A DNA stretch of 64,000 bases from positions 1,512,001-1,576,000 of the forward strand of contig JAMJFZ010002594.1 in the NCBI GenBank assembly GCA_026225945.1, written 5' to 3'. Each line of letters opens with the position of its first letter. The stretch's first letter is position 1. Below are positions 1 to 64,000 of the stretch, in pieces. The translations under genes were made by a program, and so were the position numbers. The DNA comes from Cricetomys ansorgei. Lineage: Eukaryota > Chordata > Mammalia > Rodentia > Nesomyidae. The notes below the pieces were generated by a model that had not been told where the DNA came from, searched no databases, and was given only the letters and a program-made list of their open reading frames with translations.

Positions 1-290
1 TGTGAGTGAGTGTATGAATGTGTGAGTGAGTGTGAGTGTATGAATGTGTGAGTGAGTGAATGAGTGTGAGTGTGAGTGAGTGTGTGAGTGTGCGTGAGTG
101 TGTGAATGAGAGTGTGAGTGTGTGTGTTTGTGTGAGTGTGAGTGTATGAATGTGTGAGTGAGTGAATGAGTGTGAGTGAGTGTGAGTGAGTGAGTGTATA
201 TGTGTGAGAATGTGAGTGTGAGTGAGTGGATGTATATGTGTGAGTGAGTGTGTGCTTGTGAGTGCTAGTGAGTGTGTGTGTGTTGGGGGG
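1..290. repeat. TGTGAG/TGAG-rich simple repeat
   Basis: A degenerate array of TGTGAGTGAG and TGTATGAATG units fills the left edge of the window. It lies in the Piwil3 intron downstream of coding exon 5. No coding exon is visible in it. Confidence 0.9.
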
Positions 291-306
291 ATCGAGTCTC
301 GCCTAC

Positions 307-428
307 CTTCTAAAGAGGATGTTGTAATAGCGAATCCAGTCTGGGTGGTCGGAGTGGAGTTCACTGGAGAGCTGGATCCTGATCTTTACTTTGCTACCAC
401 CTTCCAGCTCACTGAGCAACTCCATGTC
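307..428 (-). CDS. Piwil3: Piwil3 coding exon 5 (residues 455-494, N domain)
   Basis: 122 bp from acceptor gaaatgctag|GAC to donor AGAAG|gtaggc. It encodes [20 protein letters not shown] and then a segment ending [11 protein letters not shown], matching the PIWIL block that ends in YYNIxFRR. Two bases of the next Arg codon remain at the donor. The following exon, expected to begin the linker towards the PAZ domain, is outside the window to the left. Confidence 0.93.
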
Positions 429-3400
429 CTAGCATTTCAGACATAAGAAGATAGGTGCTGAGGGGTAGCTGTGGCGCTGGGGGGGTCTGGGGGACTTTGA
501 GGGGGGAGCTGTGGGGGGGGGTGGAGGCACTGGGGGGGACTGTGAGGGGGATGCTGTGAGAGGGCGATGGGGGCGCTGGGGGGAACTTTGGGGGGGGTGC
601 TGGGGACATAGCTCCATCGGTAAAGTACTTGCTGAGCAAGCATGAGGGCCCGAGTTCAGGTCCCAGCTCTGGCCTCCGTTATACACATACCCGCACACAC
701 ACAAGAGTACACCCACACCCACCCACCCTCCACCCTTTGAAGCAGATATTCTTCAAGAAGCCTGAATACCACTGAATGACAGACAGCCAACATGCCACCC
801 CACTCCCCACACCAAGGTGAACCATCTTCCCACAAAGCCCTGCGCACTTAGAAACGACGATTTATAGACATCAGGTACCATAACATCACATTTAAACTTT
901 TTCTTTTTTGCTTAAGCTCCTGGAAGCAATGGGTTTGGCCAACTAATATAAATCTGCAGCTGGAAAGAGATACTAAAAATCCATATGAAGAGAACAGTGT
1001 CTTACCCAAAACTTCTTTGAAGAAATTTAATGAAACAATAATTCGCATCAGTGTTTTGAGTGTGTACACCCTTGTGTGTTTACAGCTGTGTGTGCGCCTT
1101 GGGAGTGTGGGATGAAGTCCCTCACTGAGCCTGGGGGTCACACAGGCTGACCAGCAAGCCCCAGGGGTTGTCTTGTCCCTGCCTCCCCAGCTCCAAGCTC
1201 ACAGGCAGACACTGGACCCACCAGCTTCTTACGTGGGAGCTGGGGATTTGAACTCAGCCCCTACACTTGCACATCACTTTACGGGCCGAGTCAGCTTCTA
1301 GTTCCTCTATCGGCATCTTTGGCCTGTGTTGTGTCTAAGTTTCATTTAGCTTCTACTTAGGCCCTAAAAAAAGAGGGGAATTCTCCAAGACCCATGACAC
1401 TCAAGCTTGGGCGTCAGGATGTGGGATCAGCCCCGTGACAGAGGTCCTGGACACTGCTGTCCAGGAGATTCTTAGTGATTCCATTTCAAACGTTACTTAA
1501 CCGATTCCCGCAGCCTCTGGGGCAACAGCAGCGAGTTCCCATCAAATATACGGCACTTGCCGAGCTTCGACTGGTGTTTGAGCAGTAAGTTGGCGCGGAT
1601 GTTCATATCCTGTACGTCTGGCTGGTAGTTGATGTTGTACTTGTATGCGACTTCACAGCCCCGTTTCACTTCGTAATGGTTCGTCAGGAGTCTTATCTTG
1701 TTTCCTTCTGTCCCTACGAGGAAAGGCACATTGCTTTAGACAAGCGGGTCTCAACCTCCTTAATGCTGGGGCCCTGTAATCCAGCTCCTCACATTGCCGA
1801 CCCTCCCCCACAATATTTTCATTGCTACTTCCTAACTGTAATTTTGCTACTGTTACGAACTGTAACGTAAATGTCCGATGTGCAGATGGTCTCAGGCGAC
1901 CCCTGTGAAAAGGTTGTTTGGCCCCCAAAGGGGTCGTGACCCACAGGGTGAGAATTTATATAGCTGCTTTAGACACTACAGGTAGAAAAGCACACAGTCC
2001 ACCCAGATCTCTACAGCAGACCATCCCATCCGAGAGTGTTGTCGCTACCCCACAGCGTGTACACATGCCATGTGCTTGTCTGAGTGTGTGTGGGTGCGCA
2101 AGAGTGCATTCTGTGTATGCAAATGCAGGCATACATATGCCATGGAGCCATGGGAAGGGCGGGGATAACTGTGGGTATTGGTCCTGACCTGCTACATCTC
2201 CTTTGAAGCGGAATCTCTTGTGCACAGCAGTATATGCCCTGCTAGCTGACCGGAGAGCTTTGGGTAGCTTCTCCTGTCTCTACTTCCCATCTTGTGATAG
2301 GAGGGCTGGGATTGCAGACATATACGCACTGCGCCACACACTGCCGTTCACGGGCTCTAGGGATTTCGACTCAGGTCCTCACGCTTGCGCGGAGAGCATT
2401 TTGCCTACCCTGCGCCTCCTCTTTGGCTGTATGTAATACTAGTTATTTTCTTATTTTAAGTCAAAGGTTTTTGTTTTTTTCAACTAACAGTCTCATAGAA
2501 TTTCTTCCAGGTCAGCATACCTGTCTTTGACTCTTTAACGTGTTGCAAGTCCTTCCTGATGTTCACCACGAGGTCCTGGAAGATTCCACCTCGGTTCTCA
2601 CTCCGTCCCCTTGCTCCAGCTGTGAGGTAGCCCTCTGCACAGGAATAACACGAACAGTACAAAGACACAGCAGAAGGAGACGCTCAGTACACAGTGCTCA
2701 CTGCTCTTCTGGGAGACCCAGATTTGGTTCCCAGTATTGACATTGGACACCTAACAACTACCTAAACCTCCAGCTCCTGAGACCTGATGCTGGCCTCCTC
2801 AAACATCTGCACATACGTGCACATACCTACACATATACACGTTCTTAAAAAATAAAATTCTGCTTTGGTTTCTCAAGACTGATTTTCTGTGTATAGTCCT
2901 GCCTGCCCTAGAACTCACTCGGTAGACCAGGCTGACCTCGGACTCAGAGACCAGCCTGCCTCTGTCTGACTCTCCAGTGCTGGGACTAAAGGTGTGCAAA
3001 TCTTCTTAAAAATACGACAGATCGTGTTAACCCTCAGCTAGCAGCGAAGACAGTGCAGGCTGTCAAGGACAGAAGCTCTCCAGACTCTATCCCAACAACT
3101 CCCCAGCTTGCACGGCGGCTCACTGGGACGTTGGTCCCTGCTCCCATACGTGGCAATCATTCATTCCAGGAAAAGGTGATCCCGCAGCCTGGGCACCACA
3201 CTGCCCCCTCATGGACCCTGAACACGCCAACCACGTGTTTACAGCCAGGCTTCTCATACAGACAGACAGACCACTCTTTCTACACTCTAGGAAGTATATG
3301 CTTTTACATATTTATTCAACAAGGATCGGTCTAAGTAACAGTGCACGGTGGTGATCCATAAAAGAGTCGTTCTCCGTGAACGCTGAGCCCTGGGTGGCCA

Positions 3401-4338
3401 AGGGCGCCCACCACTTGAGCTATGTTGTAACCCACGTCGCCACTCCTCGAAGTGGAAGTCCTACCCTGTGCCCGAGTCGGTACTTGTACCGTAGGAGACA
3501 TTTCATATTTGAAATCTGGAATGGTTGTGTCAATGCGACAGGCCCCACATACCCTCTGCTCGGACTCCGCCTCGTGAGGCCGCAGGAAATAGCGCCGCCC
3601 GCTTCCCAAAGAATCAGCCCTGGACAGTGCCACGAGGTGATAAACACAGGGTCTATGATTTTATGGATCCAAATTTACACCCACATTTGATGGGATCTGG
3701 GCTTCTTATCTACTGATATTTTTCTCCCACTTCTTGTTTGGTTTTTGAGACAGGTTCCCTCCATGTAGCTCATGAATAGTCTTAAGTCTTTGATCCTCCT
3801 GCCTCAGGCTCCCAAGGGCTGAGATGGCAGGCTCAAGCCGTGGTGCCTGGCTCGTTTTTATTTCTTAACCTTTAAAATGTTAGCCAGGCATGGTGACACA
3901 GACCTCCGAACATGCATGGTGGTGGCGCACAGACACTCACATCCACGCAGACACACGCACGGCAACGGCGGGGCGTGGGAGGCAGCTCGGTTGGCAAAGT
4001 GTCTTGTGCAGAAGAAAGGCCTGAGCTCAGATCCACAGCACCTGTGTGAAAAGCTGTGCGAGGTGACACTCGCCTATAATCCCGGCGCTGGGAAGACGGA
4101 CACGGGGGAATCCCAGGGGCTTTCTGACCAGCCAGTCTAGGGCAAGCTCCCGCTTCAGTGAAAGACCTTGCCTTAAAAAGAAATTGCTAGAAAGTAGCCA
4201 ATATCAAACTCTGCCCCCCCCCCCCCGTGGGCAACACACACACACATGCACTCATGAATGCATGCACACACACACACACACACACGCACACACACGCACT
4301 CACGCACACATGCGCACAAACACGCACATATACACACG

Positions 4339-4390
<52 letters not shown>

Positions 4391-7300
4391 TGCACTCACG
4401 CTCACACACACACACGAAAAACAAACACAAATAGAAGATCGCAGCATCCCAAGGTATTTTGCTTTGAGAAGTAAAGCGGAGAACTGGTCTGGAGGTCGAC
4501 CACGAGCCACAGTGTTGGCGGGTGATAGCAGCAAAGGTCTCTGGCACCCTGTGACTCCCACGGCTGTCGCAGATACGCCACAGGGGGGAACCGCTGCAAC
4601 TGTGGCTGCCCCAGCTGTTTGGTGCCTCAGCTTAGGAAGAAGGAAGTGTTGTGAAAATTCTCTGCCTATTAGGGCATTGCATCTGCACAGGCTAGCCACA
4701 TCTAAGTTGCAAGAAGATGGCACTGACCGGCCTAACATGATGACAGCCATTTCTATTCCATTGGCTTCTAAGCTGTGAAGAGGGAGGGCGAGGAGGGTGG
4801 AGAAGGCCATCCCACACCCTGCCTTCCCTGTCCAGAAATGGCTGTCATTGAGGCCAACTCCATGCACGAGACGCCTGTCCCCATCCCACCTCTCTCACCT
4901 GGAAGCAGGCTTCTGCCCTCTGCTCTTCTAGATTCATCTGATGCAGCTGCTGGGCCTTTCTCCTGTGCTGGTGGGGCTCCAGGTTGCCCTGGCTGGGCCT
5001 CCAGCTGTGGCGGCTGGGTCTCCAGCTGTGGTGGCTGGGCTCTGTGTCCTGGTGGCAGGTCTCTGGGTCGCCGTAGCTGGGCCCCCAGCTGGGGTGGCTG
5101 GATCTCTGGTTGTGGTGGCTGGATCTCTGGCTGTGGCGGCTGGGCTCTGGGTTGCCCTGGCCAGGCTCCTGGCTGTGGCGGCTGGGCTCTGGGTTGCCCT
5201 GGCCAGGCTCCTGGCTGTGGCGGCTGGGCTCTGGGTTGCCCTGGCCAGGCTCCTGGCTGTGACGGCTGGGCTCTGGGTTGCCCTGGCCAGGCTCCTGGCT
5301 GTGGCGGCTGGGCTCTGGGTTGCCCTGGCCAGGCTCCTGGCTGTGGCGGCTGGGCTCTGGGTTGCCCTGGCCAGGCTCCTGGCTGTGGCGGCTGGGCTCT
5401 GGGTTGCCCTGGCCAGGCTCCTGGCTGTGGCGGCTGGGCTCTGGGTTGCCCTGGCCAGGCTCCTGGCTGTGGCGGCTGGGCTCTGGGTTGCCCTGGCCAG
5501 GCTCCTGGCTGTGGCGGCTGGGCTCTGGGTTGCCCTGGCCAGGCTCCTGGCTGTGGCGGCTGGGCTCTGGGTTGCCCTGGCCAGGCTCCTGGCTGTGGCG
5601 GCTGGGCTCTGGGTTGCCCTGGCCAGGCTCCTGGCTGTGGCGGCTGGGCTCTGGGTTGCCCTGGCCAGGCTCCTGGCTGTGGTGGCTGGGCCTCCAGCTG
5701 AGGTGGCTGGACCCTGGGTCCTGGTGGCCAGGCTCCTGACTCTGGCAACTCTGGTGGCTGGGCTCTGGGTTGCCCTGGCTGGGCCTCCAGCTGTGGTGAC
5801 TTGGCTCCCGACTGCGAATCCTCCCATCTTGAGGCCTACGAAACAGATATATGGAAAAGATTCCCTGTAGTCACTCCTCATCCAAAAGATATAATCAAAT
5901 CCTAACTTTCAAAACACTCACATTCTGGTGACAGGTCAATTTTAAAATAACCTAGGAACCTGGTATAGTGACAAACTGCCATACCAGTGTCCAGGAAGCA
6001 AAAGCATCCCAAGGTCAAGGTCAGCCAGGGCCCCAAAGTGAGACCCTCCCTCAGAAAGGCACACAGAGAAGCAGGAGCAGACTTACAACTGAAGAGTTAC
6101 AGGAAGGAAATGCAGTCAAGAAAAGGGTCTCGAAGGGTTGGGACACCGGACAGAGCCAGCAGACGTCTGGATGGTCTGCCTGGCGTGAGACAGTGCCGAA
6201 AGCTGCACTGGCTGATTTCACCATTAGAGTATCCCAGGGTGCAGGGGGTGTCGGGGGTGGGGGGGGGCTGGGCCAGGAAGAGAGCCCAGGAAAGGGTGGC
6301 TAGTGGGTGGCAATGATAGAGCAAGGGTTTTATCAAAGAGAGAAGTGCACAACACCACGCAACAGGGTCTCACGCAAGAGGTGTATTGGGGTGGGGTGTC
6401 TGCTTCCAAGTGGGGAAGAGGAGAGAAAACACAGCAGGGTGAGAGACCAGGAAGAGAAGAGGAGGGAGGGAGGGAGAGAGGGACAGGGGTGGGTGAGGGA
6501 GAGAGGGACAGGGAAAGAGGGAGAGGGAAAGAGAGAGAAAGAGAGAGAGAGAGAGGTAGAAGAGAAAGAGGAAGAGGGGCAGAGAGCAGACAGAGGCCAA
6601 AGAGGAGGAGCCTGAGCCCACCAGGATTATATGGGCCTGACCAGGCAGGACAGGTACCCGGCTCAGGAGGCGGTGCCTGGAGACAGAGTGGGCGTGTCAG
6701 GAATGTGGGGGATGGGCGAGCTCTAGAGAGGGAGCACTGGCCAGGTCACAGCACTCCTTGCCTCAGCAAGAGGGCAAATGCAGGGCCAGAGAAGCAGGCA
6801 GCCTGTGACTGGGATGGGGTGCGGGGTGCTGGCAGCTGGCTGAGGGCTCCACGGAGCCTGTGGGAACTAGAAGGTGAGGCGGAGAACCAGAGCGGCACAG
6901 CGGGCCTAGGGGAGACTGTTGAATGAGAACACGAACTCGGTATGCACACAGATGTGGGAAATTTTGCTTAGCAAAACCCCGCTGGCTGGGGGCCAGGGTG
7001 GGAATTGAACCAGGGGCATCTGGGCCAAGGGACTGCTGATGTGGGCCTTGGTGGAGGCGGTATTTGCTTTAGGGACTGCTGCCATGCTCCCAAGAAGACC
7101 CCACCAGCAGTCCTGTCTCTGTTTCACAACTTTACAAATGACAGGCGATGCCAGGACTTTCACAGGCAGTGAGGTAGCCCCTCTCTCGGCCTCGGGTTCC
7201 CCTAGAGGGTAGAGACCAGGGCGGGGGAAGCATTGATACTGGCTTCAGAGTCAGCTCTGAGCCAGGAGTCATGTCAGAGGCTGAAAATAAGGGCCAGGGA

Positions 7301-7522
7301 GGTTTGGGGAAGGGAGAGAGACCAGAAGGGACCAGACAGCAGAGCCTGGACGGTCAGGTAACATGGCAGCCCGCCGCCGACACCAGCAGCTGTGGCTGTT
7401 CACGGAGGCAAGCAGACTCAGGTTAAGAAATCAAGGCAGTTAAAACACTCTCCAGGGTCTCCAGGTTGAGAGCGCCAGCCTTTCCAGCCATCTTGATTTC
7501 CTGGCAACTAACTGTTACTGGG

Positions 7523-7566
<44 letters not shown>

Positions 7567-7713
7567 ACAACTTCCTTTAAGATAAATATCAAACATTACA
7601 GGACTGGCAGCAGCAGTAGCTCCAGGCGTCTCAGGTGGGGGAGACTGAGGAGGCTCAGGGGTGGCCAAGGGTTTTCTTTTGCCTCGTTTTCGAGATCTTC
7701 CCTTGCCTGGCAT
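307..7713 (-). CDS. Piwil3: Piwil3, 5' part of gene (five coding exons; 3' part outside window)
   Basis: PIWI-clade Argonaute protein, which binds piRNAs in germ cells. Golden hamster PIWIL3 is reported to be an oocyte piRNA effector. Five minus-strand exons join with GT/AG boundaries and consistent phases (114, 937, 99, 212 and 122 coding bases) into 494 codons plus two bases. Residues about 363-495 resemble human PIWIL3 closely, including FQDLVVN, a [12 protein letters not shown] block, IFDGNSLLL and RYYNILFR. The start [11 protein letters not shown] resembles the human PIWIL3 start. Between them lies an exon with a 13-copy repeat of 14 residues, which human PIWIL3 lacks. The PAZ, MID and PIWI domains lie left of the window. 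No stop or frameshift was seen, so the copy looks intact as far as it goes. Exons are listed separately. Confidence 0.9.
465..605 (+). repeat. G-rich degenerate tandem repeat
   Basis: Repeated runs of 4-9 G separated by CTGTG or AACTTTG-like spacers (for example around 515-545). It is intronic in Piwil3, 40-180 bp upstream of exon 5 in the transcript sense. On the plus strand it could form G-quadruplexes; in the Piwil3 RNA it is C-rich. Confidence 0.75.
606..712 (+). mobile_element. ID/B2-related SINE fragment
   Basis: A tRNA-derived head (GCTGGGGACATAGCTCCATC, then GGTAAAGTACTTGC) is followed by a 'cgagttcaggtccc' B-box-like stretch and a CA-rich tail, as in rodent ID/B2 SINEs. Confidence 0.6.
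1502..1713 (-). CDS. Piwil3: Piwil3 coding exon 4 (residues 384-454, start of N domain)
   Basis: 212 bp from acceptor cctcgtag|GG to donor GAATCG|gttaag. It encodes the conserved beginning of the Argonaute N domain: a [15 protein letters not shown] strand, a [11 protein letters not shown] segment and a [12 protein letters not shown] segment. These correspond to PIWIL family blocks such as the YxYxVxYxP region and IFDGNSLLL of human PIWIL3. It ends in phase 0, as expected for this family junction. The start is fixed by the split Gly codon shared with exon 3. Confidence 0.95.
1744..1955 (+). mobile_element. URR1-type hAT DNA transposon relic
   Basis: The left end reads gcgggtctcaacctcc and the right end ggggtcgtgacccacaggg. 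Between them is the diagnostic 'gatggtctcaggcgacccctgtgaaaggtt' type core. This is the non-autonomous rodent URR1 family. The copy sits in the Piwil3 intron just upstream of exon 4. Confidence 0.8.
2521..2619 (-). CDS. Piwil3: Piwil3 coding exon 3 (residues 351-383)
   Basis: 99 bp from acceptor ctcacag|CT to donor ACAG|gtatgc. It starts with the last two bases of codon 351 and ends with one base of codon 384. The translation, around [20 protein letters not shown], resembles human PIWIL3 (GGVFQDLVVNTRQD...), and the following [12 protein letters not shown] block is typical of PIWI proteins just before the N domain. The phase joins exactly to exon 2, creating Ala, and to exon 4, creating Gly. 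Confidence 0.93.
2655..2860 (+). mobile_element. B3/B2-like SINE
   Basis: A degenerate tRNA-like head (gacgctcagtacacagtgctcac...) leads to a 'tttggttcccag' box and a tail with cacatacgtgcacat and an A-rich end (aaaaaataaaa), as in B2/B3 SINEs. Confidence 0.6.
2861..3000 (-). mobile_element. B1 SINE, antisense
   Basis: It reads as the complement of B1: tttctcaagactgattttctgtg, agaactcactcggtagaccaggctg, then tgctgggactaaaggtgtgc. It is intronic in Piwil3, between exons 2 and 3. Confidence 0.75.
3738..3860 (-). mobile_element. B1-like SINE, antisense, diverged
   Basis: Visible B1-complement features are gtttttgagacaggttccct, ctcctgcctcaggctccc and tggtgcctggc. Confidence 0.55.
3960..4185 (+). 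mobile_element. B4-like (ID-B1 composite) SINE
   Basis: A tRNA-like head (ggcagctcggttggcaaagtg; gagctcagatccacagcacc) is followed by a B1-like part (cctataatcccggcgctggga) and the ending gtgaaagaccttgcctt. This structure is typical of B4-type composites. Confidence 0.6.
4206..4415 (+). repeat. Poly-C tract and CA microsatellite
   Basis: About 15 C residues (4207-4222) are followed by roughly 180 bp of CA repeats with CACG and CATG interruptions. It follows the SINE tail in the Piwil3 intron after the repeat-bearing exon. Confidence 0.95.
4899..5835 (-). CDS. Piwil3: Piwil3 coding exon 2, minisatellite-encoded N-terminal repeat region
   Basis: This 937-bp exon runs from an acceptor (tatatctgtttcgtag|G) to a strong donor (CCAG|gtgaga). 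It enters in phase 0 and leaves in phase 1, fitting exon 1 and exon 3. It encodes residues 39-350: a unique lead ([10 protein letters not shown]), degenerate repeats, 13 tandem copies of a 14-residue unit ([14 protein letters not shown]), shorter PQPEIQP-like units, then a unique tail ending RSLLP. The region is rich in Pro, Gln, Gly and Ala with one Trp and one Arg per unit, and is predicted to be disordered. The array has no stops in any frame, so openness alone proves little. The case rests on the unique flanks, splice sites, phase agreement and position between two recognisable Piwil3 exons. A cDNA would settle it. Confidence 0.8.
5145..5690 (-). repeat. 42-bp minisatellite, 13 copies, inside Piwil3 exon 2
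   Basis: Units of exactly 42 bp begin at 5145, 5187, 5229 and so on to 5649. The copies are nearly identical; the visible exception is near 5262, where CCA becomes TCA and changes Pro to Ser in one unit. Because 42 is a multiple of 3, gain or loss of units keeps the frame. Diverged partial units flank the array on both sides (about 4985-5140 and 5690-5800). High identity implies recent homogenisation, so copy number is probably variable. Confidence 0.95.
6435..6600 (+). repeat. Purine (GA) rich low-complexity tract
   Basis: GAGA/GGGA runs with almost no pyrimidines on the plus strand. It lies in the first Piwil3 intron (5836-7599). No open reading frame with recognisable homology is present. 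The surrounding 6330-6900 sequence resembles degraded rodent LTR material, but I could not assign it to a family. Confidence 0.8.
7519..7570 (+). repeat. (TC)n(AC)n microsatellite
   Basis: An alternating TC block runs straight into AC repeats. It is 30 bp downstream of the Piwil3 exon 1 donor in the transcript sense. Confidence 0.9.
7600..7713 (-). CDS. Piwil3: Piwil3 coding exon 1 (residues 1-38, start codon)
   Basis: The start is the ATG at 7713-7711, chosen because [14 protein letters not shown] aligns with the start of human PIWIL3 (MPGRART...). G at -3 gives a fair Kozak context. The exon then runs through a Pro/Thr/Ala-rich stretch to SP. The donor (CCT|gtaatg) leaves phase 0, matching the next exon. 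PIWI proteins usually begin with RG/RA dipeptides that are methylated and bound by Tudor proteins; here many positions are Lys instead, so the region is basic but poor in RG. The frame stays open upstream into a poly-A stretch, so the 5' UTR limits and any upstream non-coding exon cannot be fixed. Confidence 0.8.
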
Positions 7714-8039
7714 GGCTCTTGAAGATCGGGGTGAGTAAGAGACCTCCGCCAAGTTGCTGGGGAACTTTCTCTTTAAAAAAAAAAAAGACTACCATGTCAA
7801 AGAAATGGGGTTACTTTCTAGTCATCCCCCCCCCAAGACTCCCTCCCCTTGGCGTGGTAGACAAGCATCCTGGAAAAGACGGTGGACCACTCCGAAAAGT
7901 GAAGGAAAATTGTTGAACACGGTTCTTTCCCCTAAAAACAACTTGTTGGGATGCTCGGTCTGTGGCACAAGTAAACGCCTGTCCTCAGCCAGCAGGCAAA
8001 GCCAGCTTCCAGGGTCACCAACTGTAACTGAGCCTCAGA

Positions 8040-8140
8040 TGCCTGAGGTCCCCGTCCTCAGAGAGCCCTCTGCCTGTTCCTCTTCCCCTCTGCCTGGGCT
8101 CCCCATCTTCAGAGAGCCCCTCCGCCTGCCCGTTCCTCTC
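8040..8140 (+). repeat. Imperfect direct duplication (~59-bp unit)
   Basis: Two adjacent copies share 'cttcagagagccc...cgcctg...gttcctct'-type sequence. A 219-codon plus-strand frame crosses it (7754-8413), but its translation is unrecognised and compositionally unlike a protein. I do not call a gene. The stretch is upstream of Piwil3. Confidence 0.55.
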
Positions 8141-8434
8141 CACCTCTGCTCCTGGCAGCCAAGCTCACCTCCTCCACAAAGTCAGGTCTGCCCGTACCAC
8201 AATGAGGGTACAGAAGAAGAGCCAGCCAGGCTCCAGAGCCTTCTGACCTCAATTTCTACTCTGCAGTGGGCATTTGACCCCGCCCCATCCAGGCCCCTGA
8301 AGCTGAACTTGCACTACACCTGGGCAGCTCCAGCCTGGAGGGGAAGGGGGAAGGGGGAAGGGAGGAGGTGGAGGGAGGGAGGCAGGCTCTCTACACTTAC
8401 CTGGCCTCTCTGAGCCCATAAAAAGTCCTTAGCC

Positions 8435-8646
8435 CCGTGGCTCTCACCCTCCCTAACGCTGCGACCCTTTAATACGGTTCCTCCTGTCATGTGACCCCCC
8501 AACCATAAAGTTATTTTCATTGCTCCTTCATAACTAACGTTGATACTATGGTGAACCGTAATGTAGATATCTGATATGCAGGTGGTCTTAGGCGACCCCT
8601 GTGAGAGGGTCGTTCCACCCCTAAAGGGGTCGCGACCCGCAGGTTG
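8435..8646 (+). mobile_element. URR1-type hAT DNA transposon relic
   Basis: Ends are ccgtggctctcaccctcc and ggggtcgcgacccgcaggttg. The core is ggtggtcttaggcgacccctg. Same family and orientation as the copy at 1744. Confidence 0.85.
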
Positions 8647-8649
8647 ACT

Positions 8650-11030
8650 TAGTCCTGGGTGGCTGCAGCTGATCCTCTGCAACTAACTGCAGCTACAGCT
8701 AAGTCCTTGGCTTCGACGCTGGAAACACCAGAGGTCACGGTGGAGCAGATATCTGCAAGAAGATTCTCTTTGGTTGGGAAGCTCTGGGGTATTTCTGACG
8801 CATTAAAAATGAGGTCCTCTTCCCATTCGCTGTTCTTAGACTCCAGCCTTGCCTCAGAGAGCTGCGTTTGGTTTTTATGGCCATGTCTCTCCTCATTTTT
8901 CCAATTTTTATAATATGTTTATATAATATACTATATTCTCCTATTTTTATAGCTGCGTTGCTGTGCGTTTCGATTCTCGATGCACACCCAGGACACCCAT
9001 GGAACTGAGAGAGAAGTGGTCACCTGACATCTTTTTAAATTTTGTCAAGACAGGTTTTTGCTAACGCACATTTGTTCATCTCTGTGTGTACGCGCGCCAC
9101 GTGTGTGCTGGGACACGTGTGTGGAGGTCAGAGGACAACCCGAGGGAGGCGGTTCTCTCTTCCCACCCTGTGGGCTCTGCAGATCCAACTCCGGCTAGCA
9201 GACTTTGGGAAACGCGCATTCACCCCCAAGTCCCCTCCAGCCCCCTCTGCACGCCTTTAAGGGGACTGTGGTGATTCCGTGTGCCTACAGAATGTGAGAT
9301 CAAGTCAGACAAACGGCTGTCCCACAGAGTCAGCCGCCAGTCGCCGTGCGTGGTACGTGTGTGTGAGTCACTGTGAGGGGTGTGCACGCTCGTGAGTGTG
9401 TATGTGTGTGTGCGCATGCACAGAAGGCCAGAGGTCAAGGAAAATTATCTTCTACAGCTCTCCATCTTATTTGGGGGGGGCAGGGTGTCTCGCTGAACCT
9501 GGAGCTCACTGAGTTGGTGAGGTTGCCTGGCCACTGAGCCCCAGGAAACTTCCTCCTCCAATCCCAGCACTGGGCTTGCAGACACAGCCAGCTCTTCCAG
9601 AGGGTGCTGGGGACCCAGACCCAGGTCCTGAGGCCTGTGCATCAGCACTGTCCCAATGAGCCTCTCCCCGGCCCTGACCAGGAGCGTGTTTATATGTTGA
9701 GAATTTCGTGTTGTCTGCTCTTCTGAAACATGTCACTAACTTTCTAGATTCCTACGGTCTTAACTTTTTAAATGCACTTTCTTAATTTGTTGTTTGAGAA
9801 TTTCATACACGTGTAAACTTGTTTCGATCAAACTCACATCCTACTCCAACCCCTCCCACAGGCTGACCGCCACTTTTCCGTCCCCATCTCACGAACTCTT
9901 AGAACTCACGGAGCCTACAGTGAGTGACATCAGCAACAGCGTGGGTGCAGGGCCATCCATGGAGCAGCCTACCAGAGGGAACTCACAGTCCCGCCCCCAG
10001 CACCCTCAGCATCCTTCAGCCTCCAGTACCTCCTCAGCTAGGAGGGGCCTTCGTGTGTCCCTCCCCCAAACCGGAAAGCACCGCCTCCCCCTCCCAGTGG
10101 TGTGACCCTGTTGCTCCCAACTGAGCTAAAGAAGAGCTGGAAGGAACAACTCTGAATGGGAACCCTGTATTGAACCCCTCATCCCCTGAATTCATCACAC
10201 CTATTCTGCACTCTCAGTAGGTATCTGCCTCCTCGAGGACCTGGGCGCTCTGAAATAGGTCTTCATTATAACTTTGGGGATGATGTTCAATTTGCTACCC
10301 ACTGTTAGCACAGGCCTCGGAGGCTGTTCATCCCCGGGACTTCTGTAGTTCATCCCTGGGGATCTCTGTGAATTCAAGGCCAGTCTGATGTACCCAGGGA
10401 ACTCCAGGACAGCCAGAGATTAGAGAGACCCTATCTAAAAAATAAAAATAAAAAAAGGAAAGGAAAAGCATTGAACATAATAACCAGACAACCTGGCTAA
10501 GATAACAGGAAAAAGGACAATGTTGGAACGAGGGTAAGGACATGGCCACCGAGGGTGGGGGAAAGCAGGTGTCAGAGATGCGTCAGCACAGGAGAGATCT
10601 GGACAAAATGGAGTTCTACCCAGGGGAGCCACAGAGGAGACTCACCTGGGCTTCCCTGTGTAAAACCGCGCACACCTCTCCTGCTTTCTAGCCTCTCCTC
10701 AACAGGTGTGTGTGTGGGGGGGGTTGCTTGCTTATTTGAGACAGTCTCTTTATGTAGCCCCAGCCAACCTGAAACTATGTAGGCCAGACTGAACTCACGG
10801 AGACCCACCTGCCCCTTCCTCCTGGCCTGCGGTGGTGTGTGTGGGGGGTGCTGATGGTCCTAGGTGCTGTAAGAAAGCAGGCTGAGCAGAGCCCTTTCTG
10901 TGGCCTCTGTATCAGCTCCGGTCCCCAGGTTGTCTTTCTTACTGAACGATGAACTGTGAGAACATGCGTTGTGTGGGACAGCCACCAGAGTTCTTCAGTA
11001 TTCGCTTTGCTGCTGCACGCAATGCTCTTG
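8650..11030. other. Intergenic stretch without a recognised gene
   Basis: Between Piwil3 and the MaLR element I see no supported exon. Stretches near 9080-9215 and 9435-9640 (gtggaggtcagaggacaac..., ggtgtctcgctgaacctggagctcact) resemble a common rodent interspersed repeat, also echoed near 31830-31970 and 51945-52170. A short B1-like fragment lies near 10355-10450. A further B1-like antisense piece spans about 10735-10825. Confidence 0.5.
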
Positions 11031-11033
11031 TTT

Positions 11034-11050
11034 GTCACTAGGGGGCGCTG
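11034..11050 (+). promoter_or_regulatory. Candidate CTCF site, forward
   Basis: GTCACTAGGGGGCGCTG matches the CTCF core (CCASYAGRKGGCGC-type) almost base for base. It is intergenic, 4.6 kb upstream of a second forward motif at the Sgsm1 promoter. Occupancy is not known from sequence. Confidence 0.6.
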
Positions 11051-11191
11051 CAGGCACACTGTCAGAAACAGCGCCTGGGGTCAGCTGAACTGTGTGGGTC
11101 AGCAGACCAGCTGGTGGGAGTCTTAGACCTGGGGGAAGTCTCCAGGCTACAAGGAAGCGTTCCTAACTCTTCTCAAGACGTCTAGAGAGAG

Positions 11192-11601
11192 TGTGCTGGA
11201 TAGTTTTATGTCACCTACACAAGCTAGAGTCATCAGAAAGTGGGGAGTCTCAACTGAGAAAACACCTCTGTAAGATCAGGCTGTAGGCAGGGCATTTGCT
11301 TAATTAGCGGTTGATGGGGGAGGGCCCAGCCCACTGTGGTTGATTCCATCCCTAATCTGATGGTCCTGGGTGCTATAAGAAAGCAAGTTGAGCAAGCCAT
11401 GTGGAGCAGCCTGTAAGCAGCACCCCTCCACGGCCTCTGCGTCAGCTCCTGCCTCCAGGCTCCTGCCCTGCTTGAGTTCGTGTCCTGACTTCCTTCAGTG
11501 ATGGACTATGGTGTGGAAGCATAAGCCAAATAAACCCTTTCCTCCAAAGTTGCTTTTGGTCGTGGTGTTTCATCACAGCAATAGTGACCCCAACTAAGAC
11601 A
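11192..11601 (+). repeat. 5' LTR of the MaLR element
   Basis: It carries MTD-LTR landmarks: tagttttatgtcacctacac, cttaattagcggttgatggg, ggtgctataagaaagcaag, and the polyadenylation signal AATAAA at about 11531 followed by ccctttcctcc. The end is aactaagaca. Confidence 0.8.
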
Positions 11602-12777
11602 CACTGGTACCAGCACAGTGGGGTATTGCTGTGACAGACCTGACCATGTTTTGGGGAGGATTGTGGGAGGACTTAGGAACCTTGGTCTAGAAAAGCCACC
11701 GAGAGTTGAGAGCTAGTGGGATGTTCTGTGGGAGCTTGGGAGATAAGAATGTTAGAGCAGTGCAGACTGTGGAGGCCTGGCCTGTGGATTTCAGAGGGAA
11801 GGTTAAAGACTCTATGAAGGCCATTTGCTATTTTGAATTAAGATTCTGTGGTTCTGATCAGCTGGGGATGAAGAATCAGCTGTGATTAACAAAAGGCCAG
11901 AACCAATAAAGTAAACCCTTTGCTTTGCTGGGATACTCAATGCTGGTCAGCTAGGGCTGAGAAATTAGTGGTGATTGAGAAGAGACCAGCATCTTCTGGG
12001 TCTTCTGGAAAGTCTTCTGGGAAGTGTTTCCTCAGGGTCAGCACCCGGAAGCTGTGTTCCAGAACTGACCAAGGTTGTATCTCACGCTGGCTGCTGAACT
12101 TGGTGCTGTAAGAGTCATCCAGGTGTTACTGGTTTTGAAGGCATGAAGGGGTCATAGAGAGCAGTTGAGGCGTGGCACTGTGTGGCAGGACTGGAGACCC
12201 TGAAGAGAGCCCAGGAGAGGCTACTGGAAAAAGTGCAGCCTAGTTGCTGCAGAGACCCCAGCATTTTGAAGATACAAGTACCGTGGGATGACCACCAAGA
12301 ACAGCAGCAGCAGTGGAGTGGAGTCAGCCAGAGCCTAGGAGACAAGCTGTGTGTCTGCAGAGGACGGAGCCAGAGAAGCAACCCAAGCTCTTTGGAGGAG
12401 CCCAGAAGATCGGGAGTGAGTTCCAGGTAACTGGACATTGAATTATTCATACAGTTGGAGTTTGGCTTTGCTTTGTTCAGATGTAACTATACCCCGGTTC
12501 TTCCCTCTCGAAGTCAGAAACTTTTATTTTTTCTTTTATGAGAATCCACAATAGACGTTCAGTTTTTAAAGAGATTTTAGGTTTTAAAGGAGGCTATAGA
12601 TTTTAAAATAGACTGAATTTTAAAATGCTCGCATTTGTAAAGACTGTGGGACTTTTAAGACTTGGAATATTTTGCATTGTGATGTTCATATTAACGCGTG
12701 CTCTTGGGGATTGAACAGAAGAGGGAAGGTTGTAGCTTCACAGGGGTGTGTGTGTGAAGCTGACAAGGGGTCATTTT

Positions 12778-13193
12778 GTTGGATAGTTTTACGTCAACTT
12801 GACACAAGGTATAAACGGCAGAGAGGAGGGAGCCTCAGTCGAGAAAATGCCTCCATAAGATCGGGTTGTAAGAAAGCCTGCAGGACATTCTCTTAATTAG
12901 TGATAGATGGGGAGAGCCAGTCCATTGTGGGTGGGGACATCTTCAGGCTGGTGGTCCTGGATGCTATAAGAAAGCAGGCTGAGTAAGCCGTGGGGAGCAA
13001 GTTAGTGAGCAGCACCCCTCCACAGCCTCTGCATCAGCGCCTGCCTCCAGGCTCCTGCCCTGCTTGAGTTCCTGTCCCGGCTTCCTTCAGTGATGGACTA
13101 CAGTGTGGAAGTATGAGCTGAATTAACCCTTTCCTCCCCCACTTGCTTTTGATCACGGTGTTCATCACAGTGATAGTGACCTTAACTAAGACA
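12778..13193 (+). repeat. 3' LTR of the MaLR element
   Basis: Same landmarks as the 5' LTR: tagttttacgtcaacttgac, cttaattagtgatagatgggg, gctataagaaagcaggctg, ccctttcctccc, aactaagaca. The AATAAA hexamer is changed to aattaa here (near 13121). Confidence 0.8.
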
Positions 13194-15600
13194 AGGTACA
13201 AGGCTCTGGATCCAATCCAAGCCAACGCCGGTCCCCTCCATGTGCACTGCGGTGGCTCTAGATAAACCTGTATACTATTTGCATATTTATATTTATAGAG
13301 TTATATATTATAATGTAATTACATTGCATTCTCAAGAAAAGGGTCATCCCAAGAAGCTTTTCATATGCAGGCTTGGCACGGAAAGGAAAAGAGAAACATC
13401 TGATTTGAATACAGTGCCTCAGATCGAAGCTTAAGCACCCCACTTTTCTAAGTCGCCCCATCTACGTAGCACGCCCATAGTGAGGCCGGCCCCTAGGTCC
13501 ATGACCTGGACTGTTGATTGTTGTGTGGACCTGAAGGGGGCTCTCCCAAGGCTTGGGCTTTTTCCTCATGTGCAAGTAAGGGTCATGGGGGTGGGGCGAG
13601 GGATCAATAAGTTCATACAACCAGAGCTCAGCACATAGTGAGTCGTCAATTATACTTAATTTTTGGACAGCTTCTTATTTCCCAGTGCCTGGCATCCTGG
13701 GGGTGCCAAGCATACCCCACTGCCAAGAGTGAAGGGAGTTTTGTGACTGAGACCCCACCACACACAGACATGCTGTTAGCGACTGGCCATTCTAGGCTTC
13801 TTCCTTGAAAGGGGAACCTGAGACAGATCTCACTCTGAATATTCCCGGGGATCCCCTTTCTGACATTCTGAATCTCTGCTAGCTGTATCCCATTCCCTAG
13901 GGCCCCAGAGTCCCATAGGCTTGGGACCAGCTTTATTGTTCCATTTCATCTCTCCTTTATTCCAAACATACCAAAGTCTGCTTCTATGACTCATGGTGAA
14001 AGACCCCTCCACCAGTGGGCAAGAGGGGCTCTGGGGCTATTGCTGCAAGCCCTGAGCTTTCCCCTAGTCCTTCTGAAGGGGGAGCTGGGTGTGGAGCATG
14101 GGAGGAACAGGGCGGAGTCATTGCTGGTCCAGTATATGCGGTCCAAGGGTCTGCAGGGTTTGGCCTGTGTTGTTCTGTGGTCTATCTTGCTCAGCGGCCT
14201 AGAGCTACCTCCTTGCTGGCTGTCATCCAGCAGGCTTACCCCAACTTTGAGCTCGTCCTCCCCAGCCGCCTCCTCTTCCTCTTGCTTAGCTAGGAAACAC
14301 AGCAGCCCCACCCACTGCTGCCCTCCCCACCACCACCCCCCACTACTTGTCTCCAGAACCTTCTACCTGGGTATCACTCGCTCATACACTGTCTACCGCC
14401 TGAGTACCACAGCAGTACGTCTCTCTTTCGCTTCAAACTCTTCCAGCCCTGTGACCTGCAGTGAGGTAGGTGTTCAATGAATATTTGTTGACCTGACTTG
14501 CATTCTGGACTCCACGGTCAGGGATTTATTTAGGAGGTAGCTGGTGAGGGATCCTGCCAGGGCCGGCCTGGCAAGTTGGACAGTACCTGGATGGAGAGTG
14601 GGACTGAAGGGCTTTATGAGGAGAGGGGAAAAGAGACGCAAGGGAAAAGAAGTAGGCCAGACACACACAGTATCATTGAGCTCAGATGGAATGGAGCTGA
14701 AATTTTATTTGTCCCTCCAATCTTATACCCCTTTCATCAGGGGGCTACGTGCAGCTACAGGGGTTAGAACCAAGGTGTTAATTACAGGGTGAGACAGTGC
14801 ATAGGTAAAACATCCTGAATGAGATAGGTATCAGAGCAGGACAACTTCCCTGCTGAGGTGGGATGTTTACCTAGGGGAGACAGCCTCTCTCCAGTGGAGT
14901 TAGATGCTTAGGACAATAGCTCTCTAGGTGAAGTTAAAGGTTTAGCCAGAGAAGAAGTATCCCTTCATGGGGCTTTGGCTTCCCTGTAAACAAGCCGCTC
15001 GGGCAGTCATTAATTATTCATGACTCAGTTTAGCTCAGAAGATCTCCCGATAGCCAGAGGCTCACAGCAGGGTCTAGGCCCAGAGTCTGAAGGGCTCACC
15101 ACAGGATCCGGGTGGAAAACTGGCTGACAGATGCTTTGTGTAGGAGTAGGAGCTTAAAGGATTGAGCCTAGTTCCTGGTGTAGGGGAAAGAGACATTGCA
15201 GGCTGGCCTCTCTTGGATGGAGACCTGGCGCATCTCAGCAGAGCCTCAAAAAGGAGAAGGGGAAGAGAGGAGGAGGAAAAGGGGGAGGGGGAGGAGGGAT
15301 AGCCGTTTTCCTCTGGTCTATGTTGAGAATTACAATCAAATATCTCCCTCGATCATCAGACCATCCTAGAGCTTACATCCACTTTATGCAGGGATGAACC
15401 AAGTTTCATTATGGAGGCAGTGCCTGGCTGTATAGTCGAGGCTGAGCCCCTGCCTTAGTCTCCCGCATCGAAGAGATGATAGGCGTGTGCGCCCCGTGCC
15501 TAGCTTTGCCCCGCCTTAAATGCAGGTGGACAGACACGGTGTGGACCACAGCGCCACACCTCAGGTCGCCCTTGGCAACTGGACACGGGTGATGCTGACG
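13194..15600. other. Upstream flank of Sgsm1, possible diverged LTR material
   Basis: No exon was recognised. A 164-codon frame at 13986-14480 has no recognisable homology and a Ser/Leu-rich composition, so I do not call it. The stretch 14500-15400 (purine-rich 14625-14650 and 15240-15295, ttacctaggggagacagcct, and cattaattattcatgactcag) looks like degraded retroviral-LTR-type repeat, but I cannot name a family. Around 15405-15515 is a short B1-like antisense fragment (gcctggctgtatagtcgaggctgagc). Confidence 0.4.
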
Positions 15601-15642
15601 ATCCGAGGGAGGCCTGTGAGGATGCTGTGTGCTGCTCGCTGT

Positions 15643-15658
15643 CCAGCAGGGGGCGCTG
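15643..15658 (+). promoter_or_regulatory. Strong candidate CTCF site at Sgsm1 promoter
   Basis: CCAGCAGGGGGCGCTG is an essentially perfect CTCF core, in forward orientation, 146 bp upstream of the Sgsm1 start codon. Confidence 0.7.
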
Positions 15659-15803
15659 AGCTCCCGGGGGAGGGGCGGGGCGGCCGGGAGGTTCTGACGT
15701 CCACGTCCTGCGCTGTCATTCATCTCGCACAGGCCCCGCCTCTCGCGGCTGCAGCAGGGCGCGGAGCCGGGAAGGTCGGGGCTCCGACCAGCCAGCGCGA
15801 GCC

Positions 15804-15822
15804 ATGGCTTCGGTCCCCGCGG
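15804..15822 (+). CDS. Sgsm1: Sgsm1 coding exon 1 (residues 1-6)
   Basis: The ATG at 15804 has a strong Kozak context (gccATGG). It encodes MASVPA plus the first base of Glu7. Donor G|gtaagc at 15823. The start matches the known mammalian protein start MAS(V/A)PAEAETR. Confidence 0.95.
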
Positions 15823-18800
15823 GTAAGCACGGGCGGGCGGCGGGAGGGCGGCCAGGCCCCGAGGCCTCGCGCCGCTCACCGCGCTTCCCTGCTTGTCCCG
15901 CAGAGGCCGAGACCCGCCAGAGGCTGCTGCGCACCGTGAAGAAGGAGGTAGGGGCGGCCAGCCGGGGTGACAGGGCCGCCTTGGGCACCCGGCTGGCGGC
16001 TGTGCATGGCCGACTGGGTGGGAGGCTGGCAGGCCGGGGTGTTTCAGGTGAGAGCCCCTCCAGGGGTGGGAACGGAAGGTGTCTAAGTGGGACCTTTCCT
16101 TGTGAGGGCCGGGTGGATGGCTCTCACTCCTGGGGTCGGGTAGGGTGATGCGAGGTTCCTCATTAGGGATGCAGAATGTCCCCAGGCAGACCATGCTTGG
16201 GGCAGGGGAGTTCAATTTTGGAGCATGAAGCTGCCTCCCTACCCCACCCCAGATGTTCAGTCCTTGGAGCAACCTCTAGGTGCCAGAGACTGTACCCGGA
16301 GAGCCAGTGAGCTGGGCCAGGTCACAGGGCAGGTGCCCTCCACCGCCTTCCCAAGCAAGAGGGAGACAGCTGGGAGCCCAGTTCTGTCTCGGAGTTCACA
16401 GCCAGTGAGGTCCCAGGGCTCTGAGAGAAGGGAGAACTTAGGAGGCTGGGGTGGCACTGAGATGCATGGTCTGTGGGTCCGTAGGTGTAGGTGTGAATAC
16501 ACGCTCGTGTGCTCCAGGACATGTCTGTGCATTTGCGTATGGGAAACAGATGCACATCTGCCTGGAGATACCCAAGGATGGTCTGCGTATCCTGTGTGTG
16601 TGAGTCTACATATGTGTATTTGTGTGAATGGGTAAAACTGAGAGTGTGTGTGCGTGGTGTGGTGTGGTGTTGCTTTCCTCGTTTTGTCTCTACCCTACCC
16701 TTCTACCTGCCCCCCAATACCTCATCTTCATCTCGGGGTTCTGATTGCAAGACCCTGTCTGACAGTGAAGCTGTGAGCCGGGCTTCCTGAGCTTCCTGAG
16801 TATGGGTGTGCGCGTCTGTGCCTGTGTGTACGTTAGGGGTGCCACCCAGGAGACGCTCCCTTCCTGGTGGCAGCCACCCTGGGCAGCTGGAGACCGGGAC
16901 CTGTTGCCGGCGACTTCTTCCTCCTGGGGATCGTGGGTGTGTCTCTGCGTTTGTGTCTCTGTGTGTGGCATATTCCTTTTTGTTTATAGAAGCAGCTCCG
17001 GAGGCTGGTTGTAGATTCTAGAATTTTCAGCCGAGGTGACGTGTAAGGTGGATGGATGGGGTCCCTCGGGAAGGCCCAGAACTTTTCAGCTCAGCATTTG
17101 TAAAGACCCCTTTGAGGACACAGATCCCAACCTCAGAAACTCGTGCTCCTGGCTTTCTGGGGGAGGGTCCTGAAGCCCTGAGGTACCCAGACCTGATGAT
17201 GGAGAGCACGCTCCTTGGCTGTTGGGGGCTGGGGTGACCTTCTTTGTTAGGGAAACAGATGACAAAATTGGATGACTAGAGAGAGGGTCAGCAAGGCCTT
17301 TGGGAAAGACTCGGGAGATATCCTGGTCCAGCTGTGCCACCAGCTCCCTGGGCCATCCTAAGTCAACCCTGCCTCGCTGGGATTCCATTTGCCCATCTGC
17401 AGAGGAATGCGAGGTCCCCAGGTCCCAGGTCCTCATCAGTCTGGCTCCGGCTCCTACAGAGGCTGCAGGGCTGCTGCCCCCTACCCTGCTATGAGTCTAC
17501 TTGAGTCCTCGCTCCTGGGGGACCACTAGGTTTGGAGTGAGCCGCCTTCTTGGCTTGAGCCTGGAGTGGGTTCTTCTTGCCCTGAGATAGGCAGTCCACG
17601 GCTGGACTCTGCGATTATCAAACTTCAAGGCTGGAAGCAAAAGGCAAGGCTCACAGTTGTAATCTGCTCACAGTTTCTAAATCTTATGTTTACAAAGGCT
17701 GGTCAGGTCGCTCTGTGGATCTGAGCTTCTGATGGGGGCTTCTGTGTGCTGTACCCTGAAGACACAGAAACCTCACGGGAATTATGGACACAGAACAGAG
17801 GCTCATGGGGTGGCGGGGAGGGGGCAGAGTTAGGATAATCACCACCCCAGGTCTGTGTGACAACAGAGCATATATTCATCCAAGCTCTTTAGGTATAGGG
17901 GTGACATGATCCCCATTACTCTACGGGAATAGCGTGGCCAGAGGCAGGAGGCCATGTTTGGAGGGTACAGACTCAGTGCAGGGGAAGAGGTGGAAGTCTG
18001 CCATCTTTAGCTCTCGTGTCTGCCCCCTAAGCCTTGCCTCTGTCCACAGCTTCCTTTGCTCACCTCTTTGGTGTCAGAGAGAGGCCAGCTCCAAAGGGAT
18101 GGGAAGAATTTGCCTAGAAATCTGAGCAGCGGTCAGGTCTTCCTTGTCTCTACCCTCTGGGTTCAGATGAGCCACGCCCCTGTGTCACAGGGAAGGAGTG
18201 ACAGGGACATCCTTAGATAGCCAGACAGCTGTAGAAGCCTGCCCAGAGCTGTGCCACCTCCCAGCCACCCACAGAGCTCTATCCAGTGCCAGCCTGAGAC
18301 GCTGTCAGGACCCAGGAAGAAGCCCTGAGTTCAACCAGATCTGGAGTCGAATCCTGGGGTCACTTGCTACAGAGGGTCTATGAGCACTGCTGTGACCAGA
18401 ACAAGGGTTCCCTGGCCTCCTGGGGAGATATTCTTCTGGAGGAAACAGACCCAGGCAGACCCCCAGCAGAATGAGAAGGGTTACTCAAGGACCTGAGGTC
18501 CTGGCATAGCAAGAACATGACACAGGCTGGACGTGTGACTCGGTGGGAGCCCTGAAAGCGGGATGTGACATGGAAGAACCGTGGAAGCGTGGCGGGGAGA
18601 GGAGGGGGCAAAGGGCCTGCTGGAGGAACGTGCTCGTCTTGAAAGTGTGGAGGCAGCTGGAGCAGATAGGGTGGACTGCTGGAAGCAGAGGTGCCCCCCA
18701 CCCCCAAGAGGAGCAAGAGGGAGAGAGTGGGGAGCCTGGGGAACACGGAAGGAGGGGCTGCCGCCCAAGCCAATGCTCGTCAACTGCACAGTCTCCCAGG

Positions 18801-21800
18801 AGCATCCGTCTTCATCCTCACCAGCTTCTGGGTGTCCATTTGGTCATAACGGGGATGAAGGTGACTCAGTGGGCAGAACAAACTCAGCGAAACGTCCACC
18901 ATGTCCACCTGCGCTCCTCCAGGGCTGGGTCGATGTCACAGGGAAGCCAATTCCTCCCGCTGAGGCCCGCCTTCCCTTCTCTTCTCTTCCCTGCCACCAC
19001 CCCTTAATTTTGTTTTGGTTCCCAGAGCGAGCAGGGACTGGCTTCCTGTTGCCATGACTACAGCCATTAAAAGAGCCAGCCACGTGATCCAGGTTGATAA
19101 CAGAAGCTAAGTGACTAACTGCCTTGTTTTCCTGCCTCTGGCCACTGCTGGGAGGCCTCTTAATTGGAGAGGAGAAAGCAGGGGCTTGTGGGTGGCAGAT
19201 GAGACCCCTGAAAGGAGGCAGGTCCCTCCGGGGAAGCCGCAGTTAGCTCAGGGGTGGGAGCTGCCCTGCAGAGCCACCTTCAAGGCTGCGGCTGCGAGCT
19301 GTGTCTAGAAGAGCCCACCCCACCTCAGCCCTGAAGTGGGAGACTGGGTGGTGAGAGAAAGGGGGATGTGCTAAGGAGATCGAGGGAAATGGAGGGAACT
19401 GAGCAGAGTTGCCGTGGAGACGCGGGGTTTCTAAGCCAGCAGGTCTGATGAAGGACAGAGGACAGCTTCTAGCATGCAGGTCCCCGTGCAAGCCTTGAAC
19501 TGCACACAAGAGTTAATATGTCTCCAGTGCGAGCACACAGAACAAGACCTGTCAGCTCTGCCCCAGGGGATGGTTCTCGGTGTCTAGACGTTTTGTGCCT
19601 GTAACAGCTGCGGGTGCTCCCGGCATCTGCGGGAAGAGGCCGGGGTGCTGCTTAACATCCTGCAGTAGAGAAGACACCTCACAGGCCAGCACCATCACCC
19701 ACCCCACCCCCACCATCTACACTGCCACACCGTCTACAACAGCCTCACCGTCAGTAAACACCACCGTCCACCTCACTGTCATCGCCACAACCTACATCGG
19801 CCCACCACCATCATCACCGTGACCTTCCACCACCACCCACCACTGTGGTCTCCATCAATCCCTCCATCATCACGTGACCGGCACACCTCCACCCTCCCAT
19901 ACCACAACGACCATCACCACCCCTTCCACCCTAACGTCATCACCGCCACCACCATCGCCCTGGACTCCTGCTTAGAACAGAGGGCAGTGTCTGCAGCTAT
20001 GGCCTCCAAACGGTCCCTGGAAACAGCTTAGGGCAGATGTGTAAAGGAAGGAGATGAGGGGGAAGGTGCACTTACCTTGCTTGTCCTGGGCTGTGGCCGC
20101 CAGTGTGCGGTGTGCAGAGTCCTTCCCTGCCCAGACAGGTCATAGGGCGCCGCGGAGCGCGTAGGAGCGCCCTTCGGGGAGCCGTGTCTAAGAGTGATCG
20201 AGATGGGCATCTGGCTCCCAGAGAAGGACCTCTCCTGCTCCCCACCCCCCATGTCCACCTTCTCAAACGCTGATGGAGAGTCACTGTGCTGTAGCCTTGT
20301 TCAGGAAGCTGGAGCCTGGGGATGAGGCGAGCCCTCACATGCTGTCGCTGTACGGCTCCGTGGTAAACTGCTCGCTGTGCAACCGTGAGGGCCTGGGTTT
20401 GAGTCCCCAGCACCCATGTGAAGCTGGGCTCAGAGAACAAATGTGTGGCCCCAGCACCGGGAAGGCAGAGGCAGGACAGTGCCCAGAACTCGTTGGCCAG
20501 ACACTAGCTAATGGTGAGCTCCAGGTTCAGTGAGAAACTCCGTTTTAAAGACTAGGGTGGGAGATGACCGAGGGAGACTCCGGATATCAACTCTGGCCTC
20601 CATATGTACACATACAAAATAATAGTAATAACTAAAAGACATGGTGCCCAGTGCTGTGAGGGGAAAACAAGGCAGGGACGAGATGGACGGGAAGCTGGCT
20701 AGAGAATGGTCAGGGCGGCCTCTGCGAGGGGCGATCTTTGGGCAGCCGGGAGGAAGGGGTGAGCATTGATGTCTACAGGACCAGCGACCAGTGTGCGCAG
20801 AATCCTTGAGCTGGGAACAAAGATAGCAAGGAGATCTATGGGGCTGGAGCAAGGAGAACGGGGCGATGGGGTCAGAGGTCAAAGACGGGCTTGTCACGCC
20901 TGTGGCCGAGGGACACTTGATGTTTATTGAGTTAGATGAGACCCATGGTGCAGTTTTGGGTCAGAGAGAAACGAGGAAATGCTGCTGGGAGACCCAGGTG
21001 GGGTGGGGTGGGGTGGAGGGGAGAGGACACCATAGAGAGGAAACCTGGCTTGTTTTGTTTTGTTTTCCGAGACAGAGTTTCTCTGCTGTGACTCTGGCTG
21101 TCCTGGAACTCACTCTGTAGACCAGGCTGGCCTCGAACTCAGAGATCCGCCTGCCTCTGCCTCCCGAGTGCTGGGGTTAAAGGCGTGCGCCACTGTGTTC
21201 AGCTTTCTGGTTGGTTCTTTGTGAGCTGTGAGTGGGGAGCTGTGACTTAACCTGTATGCTCCTGCTACTGGGAGTTGAGGCTTTGAACTGCTTGCCATTG
21301 AATGTGTGTGTGTGTGTGTGTATGTGTGAGTGCATGTGCATGTCTCCGTGTGTGTGTGTGCATGCCTATGTATGTGTGTGGTGTGTGTGTGTGTGTGTGA
21401 GTGTGCATGCCTGCCTGTGTGTGTGTGAGTGTGCATGTCTGTGTGTGTGTGTGCATGCCTGCCTGTGTGTGTGTGTGTGTGTGTGTGTGCATGCCTGTGT
21501 GTGTGTGTGTGTGTGCATGCCTGCCTGTGTGTGTGTGTGTGTGCATGCCTGTGTGTGTGCATGCCTCTGTGTGTGTGTGCGTGTGTGCGTGTGTGTATGT
21601 GTTCATGCCTGTGTGCATGTGCATGCCTCGTGTGTGTGTGTGTGTGTGTGTGCATGCCTGTGTGTGGGTTTCAGAGGGCAGAACTCCTCATAGACAGTGC
21701 AGTATTGATGGCCCACTCACCATGTCTGATGCATGTTCAGACTTCTGACAAGATGGGAGCTTCTGGGAGCTGTGGATGGCACTGGGTATCTGTGGCAGGC

Positions 21801-24800
21801 TCGGAGCCTTTGCTTCTTGCAGCAAGGTACAAGAGGGCTGCACCTTCCAAACCCCCTGTGCTCTTCCCCTGGTCTCCCCCTGCAGCTGCTCAGGAGGGGC
21901 TCTGGGAGCTGCTAAGGGTATTTGGTGCAGGTCAGCAGATGAGACAGGACAGTTTTGCCGCCAGTGGGCCGGCACCTGCCAGCCATCCCGGCAGAGGGAG
22001 GGAGAGGCTAAAAATGAATTTCTTGGTTCAAGTGCTTGGGAAGTTTGGGGTGATCCAGTCCAGGGATAGTTGTATTTGGGGGCCAACAATGTCACCCAGG
22101 ACCCTGTGTCTTCCTGGTGAGATGAGGAAACCTGAGCCCTCGTTCACCTCTGGAGCTGGCATTCTGTGAAGAGCTGGTTGTATTCCGCAAGGCCTCAGAA
22201 CGCCCTCTCTGGCTGGCGGCCATCCAGAAAGCCCCCATGTCCCTGCTCATGCCGCCCTGAATAAGACTGCAGCTGCTAGGATGCTGTGGGGCTGTGCCAC
22301 AGGGCTCAGCGGAGGCCATCGGACGAAACCCAGCACAGACCTGGATTGACCCTCCCAACCGTCCCCAGGTCCCTGAGGCTGGTGAAACGCCACCGCGTCT
22401 TCCGGCGGTTGTTCAGGAGACACAGGGGTGGCAAATCACTCACTAGTCGTGAGATGTCCATGCTACAACCCAGACGTTGGCTTCAAACTCAGCCCTGCTT
22501 CTTTACTGGAGCCGAAACCAACAATCCGTGGGTCCTTACGAAATGTGCTCCGCCCTGGGGCAGCGTGGGACCCTCTCCGGCGACTGCCCCTGACACAGTC
22601 TCCTATGTAGCGGTGCCGCTGCCCCCGCTCGCCCTAAGCGGACCACCACGTCGTAGGAGTTGAGTTGGAATGGCTGAGTCTTGCCCGGCTGCGTCCCTGT
22701 CCTGGGTAGACAGCAGATCTCCCCTCCAGCTCTGGTTTCCCATCAGCCTGAGAAGCCAGCCTCACTGGGAGCCACCCCACCCCTTGCTGCTGTGTTTTCG
22801 AGGTCCTGAGAGCTCTGAATGCTGACAGTGGGATTTCTTTCTTTCAATGGTTGAGAAGTTTGGGGAATGGATTCTAGTTCCTTCTTCGGGGGCGCCGGGA
22901 GGGGCGGGGGGGGGGTGCGGACAGACTGTGGGCATCTCTGAAAGGGCCACAGCAAGGCCACGGTTAAGACTAGATGGGAGCCAGGTGTGGACGTCTGCGA
23001 TTCCAGCACTAGAGGTGTGGAGGCAGGAGGATCAGGGCTTCCAGGTCGTCTGCGGCTGCACAGTGAGTTTGAAGCCAGCCTGGACTACATGATTTGCCCC
23101 CACCCAATAATATACACCAGATCCCTGGAGACCTGGTGATCTAGAGGTCAGGCACTGGATGCGTTTCCCTCTGGTTATTTTTGGTTAGTGTATTATGCTT
23201 AATTAGTAAAACTCTAGCAGCTCCCAATTACTGAACATGGATTCCAAATGCTTCCCCTCATCTTGTTCGATCATAAAGCAACCCCCCCCCCATGCATTAG
23301 GCAGCTGTTGGACACCACTGATAAGGAGACCGAAGCCCAGAGAGGTTAATAAACACAGACGAGGTCACACAGCCTAGAATCAACCCCTAATAAAATTAGC
23401 TAGAAAAATAAACCTATAAAGTGAAAGGGGATAAAAGCAGATTTCTTGGTTCGAGTGTTCGGGAAGGTGGGGTGAGCAGGTTCAGGTACAGCTATATCCA
23501 GCGATTCCGGCGAGGTCATCAGCCTCTGCCTCCATCTCTGTGTGTTGCCTTCTGCTGTGTTGTTGGCTCTGCGAGGAGGCAGCCTGTTGCCCAGCATCCC
23601 CAGGGGCTCAGCCAACAGGAGAGAGAACTTCCCGGGCTTTGGGTCAGGTCCAGCCTGGGTCACATGATCCTTTTGTGCCCCCAAGGCAGAGGAGAGGAGC
23701 ATGGGTAGGAAATGGAGCCGGGGCTGGAAGCACAGCTGCCTGCAGCCAGCAGGGAGACTGGTCTCCCTTGGTAGAGGAACATCCTGCCCAGCCCGCTTCA
23801 TCCAGCCTGCAGGACACTGGAGGGCAGGGCAGCTGGGGTGAGGTGGGCAGACTCACACTGTGCGCCCCAGGAAAGGGAGGAACAGGCCCTGCACCCCTTC
23901 AGAGGATCACACCCTGACCTCATCCCCTCCCGGGAGCCCTGCCCCAAGCCATCACTTGGGGTCACTGTGCCTCTGACACTGGCAGGACGGCAGGGCACAG
24001 GAGCAGGCAGTGTGGTTTCCTGTTCCTGAACATGCCCCGTGGTCCTAACTCCACCTGTGCTCCAGGCCCCGCCGGGCCACGCCCTCCGGTGAGCCACAAG
24101 TCCTGAGGAGCCGGGTTTGAATCTAGAGCATATGTGAACAACTGTCTCCAACAGGGTGGATGGTGAAGGCTGACACCTGAGCTTGTCCCTTGATGGCCAC
24201 ATGTGTACAGTGGCGCACACACATACACACACATAAACACACACACAGGAATACACATAACACACACACACACATACACACACACATACACACACACATA
24301 CACACATACACACACATGCACACACACATACACACACACGCACATACATACACATACACACATGCACTCACATATGCACACACACATACACACACATATA
24401 CACATGCGCACATATACACAAACACAGACACACACACGTACACACACAGGAACACGCACACATACACATGAACACACACATGCACACACATATACACATT
24501 CACACACGTGTGGTGCAAAAATATCCCAGCCATCTGAGGGACAGGCCTGTGTGTCATCTCTGAGATGTTTAAATGGAGGCCCAGAGAAAGCAGCGACTTA
24601 CCCGAGGACACACAGCAGGGAGCAGATGGCTGCAGGATCGGAAGCCATCCTTAGGTCAGGGAAGATGGCGTCCGTGTCTGCTGTAGCCGTGTTTTAAACA
24701 ACCCCTGCCTGAGAGTTTTGCTGATTTTTCCACACCCTCCCGAGTTTGGGGGTTCTTTGCTTAGAATCTGCATCTTGCTCATCCTCAGGGCTGTGCATCT

Positions 24801-27800
24801 GGACCGTTGGCTGGGAGCTGGGTGCACCTGGGGGAAGGCTGGCGGCTCTTGGGGGTGTGGGCGGCATCTGAAGCACGCTGAGGCTCGTTTCTCAGGGAGC
24901 GGAGGAGGCTGGGGCTCTTCCCATGAGACGGTGGGGGGTGGTGCTTTTCATCAGGGGCGTGGGCACTGATGGAGGAGGTACGGGACTGGCTGCAGAGACG
25001 TCATGTGCTGTCGAGAACACCTTTCTCCGCGGTTGCCCACAGTGCAAGGTTGCCGGTCTCACGTGTGAGACACCCCTGCTTAGAGGAAGTAGACCTGTAG
25101 ACCGCTGTTGAATAAATGAATGAATGAATGAATGAATGAGGCAGTTTACCGTATGCAGGGCCCAGGGTGGACTGATAATACAGGCTGAGGATCTACACCC
25201 TCCCACTGCCAAGCTGAGTGATCCGCAGAAAGTCATTTAACCGCAGCAGGTCTCAGTTTCCTCATCTGTAAAATGGAGCCCTGCCCATCTTACTGAGTCA
25301 GCGTCAGGATTGAATGAAGTTGTGCCTAGGAGCAGCACAGCTCCCGTGCACATTGTGTGCTCCACAGAGAGTGCTCCCTGGCTGGTGCTCCCCGGAGAGT
25401 GCTCCCCTGGGTGAGTGCTCCACGCTGCAGGGTTACTACTCACAACACCCTGCAGCCAGTGTGGGAAATGTGTTGAGCATAGTCCTCTTGGGATTGCGGG
25501 GGGCTGGGGTGGGGTGGAGGGGTGTTAAAATACTCAAACCCCCTTATTTGCATAGCATTTGCATAGAGCCTGTGCACACCCTCCTGTGACCTCTAGCAGG
25601 AACTTGCCCTGGGAGCCAGGGGTAGTCTCCTGGAGCTGAGGACAGAGACAGGAGGGATGCCTGGGCAGAGGTGAGGCGTGGAAGTCCCATGTCCTCTGGC
25701 TCCTGAAGAACTGGGGTGACCCTTGTGAGGGAACTCAGGGCTGGGGGAGGGGGGAGGTAGGTGGAGCCACCATGGAAACAGAGCATTCTGGGGCAGGCTG
25801 TCTCTTCCTCCTCCAGGTCTGCTTGTGACTCTCAAATACTCCCCTACCCTACCCACACCTCAGCCCCCCAACTCTCCCTGCCTCACCCATAGCAAATGAG
25901 AAGCCTAGAAGCTGCCATCTTTGCCTGCCTCACGCATGCCCCTTCCTTCCTGGAGCTCTGTAGGAGCAACTGCAGGCAGATTCTTCTCCTGCTTTACAGC
26001 TGGGGAAACTGAGGCCCACAGTAGTAATTTCAACTGGCCTTTCAGATTGTGGGACATCACCGAGTTCTCAGGCTGCAGGGATCCTGGGATCCGAACTTGG
26101 CTTGGCGAGCACTTTACCTAAGTTAGCCATCTTCTCGGCCCCGTAGTGCCTTTGAGTCACGCGGAATCGTAGGGAAGTCCAGAGGACGCTGAGGGGCCTC
26201 GGGTCGCCCTTCCCTCCTCATAGTTCTCTGATGATGTTACTTTTAAAGCCGTCCAGCCCTCTGGGCCTCCAAGGTAGCACCCTCCTCTGGCAGTCTCAGG
26301 AGGCAGGCAAGGTGCGCAGGGACTCCTGGGCCCAGCACTCACTGCCCAAGCCGGTGCCATCTGGGTTGAAGGCACTTAGCTGAACCCAGTGGAGTCAGCC
26401 GACTTCAGACAAGAGGCAGCTTTGGGGACTTCTTCCCAGACATGGGAGGTCGCAACTCCTTTGGGGGTGGAATGACCCTTTCACAAGGGTCCCCTAAGAC
26501 CATCTGCGCATTACGATTCACAGCAGTAGCAACATCACAGTGATGAAGTAGAAACAAAGATAACTTTCAGTTGGGGTGAGCACAGCACAGGAGCTGTATT
26601 AGAGGGTCTCAGCGTCAGGAGGGCTGAGAGGTAGGGAAGTCTCAGCTCCACTTCACCATGTTCCAAGGGCTCCTTCCTGCTTTATCCCTGTCCCTAAAAC
26701 GCCCTGTTGATCCAGGGCAGCTCTGTGCAGGGTCCTGGGGGAGGAGTTCTGCCTGCAGATTCTGCAATTCTTAGCTCTGGGGGTCAAAGGCTTCAACATA
26801 ACCGGGGGCACTGGGCAGGAGGCGGGAATGTGGGAATTGATTTGGAACCTGGCAGAGCTCCAAATGAGTTGTGGCGGTGTGGACACGTGGTGGTGGGCAT
26901 CAGCAGAAAGATCGCAGGCTAAGGATCAGCCCTCTGGCTTAGGAGGAGAGCTGGGCTTGCCAGCCCGCCCTGACTCCCTCTGGAGATCTGTTCTCCTGTG
27001 CTGTTTAAATATTTACAGGTGGAACACGGGCGGGAGGGGTGGTGTCTGAATGGAGGCAGGTGTGGAGGACTACGTGGAGGGCAGGGCTGCCCCAGCACCA
27101 GCCTTGTCCCTGAGCGGGAACTCACCAGCCGCCCGTCAAGACCCGTGAGCGCCCCCTGTGGAGAGTCCGAGGTATCTCACCTTCGTGGTCCCTAGTAGGC
27201 CTCCTCCTGACCCTTCGACTTTCCCAAAGAGTAAGACATGAGCGCTGGGTAACTCTACTTCCTGGAGGACTTGCTTTTTTTGAGACAGGGTCTCTGTTCC
27301 TTAGACCGCCTGACTACCCTGCCCTTCTCCTGGGTGCTGGAATTCCAGGACTGTGTGTCACCGGGTGTGTCACCATGCCCAGCCTCTGGTGGGCGATTGG
27401 ACTTCTTTTTTTTTTTTAAACTAGTCTCTCTAAATAGCTAAATTGCCCTGGCCAGGCTGACCTTGAGCTCACTCAGTCACTCTGCCTCCTGAGTGCTGGG
27501 ATTAAAGGCATCACCACCTCACCTGGCGATTTTCTTTTCCTATTTTTCCTTATTCACTCCTCAGCACAACACGCCCAATGCCTACGGAGGCCAGAAGGCC
27601 TTTTGGGACAATTGCGAGCCACTGTTGGATGCTGGGGGGAGGGAGGAGGGGGGCTGCAGCCAGTAGCCGAACACCCCAGAGCGGTCACTGGAGAGTAAAA
27701 GCTTACTGATTTTATTGACCCCTGAGGCCTCCCGAAATGCCCCTGGGTGCTGTTGACAGTGTCTTCTATGCATACTCAGCCCTTCTGACTCCCAGCTCAG

Positions 27801-30800
27801 TGTCTCTCTTGGTCTCTGTGCGGGAGAGACTCCCACCCTTAGCCGATGACCCCTATCTCTCACCCTGCTACAGACGATACCCAGGAGAGCCCTTCTCATG
27901 GGGTTCCGTGCTCCTTCGGTACTTAGGTGTTCAGACAGAGCTGGAAGCCGAGTGCCAGGCCTGGTGTTCAGAGAGAACCAAGTTCGAATCCCGGCTGTGC
28001 TCTTTCCAGTCTGCGTGACTCTTGGGAAAGTACTCAGCTCTCTGAGCCACACATAGAGTTTCCTCTTGTGGTGATTTTACAGGGATGACCACTCAGGCAC
28101 AGTTTATAGCCAACCGAAAGTCTTTATTCCAGTCTGCTGGGACTACACTCAGGTATTCGGGACCTACGCGTCGTGCTGAGTGTTCCCGGTATCTTGCTTG
28201 GCAGGTGTTAGGGGGTAGCTTTCCCTGTGCAGACAGGCAGTTTAACAGAAGCGGAGATAAGTTAGCTGGGCATTTTGACCTCAGGTTCCTAAAACAGAGC
28301 TGGGTCGTTTTCTGTGGGATTCTCCATCAAGAGCTCAAATTCTAGTCAGTCCTAAGACAGCCACAGCAAGAATACAAGGTGGAGGGGCCTCTGCTGGGGT
28401 GGAACCCCACACGTGCCAAGTACGTGACCGGTGCCTGAGCCACACGCCTCGGCTTATACGCAGAGTACAGGCAATGCTGCGTGTGTGGGCAGTGAGGATG
28501 GCTTTGCTCACAAGCAGCGAGGCCACAGCGCTGGCCCAGGAAAACCTCCTCTCTCTTCCTTGAGGCTGAAGAGCTCAGTAACTTGTTGTGAGACAAGGTA
28601 CTAATTAGAACAAGGGCCCTGGGTTGGACTCCTTGAACCTTAGGTGAATTATCTAGAAAAGACGGGGAAAAAAATCTCATGCCTCAGTTTCCCCGCCGGT
28701 AAAGGAAACTGAACCTCACTAGAAGGACTGTGGGAATTTGCAAACTGCCTAGCCGTGACCTTGATCATCACCAGTGCCTGCTGTGGGGTTGGGGATGGAG
28801 CTCAGTCGGTAGAGTTGCTGCCCCTGAGCCTGAGGCCCTGGATTCCAGCCATGGTGCCCCCTACATACAACCAACCAGGAGTGGTGATTCAGGCCTGTAA
28901 TCCTAAAACTTGGGGGGTGGAGGCAAGGAGATCTGGAGCTCAAGGTCACCCTCAGCTGCATAGAAAGTTTGAGGCCAGCCTGGGCTACATGAGACCTTTC
29001 TTCAAAAATAAAGTGCCTACTGTGTGCTGCGGGTGCCATGCCAGCTCTTTCATCTGTGTCGCCCTGGTGGAAGCAGGGCAGGGTGGAGGGTCCCACCTCA
29101 CAGGAGGGCACCTGGAGGGACCAGCACAGTGGACCCAGCTCGGGGCGGGGGGGCTAGTAAGCTGAGACAAGGTCTGTGTGGTTCTGGGATGGCATCTCCG
29201 TCACCCCGTGTGACCAAAGCTTGGACCACAGGCCTGAGGCCCAGGGTAAATGGGGCTGAGTTGGCCTCTGACCCTCCTCCCAGGGCTGCCTGGCTCCTGG
29301 TTTGTCCAAAGGGCTCCTCTGCCTTAGGTGAGCACAGCCCCCTGCGTGAAGACAGCGCCCTCCCCCTCCGGCTGCGGTGACCTGTGAGAAGCCCCGCCCC
29401 TGTGGCTATCCTCCAGACTTTTTAATGTCATTAACTTCTGCCTAACCGCCTAGCCCGACCCGGGCCGGCACCGGCGCGGGCCTCACTTGAACCCACCCCT
29501 TGTTTCTGACAAGCGACAGCCCTGGGGTCTGTGCTGTGAAACCTCAGGAAAGAGAATCAAGCTCTGAGTCCCTATCACGGCCGTCAATAGATGGCTTTGG
29601 ACGTGAGGCAGTGCGTGCATACAGGCAGGTCGGGGTGCCAAAAGGAAACAGATGGTTTCCCCAAACTGCTCGCAGGAAAGGGGATTTAATAAGGAGGTTG
29701 CTGGTTGGAGAGAGGGCCTGGGGTGAGAGCTCTCACGCAGGAGAGTGGAACAGAGCAGGGGACCAGGGAGCAGCACTTCCCTTCGCGATGACCTGGCTAG
29801 GGGAGGAGGCAGAAGAGGGAGGCAGCAGGACTGGGGGAGCCTGGACAACACCTCTCATAGCTCCTGACCCTTCCCTCTGGGAAGATCTGTGGACATCCCT
29901 GACCCGGGTCCTTAGAACGCTGAGGGAGGGCATTGAGTCCAGCCTCCGCGGCTCCCCGGACCTCCGGCCTCTGGGATTCCCTGGACCTCTGGCCTCTGCA
30001 GCTCCCTGGACCTCGTATCTGGTTCAGCTCTTTGGACCCACAGCCCCCAGATCGGCCCTGTCTCGCCCATTCCCGCAGCTCTCTCTGGATCTGACTGACA
30101 GAGGCCAGGCCCCCGTCCGACCTGGCTGTGAGCTCAGGGTGATCAGGCCCCTGTTCCCTGTGATGCTCTTGCCCATGATCCCCACACTCACACTGCTGCT
30201 CAGCAGTCTTGGATGGAGATGAGTTCAGTACTCACGCACAAGGAAGGGGGGTGAGCAGAGGGACGGAGGGAAGTGTGCCTCTGTGGGCGCCTCAGGAGGG
30301 CTGGGAGGGACCTTCAGAGCTGCCCAAGGGAGACAAAGGTGCCAGATCATACACCCCACAGATGGCAGAATTGGGCTACTCTGGGAAGGGAAGACATGGG
30401 GCCTGGGAAGAGGAGTTGCTTGGTAACCGAGTGGCTCATTGGTTCTGTCAAAGGTATAAAGACTAGAAGGTTGTGGATCCTGGTGCTGCTGATGACAGGT
30501 GCTTTCATTTGCTTGGGCTACTGTAACAAAATGCCACAGGCAGAGTGACTTACAAAGCAGAAAGGTGCTGTCTTGCAGTTCTGAAGGCTGAAGCCCGAGG
30601 CTATGAAGGAAGGCTGGGTCTGAGCCTCTCTTCTTGGCATCTCGATGGCATCTTCTCTGTTGTCCTCTGGCCATCTTCCTCTGGCCCCTCCTAGTTCCCT
30701 CTCCGTATGGGGACACCGGTCATGCTAGAGTAGGGGCCACCCAATGACCTGATTTTAAAGACTGTCTTTTCAAATGCACTCATATTCTGTCCTAGTAGGA

Positions 30801-33800
30801 GGAGTGTTTTATAACATAACCAGTCTGGGGGAGAAGGGGCACACAGCAGTACCCCGCTGTGGCGGCTCACCAAAGAAGGCGAGGAGGCGTTCTCATACAT
30901 GCAACCTCTGCTAGAACTCGGCAGAGGGAACCACCGTCCTGGCCAGCGCCATACTGGACAGTGGAACGCTGAGCATCTGAGCTCAGTGTTCTTACTCTTT
31001 CAGAGGCTCCTCTACTGATAGCACGTCCAGATCATAAGCAACCAAACACCCCCCACAGAAATCCAACACCGGCAGACAATGCAGAACGGTAAGACCTAGG
31101 GCAGCCCCTCACCCAACAACAGTGCATAAAAACACTTAAACATAACTAAAAATAAACTTCCACAACAGGGACACAGCCCAGCCCACAGCCGGTCGTGGAG
31201 GTGATCTGTCACAGCAGGAGAATTCAGGGGTGCAAGAGAAAGATCAGAGGAAGGGATGGGAGGAGATGAGACGTTCTAGAAAGTAGAGTCGGGCAGATCT
31301 CTGAAGCTGAGAAGGTAAACCGAGGTCCCGTGGGGCAGTGCCAAGGGTGCCCACCACTTGGGAGTAGAACTTACCGAGGCTGGTTCTTTGCTTCTCCCTG
31401 AGCCCTGAGCCCAGAGAGAAAGTTGGGGACCTGCCACATGTCCTAAGGAGGCTCGTGGCTTCCTTTTGGGACACGGAGCAGATGGGGCCTGGCATCTCCG
31501 CACACACGGGCAGGAGGCTGGGCTCCTGCGTCAGAGCAGCCCTGGGGAACTGGCAGATGGCCGCCTCCGAGGAACAGGAGGACACTGTCAGCAGAGCCAC
31601 ACCTGCTTCAGACACGGCGGCCACTGCAGAAGGCTGGAGCGCCACCCGGTAGGGGTGTCAGCTGGTTAGTGGGACCCCTCAGCTGTCCCACCGGGGCAGG
31701 AAGGTCAGGCCAGGACTCAGGACATGAGCTGGTAGAGCCACACTCAGGCAAGGTCAGCCGGCTACTGCCCACCCACCGAATCTAGCCCTCTGCTTGCTTT
31801 TATTTATTTATTTACTTTTCTTACGTTATTTATTGTGTGGGGCGTGCATGCAGAGGCCAGAGGACAACGTATGAAAGTCTATTCTCTCCTTCCCTTCCCA
31901 GGGATCGAACTCAGATGGTCAGGCTTGGTGGCAAGCCCCTTTACCCACTCAGCCAGCTTGCAGGCCCAATTAGTTCCTTTTATATCTGCCCCCAGGCTTT
32001 ATTATTTTCTCCCTTCTGTTGCTTTGGGTTTATTTCTCCCTCTTTGCTAATTCCTAAGAAGCAAAGGTCACCTGTAGCCTGAGGTCTTCTACACTACACT
32101 CTCCCCTCAGCGGTGCCCTCCCGTGTAGGTCTCCACATACCACGCGTTCACGTTCCCCTCGGGGTGTCTGCTGACACCTCCTGCGGCCTCCGCGACTGGC
32201 AGCCCAGCTGTTGCGTCTCTGCACATTTCTGGATCTTCCCGTTTCTGCTCTGCCCTTGACTTCCCGTTTCATTCCGCTGTGTTCATGAAAGATTTGGTTG
32301 GAAGTGGGGCTCTGCGGTCGAGTGCTTGCCTCGTGTGTGTATGTGTGTGTATGCGTGTGTGCGTGTGTGCGTGTGTGCGTGCGTGTGTGCGTGTGTGCGT
32401 GTGTGCGTGTGTGCGTGCGTGCGTGTGTGCGTGTGTGTGTGTGCGTGTGTGCGTGCGTGTGTATGTGCGTGTGTGTGTGTGCATGTGTGTGTGTATGGGT
32501 GTGTGCGTGTGTGTGTGTATGTGTGTGTGCGTGTGCGTGTGTGCGTGTGTGTGTATGGGTGTGTGCGTGTGTGTGTGCGTGTGCGTGTGTGCGTGTGTGT
32601 GTGTATGGGTGTGTGCGTGTGTGCGTGTGTGAGTGAGTGGGGGGGAGGGCCTGGGTTCAAGGCCCAAAGTCACTTCTGTAACTCAGGGCGATTCCCTGAG
32701 TGCGGAGGGTTGTCTGACAGAGCGCTGGCGTCCTGTCTGCAGCTTCGGGAGGCAAACCGCAGCATTGGGGGCACCCTCGGGCAGGTGTGTGGTGAGCTGC
32801 GAGAAAACGGAGCGGGGACCCTGTGGATGGATCGGGTCTTGGCGTCCTTCGTCCTATATGAGATGTCCCGGGATGGACTTCTGGGACAGGCCTTTGGATC
32901 GCCTCTTGACCTCAGTCTCACGGTGGGGAAACTGAGGCCTAGAGAGAAGGGCTTTGCTTGAGTCCCTCAACGCCTCTAGGCACAGTGGGTTGCAGGTCCA
33001 GAGGTCATCCAAGCCCCAGAGGTCCCTGCTGTTCGGAAGCCAGTTTCCCACAGACCTTGCCCTACTTTCTGGAGTCACTCAGCAAATGCATGGCAGGGAA
33101 CGAGCAGGGTGAGGAAGGCCACAGCCCGTGATTGGGGCCTAGGCTTGGAGTCCATCCATCTTCATCTGTCCCATCCCCCATTCCTGGGACAGGTGGACTC
33201 TCCTGAGCCTCCGTTTCTCAAAGCTCACTCAAAACCTGCTGGGTTCCCATGCAGGGATTTGAACTCAGGTTTCCCGGATCCTGTAATTGACTGTCCCCAT
33301 GCTGTCCTCTTAATTCCTTCATGTTCAGACTCACTTCCCCGTGCATTCAAGGGATCTTTCCTGAGCATTAATATGCACCATGGATGAGGCGAAAGGCAAG
33401 GCAGGGGGACGTGTATTCTGGAGGGGAGGTGCAGGCAGGGCGCTGTAGGAATCAGAGCAGGAATGGTGGTGAGACCTTTGAAGGATCTGTGACCCAAGGT
33501 GGGCAGGGAACAATTTGGGGAACTGTGGGCAGGGCAGGGGGTTTTCCGTGACATATGGAAGAGGTGCCGGACCTCCATGCAAACGAGACAAAGTGGGAGC
33601 ATCAGACGCAGAGCGGCCTGAGACCGAGAGGCTGTGGAAGGAAAAGGGGGTCACCCAGACGCCCCGACAGACCGCGGGGCTGCAGCAGTGCATCCGGTCA
33701 GTCTCTTCCACTCCTGTGCGCCCTGCAGGTGAAGCAGATCATGGAGGAGGCCGTGACCCGCAAGTTCGTGCACGAGGACAGCAGCCACATCATCTCCTTC

Positions 33801-36800
33801 TGTGGTGAGTGTGAGCGGTGGCCACCGTGGTGGACGCGGGGGGGTGGGGGGGTGCCGGGGAGCGCGGGGGCGGGGCGGCTTCCCGGCAGCTGCAGCGGGG
33901 CAGGCGTACCTGCGAGCCAGCCCCTTGCATCACCACTTTAAGCTCTGTGACTCTGGAGTTATTTTGGGATCCCAGAGACTCTGCGGGAGGAAGCGGATTT
34001 GGAAATGGAGAGCTGTGGGAGAAGGGGTTGAGGACGCCTCCGTGTCCCGCTGAGGGACCAGCAGGGCTCGCTCCACACTGACTCATCCCTCTGAGGCACA
34101 GGGATGGTCTCAGCCCTCTCTGCCCCCCTCCCACCTCTGCGTATGCAGGTAAAGGATGGAGTAAATGAGGGCCAGGGTGCAGCTCAGTTGGTGGCGTGTT
34201 TGCCTCAAATGCAGCAAGCCCGTGACCCCAGCATCACAGGAAGCCAGGCATGGCGCACACGCCCATCACCCAGCACCAGTGATGGAGGCAGGAGGGTCAG
34301 AAACTCAAGTTCATCCTCAGCTACGTGTTGGTTCCAGGCCAGCCTGGGCTACAGAAGACCCTGTAACAGAAAATTGGGTGTGGGGGACAAACGTCCACTG
34401 GGGTGTCTTGAGTCTCACACGGAACACATGGGGCCCAGAAGGCTTGGGGCCCAGAGTGTGTCCGGCTCATGGTGGGTACCTGATTTGACGTGGGAACTCC
34501 TGTCTTTCTCCTTGCCTCACGGGGAAATGCACGGTGTAACCGTCCATCGCAGAGGGAGCGAGAGCAGGAACTCAGGCAGGAGCAGATGCAGAGGCCATGG
34601 AGGGGTGCTGCTCACTGGCTTGCTCATCATGGCTTGCTCAATCTGCTTTCTTATAGAACCCAGGACCACCAGCCAGGGATGGCCCCACCCACAATGGGCT
34701 GGCCCCTCCCCATCAATCCCTAACTAAGAAAACTTGGTGTTATGGAGGCATTTTCTCAATTGAGGTTCCCTTCTGTCAGATGAATGTAGTTTGTGTCAAG
34801 TTGACATGAAATCTAGATCAGTGGTTCTCAGCCTTCCTGACTCTGCTGCGACCCTTTAATACAGGTCCTCGTGCTGTGGTGACTCCACCATAGTTATCTT
34901 TGTTGCTACTTCATAACTGAAATGTTGCTACTGTTATGAATTGTAATGTAAGTACCTGATGTGCAGATGGTCTTAGGCGACCCTGTGAAAGGGTCATGTG
35001 ACCCCCAAATGGTTGAGACCCACAGGTTGAGAACCGCTGCTCTAGACAGAACACTGGTGATAGATGGTGATGGTGGTGATGGTGGTGATGATGGTGATGA
35101 TGATGATGGTGGTGATGGTGATGATGATGATGGTGGTGATGATGGTGATGATGATGATGGTGATGGTGATGATGGTGATGGTGGTGATGGTGATGGTGAT
35201 GATGATGATGATGGTGATGATGATGGTGATGATGGTGGTGGTGATGGTGATGGTGGTGATGATGATGGTGGTGATGATGGTGGTGATGGTGGTGGTGATG
35301 ATGATGGTGGTGATGGTGATGATGGTGATGATGATGGTGATGATGGTGGTGGTGATGATGATGGTGGTGATGGTGGTGATGGTGATGATGATGGTGATGA
35401 TGGTGGTGGTGATGGTGGTGATGGTGGTGATGATGATGATGGTGGTGATGGTGGTGATGGTGGTGATGATGATGGTGGTGATGATGGTGATGATGATGAT
35501 GGTGGTGATGGTGATGATGATGGTGATGATGGTGGTGGTGATGGTGGTGATGATGATGATGGTGATGATGGAGGTGATGATGATGGTGGTGATGGTGATG
35601 ATGATGGTGATGATGGTGGTGGTGATGGTGGTGATGGTGGTGATGATGATGATGGTGGTGATGGTGGTGATGGTGGTGATGATGATGGTGGTGATGATGG
35701 TGATGATGATGGTGGTGATGATGATGGTGATGGTGGTGGTGGTGGTGGTGGTGATGAGGATGGTGGCAATAATGACAAAGGCCACAGTTGGTAAACATGA
35801 TGATGCTGACAATGATGTCAATGATGGTGATGTATTGACTTCTCATGAGGTCAGCAGCCCTTCAGTCCAGTTTCCTCTCTCTTCTTGGCAGCAACAACAG
35901 CCAGCATTCATAAAGAGCTCTGTGTGCAGCTCTAAGAATGTCCCATGTGCTTTGTCAGTATCCTAACATCAACCTGATAGGTTACCACTCATTGGGGAAA
36001 CTGAGGCGGGGGTGGGGGGGAGTCACTGCCCACAGTCACGCAGCAGGCTGACAGAGGATGTGAGCAGAGATGGCCAACCTTGGGCCCCGCATGTGTTAAC
36101 CATGAATCTCTCGACAAGTGGACATGGATATGCTTTCTCTGTAGTGTTAGGTCACTCCTGGTGCTAGGTAGTGCGGACAAGCTACTGACCACGGTGTCCC
36201 CACAGCGGCTGTGGAGGCCTGTGTGCTGCACGGGCTGCGGCGGAGGGCTGCCGGCTTCCTAAGAAGCAACAAGATCGCGGCTCTCTTCATGAAGGTGGGC
36301 AAAGGCTTCCCTCCGGCCGAGGAGCTGAGCCGCAAGGTCCAGGATCTGGAGCAACTCATTGAGAGCACGTGAGTGTGGCGTGGGGCGCCGGCTGGGACGG
36401 CTCTGGAGGGCAGTGCGCCTTGCCCTCAGTCTGGTGGCAGCCCTCCCATCCCTTGCTCTTCTCTCCCTCTTGCTCTGCCTTCCTTTCTGCTCCTCAGACC
36501 CACCTGAGGGGTCTTTCCCACCCCAGGGCCTTGGCACATGCTCTGCTGTCTATTCTTGCCTGCCCAGCCCTGTGATGGGTTCTTACAGCGTCCCCCCACC
36601 CCCCACCCCAGCTCTCAGCCCGCTTCTGCCTTCTCTTCCCTCAGCCTGTTTCACTCCTGGTTTTCTTCCTGTGGTAATTACTCACTCGGTCCATCCCCGC
36701 TATGAACTAACCGTCTTGCTGCCTGACAACATGAGCTCAGGCAGCTGCAGCTCCAGCCTCTGGGCATGCTCTTCTGATGGCCGCGCCAGCCTAATAGCCA

Positions 36801-39800
36801 GCTCTGTGTAGGGGGCCAAGCTTGGAGATTATTAGCTCCCATTTGCAGTGACATCACATCTGCCTGCCTGTGGGTTCCTCCTATCCCCTGCTAAACTCCC
36901 AAGTTCCCGGATGTCCTCTAGGGACGGACTTCAGGCTCTTCCCAGTGTGGCTCAGCAGTCACTTGAGCAAGCCTACTGGGCACTCACTACCCAGCATGCA
37001 TTGTGCCTGGCTCTGGAGGTGTAGGGGCCACACTAGCCAGGAGGTAGACTTTCAGAGATTTTGTTTATTTTAGTTTAACAACACAGACGTGTGCCACCAC
37101 CTCCCGGTTTGAGATTTTATTTTTAAAAAGCGGCTTGCTCTGTGAAGGAAGGGCAAGAGAGAAGAGCAATCAGGTAGAGGGGCTTCAGCCGGTTGCAGGG
37201 GGTTCCTGTAGATGAATGGAAGGGGTCATCCCTGGGAGACCACCGGAGGGAGCCCTGAGGAACTGCACAGGAGAGCTTTGGGGAGAGCCGGACACATGGG
37301 AAGCTGACCGTGGCCAGCAGGACCGGGGAGCAGTCAGATGCGGGGTCGAGGGGGCCTCAAGGCCAGAGTCCACAGCTGCCCTGTCCTTGAAGGAACCAAA
37401 GATCTAAGCCTCCTGGCCAGCGTTGCTTTGTGGGAGGGGGCGGGAGGGGGGAGGAGAGGGAAGCAGAGAGGAAGAGGAAGGAGGGAGAGCAAAGACAGGT
37501 TGGCATCCCGCCTCCCTGCCAACAGAGCTCGCAGTGTCCAGCTCAGCCCTGGCCACTTTCTGCCATGTTTTACTCTCCTCCAGCCCCATCCTGGCCCCCA
37601 TCCCCCACCCTCACCCTCCACCCCCATCACCCACTCATCCCACCCCACACCCCCACCCCCACCCCCGGGAGCTTGTTCTGGGGATTCCTTCTTTCCTGAG
37701 TGTGTCCTCTCTCTCCTCCCGCCGATCTCAAAGGCGAAACCAGATCCAGGGCCTGCAGGAGAACGTGCGGAAGCTGCCGAAGCTACCCAACCTGTCCCCG
37801 CTGGCCATCAAGCACCTGTGGATCCGCACAGCCCTGTTCGAGAGGGTCCTGGACAAAATCGTCCACTACCTGGTGGAAAACAGCAGGTGAGAGTCACGCC
37901 TGCCGCGCTCTGCCGCCACCTGCTGGCCGTTCTGGGAACCGCATCCCTGGGAATAATGCTCTTTCTTTTTGGTGGGCAAAGCAAACAAATAAACAAAACA
38001 AAAAGGGTTTCAGATTAATCTCAGGTAAGGGTTTTATTATGTCAGACTTCTTGATCGGCATCCACCTGATAACCGTAGTTACCGGTTGGTCGTGAGTCAC
38101 CGTGTGGGAGCTGGGAATCGAACCCGGGTACTCTAAGAGCAGTAGGCACTTCACTGCAGGGCCATCCCTCCAGCCCATCTAATCTTTATAGCTACGTTAA
38201 TAGTTTTGTGTCCGTGAGTTTTCAAGGAACTAGAAATCGTCCCAGAATCTCTCATAAACAAGAGACTCCCCAAACCTTCATGAACACTGTATCGATGACA
38301 TCACACGCTTGCCAGGGTCAAACTGCAGAGGTTTGGGGTTTGGTGGTGTTTTGCTCAGCCTATGAGGCTGTCCTCTCTGCCGCTGAGGATCTGAGCTGGG
38401 CCTCCCGAGTGGAACGGAGCCCGCCCACGTGTGCCCTCTGCTGGTCCCCTGCAGACCCGCGTGTCGTTTCCTCCCACAGTAAGTACTATGAGAAGGATGC
38501 CCTCCTGATGGACCCCGTGGACGGCCCCATCCTGGCATCCTTGTTGGGTAAGTGGGCAGCTGCTCTGGGCCGCTGCTGGTCCTTTGCTCTTGGGGCTCAG
38601 AGGCCTGTCTCTTGCTCTGGTGTCTTCCTGCTGGACTCTGGGGCGTCCCTGCTTCCTGGAGGGAAAGGGGGTGACCTGAGCCCATTCTGAGGCAGTTGGG
38701 TGGGGGCGCTTTTGGGGACTCCAGGTTCCCAGCCCTGTGTGCTCCACAGTGGGGCCCTGTGCCCTGGAGTACACCAAGATGAAGACTGCGGACCACTTCT
38801 GGACCGACCCCTCGGCCGACGAGCTGGTCCAGAGACACCGGATCCACAGCTCGCATCTGAGACAAGACTCACCCACCAAGCGGCCGGCGCTCTGTGTGAG
38901 AAGACGGGGCCGTGGGAGGGACTTGGCCTCGGGGCAGAGAACTGAGTGGGAGTCCTGACGGTCACCCTGACCCTACCAGATCCAGAAGAGGCATTCCAGC
39001 GGCAGCATGGACGACCGACCATCCATTTCTGCCCGGGACTATGTGGAGTCCCTGCACCAGAACTCCAGGACCACCCTGCTCTACGGCAAGAACAACGTTC
39101 TGGTTCAGCCGGTGAGTGTGGGGTGGGCCTAGATCACGCTCTGTGGCTTGGTCACGGTGTGGGGGAGGGGAGGGCCTCCAGCTCCGGGTTCTCTGTCTGT
39201 TTACTCATCCATTCACCTACATATTCTTTGGGTGGGGGGTTCTAGACAGGGTTTCTCTGCTGTGGCTCTGGCTGGCCTGGAACTCACAGAGATCCGCCTG
39301 CCTCTGCCTCCTGAGTGCTGGGATTAAAAGCATGTGCCACCACCGCCTGGCTCACTCACTTATCCACCCACCCACATTCATATGTTTACCAACAACTCCA
39401 TCCATCCATCTGTCCATCGTCCATCTATCCATCCATTATCCATCCATCCATCCATCCACCCACTCATCCATCCATCCACCCATCCATCCATCCATCCACC
39501 CACCCATCAACCCATCCATCCACCCATCCATCAATCCATCCACCCACCCATCCATCCACCCATCATCCACCCACCCATCCATCCACCCATCCATCCATCC
39601 ATCCATCCATCCATCATCCACCCATCCATCCATCCATCCATCCACCCATCATCCACCCACCCATCCATCCACCCACCCATCCATCCACCCATCCATCCAT
39701 CCATCCATCCACCCATCCATCCATCCATCCACCCATCCATCCACCCATCCACACATCCACCCATCCACACATCCACCCATCCATCCACCCATCCATCCAC

Positions 39801-42800
39801 CCATCCATCCATCCATCCATCCATCCATCATCCACCCATCCATCCACCCATCCATCCATCCATCCATCCATCCATCCATCATCCACCCATCCATCCACCC
39901 ATCCATCCATCCATCCATCCACCCATCCATTCATCCATCCATCCATCCATCATCCACCCATCCATCCACCCATCCACACATCCACCCATCCATCCACCCA
40001 TCCATCCACCCATCCACCCATCCATCCATCCATCAATCCATCCATCCACCCATCCACCCACCCATCCACCCATCCACCCATCCACCCATCCACCCATCCA
40101 CCCATCCATCCACCCATCCATCCACCTATCCACTTATGCACATTTACATGCAGGTCACCCATCTACCCATCTATCCGTGTGCATTTGGTAATATCCTAGC
40201 TAGCTGCCCTGCCAGTCAATTCTTCCCTTCACTACACCCATCATTTGTGAATCTATTTGTGTTTATATTAACTTTCCATCCCACCCGGTTTTTCTCTTGG
40301 CGTGTTGACTCTTGCTGTCACTCAGCCAGCATTTACCCAGACACCATGTGTGGCAGAGGCATGCTTCTCTGTAGGAGCCCGTCTTCCTCACTGATACCTG
40401 GCTGGTGCTCACTGTGAAGCGCCTCGAGCCGCGCTAACTGTGAGATGGTGACGCTGACGCCTGCACGAGGAGCGGGATTAGGTCCGATCTCACGCCAGCC
40501 GCGGTGGTGAATCAGTTGTTCCGTGCTCCAGCAGCTGGCTGGGCATTGAGGCGTGAGCAGCCCTGTGAGGAATGTCCTTTGCTGTCCTCTCCTCGGGGGT
40601 CATCGGGTCACAGTCAGTGACTCACAGTGTGGCTCAGCTGGAAGGGGGCAGGGAGGGGTCTCTGTGATCAGAGCCTCAACCTCTGGGTGACCCTGAGCGG
40701 GCTTCTGCCATCTGGGCTATTACATCTGCATCAGAGTGGGTGCAGGGCCCATGTTTCTCAGATTTAGGAAGTCACCGGTTTAAGGTGCAGAAGCTTTCAA
40801 ATGACCATCTAGAAACTTCAAATGCTGAGGACTGGGATGTAGTCCAGGGGTAGAGGGCTTAGCATGCCCAAGGCACCATCCATAGCAGAGATGGAGATGG
40901 GGGTGGGGAGCGAATGGGAGGGGCAAGGGAGGGCGAGGGAGAGAGAATTTGAATCCTCAAGATATCGAAACACGGCCACGCCAGGCTTTGGTGGCAGAGA
41001 CAGTGGTTGCCATGAACCATATTTGGCTCACAAAGCCTACAGCGTCTCCTTTCAGTCCCTGGACACGAAAAGTGTGGTGACCTCTGACCCAGCAGTTCTG
41101 GAAAGTATGGAGTGTGCGCTGTCGTCTCCAACGTGGGTCTGAAGGCTCTTGGAGCACACCGTCCCTGCTTCCTGGGGGCTCAGGGGCTGTGTGACCTGGG
41201 GAGACCGAGTCACAGCTGCTCTGCCGTTCGAAGATGAATCACAGGCTCCGCTGTCGGGAGATGTTTAAAGCCACTCACATGTTCTTCCTGCAAAATAGCA
41301 GCCCTGCCCAGGCTCAGTCGAAGGGATGATTGACAGTGCTGACTGAGCCTGTGTGTGATCTACAGCGATGGCCACTTCCCAGCTGCGAGACACCGCGGGC
41401 GATCGGGCGAGCCCCAGTCAGGGATGAATGGGACGGACGCTCGGGAGTGGGGAGAACATTGTCAGAATAATGGGAAGTGGGTGAGAGTTCCCATGGGCAG
41501 ATTCTGGGCAGGTAGAGGGTCAGGCTGCCGGGCAGAAGCACGGTGTGGGTGTTGGGACAGAGGGTTTCTGGGTGTCTACAGCTACGGGATAGGGTGCAGG
41601 GATACCTGCCCTCTCTTTACCCCCTTAGATTGGCCAAGATACAGTAGCCATCTCCTTCACGGGGATCCAAAGGAACCTGGGGTGGAGACAGCCAGCCTCG
41701 GGAGGGAGGGATGAGGGTGCTGGTGCTGGGGTAAACCACTTTCACAGCTGGACTCCACCAAGCTCATCCTGGATGGGGTAGGGGAGGGCGCTGCAGGTGG
41801 CTTTGTTTGGCGTGGCGCCTGCGAGGATGCCGATGGGCTTCTAAGAGGTTGCGGCAAACAGCCCCATCCTCGGTCTGCCCCTGAGTCTCTGAGTCGGAGC
41901 CCCGACACTTGTCCACTGGAGTCCAGCAACATGGCCAGGCCTGTTCTCTCTCTGCAGAGGGACGACATGGAGGCTGTACCGGGGTACCTGTCTCTACACC
42001 AGACAGCTGACGTCATGACCTTGAAGTGGACACCCAACCAGCTGATGAACGGGTCTGTGGGGGATCTAGACTACGAGAAGAGGTAAGAGAACTTCACTTG
42101 AGTGCACCCGGAGTCCCTCTACTCTCCTAGCCACCCCCACCACGCTCCCTTCCCAGGGACAGGCAGCCCTGCCTGCCATTCTACCTGGTTATTATGGTTA
42201 CCTGGCCCAGCCTCCCACTGCTGTGGCTGCAAAAGGGACATTAGCCTCGGGAGCACCTGGAGGCAGAGCCGCAGAGCCTTGGGGACGAGCGTGGTCGGCT
42301 GCTCACATCTCTTAAGTCTACTCTCCCGGGCCAGTGAGCTGGCTCAGGGGGCAGAGCACCTGCTGCCAAGCCTGACAAGCTGCCTTCCATCTCTGGGACC
42401 CACCTGTTGGAAGGAGAGAAGTAACTCCTTCAGTTGGTCCTCTGATCTCCACTCACTCACCAGGGCACACAGCCACCCGTCCCTCCGACACAGATACACA
42501 CACAAAACAAACATGCAATTTAAAGGCTTTATGAATGTGCCCCCCAGACCTATCAGAGAGTACAGAGAGTAAACAGACAGCAGGTAAATGACAGCTCAGC
42601 CGAGCCCCGAGGACAAACCAGACTGAGTTAGGAACTGGCCCCGCCCCCGTCCCAGTCAGGTGACCTTGAGCAGTCACCTCCACACCCCCAGCCTCAGTTT
42701 CCTTATCTGTACTTCAGGGTGTAGGAGTGGAGCCCTGCAATGATGTGCAGGGGAGACCGGTGACCAGAAAAGGCACCGTGCCTGCTCGCCACCATCGAGG

Positions 42801-45800
42801 ACTCCTGAGTCCCTCAGCCCTGGGGTGGCCGACTGGTAGTCCCGGACAGAAAGGGGTGCGATGATGTCTGCTCTGACTCCAACTGAGAGCCAGAGAGTGT
42901 GGACAGAGAACCCACAGACGGTGTCAGATGTGGCTGGGATGCAGCCACTGGCTTGCAGAAAGAGGTTGTTGGGGAAGGACCCGGGCGAGTGGAAGGAAGG
43001 TCACACAGGAAGAGTCTCCACCGGGCCAGCCAGGGGTTCCTGGGCTGGAGTGGGCTGTACAGGAGCCTCTTCCTTCCTGGGAATGGGCCTGGACCATGTC
43101 CATGTGCTCAGTCAGTCCTGGCCAGCATCATTGCACGCTGGTGGAACTGTGGTGAATGGGGGGGGGGTGCGGCTGTGCAGATTCCGCTCCCTGTACAGGG
43201 TGTCTGAGCAGTTGCATTCCTAGGTCTCCACGAAGCCCACATTCCTGGTGCCCACTCCCATGGTGTTCTGATGGGGAAAATGATTTGTCTCAGGACCAGC
43301 GGTGGGTTCTGAGCTAGAAGTCAGTACTCAGAGTGACTGTGTCCCATGCACTGTGTTCTGAGCTGCCTGTGTGAGGGGCTCTGGGTTGAGTCCTTCAAAT
43401 GAGGATTCTGTTGAATCCTCATTAAACGCTACAATGGGGATCTTATTAGAACCTCCCCCCAATCTTACAGATGGGGAAACTGAGCCTCAAAGAAACCCTC
43501 AAGTCACACCACTGACCCATGTAAGGTTGGAGCTGGGATGGCCATTCTCATTTTTTACCCATGGTCACATGGTGGTCACATGGTTCTGAGCTAGTGTAGA
43601 TAATTAACTTCCGGGTATCAAAAGAAGCCAAGTTCAAACTGACTGGAGCGCTGGTCCAGTGATCCAAAGAGCCGAGGGGCAGGAGGCCTCAGGCTGGGCA
43701 CAGGGACGTGAACAGCCATGGCTGAACTCGTCCTGGCTCCTGCTTCTTGCTTTCTCTTGCTGACTCCACATGCAGCCCTCCTCTTGTGTGGTTCTGAGCA
43801 TGTGCGGGCAGCAAGGAGCCCTTCCTGGGTCACCTAAGCATCATTTCCTCTCAGATTTTACACTAGTCACTGTGACCGGTCAGTGCTGATTGGCCAGCCT
43901 GGGTCAGGTGATCATCCCAGAGTTCTCGGGTAGAGACTTTGCAGAGTTGGGCTCACTTGACCATGTAGAAGAGGGGGTTCCTCAGAAAGTTGAGGCGCTA
44001 CGTCCAAACATAGGGGAGCATGGCTGGGCAGGCTGGCCACAGGTGCGGGGACAAGTGGCTTGTTGAGAAGGGGGCTGCCCCTGGGCTAGTCCTCTGGTTC
44101 CTGAAGTCTGCCCCTCCCCACTTCCCCTGCAGTGTCTACTGGGACTATGCTGTGACCATCCGCTTAGAGGAGATTGTTTACCTGCACTGTCACCAGCAAG
44201 GTGGGGGCCCCGAGGACGGCTGGCGGCTGGGCGTCCGTGGTGGGTCCAAGCCTACGGATCCATCATTCCTTAGCATCACAAACACTCGGGTGTTCCTCTC
44301 ACGTTGCCTGTGGTGTCGCAGGCAAAGGGTGTCACCTCTCTGAGCGTACTCGCTCTGGATCACTGCAGACACTTAGTGATGGGGCGGTACTGTGCGGCTA
44401 GATACGCAGTCGCACAGAGCGATGGCTCTAGAGACGGGACTCGAACCCGTATCTTTGTGACTCCAAAAATCAGTGGTCTGCAGATCGGAGATCAGTAAAG
44501 CCAGAAAAGGTGGATTTGGAATAAGCTTCTTCTAAGCATGGGACTCCATGGCCTAAGCCCTTTTTCTAAGGGCTTAGACCTTGGTTCTGGTCCAGCTGTG
44601 TACCGTGGGGATGATATGAAACCTCTCTGAGCCGTGGTTTTGTTACTTGTAATGCAGGCAGTGATAGCTAAGCCTCACAGGGATGTTCTGGGTGTGTTGG
44701 TATACAGTAGGCGTCCAATGTATGCTCTTAGGGATCACCTATAACCAGAGCCTCAGAGCAGCTCCCCTGGGTCTGACTGGCCCCGGGGGTGGAGACGCCA
44801 TGTTCTGTGGTGCCATCCTGACATCCTCTCTTGTCTGGTGGTGACAGTGGACAGCGGTGGGACCGTCGTGCTGGTGAGCCAGGACGGCATCCAGAGGCCG
44901 CCCTTCCGCTTCCCCAAGGGCGGGCACCTGCTGCAGTTCCTCTCCTGTCTGGAGAACGGGCTGCTTCCTCATGGGCAGCTGGACCCGCCACTTTGGTCAC
45001 AGCGAGGAAAGGTGAGGGTCGGCTGTGGGGGCTCGAGGGGGCTGGGTGGGCAGCCACGGGGCTTCTCCGGGCCTTGCTGTGACTCGGTGGGCTCCTGCGC
45101 TCCCCTCTGAAAGCCTCGGTGGTGTCAGGCCTGGGACACGGATTGCTCTCTGACATCCACCCGGGTCACATTTCTGCAGGGGAAGGTATTTCCTAAGCTA
45201 CGCAAGCGGAGCCCTCAGGGGTCCTCAGAGTCCACGTCTTCGGACAAGGAGGATGACGAAGCCACGGATTACGTGTTCCGCATCATCTACCCTGGCATGC
45301 AGTCTGAATTCGGTAAGTGTCCCTGGGCCCTGCGCACCGGCTCCTCCTGGGAACCACTCCGAATGGTGGAAGTAGGAGGATACAGTCTTGATGCTGGGGC
45401 CACCGAAGGGGACTCTGTGTCCCAGAGCCTTACTCCACCCCATAGTGAGGACCAGCAGCCACTCCTCATTCAGCTGGAAAGGCTCCCCTGAGCAGGAGGT
45501 GACACTAATGGTGACAGTGCTGTAGCTCTGGGACCCTGGCTGGACTCAGGCAGGTTTCCCATCCCCCTCCCCCACTCCCACCCCCGGCCTTCTGTTTCCA
45601 CATCTGAGACATGGGCTGTTTCTAGGGTCTGCCGCATGCGTTCATCACACAGACTGGCATGCTGGCTACCATGTGGTCATCCTGTTAGTATCTCATCTTG
45701 AGTCAGGAGGGATCCATGCAAATGTAAGGAGGATCTGGATTCAAATACGTAATAAAGAGCCAAGCACAACTGCACATGCCCATAACCCCAGCACTGGGAG

Positions 45801-48800
45801 ACAGAGATAGCCACACCCCATGTTCCCTGGCCAGTCAGCCCAGCCTAATGGCAAGCTTTTTGGTTTACTTAGACACCCTCAGTGGAATAACATGATGAGC
45901 CAAAGAAGAAAACACCCCAGATCTTGCTCTGGCCTCTGCATGCAAGCACACTGGTGCACGCAATTGCACACTCATGTGCATATGCCAGCGCACACGCACA
46001 CACATGTGAAGCCAGGCATGGTACAGTAGCGGGCACTTGTTACCCCAGTGCTAAGGAGTCAGAGTTACAGGTCCCTGGGTCTCGCTAGCCAGCCAACTTA
46101 TCCTACTTGCCAAGTTCCAGGCCAATGTCTCAAAAACCAAAATACAAGGTATCAGAGAACAAACGGTGGAGGCTGACCTCTGGCTCCCACAAGCGTGTGT
46201 GCAAACACACACAGACATACATACATATATATATATATATTTATACACGTGCACCACACACACGTACACACGTGTACACACATGCACACACGACTGAACT
46301 GAGCCAGGTGTGATGGAGCATATCTGTAATCCATCACCCAGGAGGCTGAAACAGGAGGATTGTGAGTTCGAAGCTAGCCAGGGCTGCCGGGCAAGACCAC
46401 GTCTTAAGAAGAAACAGCCCCAGCTCTCCCCATTACTGCTGTTATTGTTGCTGTTCTGAGTCTCCGTTACTTCTGCAAAATGGAGGGAAAGGCCTTCTCT
46501 ACAGGTCACCGTAGATAAATGGCAGACCTGGTCCAGTCCCGGGCGCAGAGTGGGCGCTTTATAAATGCCCAGCCAGTCTTTTCTCCTCCAATCGACATAA
46601 CATGTGGAGCAGGGCAGAGGGAGGGCTAGGACCCCGGGGCACTCGTTTCCCTGGTGGTCTCCACCCACCCTAACCATGCCTCTTCACCCATTCTTTTTGT
46701 TTTCTGTCTCAAGTTGCCCCTGACCTCTTGGGCGGCCCTCGGCCCGTATCCGTTGGCCCTGCCTGGATGATGCTTGCTGCTGGCCAGTCCGTGCTGGTGG
46801 TGGCCAGGGGGATCCAGTGGGCACAAGCCAGAGGGTACCTCAGCGTCCCAACACCGAGTGTGAAGGAGCAGCCCCCCAGTAATGTCTGGCCCCTTCCCCC
46901 GGGTGATGGGTGCTGCCTCAGCCATGTCATCATTTGAGTCTTGTTCCCAAGGAAGATGAAACAAGGAAGTAAATGAGCATCCTTGCGCCTCCTGGTCCCC
47001 ACCCCGCCAAAGGCAGCAGCTAGGTTCTGTGACTGGTGACTGGCACGAGGGCTGGAGGCATGACGGCCATGCCTGTGCCTCCCGACACAGGCTGAGAACC
47101 AGGGTGTTCTCTGGCCAGCTCAGTTGTGAGTCTGTGAAAGGAGGGAACATGGAACCAACCACTGTTGGAGGAAGCAAGAGCCTCATTCTGCAGCCAGCAT
47201 GCTCCTCCTCTCGTGGGCGGGGTGACCCAGTCAGCAGCTGAGCTCTGGTGACAGAGAGGACAAGTCTCTGTTCCGCTAAGGACTCGGGAGAAGAGGCTGG
47301 GCGAGAGCAGTTGTCCTACACGAGGCCAGTGAGGAAAATGAGCACCTGTCTCATGTCCTAGAGCAGAGATCAGCAAACCCCAGCCCAGCGGCTGAATCCA
47401 GCCTCGTTCTGTGCAGCCCGGGAGCTGGGCATGGTTTTATGTCCTTGACTGAACAACACCAAAACACCAAAAGAAAGCCAAGTCTTGGGCCGGCAAGAGG
47501 GCTGGTGGGTGAAGGTGCTCGCCACCATGGCTGACACCGAGATCAATCCCTGGGCTCTACATCATGGAAGGATGTAAGTCGTAAGCACAAGCTTGGTGCG
47601 TTTGAGGGCTCTGTCTCCGGACGTCAGGGGTTCCAGAAGGGTCCTCACCTGAGTCACCAGTTGAAGGTGATTTCTAGTTCAGGAGTATGGCTCTCCCTGG
47701 CCCTGAGGACTCTGCCTGTGTGTTGAGATGGGCTCCTTCCTTTTTACCAGACAAGCTCCTGAGGAGGTCTGTGTCTAGCAACTCAGGCCTCAGCCTTTCC
47801 CCAGAAGTGCCCCGCAAGCTCCTCTTCCCTAATGTCGCCTTCCCCTGAGCAGGACCGATGAGGACATGTTGAATGAGGCTGTCTGCGCTGGGCTGGGCCC
47901 GTCTTCCTGGCTCTGTGCTCCCTCCTCTTTCTTCCCTCCTTGGCTGTCCTCCACTCTGCCCGCAGCCAGAGCCTCTGAATCTTGGTGGTGGCTTTCATGG
48001 GATTGGATGGATTCGGGGACTACGTCAAATTGTGGTTGGGCGCGTTTGGTACTGTCAGTCTCAGATCCTCTCTGTCGGTGGGCCGGCTTTGAGGGAGCTG
48101 CTTGCTTTGGGGTGAGGTTTGTGTCATCCACATTGATCTCACCAAGGTTCTTACTGACCCCCGTTTCTTCCCACCACCCGCCACAGTGCCCCAGGACCTG
48201 ATGGACGTCTCCGTGAACAACCTTCCATCCCTGTGGCAACCGAGTCCTCGGAAGTCCTCCTGCTCTTCCTGCTCACAGAGTGGCTCAGCTGAGGGCAGTT
48301 CAACCAATGGTTGTAACCACGAGAGGTAGGCGGGACTTGGGCTACAGACGGAGGGCCGTGAAACTGAGACCTGAGGCTGTGGCTGTCTTGCGTTGCCTGA
48401 ATTTTAGGGGTGTGAGCATGGCCTATGGATCCCCAGGAGCTAGGTTTAAATCATGGCTTCATGCGGTCCTCACCACTGGAGTTCCCATCCACGTGTCAGT
48501 CAGGATAAACAAGGTTCTGCCGCAGTAACAGTCCCGAAACGTCAGTGGCCTTGTACAGCAGATGCTGAAGTGTCCTGCGTACTGTGAGTCTTCCGTGGCT
48601 CTGCTTTCTAGTGGACATCCATCTGGGATGTCACTAGTCGCAGTATCAGAGGCAATGGCATTTCTGCTTTCAGCTCACAGTGGCTCCACACACAGGGAGG
48701 CCGAGAGATGCAGGCCTAGCATGCGCTGGGAGGCAGAAATGTTGCTTAATGACAACCGTGTGCTCTGTGCTCCTCCAAGAAACAGTAACTTAGTAGGGAT

Positions 48801-51800
48801 ACCAGGATGAACTCACACATGGTTGTCACACACCACTGAGAAAGGCTACTTTGCCCGGTGCCCTCTCAGAGCATCTACTTACGGAGCTCTCCTCACTGCA
48901 GAGAGTGCCACGCTCACCGTGGAAGAGCATGCGCCCTGAGCAAGTCTGAGCCTCGCATCCCAGAGCAGGAAGAGGGACGGTCCCTGCCTCCCTCTGCGCG
49001 CGTACCCAGGACTTCAGCTTTGCTCCCTTACCAGGATTCCTGGGTTTGGGGTGTCCCTGGGGTCTCCTCAGGCCGACACGCAGAGATTCTTCTGTCATCT
49101 CTAAGAGTGCACAGCCCTCCTCGGCACGTTTCCTGTGCTGAATATCGTTCTTCTCCTTTCACTCAAAACAGCCCCAAAACCACTGCGCAGGGAGCGGCAG
49201 CTCCAAGCCCTGCCTGCCGTGCAGTCAAACTGTGCAGTGACGCAGTGGGGAGGCCGAAGCAGGAGGACTGTGGGTCCCAGGCCAGCCTGGGCTATACTGT
49301 GAGAGCCTGTCTCAAAAACTCAATAAAAGAAACCAGGGAGAGAAACAAAACATGCCAGCATGTTTGAGCGGTTCAGGGGGTGCGGTGGCTTCTGGTCTGG
49401 CTGGATCCAGATCTCGGAACAGGAACAAAAGCCTCTCAGGGCTTCAGATGTGGGCTGAGCAGCTTGTGGTTGTCTGTTCTTGGACCGGCTTTCCCTGGCG
49501 ATGGCCACTACTGTGTACCCCGCTGGCTTAGAGACTCAAGCAGGGGCAAAAGGAGCATGCTTCCAGATAGATGCAGCAAAAATCCCAGGGCTGATTCTCA
49601 CTGGCCCAGGTTGGGTCACATGACCACTTCTCAGCCAGTCATCTCCCTTAGGCCTGGTTCATGGACTAGGTGATCATCCACCTGCATCCAAGAAACAGAC
49701 TTATGAAGGGGCAGTTCCCCAAGGGAAACCTGGGGTGAGGCAGAGAAGGGGTGTGTGGGTGGGAACTACAGCAGCCTCCCTGCAGCCCTATAGCCGACTT
49801 TGATGTGCCGAATGGAGCGTGGACGGTCCCTCTGCAGAGCAGCCAGGCTGTGTATGGCCCTCTGCTCACCTTCCTCCTCCTCCCCTTCCTCCCCTCCTCC
49901 TTTCCCCCTTCTTTTTCTCCCCCTCCTCCCCCTCCTCTCCTCACCCTTTCTTTCCTCCCCTTCCCCTCCCTCCTCCCCCTCCTCCTCTTCCTCTCTCTCT
50001 CCTGCAGGGCTCCTCTGAAACTTCTGTGTGATAACATGAAGTACCAGATCCTTTCCAGAGCCTTCTATGGATGTGAGTACAGGTCTCCATCACTGCGATG
50101 GTTTCAAGAAGCGTTTATTGAGTGCCTCGTGTGCCGGGCGTGCTCAGGGTGTCGGGGTGGAGTAGACGAAGGTGCTTGTGGCAGGCGCCCTTTGAGGGGA
50201 CAGCGCCATCTTGGAAAGCAAGCAGAGCACTTAACATCTCCAAGACACCCCCCTCTCCATCCAGCAGTGATTCTGTCCACCTCTGGCCTTTGTTCTTCCT
50301 GTATGAATGGGAGGCAGGCCCAGAATGAGCTCAGAAGTCCTTGGTTCCCCGCCCCCCCCGCACACCTCCCTGTCCCATCCTTGCCCACAGCACAACTGTT
50401 AAATGCTCTGACTTCCAGCAGAAGAGAATGGTACCCCTGATAACAGAACACCCCTAGGATTTAGTAGTCAAGCTACCCAGTGGTAGCACCCCCAAGTTTT
50501 CTCCTAGGGGAGACTAGGTAAGGTGCATTGGGTAGAAGATGGTGCCTGACTTCCCTTTCTGGCCAGGGCTTGCCTACTGCAGACACCTGTCCACCGTGAG
50601 GACCCACCTCTCCGCCCTGGTCAATCACATGATCGTGTCTCCAGACCTGCCCTGTGATGCCGGGCAAGGGCTGACTGCCAGCATCTGGGAGCAGTACACC
50701 CAAGACAGCACGGTGAGCTGGGGGGGGGGGGATCTGTGCCAGAGGGCAGAGTGGAGGGAGGCCATCTTGTCAGCTCCAACTCACAGGGACCCAGGTAGAC
50801 ATGCATAGGTTCTGAACATGGACCTTGCAGTCCCAAGACTCACAGCTAACCTGAGCCCCATCCAGATGAAGGTTTGAGGGGTCAGGAAACATTCATAGGC
50901 ACAGCACCCCAAATCCAACCCCTGAGTTGTCTGTGCAATGTCTGAATACGTTTATGGTTATGTGAATTCATAGCTACTCTGGGGCACACGCAGGCCTCAG
51001 GCTGTGGCCTTGGCGCCTGCTCCAACACTGTCTGTCTGTACCCATCTTTATTTCTGTACCCACAGCTTCAGAGCGGTGTGGATTCACATGCAGTGGTTCT
51101 CTTTCCACTGCTGTCATAAAATATGCCAACATAAGCAACTCGAAGGTGTGCGGGTTTGTGTTTTAGCTCACAGCTCCACGTGTGTTCTACCGTAACGGGG
51201 AAGTCAAGGCTACAGGAGCATGAGACAGCTGGTCCCACCTCATCCATGGTCAAGAGATAGGGCCGAATGCAAGCTGCTGCTCATCTCGCCGGCTCCACTG
51301 GCGCAGCCCGGGATCCCCAGCCTAGGGAATGACACCGCCCACAGTTACAATGGGTCTCCCCACAATAATCAACATAGTCAAGCTGATCCCCCAGAGGGTC
51401 TTCTCCCAGGTGATTTTAGATTCTGTTGGCAATCAACACCAGCCACAGTACCACACACAGATCCTAGAGATTCTCTACAGTGTATGTACATACAGATCTG
51501 ACCCATAGAGCACTTGAACACCTACAAGTCAAAGACAGGTGAGGTGGCGCACGCCTTTAATCCCAGCACTCAGGAGGCAGAGGCAGGCGGATCTCTGTGA
51601 GTTTGAGACCAGCCTGGTTTCCGAATGAGTTCCAGGACAGTCAGGGCTACATGGTGAGACCCTGTCTCAGGACAAACAAACAAACAAAAAAGACATACAA
51701 GTCACATGTCATGTAGTTCATCAGGATATTTTAACCTACATCTACAGATACATTAAGACGCATTTATGTCTAATGTATGATATATAGGTCTTATGTATGT

Positions 51801-54800
51801 CTGTGTGTGTCATTCATACTTTCTAATGTTATGTACCTTTGAGCTCTCAGAGCTATAGAGTGATAGTAACACATAATCTTGTAATATGTAGATAGCCATA
51901 CCTTAGTATTTGTGTCCACCTGATCTACATTTCTTTATGGGTTTATTTTGTACGTGTGTTGGGGACGTGCAAAGGCCACGGCGTGCACACATGTGTTGGG
52001 GACGTGCAAAGGCCACGGCGTGCACGTGGAGACAACAGCTCGCAGATGTCAGTTCTCTCCTTCCTCGCCACATGGAAACCAGGTCTCCGGGCTCGGCAGC
52101 GAGCACCTGTGCCTGCTGAGCCTCTGTCCCCTCTGGGTCCTCTATACTGTGCTCACATTCTGTGTGCATGTTCTGTGAGCAGCTTACTCATAGTCCCTGA
52201 ATGAGGACTTGTCTTTCAGATCTCAAAGAAATAGCGAGCCGGAACTCAGTACCTCATAATCGGCCCACAGTTTATTTAAATTCCTGCGGACAGGAATATA
52301 TCCCCCCCCACCACTCTCCTAATTTGCTGTTGCCCGAGTTGGGAGGGGGTGTCTCGCTAGATAGCCCAGGTTAGCCTTGAACTCACAACCCTCCTACATC
52401 AGCCTGGTTGGGTTTGCAGACCTGCACCAGGCCTGGCTTCCTTTTGCTCTTTTTAAAGACTCATTCCCAGACGTGCAGAGCAGCAGTACACAGACACGCT
52501 TCCTCCTGTTCTGCTGGCGTTTTGATTTTGAGAATGGGTTCCTAGAAATTAAGTTGATTGCCACGTGTTAAAACCTGAAATAGATAAGCCGGAGTATTCT
52601 CCCAACCTCCCACGGCCGCAGCGGGAGCCCGCTGGTTCCCGGGGAGCTGCAGGGCCGACTGGCTGCTAGGCTCTGCAGAGCCTGCATCTCTGGGCGAAGA
52701 GCCCTTGTCTGAGTTTCCAAAGTCCCCAGAGTGCTTCCGTGAGCCAAACCGGGAGATACCAGTTTGAGTGAGACACTAGATGAGCCAAAGCGACTGCAGA
52801 GTGAACACCCCTCGCTACTGGCTGGCCTCTCTCCCACCCCTCAGCACCTGGCTGTACGCCGAGTCCCAGGACAAACAGTCCCCGCTGTCGTGTTGCCTGG
52901 CAACACTGGGCTTTTTATGTCAGCCTTGTCAGTGGGTGCGCATCTCTCTTCGCCTCACGGGCCTGTGAACCTGCCATCCTCCTGAGAAGCCAGGAGCTGA
53001 GGAGGTGGATTTTCTTATTTTACCGTCATCTCTTCTCATTCTAGAAATAATTGCAGTTATGGTGTTTGCAAGAGACTGGAGCCAAGACCATAGATAAAAC
53101 AAGAAATGTTAAAAATGTAACATAGTATTATAGTATTCAAAGGTCTCAGGGCTGGAGAGAGATGGCTCAGTGGTTAAGAGCACTTGCTGTCACTGGAAAG
53201 GAACTGAGTTCAGGTCCCAGCACCCACATCCCAGCTCACAATGGCCTGTGACTCCAGTTCCCAGGGATCTGCCACCTTCCTTTGGCCTCCAAGGGCATCA
53301 GGCATGTGCACAGTGCACATAAACTCATGCAGATATTCACACATAACACATTCAATAAGTAAATAATAGACAGACAGACACAGAGGTCTAGGTTCTGTAC
53401 CTAGAAAGTAAAATGGAGAAAGATGTCAAATCAATAACGTGACCGTCTATCTTAAGATACTGGGGGTGGGGGGGGGGGGGGGGACGGGGGAGGGACAACA
53501 AACAGAACCGGAAGCAAACAGACGGGAGAGGGGATGATTATCAGAGCAGAATTAAAACAGAATAGAGACAAGAAATGGAAATAAAGCTCTCAGGAAAGAC
53601 AAGCAACACTGGGGAATACCTTAGGTAGAACCACAAGTGTGGAAGATACACAGTTGACCACAGTCCAAAGTCAAAGAGGAGACATTACTACAGACGCTAC
53701 AGGCAAAGGACGGAATGGGAGACAATGTGTAAATACTATGAAAACCTGCTTCAAACTAATAACAGAACTCACCAATCCCTAGAGTCCCAAACTACTGTAT
53801 TGTCCTCAAAAAGAAATGAGAAGCCTGGGGATGAGTCATTTTGTAGCTCTCAGAAAGAAAAGCCAAGGGGGCTGGAGAGATGGCTCAGTGGCTGAAAGCA
53901 CTGGCTGCTCTTCCAGAGGACCTGGGTTCAAGTCCCAGCACCCACTTGGCTGCTCACAACCATCTGTGACTCCAGCTCCAGGGGATCTGACTCCCTGTTT
54001 GGCACCTGCAGGCACTTGGGGCACTTACAGACATTCAGGCAAAACACCCACGCACATAAAATAAAAACAGAGGGAAAAGCCTGAGCTAGATAGAGAGGCT
54101 CCTCTGAGCCCCGATCCCCCTTGAAGAAGCTGTTTCTGATGAAGACTTTGCGTTCGTGCCACGACCGGGTTCTGATTTCCAAATGCGCTGACATTATCTA
54201 GCTAGGTGGTCAGCGTTCCCAAGGCAGCCCACGGCTATACTGTAGCTGCAAGTAACGAAACCCAGCCCACACTACAGGAAGCCCCCACGCCACCCTCCTG
54301 TGCAGGGAGCTGTGGGCGTGAGAAGAGGCGGCTGGGAGTGTTCACGGTGGGTTATTACGCTGTGGAGTAATTTTCTTCAAGCTGACTCAAGATGAGCCTG
54401 CATTTGAGGGTCTATGGGGATTCACTAGGGATTTATTAGGCACCTCCTTGGGCCCGGCCCGTCTCCCCTCTTCCCACCCGCTCCTCTCCCCCCTCCCTCC
54501 CTCCCTTCTTATCTATCTCTTCTTTTTGGCTTTTGGCCTTTTGTAATCATTATTTTAGATGAGGTCTCATGTAGTCCAGGCTGTCCTCTGTGTAGCTGAA
54601 GATGACCTTGAGCTTGCAATTTGAGTGTGCACCTTCACGCCTACCGCCCTATAAAAACAGGCTCACCCTAGACGGGTCACGTCTTTGTTCTTCCCCCACC
54701 CCACCTCGCATCGGTCTTTGAACCTGTATCAGCTGTGGGTCCCTGCGCAGTGACGTGGGTCCCCATTGGGTTGCTGCTGGTTTAGCTCTTCCGGGCATAT

Positions 54801-55994
54801 CATGGTTAATTACAGGTCCGTGCGGTATGGTATCTCTCTGTTACTGTAACACGTTCCCAGACTAGGAAGCTTATAGAGGAAAAAGGTTTACCCTGGCCCA
54901 CAGCCGGGCCTTCTGCTGTGGGCAGCACTGGACAGCACGGCAGGAAGGCACACTGTGGGCGGAGCCGCCGTCCCTCCCCTGAGACCTAAGACCGATGCGG
55001 GGCTCTGCCTTACAGAGGCCCCAGCAGCTTCCACTGGTGCCACGCTGGGGACCAACCATTGTCACAGACATTTGGGGGAACGTCCCAGAGACACAAGAGA
55101 CATGGCTTCACTCATCCACACTGGGGTCTCACCTCAGAGACAAGACTGCAGGCCCGCTGCCCCCTGATAGTGTTGACCCTCTGCCTTCTCCCCGACAGAC
55201 TTACCCGGAGCAGGAGCTGCTGAGGCTCATCTACTATGGGGGTGTCCAGCCCGAGATCCGCAGGGCTGTGTGGCCCTTCCTCCTGGGTCACTACCAGTTC
55301 GGGATGACGGAGACGGAGAGGAAGGAGGTTAGTCACCTGTGCGGGCAGTGGATGGAGTGGGGTGCTGTGGGCTGGGTACTGTGGAGCTGGGTACTGTGAG
55401 AATGGGTACTGTGACAGCACCTGGGTGCTGTGCACCCGGGTGCTGTGCTCCTGGGCGCTGTTGAGCCTGGACGCCTGTTGCAGTGTTGGTGAGAGACACA
55501 GGGAAGAGACAGGAACGTCAGGGAAGGCTCTGTGGTGGAAATGCGACACAAGGGAATTTTCAAATGAGTCGGCCTCCTGTTGTGTGTTTCATAAAGACGC
55601 CTGTGAATTTGTAGGGAGTGCTGCAGAGACCTGTGACCTTTACTTGGCTCCCCCATGCTGACCCCATGCTGACTCCATACTGACCCCCATGCCGACCCCC
55701 ATGCCGACCCCCATGTCGGACCCCATGCTGACCCCCATAGTGACCCCATGCTGACCCCCATGCCGACCCCCATAGTGACCCCATGCTGACCCCCATGCCG
55801 ACCCCCATAGTGACCCCATGCTGACCCCCAGCAGAACTGAGATGCCCTGGGACAACACAGCACTGATGCTGCTGGGTCAGCAACTACCTCACTAAGGCTC
55901 CTCCTACCTCCTGTGATTGCCTCCTGGGGTGTGTGTGTGTGTGTGTATGTGTGTGTGCACCCTAGGGTGTGTGTGTGTGTGTGTGTGTACCCAG

Positions 55995-56025
<31 letters not shown>

Positions 56026-56085
56026 CATGCACATGTGTGTGTGTCTGTATGCCTACTAGGGTGTGTGTGTCCATGTATTCACACT

Positions 56086-56124
<39 letters not shown>

Positions 56125-56164
56125 CCTGGGGTATGTGTGTGTGTGTGTGTGTGTGTGTACCCAG

Positions 56165-56198
<34 letters not shown>

Positions 56199-56257
56199 AT
56201 TCACATGTGTGTGTGTCTGTATGCCTACTAGGGTGTGTGTGTCCATGTATTCACACT

Positions 56258-56290
<33 letters not shown>

Positions 56291-56334
56291 ACCCTAGGGG
56301 GGGTGTGTGTGTGTGTGTGTGTGTGTACCCAGGG

Positions 56335-56366
<32 letters not shown>

Positions 56367-59300
56367 CCTGGGGTATGTGTGTGCATGTATACACACTGGG
56401 GTGTGTCTGTCCATGTATTCACACTGGTGTCTATGTATGTGTGTATATGCACACGTGTATGTGTATCCATGTATTCACACTGGGGTATGTGTGTGTGCGC
56501 GCGCGCACTGGAGTGTGTGCGTCCATGTATACACACTGGGGTATGTGTGTGTGCACACACTGGGGTGTGTGTGTGTGCACACTGGGGTTTGTGTGTGTGT
56601 GCACACTAGTTGTGTGTCCATGTATGCACACTGGGGTATGTGTGTGTGTTCATGTATTCACACTGGGGTATGTGTGCATGTGTGTGTGTGTGTGTGTGCA
56701 CACTTGGGTGTGTGTATCCATGTATTCACACTGGAGTGTGTGTGTCATGTATGCACACTGGGTGTGTGTGTTCATGTATTCACACTGGGGTGTGTGTGTG
56801 TGTGTGCACGCACACTGGGGTGTGTGTTTGTGTGTGTGCACACTTGGGTGTGTGTATCCATGTATTCACACTGGAGTGTGTGTGTCATGTATGCACACTG
56901 GGTGTGTGTGTTCATGTATTCACACTGGGGTATGTGTGTGTGTGTGTGCACGCACACTGGGGTGTGTGTGTGTGTGTGTGCACACTTGGGTGTGTGTATC
57001 CATGTATTCACACTGGAGTGTGTGTGTCATGTATGCACACTGGGTGTGTGTGTTCATGTATTCACACTGGGGTGTGTGTGTGTGTGTGTGTGTACGTGTA
57101 CGTGTACTTATTTCCCATGTCTGGGCCCTAACCTGTCCTTCCATAGCCTCACCTACCTCTACCTACCTGATCGCTAACCCCTGGACCCTACTCACCTGTC
57201 CTCCCTTTCCAGAACTTTCTTGTATCTAAGATGTTGTAGAAACAGAATCACGTATTACAGAAACTTTGGGAACTGACTTTTTCATTCAGCACAAATATCT
57301 AGATCCATCCAAGTGGTTCTATTATACCCATTTCCTTTTTGTGGCTGAAAAGCATCCCCTGCCTGCATAGACCACGGTTGCACTCTAAATTGGCTGATGG
57401 GAAGCTGGGCAGTGAATATTTATTTATTTACATTTTGGGGCTAAGAATAGCCACCTGCGACAGACCTCCAGCGCAGGGTTTGTGTGTGGGAGACATGCCT
57501 GGGAGTGAAATCACTGGGCCTTGTGGTGGAAGCAGCTTCAGTCTTGAAGAAAATGAGAAACTCTGGCAGTGACTGTCCCATCTGATACTGCCGCGGGCTG
57601 TCCGCGATGGCCCTCACCTGATGGATGGATGAGTGAGCGGGCAGACAGGAGAGCGGATCCGATGGCGACGTGGACAGGTGGTGGATAGCAGAATCTCGCT
57701 AGTCTTGTAACCTGTATGCCTAGCTTGATGCCTGGCACGCTGTGGGTACTAAGCAAGAGAAGCTAATGAGTCAAGGGATTAAATAATTAATAAATGCTAG
57801 AGGAAATAGAGAAATCGTGCGAACGAACAGTGAACGGATGTGTAAAAGGAGGAGGGACGGAAGGAGCGTGGGAGCCACGTCGCCTTGGTCCGTGAACGTG
57901 GCGAGGTCAGAGCCCGAGCATCCAGAGCGTCCTCGTGTGACCTTGCGCGTGTGCCGTCAGGTGGATGAGCAGATCCACGCCTGCTACGCGCAGACCATGT
58001 CGGAGTGGCTGGGCTGTGAGGCTATCGTGAGACAGAGGGAGAGGGAGTCCCACGCAGCTGCCCTGGCCAAGTGCTCTTCGGGGGCTAGCCTGGACAGCCA
58101 CCTTCACCGCATGCTGCACCGGGACTCTACCGTCAGCAACGAGGTAAGGGCCGGCCGGCCTGAGAGCCGAGCCTCGAGGCAGCCTCGCCCTTAGCTTCTT
58201 AGTGGGGAAGGGAACTTCAGAATGGTCTAGGTTCAGATTCCAACCAGAGTCTCCTGCCAGCACCCTCCCTCCGCACTCAGCTCCTGTGTCTGCACGATGG
58301 GCATGGTGTGCGTCCAGTCCTGAGAAAGAGTGTGTGTCAGCTTCCCAGAGCAGCATCTGCCCTTCATACATTCAACTAAAGCTTGTTGAATGCCTACTAT
58401 GTGCAAGTACTGTCAAGAATGTTCCAGTAGCTCAGGCAGACTCCTGCTCTCACAGACTTTAGCAGAACTGCCTAAAGCCAGCACGGCAGAGGCCTCACAG
58501 CGTGGGGAGGGGCAGGGGTTCACAGGACAGAACTGAACCTCGAGTCCCACCTGCTACTCTGGCTGGAGTAATACCAGCCTAGCTCTCACGTTCAGCAGAG
58601 AAGTTAAAAGTGGGGTGCTCTGGAGGCTGGGAGGTGGGGCCCGGAGACCAAGGTCATCTCTGCAGAAGCTCCAGGGAGCAGCCAGGAACCTGGGAGGGGA
58701 CTTGTCCCAGCCAGCAGAAGGGATGGAACCGGACTTCCTGGCTCCCAATCCGGCAGCGCCCTGTGTGACCTCCTGTCTCTGCCCCTCTGGTCCCTGCCTT
58801 TTCAGTCCTCCCAGAGCTGCAGCTCAGGCCGGCAGAACCTCCGACTGCAGAGCGACTCCAGCAGCAGCACACAGGTGACTCTCAGAGGCCCTGCACCCCA
58901 CCTACACCCCACCCCACCAGCAAAAAACCGCCCCACTCACGGCCCGCCCAAACCACACGAGCCCCGCCCCACTCATGCCCCGCCCCATCCACACGAGCCC
59001 CGTCCCACTCATGATCCACCCCATCCACATAAGTCCTGCCCCACTCATACCCCGCCCAATCCACACAAGCCCCGCCCCACTCATGCCCCGCCCAATCTAT
59101 ATGAGTCCCGCCCCACTCATGATCCACCCCATCTACACAAGCCCCGCCCTACTCATACCCCGCCCAATCCACACAAGCCCCGCCCCACTCATGCCCAGCC
59201 TAATCCACACAAGCCCCACCCTCCCACCTGGGGTTGAAGGGATTGGATGTCCATCATGAAGTCCACAGTGAAGGGATACAGTCCCTGAGGACCTCATCAT

Positions 59301-62300
59301 CCCAGAACCCACGTCCCTTGTGTAAAATGATAAACGGGTCACCGCTAGGCAAGCGACACGGAAATAGCCATCAAACTCTGTCGCTAATCACGAGCCGGCT
59401 CTGCTGTAAAACAGCCCGCCACAGGCCTGAGCATTGCTTCTGTCTCCTTCGACTCTATCCTCCCTTGAAATCAGTCTGCTGTGTGGCCTTCCAGAACTTC
59501 TGGATGCCTTTATGTACACAGAAATTTGTAATGCACATCAAGACTTGGTGGCTTTTAAAATCACACAGAAAGGGCAGCAGATTGTTGGATAGCTTTTGGC
59601 ATCACTCAGAAAGATAACGCCATCAGGAACCTCACTAAACAAAAAAGGAAAGCACAAAGCAGGCTGGAGCCACTGCTCAATGGTTAAGAGCAAAAAGTGC
59701 TCTTGCAGAGGACCCGGGTTCAGTTCCCAGCACCTACATGAGCCACCTCACAACCAGGTGTAAGCCCAGGAGATCTGGCACCCTCTTCTGGACTCCAAGT
59801 GCACCTGCACTCATGTGGGCATATACACACAGGCACAGATACACAATAAAAAATAAAATACCTGTCTTAAAATGAAGAGTGTAAAAAAACGTGCATAGAA
59901 CATTACCTTTTGGGTCGAAAAATCTTAGTGTGTGTGTGTGTATGTGTGTGTGCATGTGTGTATGTGCATGTGTGCGTGCGTGCGTGTGTGTATGTGTGTG
60001 TGTGTGTGTGTTTGTGTGTGTGCGTGCGTGTGTGCATGCATGTGTGTATGTGTGTGTATGTGTGTGTGTTTGTGTGTGTGTTTGTGTGTGTATGTGCATG
60101 TGTGCGCGCGCGTGTGTATATGTGTGTGTGCGCCCACTCTCACGCACACACAGCTTGTGAGAGGCTCCAGCACTGCGCACACACAATAGCAGAAATAGAC
60201 CCAGTGAACTGCAGATGATGCCGCCCACCCAGAAATAGCGCGAGGCTCTGGAACCTGATCTTTCCTGTGACCTTGAGGGCTACAGCTGAAGGACACAGAA
60301 CCACAGTTAAATCTTCTAAGTGATTGAAGTCTGTATCGTGAAAAGCCACCCTCCCCCAAACCTCATTTCCCTAGTTGCTCTTCTCAGAGCCAGCTATGGC
60401 TGGCTGTGGCCAGCTGTGGCTGGAGGCATTCTCAGCATTCGGGTTATGGATTTGTCATACTTCCTTTGTACTGGCTGCATGCTATTCCCTGCATGCAAAC
60501 TCCACACTGAGCCCAGTCCCCTCCCGTTGGGTGTTTGAGTGGCTGCTGTAAACCGCTACCGTGTGCATCCTGACCCGCGTGTCTGTGTTCCTTCCCTCAG
60601 GTATTTGAGTCTGTGGATGAGGTGGAGCAGACGGAGGTAGAAGGCAGGTCGGGGGAGAAACAACCCAAGGTCCCCAACGGGAACCCGGCAAATGGCACCT
60701 GCTCCCCAGACTCCGGACACCCTTCCTCCCACAACTTCTCCTCCGGCCTCTCCGAGCACTCGGAGCCCAGCCTGAGCACGGAAGACAGCGTCCTGGACGC
60801 CCAGCGCAGCCTCCCCGCTGTGTTTCGACCTGGGGACAGCAGTGTGGAAGACGAGCAGAGCAGCGGGGCCACCACTTCCAGGGACGAGGCCCCGCGGGAG
60901 GAGCTGGCGGTGCAGGACAGTCTTGAGAGTGACCTTCTCGCCAACGAGAGCATGGAGGAGTTCATGTCCATCCCTGGCAGCCTGGATGTGGCCCTGCCCG
61001 AGAAGGACGGTGCCGTGATGGAGGCTTGGCCCAGCGAGGCGGACAAGCACAGCGCGGCCGACAGCGAGGACAACCTCTCCGAGGAGCCCGAGATGGAGAG
61101 CCTCTTCCCCGCCCTGGCTTCTCTGGCCGTGACCTCCTCTGCCAACAACGAAGCATCCCCCGTGTCTTCCAGTGGCGTCACCTACTCCGTAAGTCGCTGG
61201 TCGTGCCCCGGGGTGTGGCTGGCCCCAGGCCTCAGCTCCGGGTTTGTTTTATCCTCTGCGTCCCAGGGAGTCGCTGTAGGAATCCACACAAGGGGCCGCT
61301 GGGCTAGGAGCCAGGAAGCCTGGCTCCACTCCGTCTCCTGCCTGGGACAGGTCCCCTCTCAGAGCCTCAGCTTCCTGGCTGCTCTGGAGCTTCCGCAGAG
61401 ATGACCTCGGCCTCTGGTAGCCAAGGCTGACCTCTGCCCTTCGCAGCCTAAAGCAGAGCTCAGAAACAAACCCACTTTCACCATGATGCGTCAGCCATCG
61501 GCTTCCACATCCGTGCTGCGTAACGACCAGTCTCCCGAAGTGGGTGACTTTCACCAAGCAGCACCATGCCCTACATTTGCCCGAGTCTGTGGTCAGCCAG
61601 GAAGCTCTGGCCCACACCGGGCAGGGTGCGGCTCACTCTGATGCCGGCTGACGGAGGCTGGTCTGAATTTCGTACTCCAGCAGGCTGACCTGGGCGTGTG
61701 CTCACGGCGAAGGCAGATGCTACACGGAGAGAGCCGGCATGGCCACGCGTATTTTAAGCCTGTGTTCTGTCTGGCTTGCTAACATCACTGACTGAAGCCA
61801 GCTGAGTGGCAGAGCCTAGGGTCAGAGTGGGCAGAGTAGGCTGCACAGGCGATTGCAGGGAAGATTTCACTTCTCCTGGGTGTAGGAGAAGGTGAGAGAC
61901 AAGCCACAAATCCCGCTGTTGCCCTGAACGCACACACATCTCCAGCGTGGAGGCTGGGAGGGGGATGGGACCCGGAGGACCGCAGTACCTTTTCCGCTGT
62001 GGGTCTCTTTTTCTTCCTTAGCTTACAGCCTTGTTTTGTTGGAGTGCATGCTGGAAAGACGTCTGCGTGTTTTATTTCTTCTCTTTACTTCGATGAAGTC
62101 TTGTAGGCAAAGGGACCCAGGCTCCACCAAAGACTCACGTAATAATAATTTTTTTTAAAGCCAGGCGGACCGGGTGCTGTGGTGCACAACTTTAATCCCA
62201 GCACTTGAGAGGCCTGTCTGTGAGTTTGAGGTCAGCCTGGTCTACATAGTGAGTCTATGTCCAGGCCGACGTAGACTGCCTCAGAACAAATAACAAAGCA

Positions 62301-63775
62301 AAACAGACGAGTAAAAACCAGGACATAGGATTCAGCTCAGCAGCAGAGCACTTGTCTACCATGCGCAAGGCCCTGGGTTCAATCCCCAGTAACACACGCA
62401 TGCATGTACACTCACGTACACACGCACACACTCACATACACACTCACATACACACTTACACACGCACACATACACATACGCACACGCACACACAGGCACG
62501 TGTACACACATACAGGCACACAGACACGTACACGCTCATGTACATGTGTGTATAAGGATCTCTCCTTGGCACTGTGAGCCCCTGTGTCTGGTTCAATTCT
62601 CCCTTTATTTCCCAGCCAGGGTTTGTCTGGCCTTGTGTCTTGGCAAGTGGTGTCCTCGGTCAGTTCTGGAAAATTCTGCCGATTCCTTACGTGGTGCTTT
62701 GCCATCTCCTGTCCCTACCTGTGCCTCTGACTGGATCTCTGTCAGGCACATCTCCCAAGCTTCTCACCTTGATCTTGGTGGCTCTCCGTCCTGCTGGTCC
62801 TGGGTACACCTCTGGGTCCGTTCAACACCCTCATTCTCTCTTCAGCGGTCTCCTTTTGGAGCCGGGGTGGAGCTCAGTGGCCGACCTGTCTGGCATGTGC
62901 CGGATCCTGGGTTTGGTCTTCAGTGCAACAAAAAATGTCTAATTTTGATCCACGGGCCTCGTGTGGGTTGGACGCATTTTTTATGTTACCTTTTCCCCAA
63001 AACGTGCTGAGCTCTGAGACTCGGCTCCTGTGGCTAGTCTCTGTGCTTTTGTCGTATTTTGTTTCTTAGACAGAGGCTCATTATGAAGCTCAGAGGGCTG
63101 GCCTCGAGCTCACTCTGTAACCCAGCTTCAGACTCACAGCAGTCCTCCTGCCTCAGCCTCCTGAACATGGAGGAGACAGGTTTGCATTGTCTTTAAATAT
63201 ATTAGGTACAGCTGGTATCTGGTACAGCTCCGCGTGTGCGTGCATATGTCTGTGCACCTGTGTGTGCGTGTATGTGTGTGCATGTGTGTGTGTGCATGTG
63301 CGTGTGCATGTGTGTGCCTCTGTGTGCACCTGTGTGTGTGTGCGTGTGTGTCTGTGTGCATGTGTGTGTGCGCGCATGTGCATGCATGTGCGTGTGTGCC
63401 TGTGCCCACAAGAGCACACGTGTCTGCCTGCAATCCCAGCACTCTGGGTGTTGAGGCAGGAGGACTGTAAGTTCAAGGGCAGGTTGGGCTACATCGTGAG
63501 ACCCACTCTCAAAGAATACTTTTTCATTATGCAAAGTAAAGATAGCTTTTCCAGGAAACACACAAAGAAGGCGAGGTGAGAGTTGGGAGCAGGTGTGGGT
63601 TCAGCACCCTGGCAGGGAGGCTGAAGCAAATGTCCCCTCTTCCCCCACAGCCGGAGCTGCTGGACCTGTACACGGTGAACCTGCACCGCATAGAGAAGGA
63701 TGTGCAGAGGTGTGACCGCAGCTACTGGTACTTCACAGCGGCCAACCTGGAGAAGCTGAGAAACATCATGTGCAG
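15804..63775 (+). CDS. Sgsm1: Sgsm1 (RUTBC2), exons 1-20; 3' end outside window
   Basis: Small G protein signaling modulator 1 is a RUN- and TBC-domain protein reported to bind Rab9A and to act as a GTPase-activating protein on Rab36, mainly in neural tissue. Twenty GT-AG exons with continuous phases give 911 codons plus two bases. They encode the N-terminus (1-35), RUN domain (about 36-190), Rab-binding/PH-like region (about 250-430), linker, TBC start (about 555-590), an acidic Ser-rich insertion (about 600-868) and the arginine-finger segment (871-911). I recognise nearly every exon from the mammalian SGSM1 sequence, which distinguishes it from SGSM2. Expected length is about 1093 residues, or 1148 with the cassette exon; the last ~180 residues lie beyond the window. 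Exons are listed individually. Confidence 0.97.
15904..15947 (+). CDS. Sgsm1: Sgsm1 coding exon 2 (residues 7-21)
   Basis: Acceptor cttgtcccgcag|AG, donor GAG|gtaggg. It encodes [15 protein letters not shown], a conserved basic helix before the RUN domain. Intron 1 is only 81 bp. Intron 2, which follows, is about 17.8 kb. Confidence 0.95.
16620..21050. other. Sgsm1 intron 2, proximal part, no recognised exon
   Basis: Mostly unique sequence; the longest open frames have no recognisable homology. At 19680-19960 a CAC/CAT-rich low-complexity stretch (caccatcacccaccccacc...) is present. Around 20335-20560 a B4-like SINE is visible (ccgtggtaaactgctcgctgtg ... ccaggttcagtgagaaactcc). Confidence 0.5.
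21053..21208 (-). mobile_element. B1 SINE, antisense
   Basis: A well-preserved B1 complement: gagacagagtttctctgctgtg, actcactctgtagaccaggctgg, gagtgctggggttaaaggcg. Confidence 0.9.
21301..21668 (+). repeat. TG microsatellite with periodic CATGCCTG interruptions
   Basis: TG runs are broken at fairly regular 20-40 bp spacing by CATGCCTG or CATGCCTGCCTG. This is a compound array in intron 2. Confidence 0.95.
22972..23098 (+). mobile_element. B1-like SINE, diverged
   Basis: Visible parts: ccaggtgtggacgtctgcgattccagcac, gaggcaggaggatcagg, gccagcctggactacat. Confidence 0.65.
23275..23388 (+). mobile_element. MIR fragment
   Basis: MIR core hallmarks: gataaggagaccgaagcccagagaggtt, then gaggtcacacagcctagaat. 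Confidence 0.6.
24210..24510 (+). repeat. CA/CATA microsatellite
   Basis: About 300 bp of CACA with regular CATACACA and CATGCACA variants, directly after a SINE-like tail at 24060-24205. Intron 2. Confidence 0.95.
25108..25140 (+). repeat. (GAAT)n tetranucleotide repeat
   Basis: Five to six GAAT/TGAA units (aatgaatgaatgaatgaatg). Confidence 0.9.
25198..25335 (-). mobile_element. MIR fragment, antisense
   Basis: Contains the MIR complement ctcagtttcctcatctgtaaaatgg with a flanking gaatgaagttgtg-type arm. Confidence 0.75.
26443..26632 (-). mobile_element. URR1-type hAT relic, antisense
   Basis: ggaggtcgcaactcctttggggg and tttcacaagggtcccctaagaccatctg identify the family; the copy ends agggtctcagcgtcagg. 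Confidence 0.8.
27148..27165 (-). promoter_or_regulatory. Candidate CTCF site, reverse
   Basis: The minus strand reads CTCCACAGGGGGCGCTCA, a good CTCF core. It lies in Sgsm1 intron 2 and is oriented towards the forward motifs at 11.0 and 15.6 kb. Confidence 0.5.
27280..27535 (-). mobile_element. Two antisense B1-type SINEs in tandem
   Basis: First copy 27280-27390 (gagacagggtctctgttcc ... gggtgctggaattcc); second 27410-27530 (ttaaactagtctctctaaatagc ... gagtgctgggattaaaggc). Both are diverged. Confidence 0.65.
27955..28050 (+). mobile_element. MIR fragment
   Basis: Contains agttcgaatcccggctgtgctc and gtgactcttgggaaagta, typical of MIR. Confidence 0.6.
28785..29012 (+). mobile_element. B4-like (ID-B1 composite) SINE
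   Basis: The ID head is ggttggggatggagctcagtcgg. It joins a B1-like body (ggagtggtgattcaggcctgtaatcc; gaggccagcctgggctacatgagac) ending in an A-rich tail. Confidence 0.75.
29430..30230. other. Intron 2 stretch with a long but unrecognised open frame
   Basis: A 240-codon plus-strand frame (29500-30222) is open here. The translation shows no motif I know, the frame lacks exon-like borders I would trust, and the local 'ggcctctg...agctccctggacctc' direct repeats around 29960-30020 suggest low complexity. I treat it as non-coding. Confidence 0.4.
30497..30792 (-). mobile_element. MLT1-like MaLR LTR, antisense, ancient
   Basis: It reads tgggctactgtaacaaaatgccacaggcagagtgacttacaa at one end and tttcaaatgcactcatattctg near the other, the complement of the mammalian MLT1/MaLR LTR pattern. 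It is old and diverged and contains no coding sequence. Confidence 0.6.
31795..31975 (-). mobile_element. Rodent SINE-like repeat, antisense
   Basis: Pattern tttatttatttattt ... gcatgcagaggccagaggacaacgt ... gggatcgaactcagatggtcaggc ... tttacccactcagcc. The last part is a tRNA-like head in reverse. Family not certain. Confidence 0.5.
32330..32640 (+). repeat. TG/CG microsatellite (GTGTGC-rich)
   Basis: About 310 bp of alternating purine-pyrimidine sequence with many TGCGTG units and four spaced 'tatgggtgtg' interruptions. CpG-containing alternating runs favour Z-DNA. Confidence 0.95.
33729..33804 (+). CDS. Sgsm1: Sgsm1 coding exon 3 (residues 22-46)
   Basis: Acceptor gcgccctgcag|GTG, donor TGTG|gtgagt. 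It encodes [20 protein letters not shown] and IISFC, the first helix of the RUN domain. It ends in phase 1. Confidence 0.96.
34165..34372 (+). mobile_element. B4-like (ID-B1 composite) SINE
   Basis: Head gggtgcagctcagttggtggcg; body ccaggcatggcgcacacgcccatcacc; end gccagcctgggctacagaagaccctg. Confidence 0.65.
34556..34818 (-). mobile_element. MTD-type MaLR LTR fragment, antisense
   Basis: Complement of the LTR described at 11192: gcagatgcagaggccatggagg, tttcttatagaacccaggaccacc, ttctcaattgaggttcccttc, gtgtcaagttgacatgaaatctaga. It abuts a URR1 element. Confidence 0.8.
34819..35039 (+). mobile_element. URR1-type hAT DNA transposon relic
   Basis: Both terminal inverted repeats are legible: CAGTGGTTCTCA at the left and TGAGAACCGCTG at the right, enclosing cagatggtcttaggcgaccc. 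It is about 220 bp and the best preserved of the four copies. Confidence 0.9.
35052..35757 (+). repeat. GAT/GGT triplet array (~700 bp) with higher-order duplication
   Basis: An uninterrupted mixture of GAT and GGT triplets in register, with a GGT run at the right end. The minus strand reads as poly-His in one frame, which is an artefact of the repeat. One order of GAT/GGT triplets, about 40 triplets long, occurs twice, roughly 200 bp apart. Intron 3. Confidence 0.97.
35900..36062 (+). mobile_element. MIR fragment
   Basis: cattcataaagagctctgtgtgcagctctaag and cattggggaaactgaggcgg, then cagtcacgcagcaggctgaca. It is 145 bp upstream of exon 4. Confidence 0.65.
36206..36368 (+). CDS. Sgsm1: Sgsm1 coding exon 4 (residues 47-100)
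   Basis: Acceptor gtgtccccacag|CG, donor GCAC|gtgagt. It encodes [20 protein letters not shown] and continues through [20 protein letters not shown], core helices of the RUN domain. It ends with two bases of the next codon (Thr101). Confidence 0.97.
37734..37886 (+). CDS. Sgsm1: Sgsm1 coding exon 5 (residues 101-151)
   Basis: Acceptor ccgatctcaaag|GC, donor AGCAG|gtgaga. It encodes [20 protein letters not shown] and [20 protein letters not shown], the central RUN helices. Ends in phase 2. Confidence 0.97.
37911..37928 (-). promoter_or_regulatory. Candidate CTCF site, reverse
   Basis: The minus strand reads GGCCAGCAGGTGGCGGCA, a strong CTCF core. It is 25 bp past the exon 5 donor. Confidence 0.55.
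38058..38178 (-). mobile_element. B2-type SINE fragment, antisense
   Basis: gctgggaatcgaacccgggtactctaagagcag followed by cactgcagggccatccctccagccc is the complement of the B2 tRNA-like head. Confidence 0.75.
38431..38446 (-). promoter_or_regulatory. Candidate CTCF site, reverse
   Basis: The minus strand reads GACCAGCAGAGGGCAC, a good CTCF core, 34 bp upstream of exon 6. Confidence 0.5.
38480..38547 (+). CDS. Sgsm1: Sgsm1 coding exon 6 (residues 152-174)
   Basis: Acceptor ttcctcccacag|T, donor TTGG|gtaagt. It encodes [20 protein letters not shown] and SLL, within the RUN domain. Ends in phase 1. Confidence 0.97.
38750..38895 (+). CDS. Sgsm1: Sgsm1 coding exon 7 (residues 175-223)
   Basis: Acceptor gtgctccacag|TG, donor CTCTGT|gtgaga. 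It encodes [20 protein letters not shown] and [20 protein letters not shown], the end of the RUN domain and the start of the linker. Ends in phase 0. Confidence 0.97.
38980..39111 (+). CDS. Sgsm1: Sgsm1 coding exon 8 (residues 224-267)
   Basis: Acceptor gaccctaccag|ATC, donor CAGCCG|gtgagt. It encodes [20 protein letters not shown] and [20 protein letters not shown], a Ser-rich basic linker leading into the Rab-binding region. Phase 0 at both ends. Confidence 0.97.
39236..39352 (-). mobile_element. B1 SINE, antisense
   Basis: agacagggtttctctgctgtgg, ctggcctggaactcacagagatcc, gagtgctgggattaaaagcatg. Confidence 0.9.
39385..40135 (+). repeat. (ATCC)n tetranucleotide array (~750 bp)
   Basis: Continuous CCATCCATCCACCCA units with irregular CACC, CATCATCC and CACACATCC variants. 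It is intronic, 270 bp after exon 8. The open frames through it (Ser-Ile-His-Pro) are repeat artefacts. Confidence 0.97.
40140..41955. other. Sgsm1 intron 8, remainder
   Basis: No exon-like frame with family similarity. An ID-type SINE head is visible at about 40825-40900 (gctgaggactgggatgtagtcc ... gcttagcatgcccaagg). The rest appears unique. Confidence 0.5.
41958..42082 (+). CDS. Sgsm1: Sgsm1 coding exon 9 (residues 268-308)
   Basis: Acceptor ctctctctgcag|AGG, donor AAGAG|gtaaga. It encodes [20 protein letters not shown], then [20 protein letters not shown]. This is the first strand set of the PH-like Rab-binding region. Ends in phase 2. Confidence 0.97.
42333..42525 (+). mobile_element. 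B2/B3-type SINE
   Basis: gccagtgagctggctcagggggcagagcacctgctgccaagcctgac followed by a CA-containing tail and cacaaaacaaacatgcaattt. Confidence 0.75.
43400..43530 (+). mobile_element. MIR fragment
   Basis: attaaacgctacaatggggatcttatta and ttacagatggggaaactgagcctcaaag are MIR core features. Confidence 0.7.
44133..44200 (+). CDS. Sgsm1: Sgsm1 coding exon 10 (residues 309-331)
   Basis: Acceptor acttcccctgcag|T, donor CAAG|gtgggg. It encodes [20 protein letters not shown] and HQQ, in the PH-like region. Ends in phase 1. Confidence 0.97.
44362..44468 (+). mobile_element. MIR fragment
   Basis: gactcgaacccgtatctttgtgactcc preceded by agtcgcacagagcgatgg is the tRNA-like 3' portion of a MIR. The tRNA-like B box here is SINE-derived, so no tRNA gene is called. 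Confidence 0.6.
44848..45011 (+). CDS. Sgsm1: Sgsm1 coding exon 11 (residues 332-386)
   Basis: Acceptor gtctggtggtgacag|TG, donor GGAAAG|gtgagg. It encodes [20 protein letters not shown] and [20 protein letters not shown]. These are the final strands and helix of the PH-like Rab9-binding module. Ends in phase 0. Confidence 0.97.
45180..45312 (+). CDS. Sgsm1: Sgsm1 coding exon 12 (residues 387-430)
   Basis: Acceptor cacatttctgcag|GGG, donor TTCG|gtaagt. It encodes [20 protein letters not shown], an acidic stretch [10 protein letters not shown], and [14 protein letters not shown]. It ends in phase 1, so it can splice to exon 13 or to the cassette exon without a frame change. Confidence 0.97.
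46205..46295 (+). repeat. Compound CA/TA microsatellite
   Basis: acacacagacatacatac, then an AT run (atatatatatatat), then cgtgcac/acacacgt units. Flanked by B1-like fragments at 46010-46175 and 46305-46420. Confidence 0.85.
46714..46878 (+). CDS. Sgsm1: Sgsm1 cassette exon 12b (optional, 55 residues)
   Basis: 165 bp between acceptor ttttctgtctcaag|TT and donor CCCA|gtaatg. Joined to exon 12 it makes [20 protein letters not shown] and ends VKEQPPM, then PQDL in exon 13. This corresponds to the 55-residue insert I recall in the long human SGSM1 isoform (1148 against 1093 residues). Phase 1 at both ends keeps the frame whether it is included or skipped. The weak donor (gtaatg) fits optional inclusion. 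The segment sits between the PH-like region and the TBC domain; its role is unknown. Confidence 0.85.
46945..48180. other. Intron before exon 13, no recognised exon
   Basis: Mostly unique sequence. A B3-like SINE fragment lies around 47487-47580 (ggccggcaagagggctggtgggtgaagg...). No conserved open frame recognised. Confidence 0.45.
48187..48325 (+). CDS. Sgsm1: Sgsm1 coding exon 13 (residues 431-476)
   Basis: Acceptor acccgccacag|TG, donor GAGAG|gtaggc. It encodes [20 protein letters not shown] and a Ser/Cys-rich segment ([12 protein letters not shown]). Likely a flexible, phosphorylatable linker. Ends in phase 2. Confidence 0.97.
48330..49860. other. Intron 13, no recognised exon
   Basis: Unique sequence with a diverged B1-like SINE at about 49225-49330 (gccgaagcaggaggactgtgg ... 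ccagcctgggctatactgtgagagcctgtctcaaaaa). Confidence 0.5.
49862..50004 (+). repeat. Long polypyrimidine (CCT/CTT) tract
   Basis: About 140 bp of nearly pure C/T directly precedes the exon 14 acceptor at 50007. It doubles as an exceptionally long polypyrimidine tract and may form triplex DNA. Confidence 0.95.
50008..50072 (+). CDS. Sgsm1: Sgsm1 coding exon 14 (residues 477-498)
   Basis: Acceptor ctctctcctgcag|GG, donor TATGGAT|gtgagt. It encodes [20 protein letters not shown] and YG. Ends in phase 1. Confidence 0.97.
50567..50712 (+). CDS. Sgsm1: Sgsm1 coding exon 15 (residues 499-547)
   Basis: Acceptor cctttctggccag|GG, donor AGCACG|gtgagc. It encodes [40 protein letters not shown] and EQYTQDST, the lead-in to the TBC domain. 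Ends in phase 0. Confidence 0.97.
51093..51450 (-). mobile_element. MaLR-type LTR, antisense, diverged
   Basis: ctttccactgctgtcataaaatatgcc ... tttagctcacagctcc ... cccaggtgattttagattctgttg. The pattern is the complement of MT/ORR1-like rodent MaLR LTRs. Exact subfamily uncertain. Confidence 0.55.
51535..51692 (+). mobile_element. B1 SINE
   Basis: A good B1: ggtggcgcacgcctttaatcccagcactc, gcggatctctgtgagtttgagaccagcctgg, and a (CAAA)n tail. Confidence 0.92.
51945..52032 (+). repeat. 42-44 bp direct duplication
   Basis: tgtgttggggacgtgcaaaggccacggcgtgca occurs at about 51956-51988 and again at 51992-52024. The pair lies within a rodent interspersed repeat in intron 15. Confidence 0.85.
53148..53378 (+). 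mobile_element. B2/B3-type SINE
   Basis: gggctggagagagatggctcagtgg, gttcaggtcccagcacccacat, and an A-rich tail near 53360. Confidence 0.88.
53461..53490 (+). repeat. Poly-G tract
   Basis: About 20 consecutive G residues flanked by GGGGTGGG and GACGGGGGAGGG. Intron 15. Confidence 0.95.
53868..54072 (+). mobile_element. B2 SINE
   Basis: gggctggagagatggctcagtgg, ctcttccagaggacctgggttcaagtcccagcacccac, and an A-rich tail (aaaataaaaacag). Confidence 0.93.
55199..55327 (+). CDS. Sgsm1: Sgsm1 coding exon 16 (residues 548-590, TBC start)
   Basis: Acceptor ttctccccgacag|ACT, donor AAGGAG|gttagt. It encodes [20 protein letters not shown] followed by [20 protein letters not shown]. This carries the TBC motif in which a Gly-x-Gln-Pro-Glu-Ile-Arg turn is followed by VWPFLLG. 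Phase 0 at both ends. Confidence 0.97.
55658..55832 (+). repeat. GACCCC/CATGC minisatellite
   Basis: Units such as gaccccatgctgacccccatgccgacccccatagt recur about five times with 11-12 bp subunits (ctgacccccatg). Intron 16. Confidence 0.9.
55926..57112 (+). repeat. TG-based array with higher-order units (~1.2 kb)
   Basis: TG runs are punctuated by 'catgtattcacactgg', 'tgcctactaggg' and 'gcgcgccctgggg' spacers. In the right part a unit of about 141 bp, starting at cacttgggtg, occurs three times (56701, 56841, 56983). In the left part a unit of about 172 bp bearing tgcctactagg occurs twice (56050, 56222). Long open frames here are repeat artefacts. Confidence 0.95.
57961..58143 (+). CDS. Sgsm1: Sgsm1 coding exon 17 (residues 591-651)
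   Basis: Acceptor gcgtgtgccgtcag|GTG, donor GAG|gtaagg. It encodes [20 protein letters not shown], then [20 protein letters not shown] and a [14 protein letters not shown] segment. It begins the long insertion inside the TBC domain. Phase 0 at both ends. Confidence 0.97.
58806..58874 (+). CDS. Sgsm1: Sgsm1 coding exon 18 (residues 652-674)
   Basis: Acceptor tgccttttcag|TCC, donor ACACAG|gtgact. It encodes [20 protein letters not shown] and STQ. Very Ser-rich. At 69 bp with phase 0 at both ends it could be skipped without a frame change. Confidence 0.97.
58895..59222 (+). repeat. GC-rich minisatellite (CACAAGCCCCGCCCCACTCAT units)
   Basis: About 35-bp units built from 'cacacgagccccgccccactcatgccccgccc' recur roughly nine times. 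It starts about 20 bp after the exon 18 donor and carries many CCCCGCCC (Sp/KLF-type) boxes. Confidence 0.93.
59663..59870 (+). mobile_element. B2-type SINE
   Basis: ggagccactgctcaatggttaagagc, cttgcagaggacccgggttcagttcccagcacc, and the tail acacaataaaaaataaaa. Confidence 0.88.
59927..60165 (+). repeat. TG microsatellite
   Basis: TG/TATG/TGCG runs of about 200 bp ending in cacgcacacaca. Intron 18. Confidence 0.95.
60601..61188 (+). CDS. Sgsm1: Sgsm1 coding exon 19 (residues 675-870)
   Basis: 588 bp, the largest coding exon. Acceptor ccttccctcag|GTA, donor TACTCC|gtaagt. It encodes a strongly acidic, Ser-rich, low-complexity region starting [15 protein letters not shown], with repeated short acidic clusters ([50 protein letters not shown]) and ending SSSGVTYS. 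This insertion separates the first TBC segment (exon 16) from the arginine-finger segment (exon 20). Many sites look like casein-kinase targets, which is inference. Phase 0 at both ends. Confidence 0.97.
61195..62150. other. Intron 19, proximal part
   Basis: Unique sequence. The frame runs open past the exon 19 donor to 61404, but the splice signal and family comparison end the exon at 61188. No other exon recognised. Confidence 0.5.
62160..62300 (+). mobile_element. B1 SINE
   Basis: ggtgctgtggtgcacaactttaatcccagcacttgag, gtgagtttgaggtcagcctggtctacatagtgag, and an A-rich end. Confidence 0.88.
62322..62396 (+). mobile_element. ID SINE
   Basis: gattcagctcagcagcagagcacttgtctaccatgcgcaaggccctgggttcaatccccagtaac is the tRNA-Ala-like ID core. 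A CA repeat follows directly as tail. Confidence 0.85.
62397..62550 (+). repeat. CA microsatellite
   Basis: cacacgcatgcatg and (CACA/CTCACATA)n following the ID element. Confidence 0.93.
63055..63172 (-). mobile_element. B1-like SINE, antisense
   Basis: tttcttagacagaggctcatta, ctggcctcgagctcactctgtaaccc, ctcctgcctcagcctcctg. Confidence 0.75.
63228..63420 (+). repeat. TG/TGCA microsatellite
   Basis: TGTGCATGTG and TGTGCGTG repeats, followed by a short B1-like fragment (63420-63515, ctgcaatcccagcactctggg). Confidence 0.93.
63651..63775 (+). CDS. Sgsm1: Sgsm1 coding exon 20 (residues 871-911, arginine finger)
   Basis: Acceptor cttcccccacag|CCG, donor TGCAG|gtggca. It encodes [20 protein letters not shown] and then [20 protein letters not shown]. 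The IEKDVQR segment (residues 884-890) is the TBC IxxDxxR motif and Arg890 is the predicted catalytic arginine finger. The exon ends with two bases of the next codon; the following exon, expected to carry the YxQ motif, is outside the window. Confidence 0.97.
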
Positions 63776-63784
63776 GTGGCATAG

Positions 63785-63995
63785 CGAGGGGGTGGTGCTG
63801 GGGGAGGGGCAGGCTCAGGAGGGGGGACAGGCTGGGAGGGGAGCAGGCTGGGGAGGGAAGGGGCAGGCTGAGGAGGGGGAGGGGCAGGTTAGGGAGTGGG
63901 AGGGGCAATGCAGTGGATGGGGAAGAGGAGATTGTGGGAAGAGGAACGGGTGGACGGGTGATGGATGGGTAGGACATAGGGAAGGGAAGGTGGGC
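63785..63995 (+). repeat. G-rich minisatellite (GAGGGGCAGGCTG-type)
   Basis: Degenerate units such as ggaggggcaggctgaggaggg and ggggagcaggctggggaggg fill the intron right after exon 20 to the window edge. Confidence 0.85.
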
Positions 63996-64000
63996 TGATA

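Follow-up and report, generated by a model that had tools for sequence, protein, structure and literature searches.

In the 64-kb stretch of DNA analysed here (the window), a minisatellite lies inside a 937-bp block of the minus strand that is very likely a coding exon of Piwil3, a gene whose product acts in gene silencing in egg cells. The exon is older than the repeat array itself, and the repeats in it would have been amplified in frame to give what is probably a basic linker that the protein tolerates. Such a repeat-built tail is already on record in PIWIL3 of the golden hamster, Mesocricetus auratus (PMC7969018), and the window adds a divergent second example. Compared with the published case, what is new, as judged from the DNA, is the location of the array in an apparently older exon and the contrast between its serine-poor product and the golden hamster unit.

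The window covers the first five coding exons only of the gene (minus strand, 1-7713), while the remainder of Piwil3, including the regions encoding the PAZ, MID and PIWI domains, lies beyond it. The predicted exons, in order of translation, are as follows.

e1: 7600..7713, minus strand, Piwil3 coding exon; ATG at 7713, end in phase 0, GT donor at 7599
e2: 4899..5835, minus strand, Piwil3 coding exon with the minisatellite, 937 bp; TAG acceptor, CAG/GTGAGA donor, open in the frame of its neighbours
e3: 2521..2634, minus strand, Piwil3 coding exon encoding FQDLVVN; 2634 slightly favoured over 2619 as its start, either being in frame
e4: 1502..1713, minus strand, Piwil3 coding exon; donor TCG/GTTAAG keeps the frame
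e5: 307..428, minus strand, Piwil3 coding exon (...RYYNILFR); joins in frame

The first exon, 114 nt long when counted from the ATG, encodes the basic N-terminus. The sequence 5' of e2 ends in ...CTGTTTCGTAG, and GTGAGAG follows directly at its 3' side; the exon is entered in phase 0 after e1, left in phase 1, and its product amounts to 312 residues plus one base. Joined in a single frame with GT/AG borders, e1 to e5 yield an N-part of 499 residues, 368 of which precede FQDLVVN. A GT at 1496 was ruled out as the donor of e4, since it breaks the frame. The original prediction had described a 937-bp minus-strand block with unique ends, AG/GT borders and 13 tandem 42-bp units, and all of these features were found again; the proposed entry in phase 0, exit in phase 1 and common frame across 7713-7600, e2 and the next exon were borne out by the joined translation. 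The downstream exon was originally begun at 2619, and here the frame held while the acceptor itself perhaps lies elsewhere. A start at 2634 makes e3 15 nt longer in the same frame, adding EGYLT, and the 20-nt stretch that leads up to the AG contains 70% pyrimidine for 2634 versus 50% for 2619. The longer reading aligned better to four of five homologues and equally well to the fifth, in a comparison where a longer query cannot score lower; set against random five-residue prefixes, the gain had a P of 0.066. The acceptor of e3 may possibly sit at 2634, 15 nt upstream of 2619.

An open reading frame alone is little proof of coding in such a sequence, since a base-shuffled 42-bp unit is open in the chosen frame in 93% of cases and in all three frames in 79%, and since e2 is open in both frame 0 and frame 1. 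For the flanks of the array within e2 (391 nt), the chance of being open is about 9%. The weight of the coding assignment comes from its two neighbours, e1 with the ATG and e3 with FQDLVVN, which both demand frame 0, and from homology. Further weight is added by the agreement of this architecture with the cloned cDNA of a relative, the golden hamster. The minus-strand segment 5835-4899 thus appears to be a real coding exon of the Piwil3 orthologue, from which a transcript and a protein are predicted.

The identity of the gene was confirmed by a similarity search with residues 310-494 of the N-part, whose best matches were the PIWIL3 proteins of Myodes, Phodopus and Nannospalax (E 9e-55 to 6e-52 for these top three, with 62-67% identity over 72-86%). 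The search returned 22 matches, including one named piwi-like 1 (P0012) and one without a name (P0004). A candidate Piwi_N domain (PF23278) in the N-part scored an E of 7.4e-6 and 26.5 bits, slightly below the curated cut-off of 27. In a tree of e3 to e5 the window sequence grouped with muroids on a long branch with a support of 0.999, although the rows of Sigmodon and Chionomys were misaligned in this tree because their models are without the FQDLVVN exon. Upon removal of these two, support was 1.000 for muroids, 0.875 for the window sequence with voles, and 0.072 for the node joining Phodopus. The Piwil3 orthologue is thus that of a muroid rodent, probably a cricetid, the last of these supports being too low to point to a subfamily. 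After the tail, 2 of 36 otherwise invariant columns are changed in the window, the range over 13 species being 0-3 in a count that left out Sigmodon, Chionomys and two near-identical voles. Decay of the exons following the tail was therefore ruled out, as this number lies within the range of the other species.

The tail is long by the standards of the family. Of 28 non-muroid mammal models fetched, 26 contain FQDLVVN, which is preceded by 72-105 residues in 17 of them and by 26, 28, 29, 70, 107, 110, 135, 199 and 217 residues in the remaining nine. The original prediction had put the excess at about 260 residues; by the joined translation it comes to roughly 270 relative to macaque PIWIL3 (P0015), with 368 residues before FQDLVVN in the window versus 96 in macaque.

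Within e2, three segments of repetitive sequence can be distinguished.

Upstream flank: 5674..5799, minus strand, degenerate 21-bp repeats on the 5' side of the core; self-match at lag 21 of 0.475, measured on 5835-5674
Array core: 5128..5673, minus strand, 13 in-register 42-bp units, 12 identical and one with a single C>T change (P>S)
Downstream flank: 4981..5127, minus strand, degenerate 21-bp repeats on the 3' side of the core; self-match at lag 21 of 0.558, measured on 5127-4899

At lags 18-20 and 22-24 the self-match of the flanks is 0.20-0.33. With periods of 84 and 126, TRF gave a 99% match over 5127-5691 at a score of 1116; with a period of 42 bp it reported 4990-5710, at 17.2 copies and 90% match. 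The 42-bp unit is a dimer of two diverged 21-bp repeats, each encoding seven residues. The divergence of the two halves and the degenerate 21-bp repeats on both sides suggest that the core arose by recent amplification of a dimer within an older heptad repeat. The encoded tail contains 29% proline and 17% glutamine and has a net charge of +17. The 182 residues of the core include 13 arginines, 13 evenly spaced tryptophans, a single serine and no aspartate or glutamate, with the motifs GAWPG and PRAQ each occurring once in every 14 residues. Pairwise differences at codon positions 1, 2 and 3 numbered 146, 227 and 221 among the 13 of 16 distinct 21-bp repeats that were similar enough to a reference, and 330, 416 and 418 among all 16. 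Third-position differences do not appreciably exceed those at the second position, and the 21-bp repeats thus bear no sign of residue preservation. Elsewhere in the 64-kb window, blastn (E up to 0.01) found just one 16-bp match to e2. Other long tandem arrays reported by TRF in the window lie at 35055-35765, 39397-40132, 55929-57088 and 58928-59221 (36-bp array).

Sequences related to e2 were found in PIWIL3 models of several other mammals. The muroid set comprised 11 models from 9 species, two species being represented twice and one model being partial with only 5 comparable residues. The models of Chionomys nivalis (P0028; z 14.7 in frame 1 and 3.7 in frame 0) and Sigmodon hispidus (P0043; z 9.6 and 0.3) contain arrays homologous to that of the window, and the Myodes model (P0001; z 6.5 and 0.9) contains the 3' end of e2. 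The other eight models had no match to e2 (z at most 1.6), and not one of the 11 scored best in frame 0. As in the window, the PIWIL3 N-part of the Chionomys and Sigmodon models includes 14-residue units, with additional longer units in Sigmodon; unlike the window, these models are in frame 1 and without the FQDLVVN exon. The use of frame 1 in all three models is probably an annotation error, since the FQDLVVN exon is missing from those of Chionomys and Sigmodon and translation in that of Myodes seems to continue past the donor.

Outside muroids, the models of Marmota (P0031) and Callospermophilus (P0037) can be jointly encoded by one DNA in frames 0 and 1 over 41 codons (the maximum in 200 shuffles being 12), which suggests that the e2 exon has been annotated in two frames in squirrels too. 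The same procedure gave 14 for two lemur models versus a shuffle maximum of 12, and failed for Marmota and Sciurus (9 versus 14). Upon comparison of the 3' end of e2 with 19 mammal models, a z of at least 2.5 was obtained in frame 0 for P0016 (lemurs, 2.8), P0020 (mouse lemur, 2.9) and P0037 (Callospermophilus, 2.5), and in frame 1 for P0001 (6.5), P0037 (5.4), P0006 (2.7) and P0028 (2.6). None of the 19 models reached this value in frame 2, and the rest, including horse, rhinoceros and most primates, gave no signal. From these comparisons the e2 exon is common to squirrels and probably to lemurs. The idea that e2 is a new exon created by the repeat was rejected, as the squirrel models carry the exon without the array. 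The presence of the exon in squirrels without the array suggests that the exon is the older of the two and that the array represents an expansion within it. As automatic gene models drop or misread e2, caution is needed in PIWIL3 annotation.

According to Ishino et al. 2021 (PMC7969018), the Piwil3 cDNA of the golden hamster encodes a long N-terminal extension in which the unit QLQSPGAGPPRSGA occurs 14 times. In that work 5' RACE was performed, an antibody was raised to residues 20-260, which include the repeats, and PIWIL3 was found as a 130-kDa protein, in agreement with the mass calculated with the extension. Female golden hamsters that lack PIWIL3 are subfertile (PMC10465502). The window resembles this published case in having a long extension before the conserved PIWI part and a 14-residue (42-nt) unit, present in 14 copies there and 13 in the window. 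The units differ in sequence, being identical at 6 of 14 residues at the best rotation, and in serine content, with two serines per golden hamster unit (28 over 14 units), one of them before proline (QSPGAG), and only one in the whole window core. The golden hamster tail is backed by both cDNA and protein, whereas that of the window is predicted from the DNA. Three words of the golden hamster unit were sought in the six frames of the window and none was found, which suggests that the window array is that of a relative and not the same array. At the DNA level the two units agreed best in frame 0, at 32 of 42 bases versus 27 and 26, with a weak shuffle P of 0.08; by residues no frame was significant (P 0.12, 0.06 and 0.61). 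The golden hamster antibody peptide gave no match above shuffles in the three frames of e2, and two words from the peptide antigen used against PIWIL3 in PMC10465502 were likewise missing from the window; this peptide may sit outside the window or across a junction. In literature searches of a collection with few subscription papers, none of the papers listed dealt with a PIWIL3 repeat tail in a rodent other than the golden hamster.

The features of e2 are best explained if a 21-bp repeat encoding proline and glutamine inside the pre-existing PIWIL3 exon gave rise to the 42-bp dimer, and if slippage, unequal exchange or gene conversion then amplified this dimer in frame to 13 near-identical copies. 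The encoded protein would thereby gain a positively charged spacer of about 270 residues, rich in proline, glutamine and arginine and very probably disordered, which would separate the basic N-terminal docking segment from the folded PIWI body. Its role would most likely be that of a length-variable, sequence-tolerant linker in which the frame is kept but the exact residues are not. A tolerated linker is favoured because the repeat residues have no sign of preservation while the exons after the tail are normally constrained. A general survey of long internal exons likewise reports that indels fall mostly in structure-less regions, half of them arising through tandem repeats (PMC12457776).

Rather than being such a linker, the tail could be a multivalent platform for binding or modification, acting through phosphorylation in the golden hamster and through arginine or tryptophan contacts in the window animal. 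In MII oocytes of the golden hamster the PIWIL3 band shifts by about 40 kDa, a shift reversed by phosphatase, and the dephosphorylated protein is free of piRNA, phosphorylation being needed to hold the 19-nt piRNAs (PMC7969018). The two serines of the published unit, one preceding proline, and the regular row of 13 tryptophans with 13 arginines in the window core also fit a platform; however, the text of PMC7969018 considered here does not assign the phosphorylation sites to the repeats, the window array offers one serine in 182 residues, and the 21-bp repeats bear no sign of constraint at the residue level, so that this explanation is an unlikely one. It is highly improbable that the N-tail of cricetid PIWIL3 is a fast-turnover array whose chemistry is reinvented in each lineage by minisatellite homogenisation, as a serine-proline phospho-array in the golden hamster and a nearly serine-free one in the window. 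GW/WG hooks bind the tryptophan pockets of Argonaute proteins, and if the tail were so reinvented, the 13 regular tryptophans in their small-residue context could act like such hooks, docking in cis or in trans on PIWI, and stage control of piRNA loading through phosphorylation of the tail would be peculiar to the golden hamster. With a similar build but almost no phosphorylatable residues in its repeats, the window PIWIL3 is chiefly valuable as a natural experiment: if the repeats carry the MII phosphorylation, the PIWIL3 of the window animal should lack the MII shift, whereas a shift and piRNA loading at metaphase II in this animal would mean that the repeats do not act as the switch.

Other alternatives concern the reading of the array itself. 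The frame 1 scores of the Chionomys, Sigmodon and Myodes models exceed those of frame 0, and frame 1 is open alongside frame 0 through the window e2, as would be expected if frame 1 were coding in some cricetids and the same array gave different peptides in different species. This is scarcely probable, as in the window frame 0 alone joins both e1 and e3, the FQDLVVN exon is absent from the first two models, that of Myodes begins within e2 and apparently runs past its donor, and the two-frame encoding in Marmota and Callospermophilus shows that annotation makes such frame switches. Near-identical arrays are of the kind that assemblers collapse or expand, and with 12 of the 13 units identical the copy number in the assembly may be wrong. 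That the array length is an artefact, the true number being much smaller or larger, is nevertheless very unlikely, given the single variant unit and unique flanks that anchor the order, and the 14 units of the golden hamster cDNA. It is also quite unlikely that most transcripts splice out or bypass the minisatellite and that PIWIL3 starts downstream, as several vole models suggest. In seven of the 11 muroid models the tail is 28-41 residues long and has no e2 match, one partial model begins beyond e2, and PIWIL3 transcripts were reported absent in Chinese hamster oocytes (PMC10964541); were the window from that species, e2 might seldom or never be translated. Against a bypass, cDNA from golden hamster ovary includes the repeats and the 130-kDa protein fits the tail-inclusive mass (PMC7969018), and e2 of the window has a CAG/GTGAGA donor and a phase that fits both neighbours. 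Regarding the Chinese hamster, a 2026 review of the same published data states that a 20-nt peak would correspond to PIWIL3 piRNAs (PMC13399003), and the two sources thus disagree on PIWIL3-type short piRNAs in its oocytes.

With the tail taken as a tolerated linker, the segment that it would separate from the PIWI body is the N-terminus encoded by e1. In cattle, the PIWIL3 N-terminus (GRARVHARG) binds TDRKH, and joint change of R4 and R10 prevents binding (PMC7349845). The N-terminus of the window (7672-7713) has lysine at position 4 and arginine at position 10; the bovine R4/R10 pair is thus not matched, and TDRKH docking may be altered. Further arginines are present at positions 6, 8 and 13, and these might compensate for Lys4.

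Tandem repeats of other kinds are present in dog PIWIL3 and in a PIWIL3-like protein of the leopard. A tandem-repeat peptide, CRHLEPQRHLEPQRHLEPQR, was used for an antibody to dog PIWIL3 (PMC10964541); it would be located in the N-tail, and both its unit length and its sequence are other than those of the window. The leopard protein P0036 has seven PPPPGAA copies close behind its start GRARTRARG, hence probably in e1, and 199 residues before FQDLVVN. The dog and leopard repeats would represent events independent of the window array. The leopard protein is named piwi-like protein 1, and with its PIWIL3-like start GRARTRARG it is possibly a misnamed PIWIL3.
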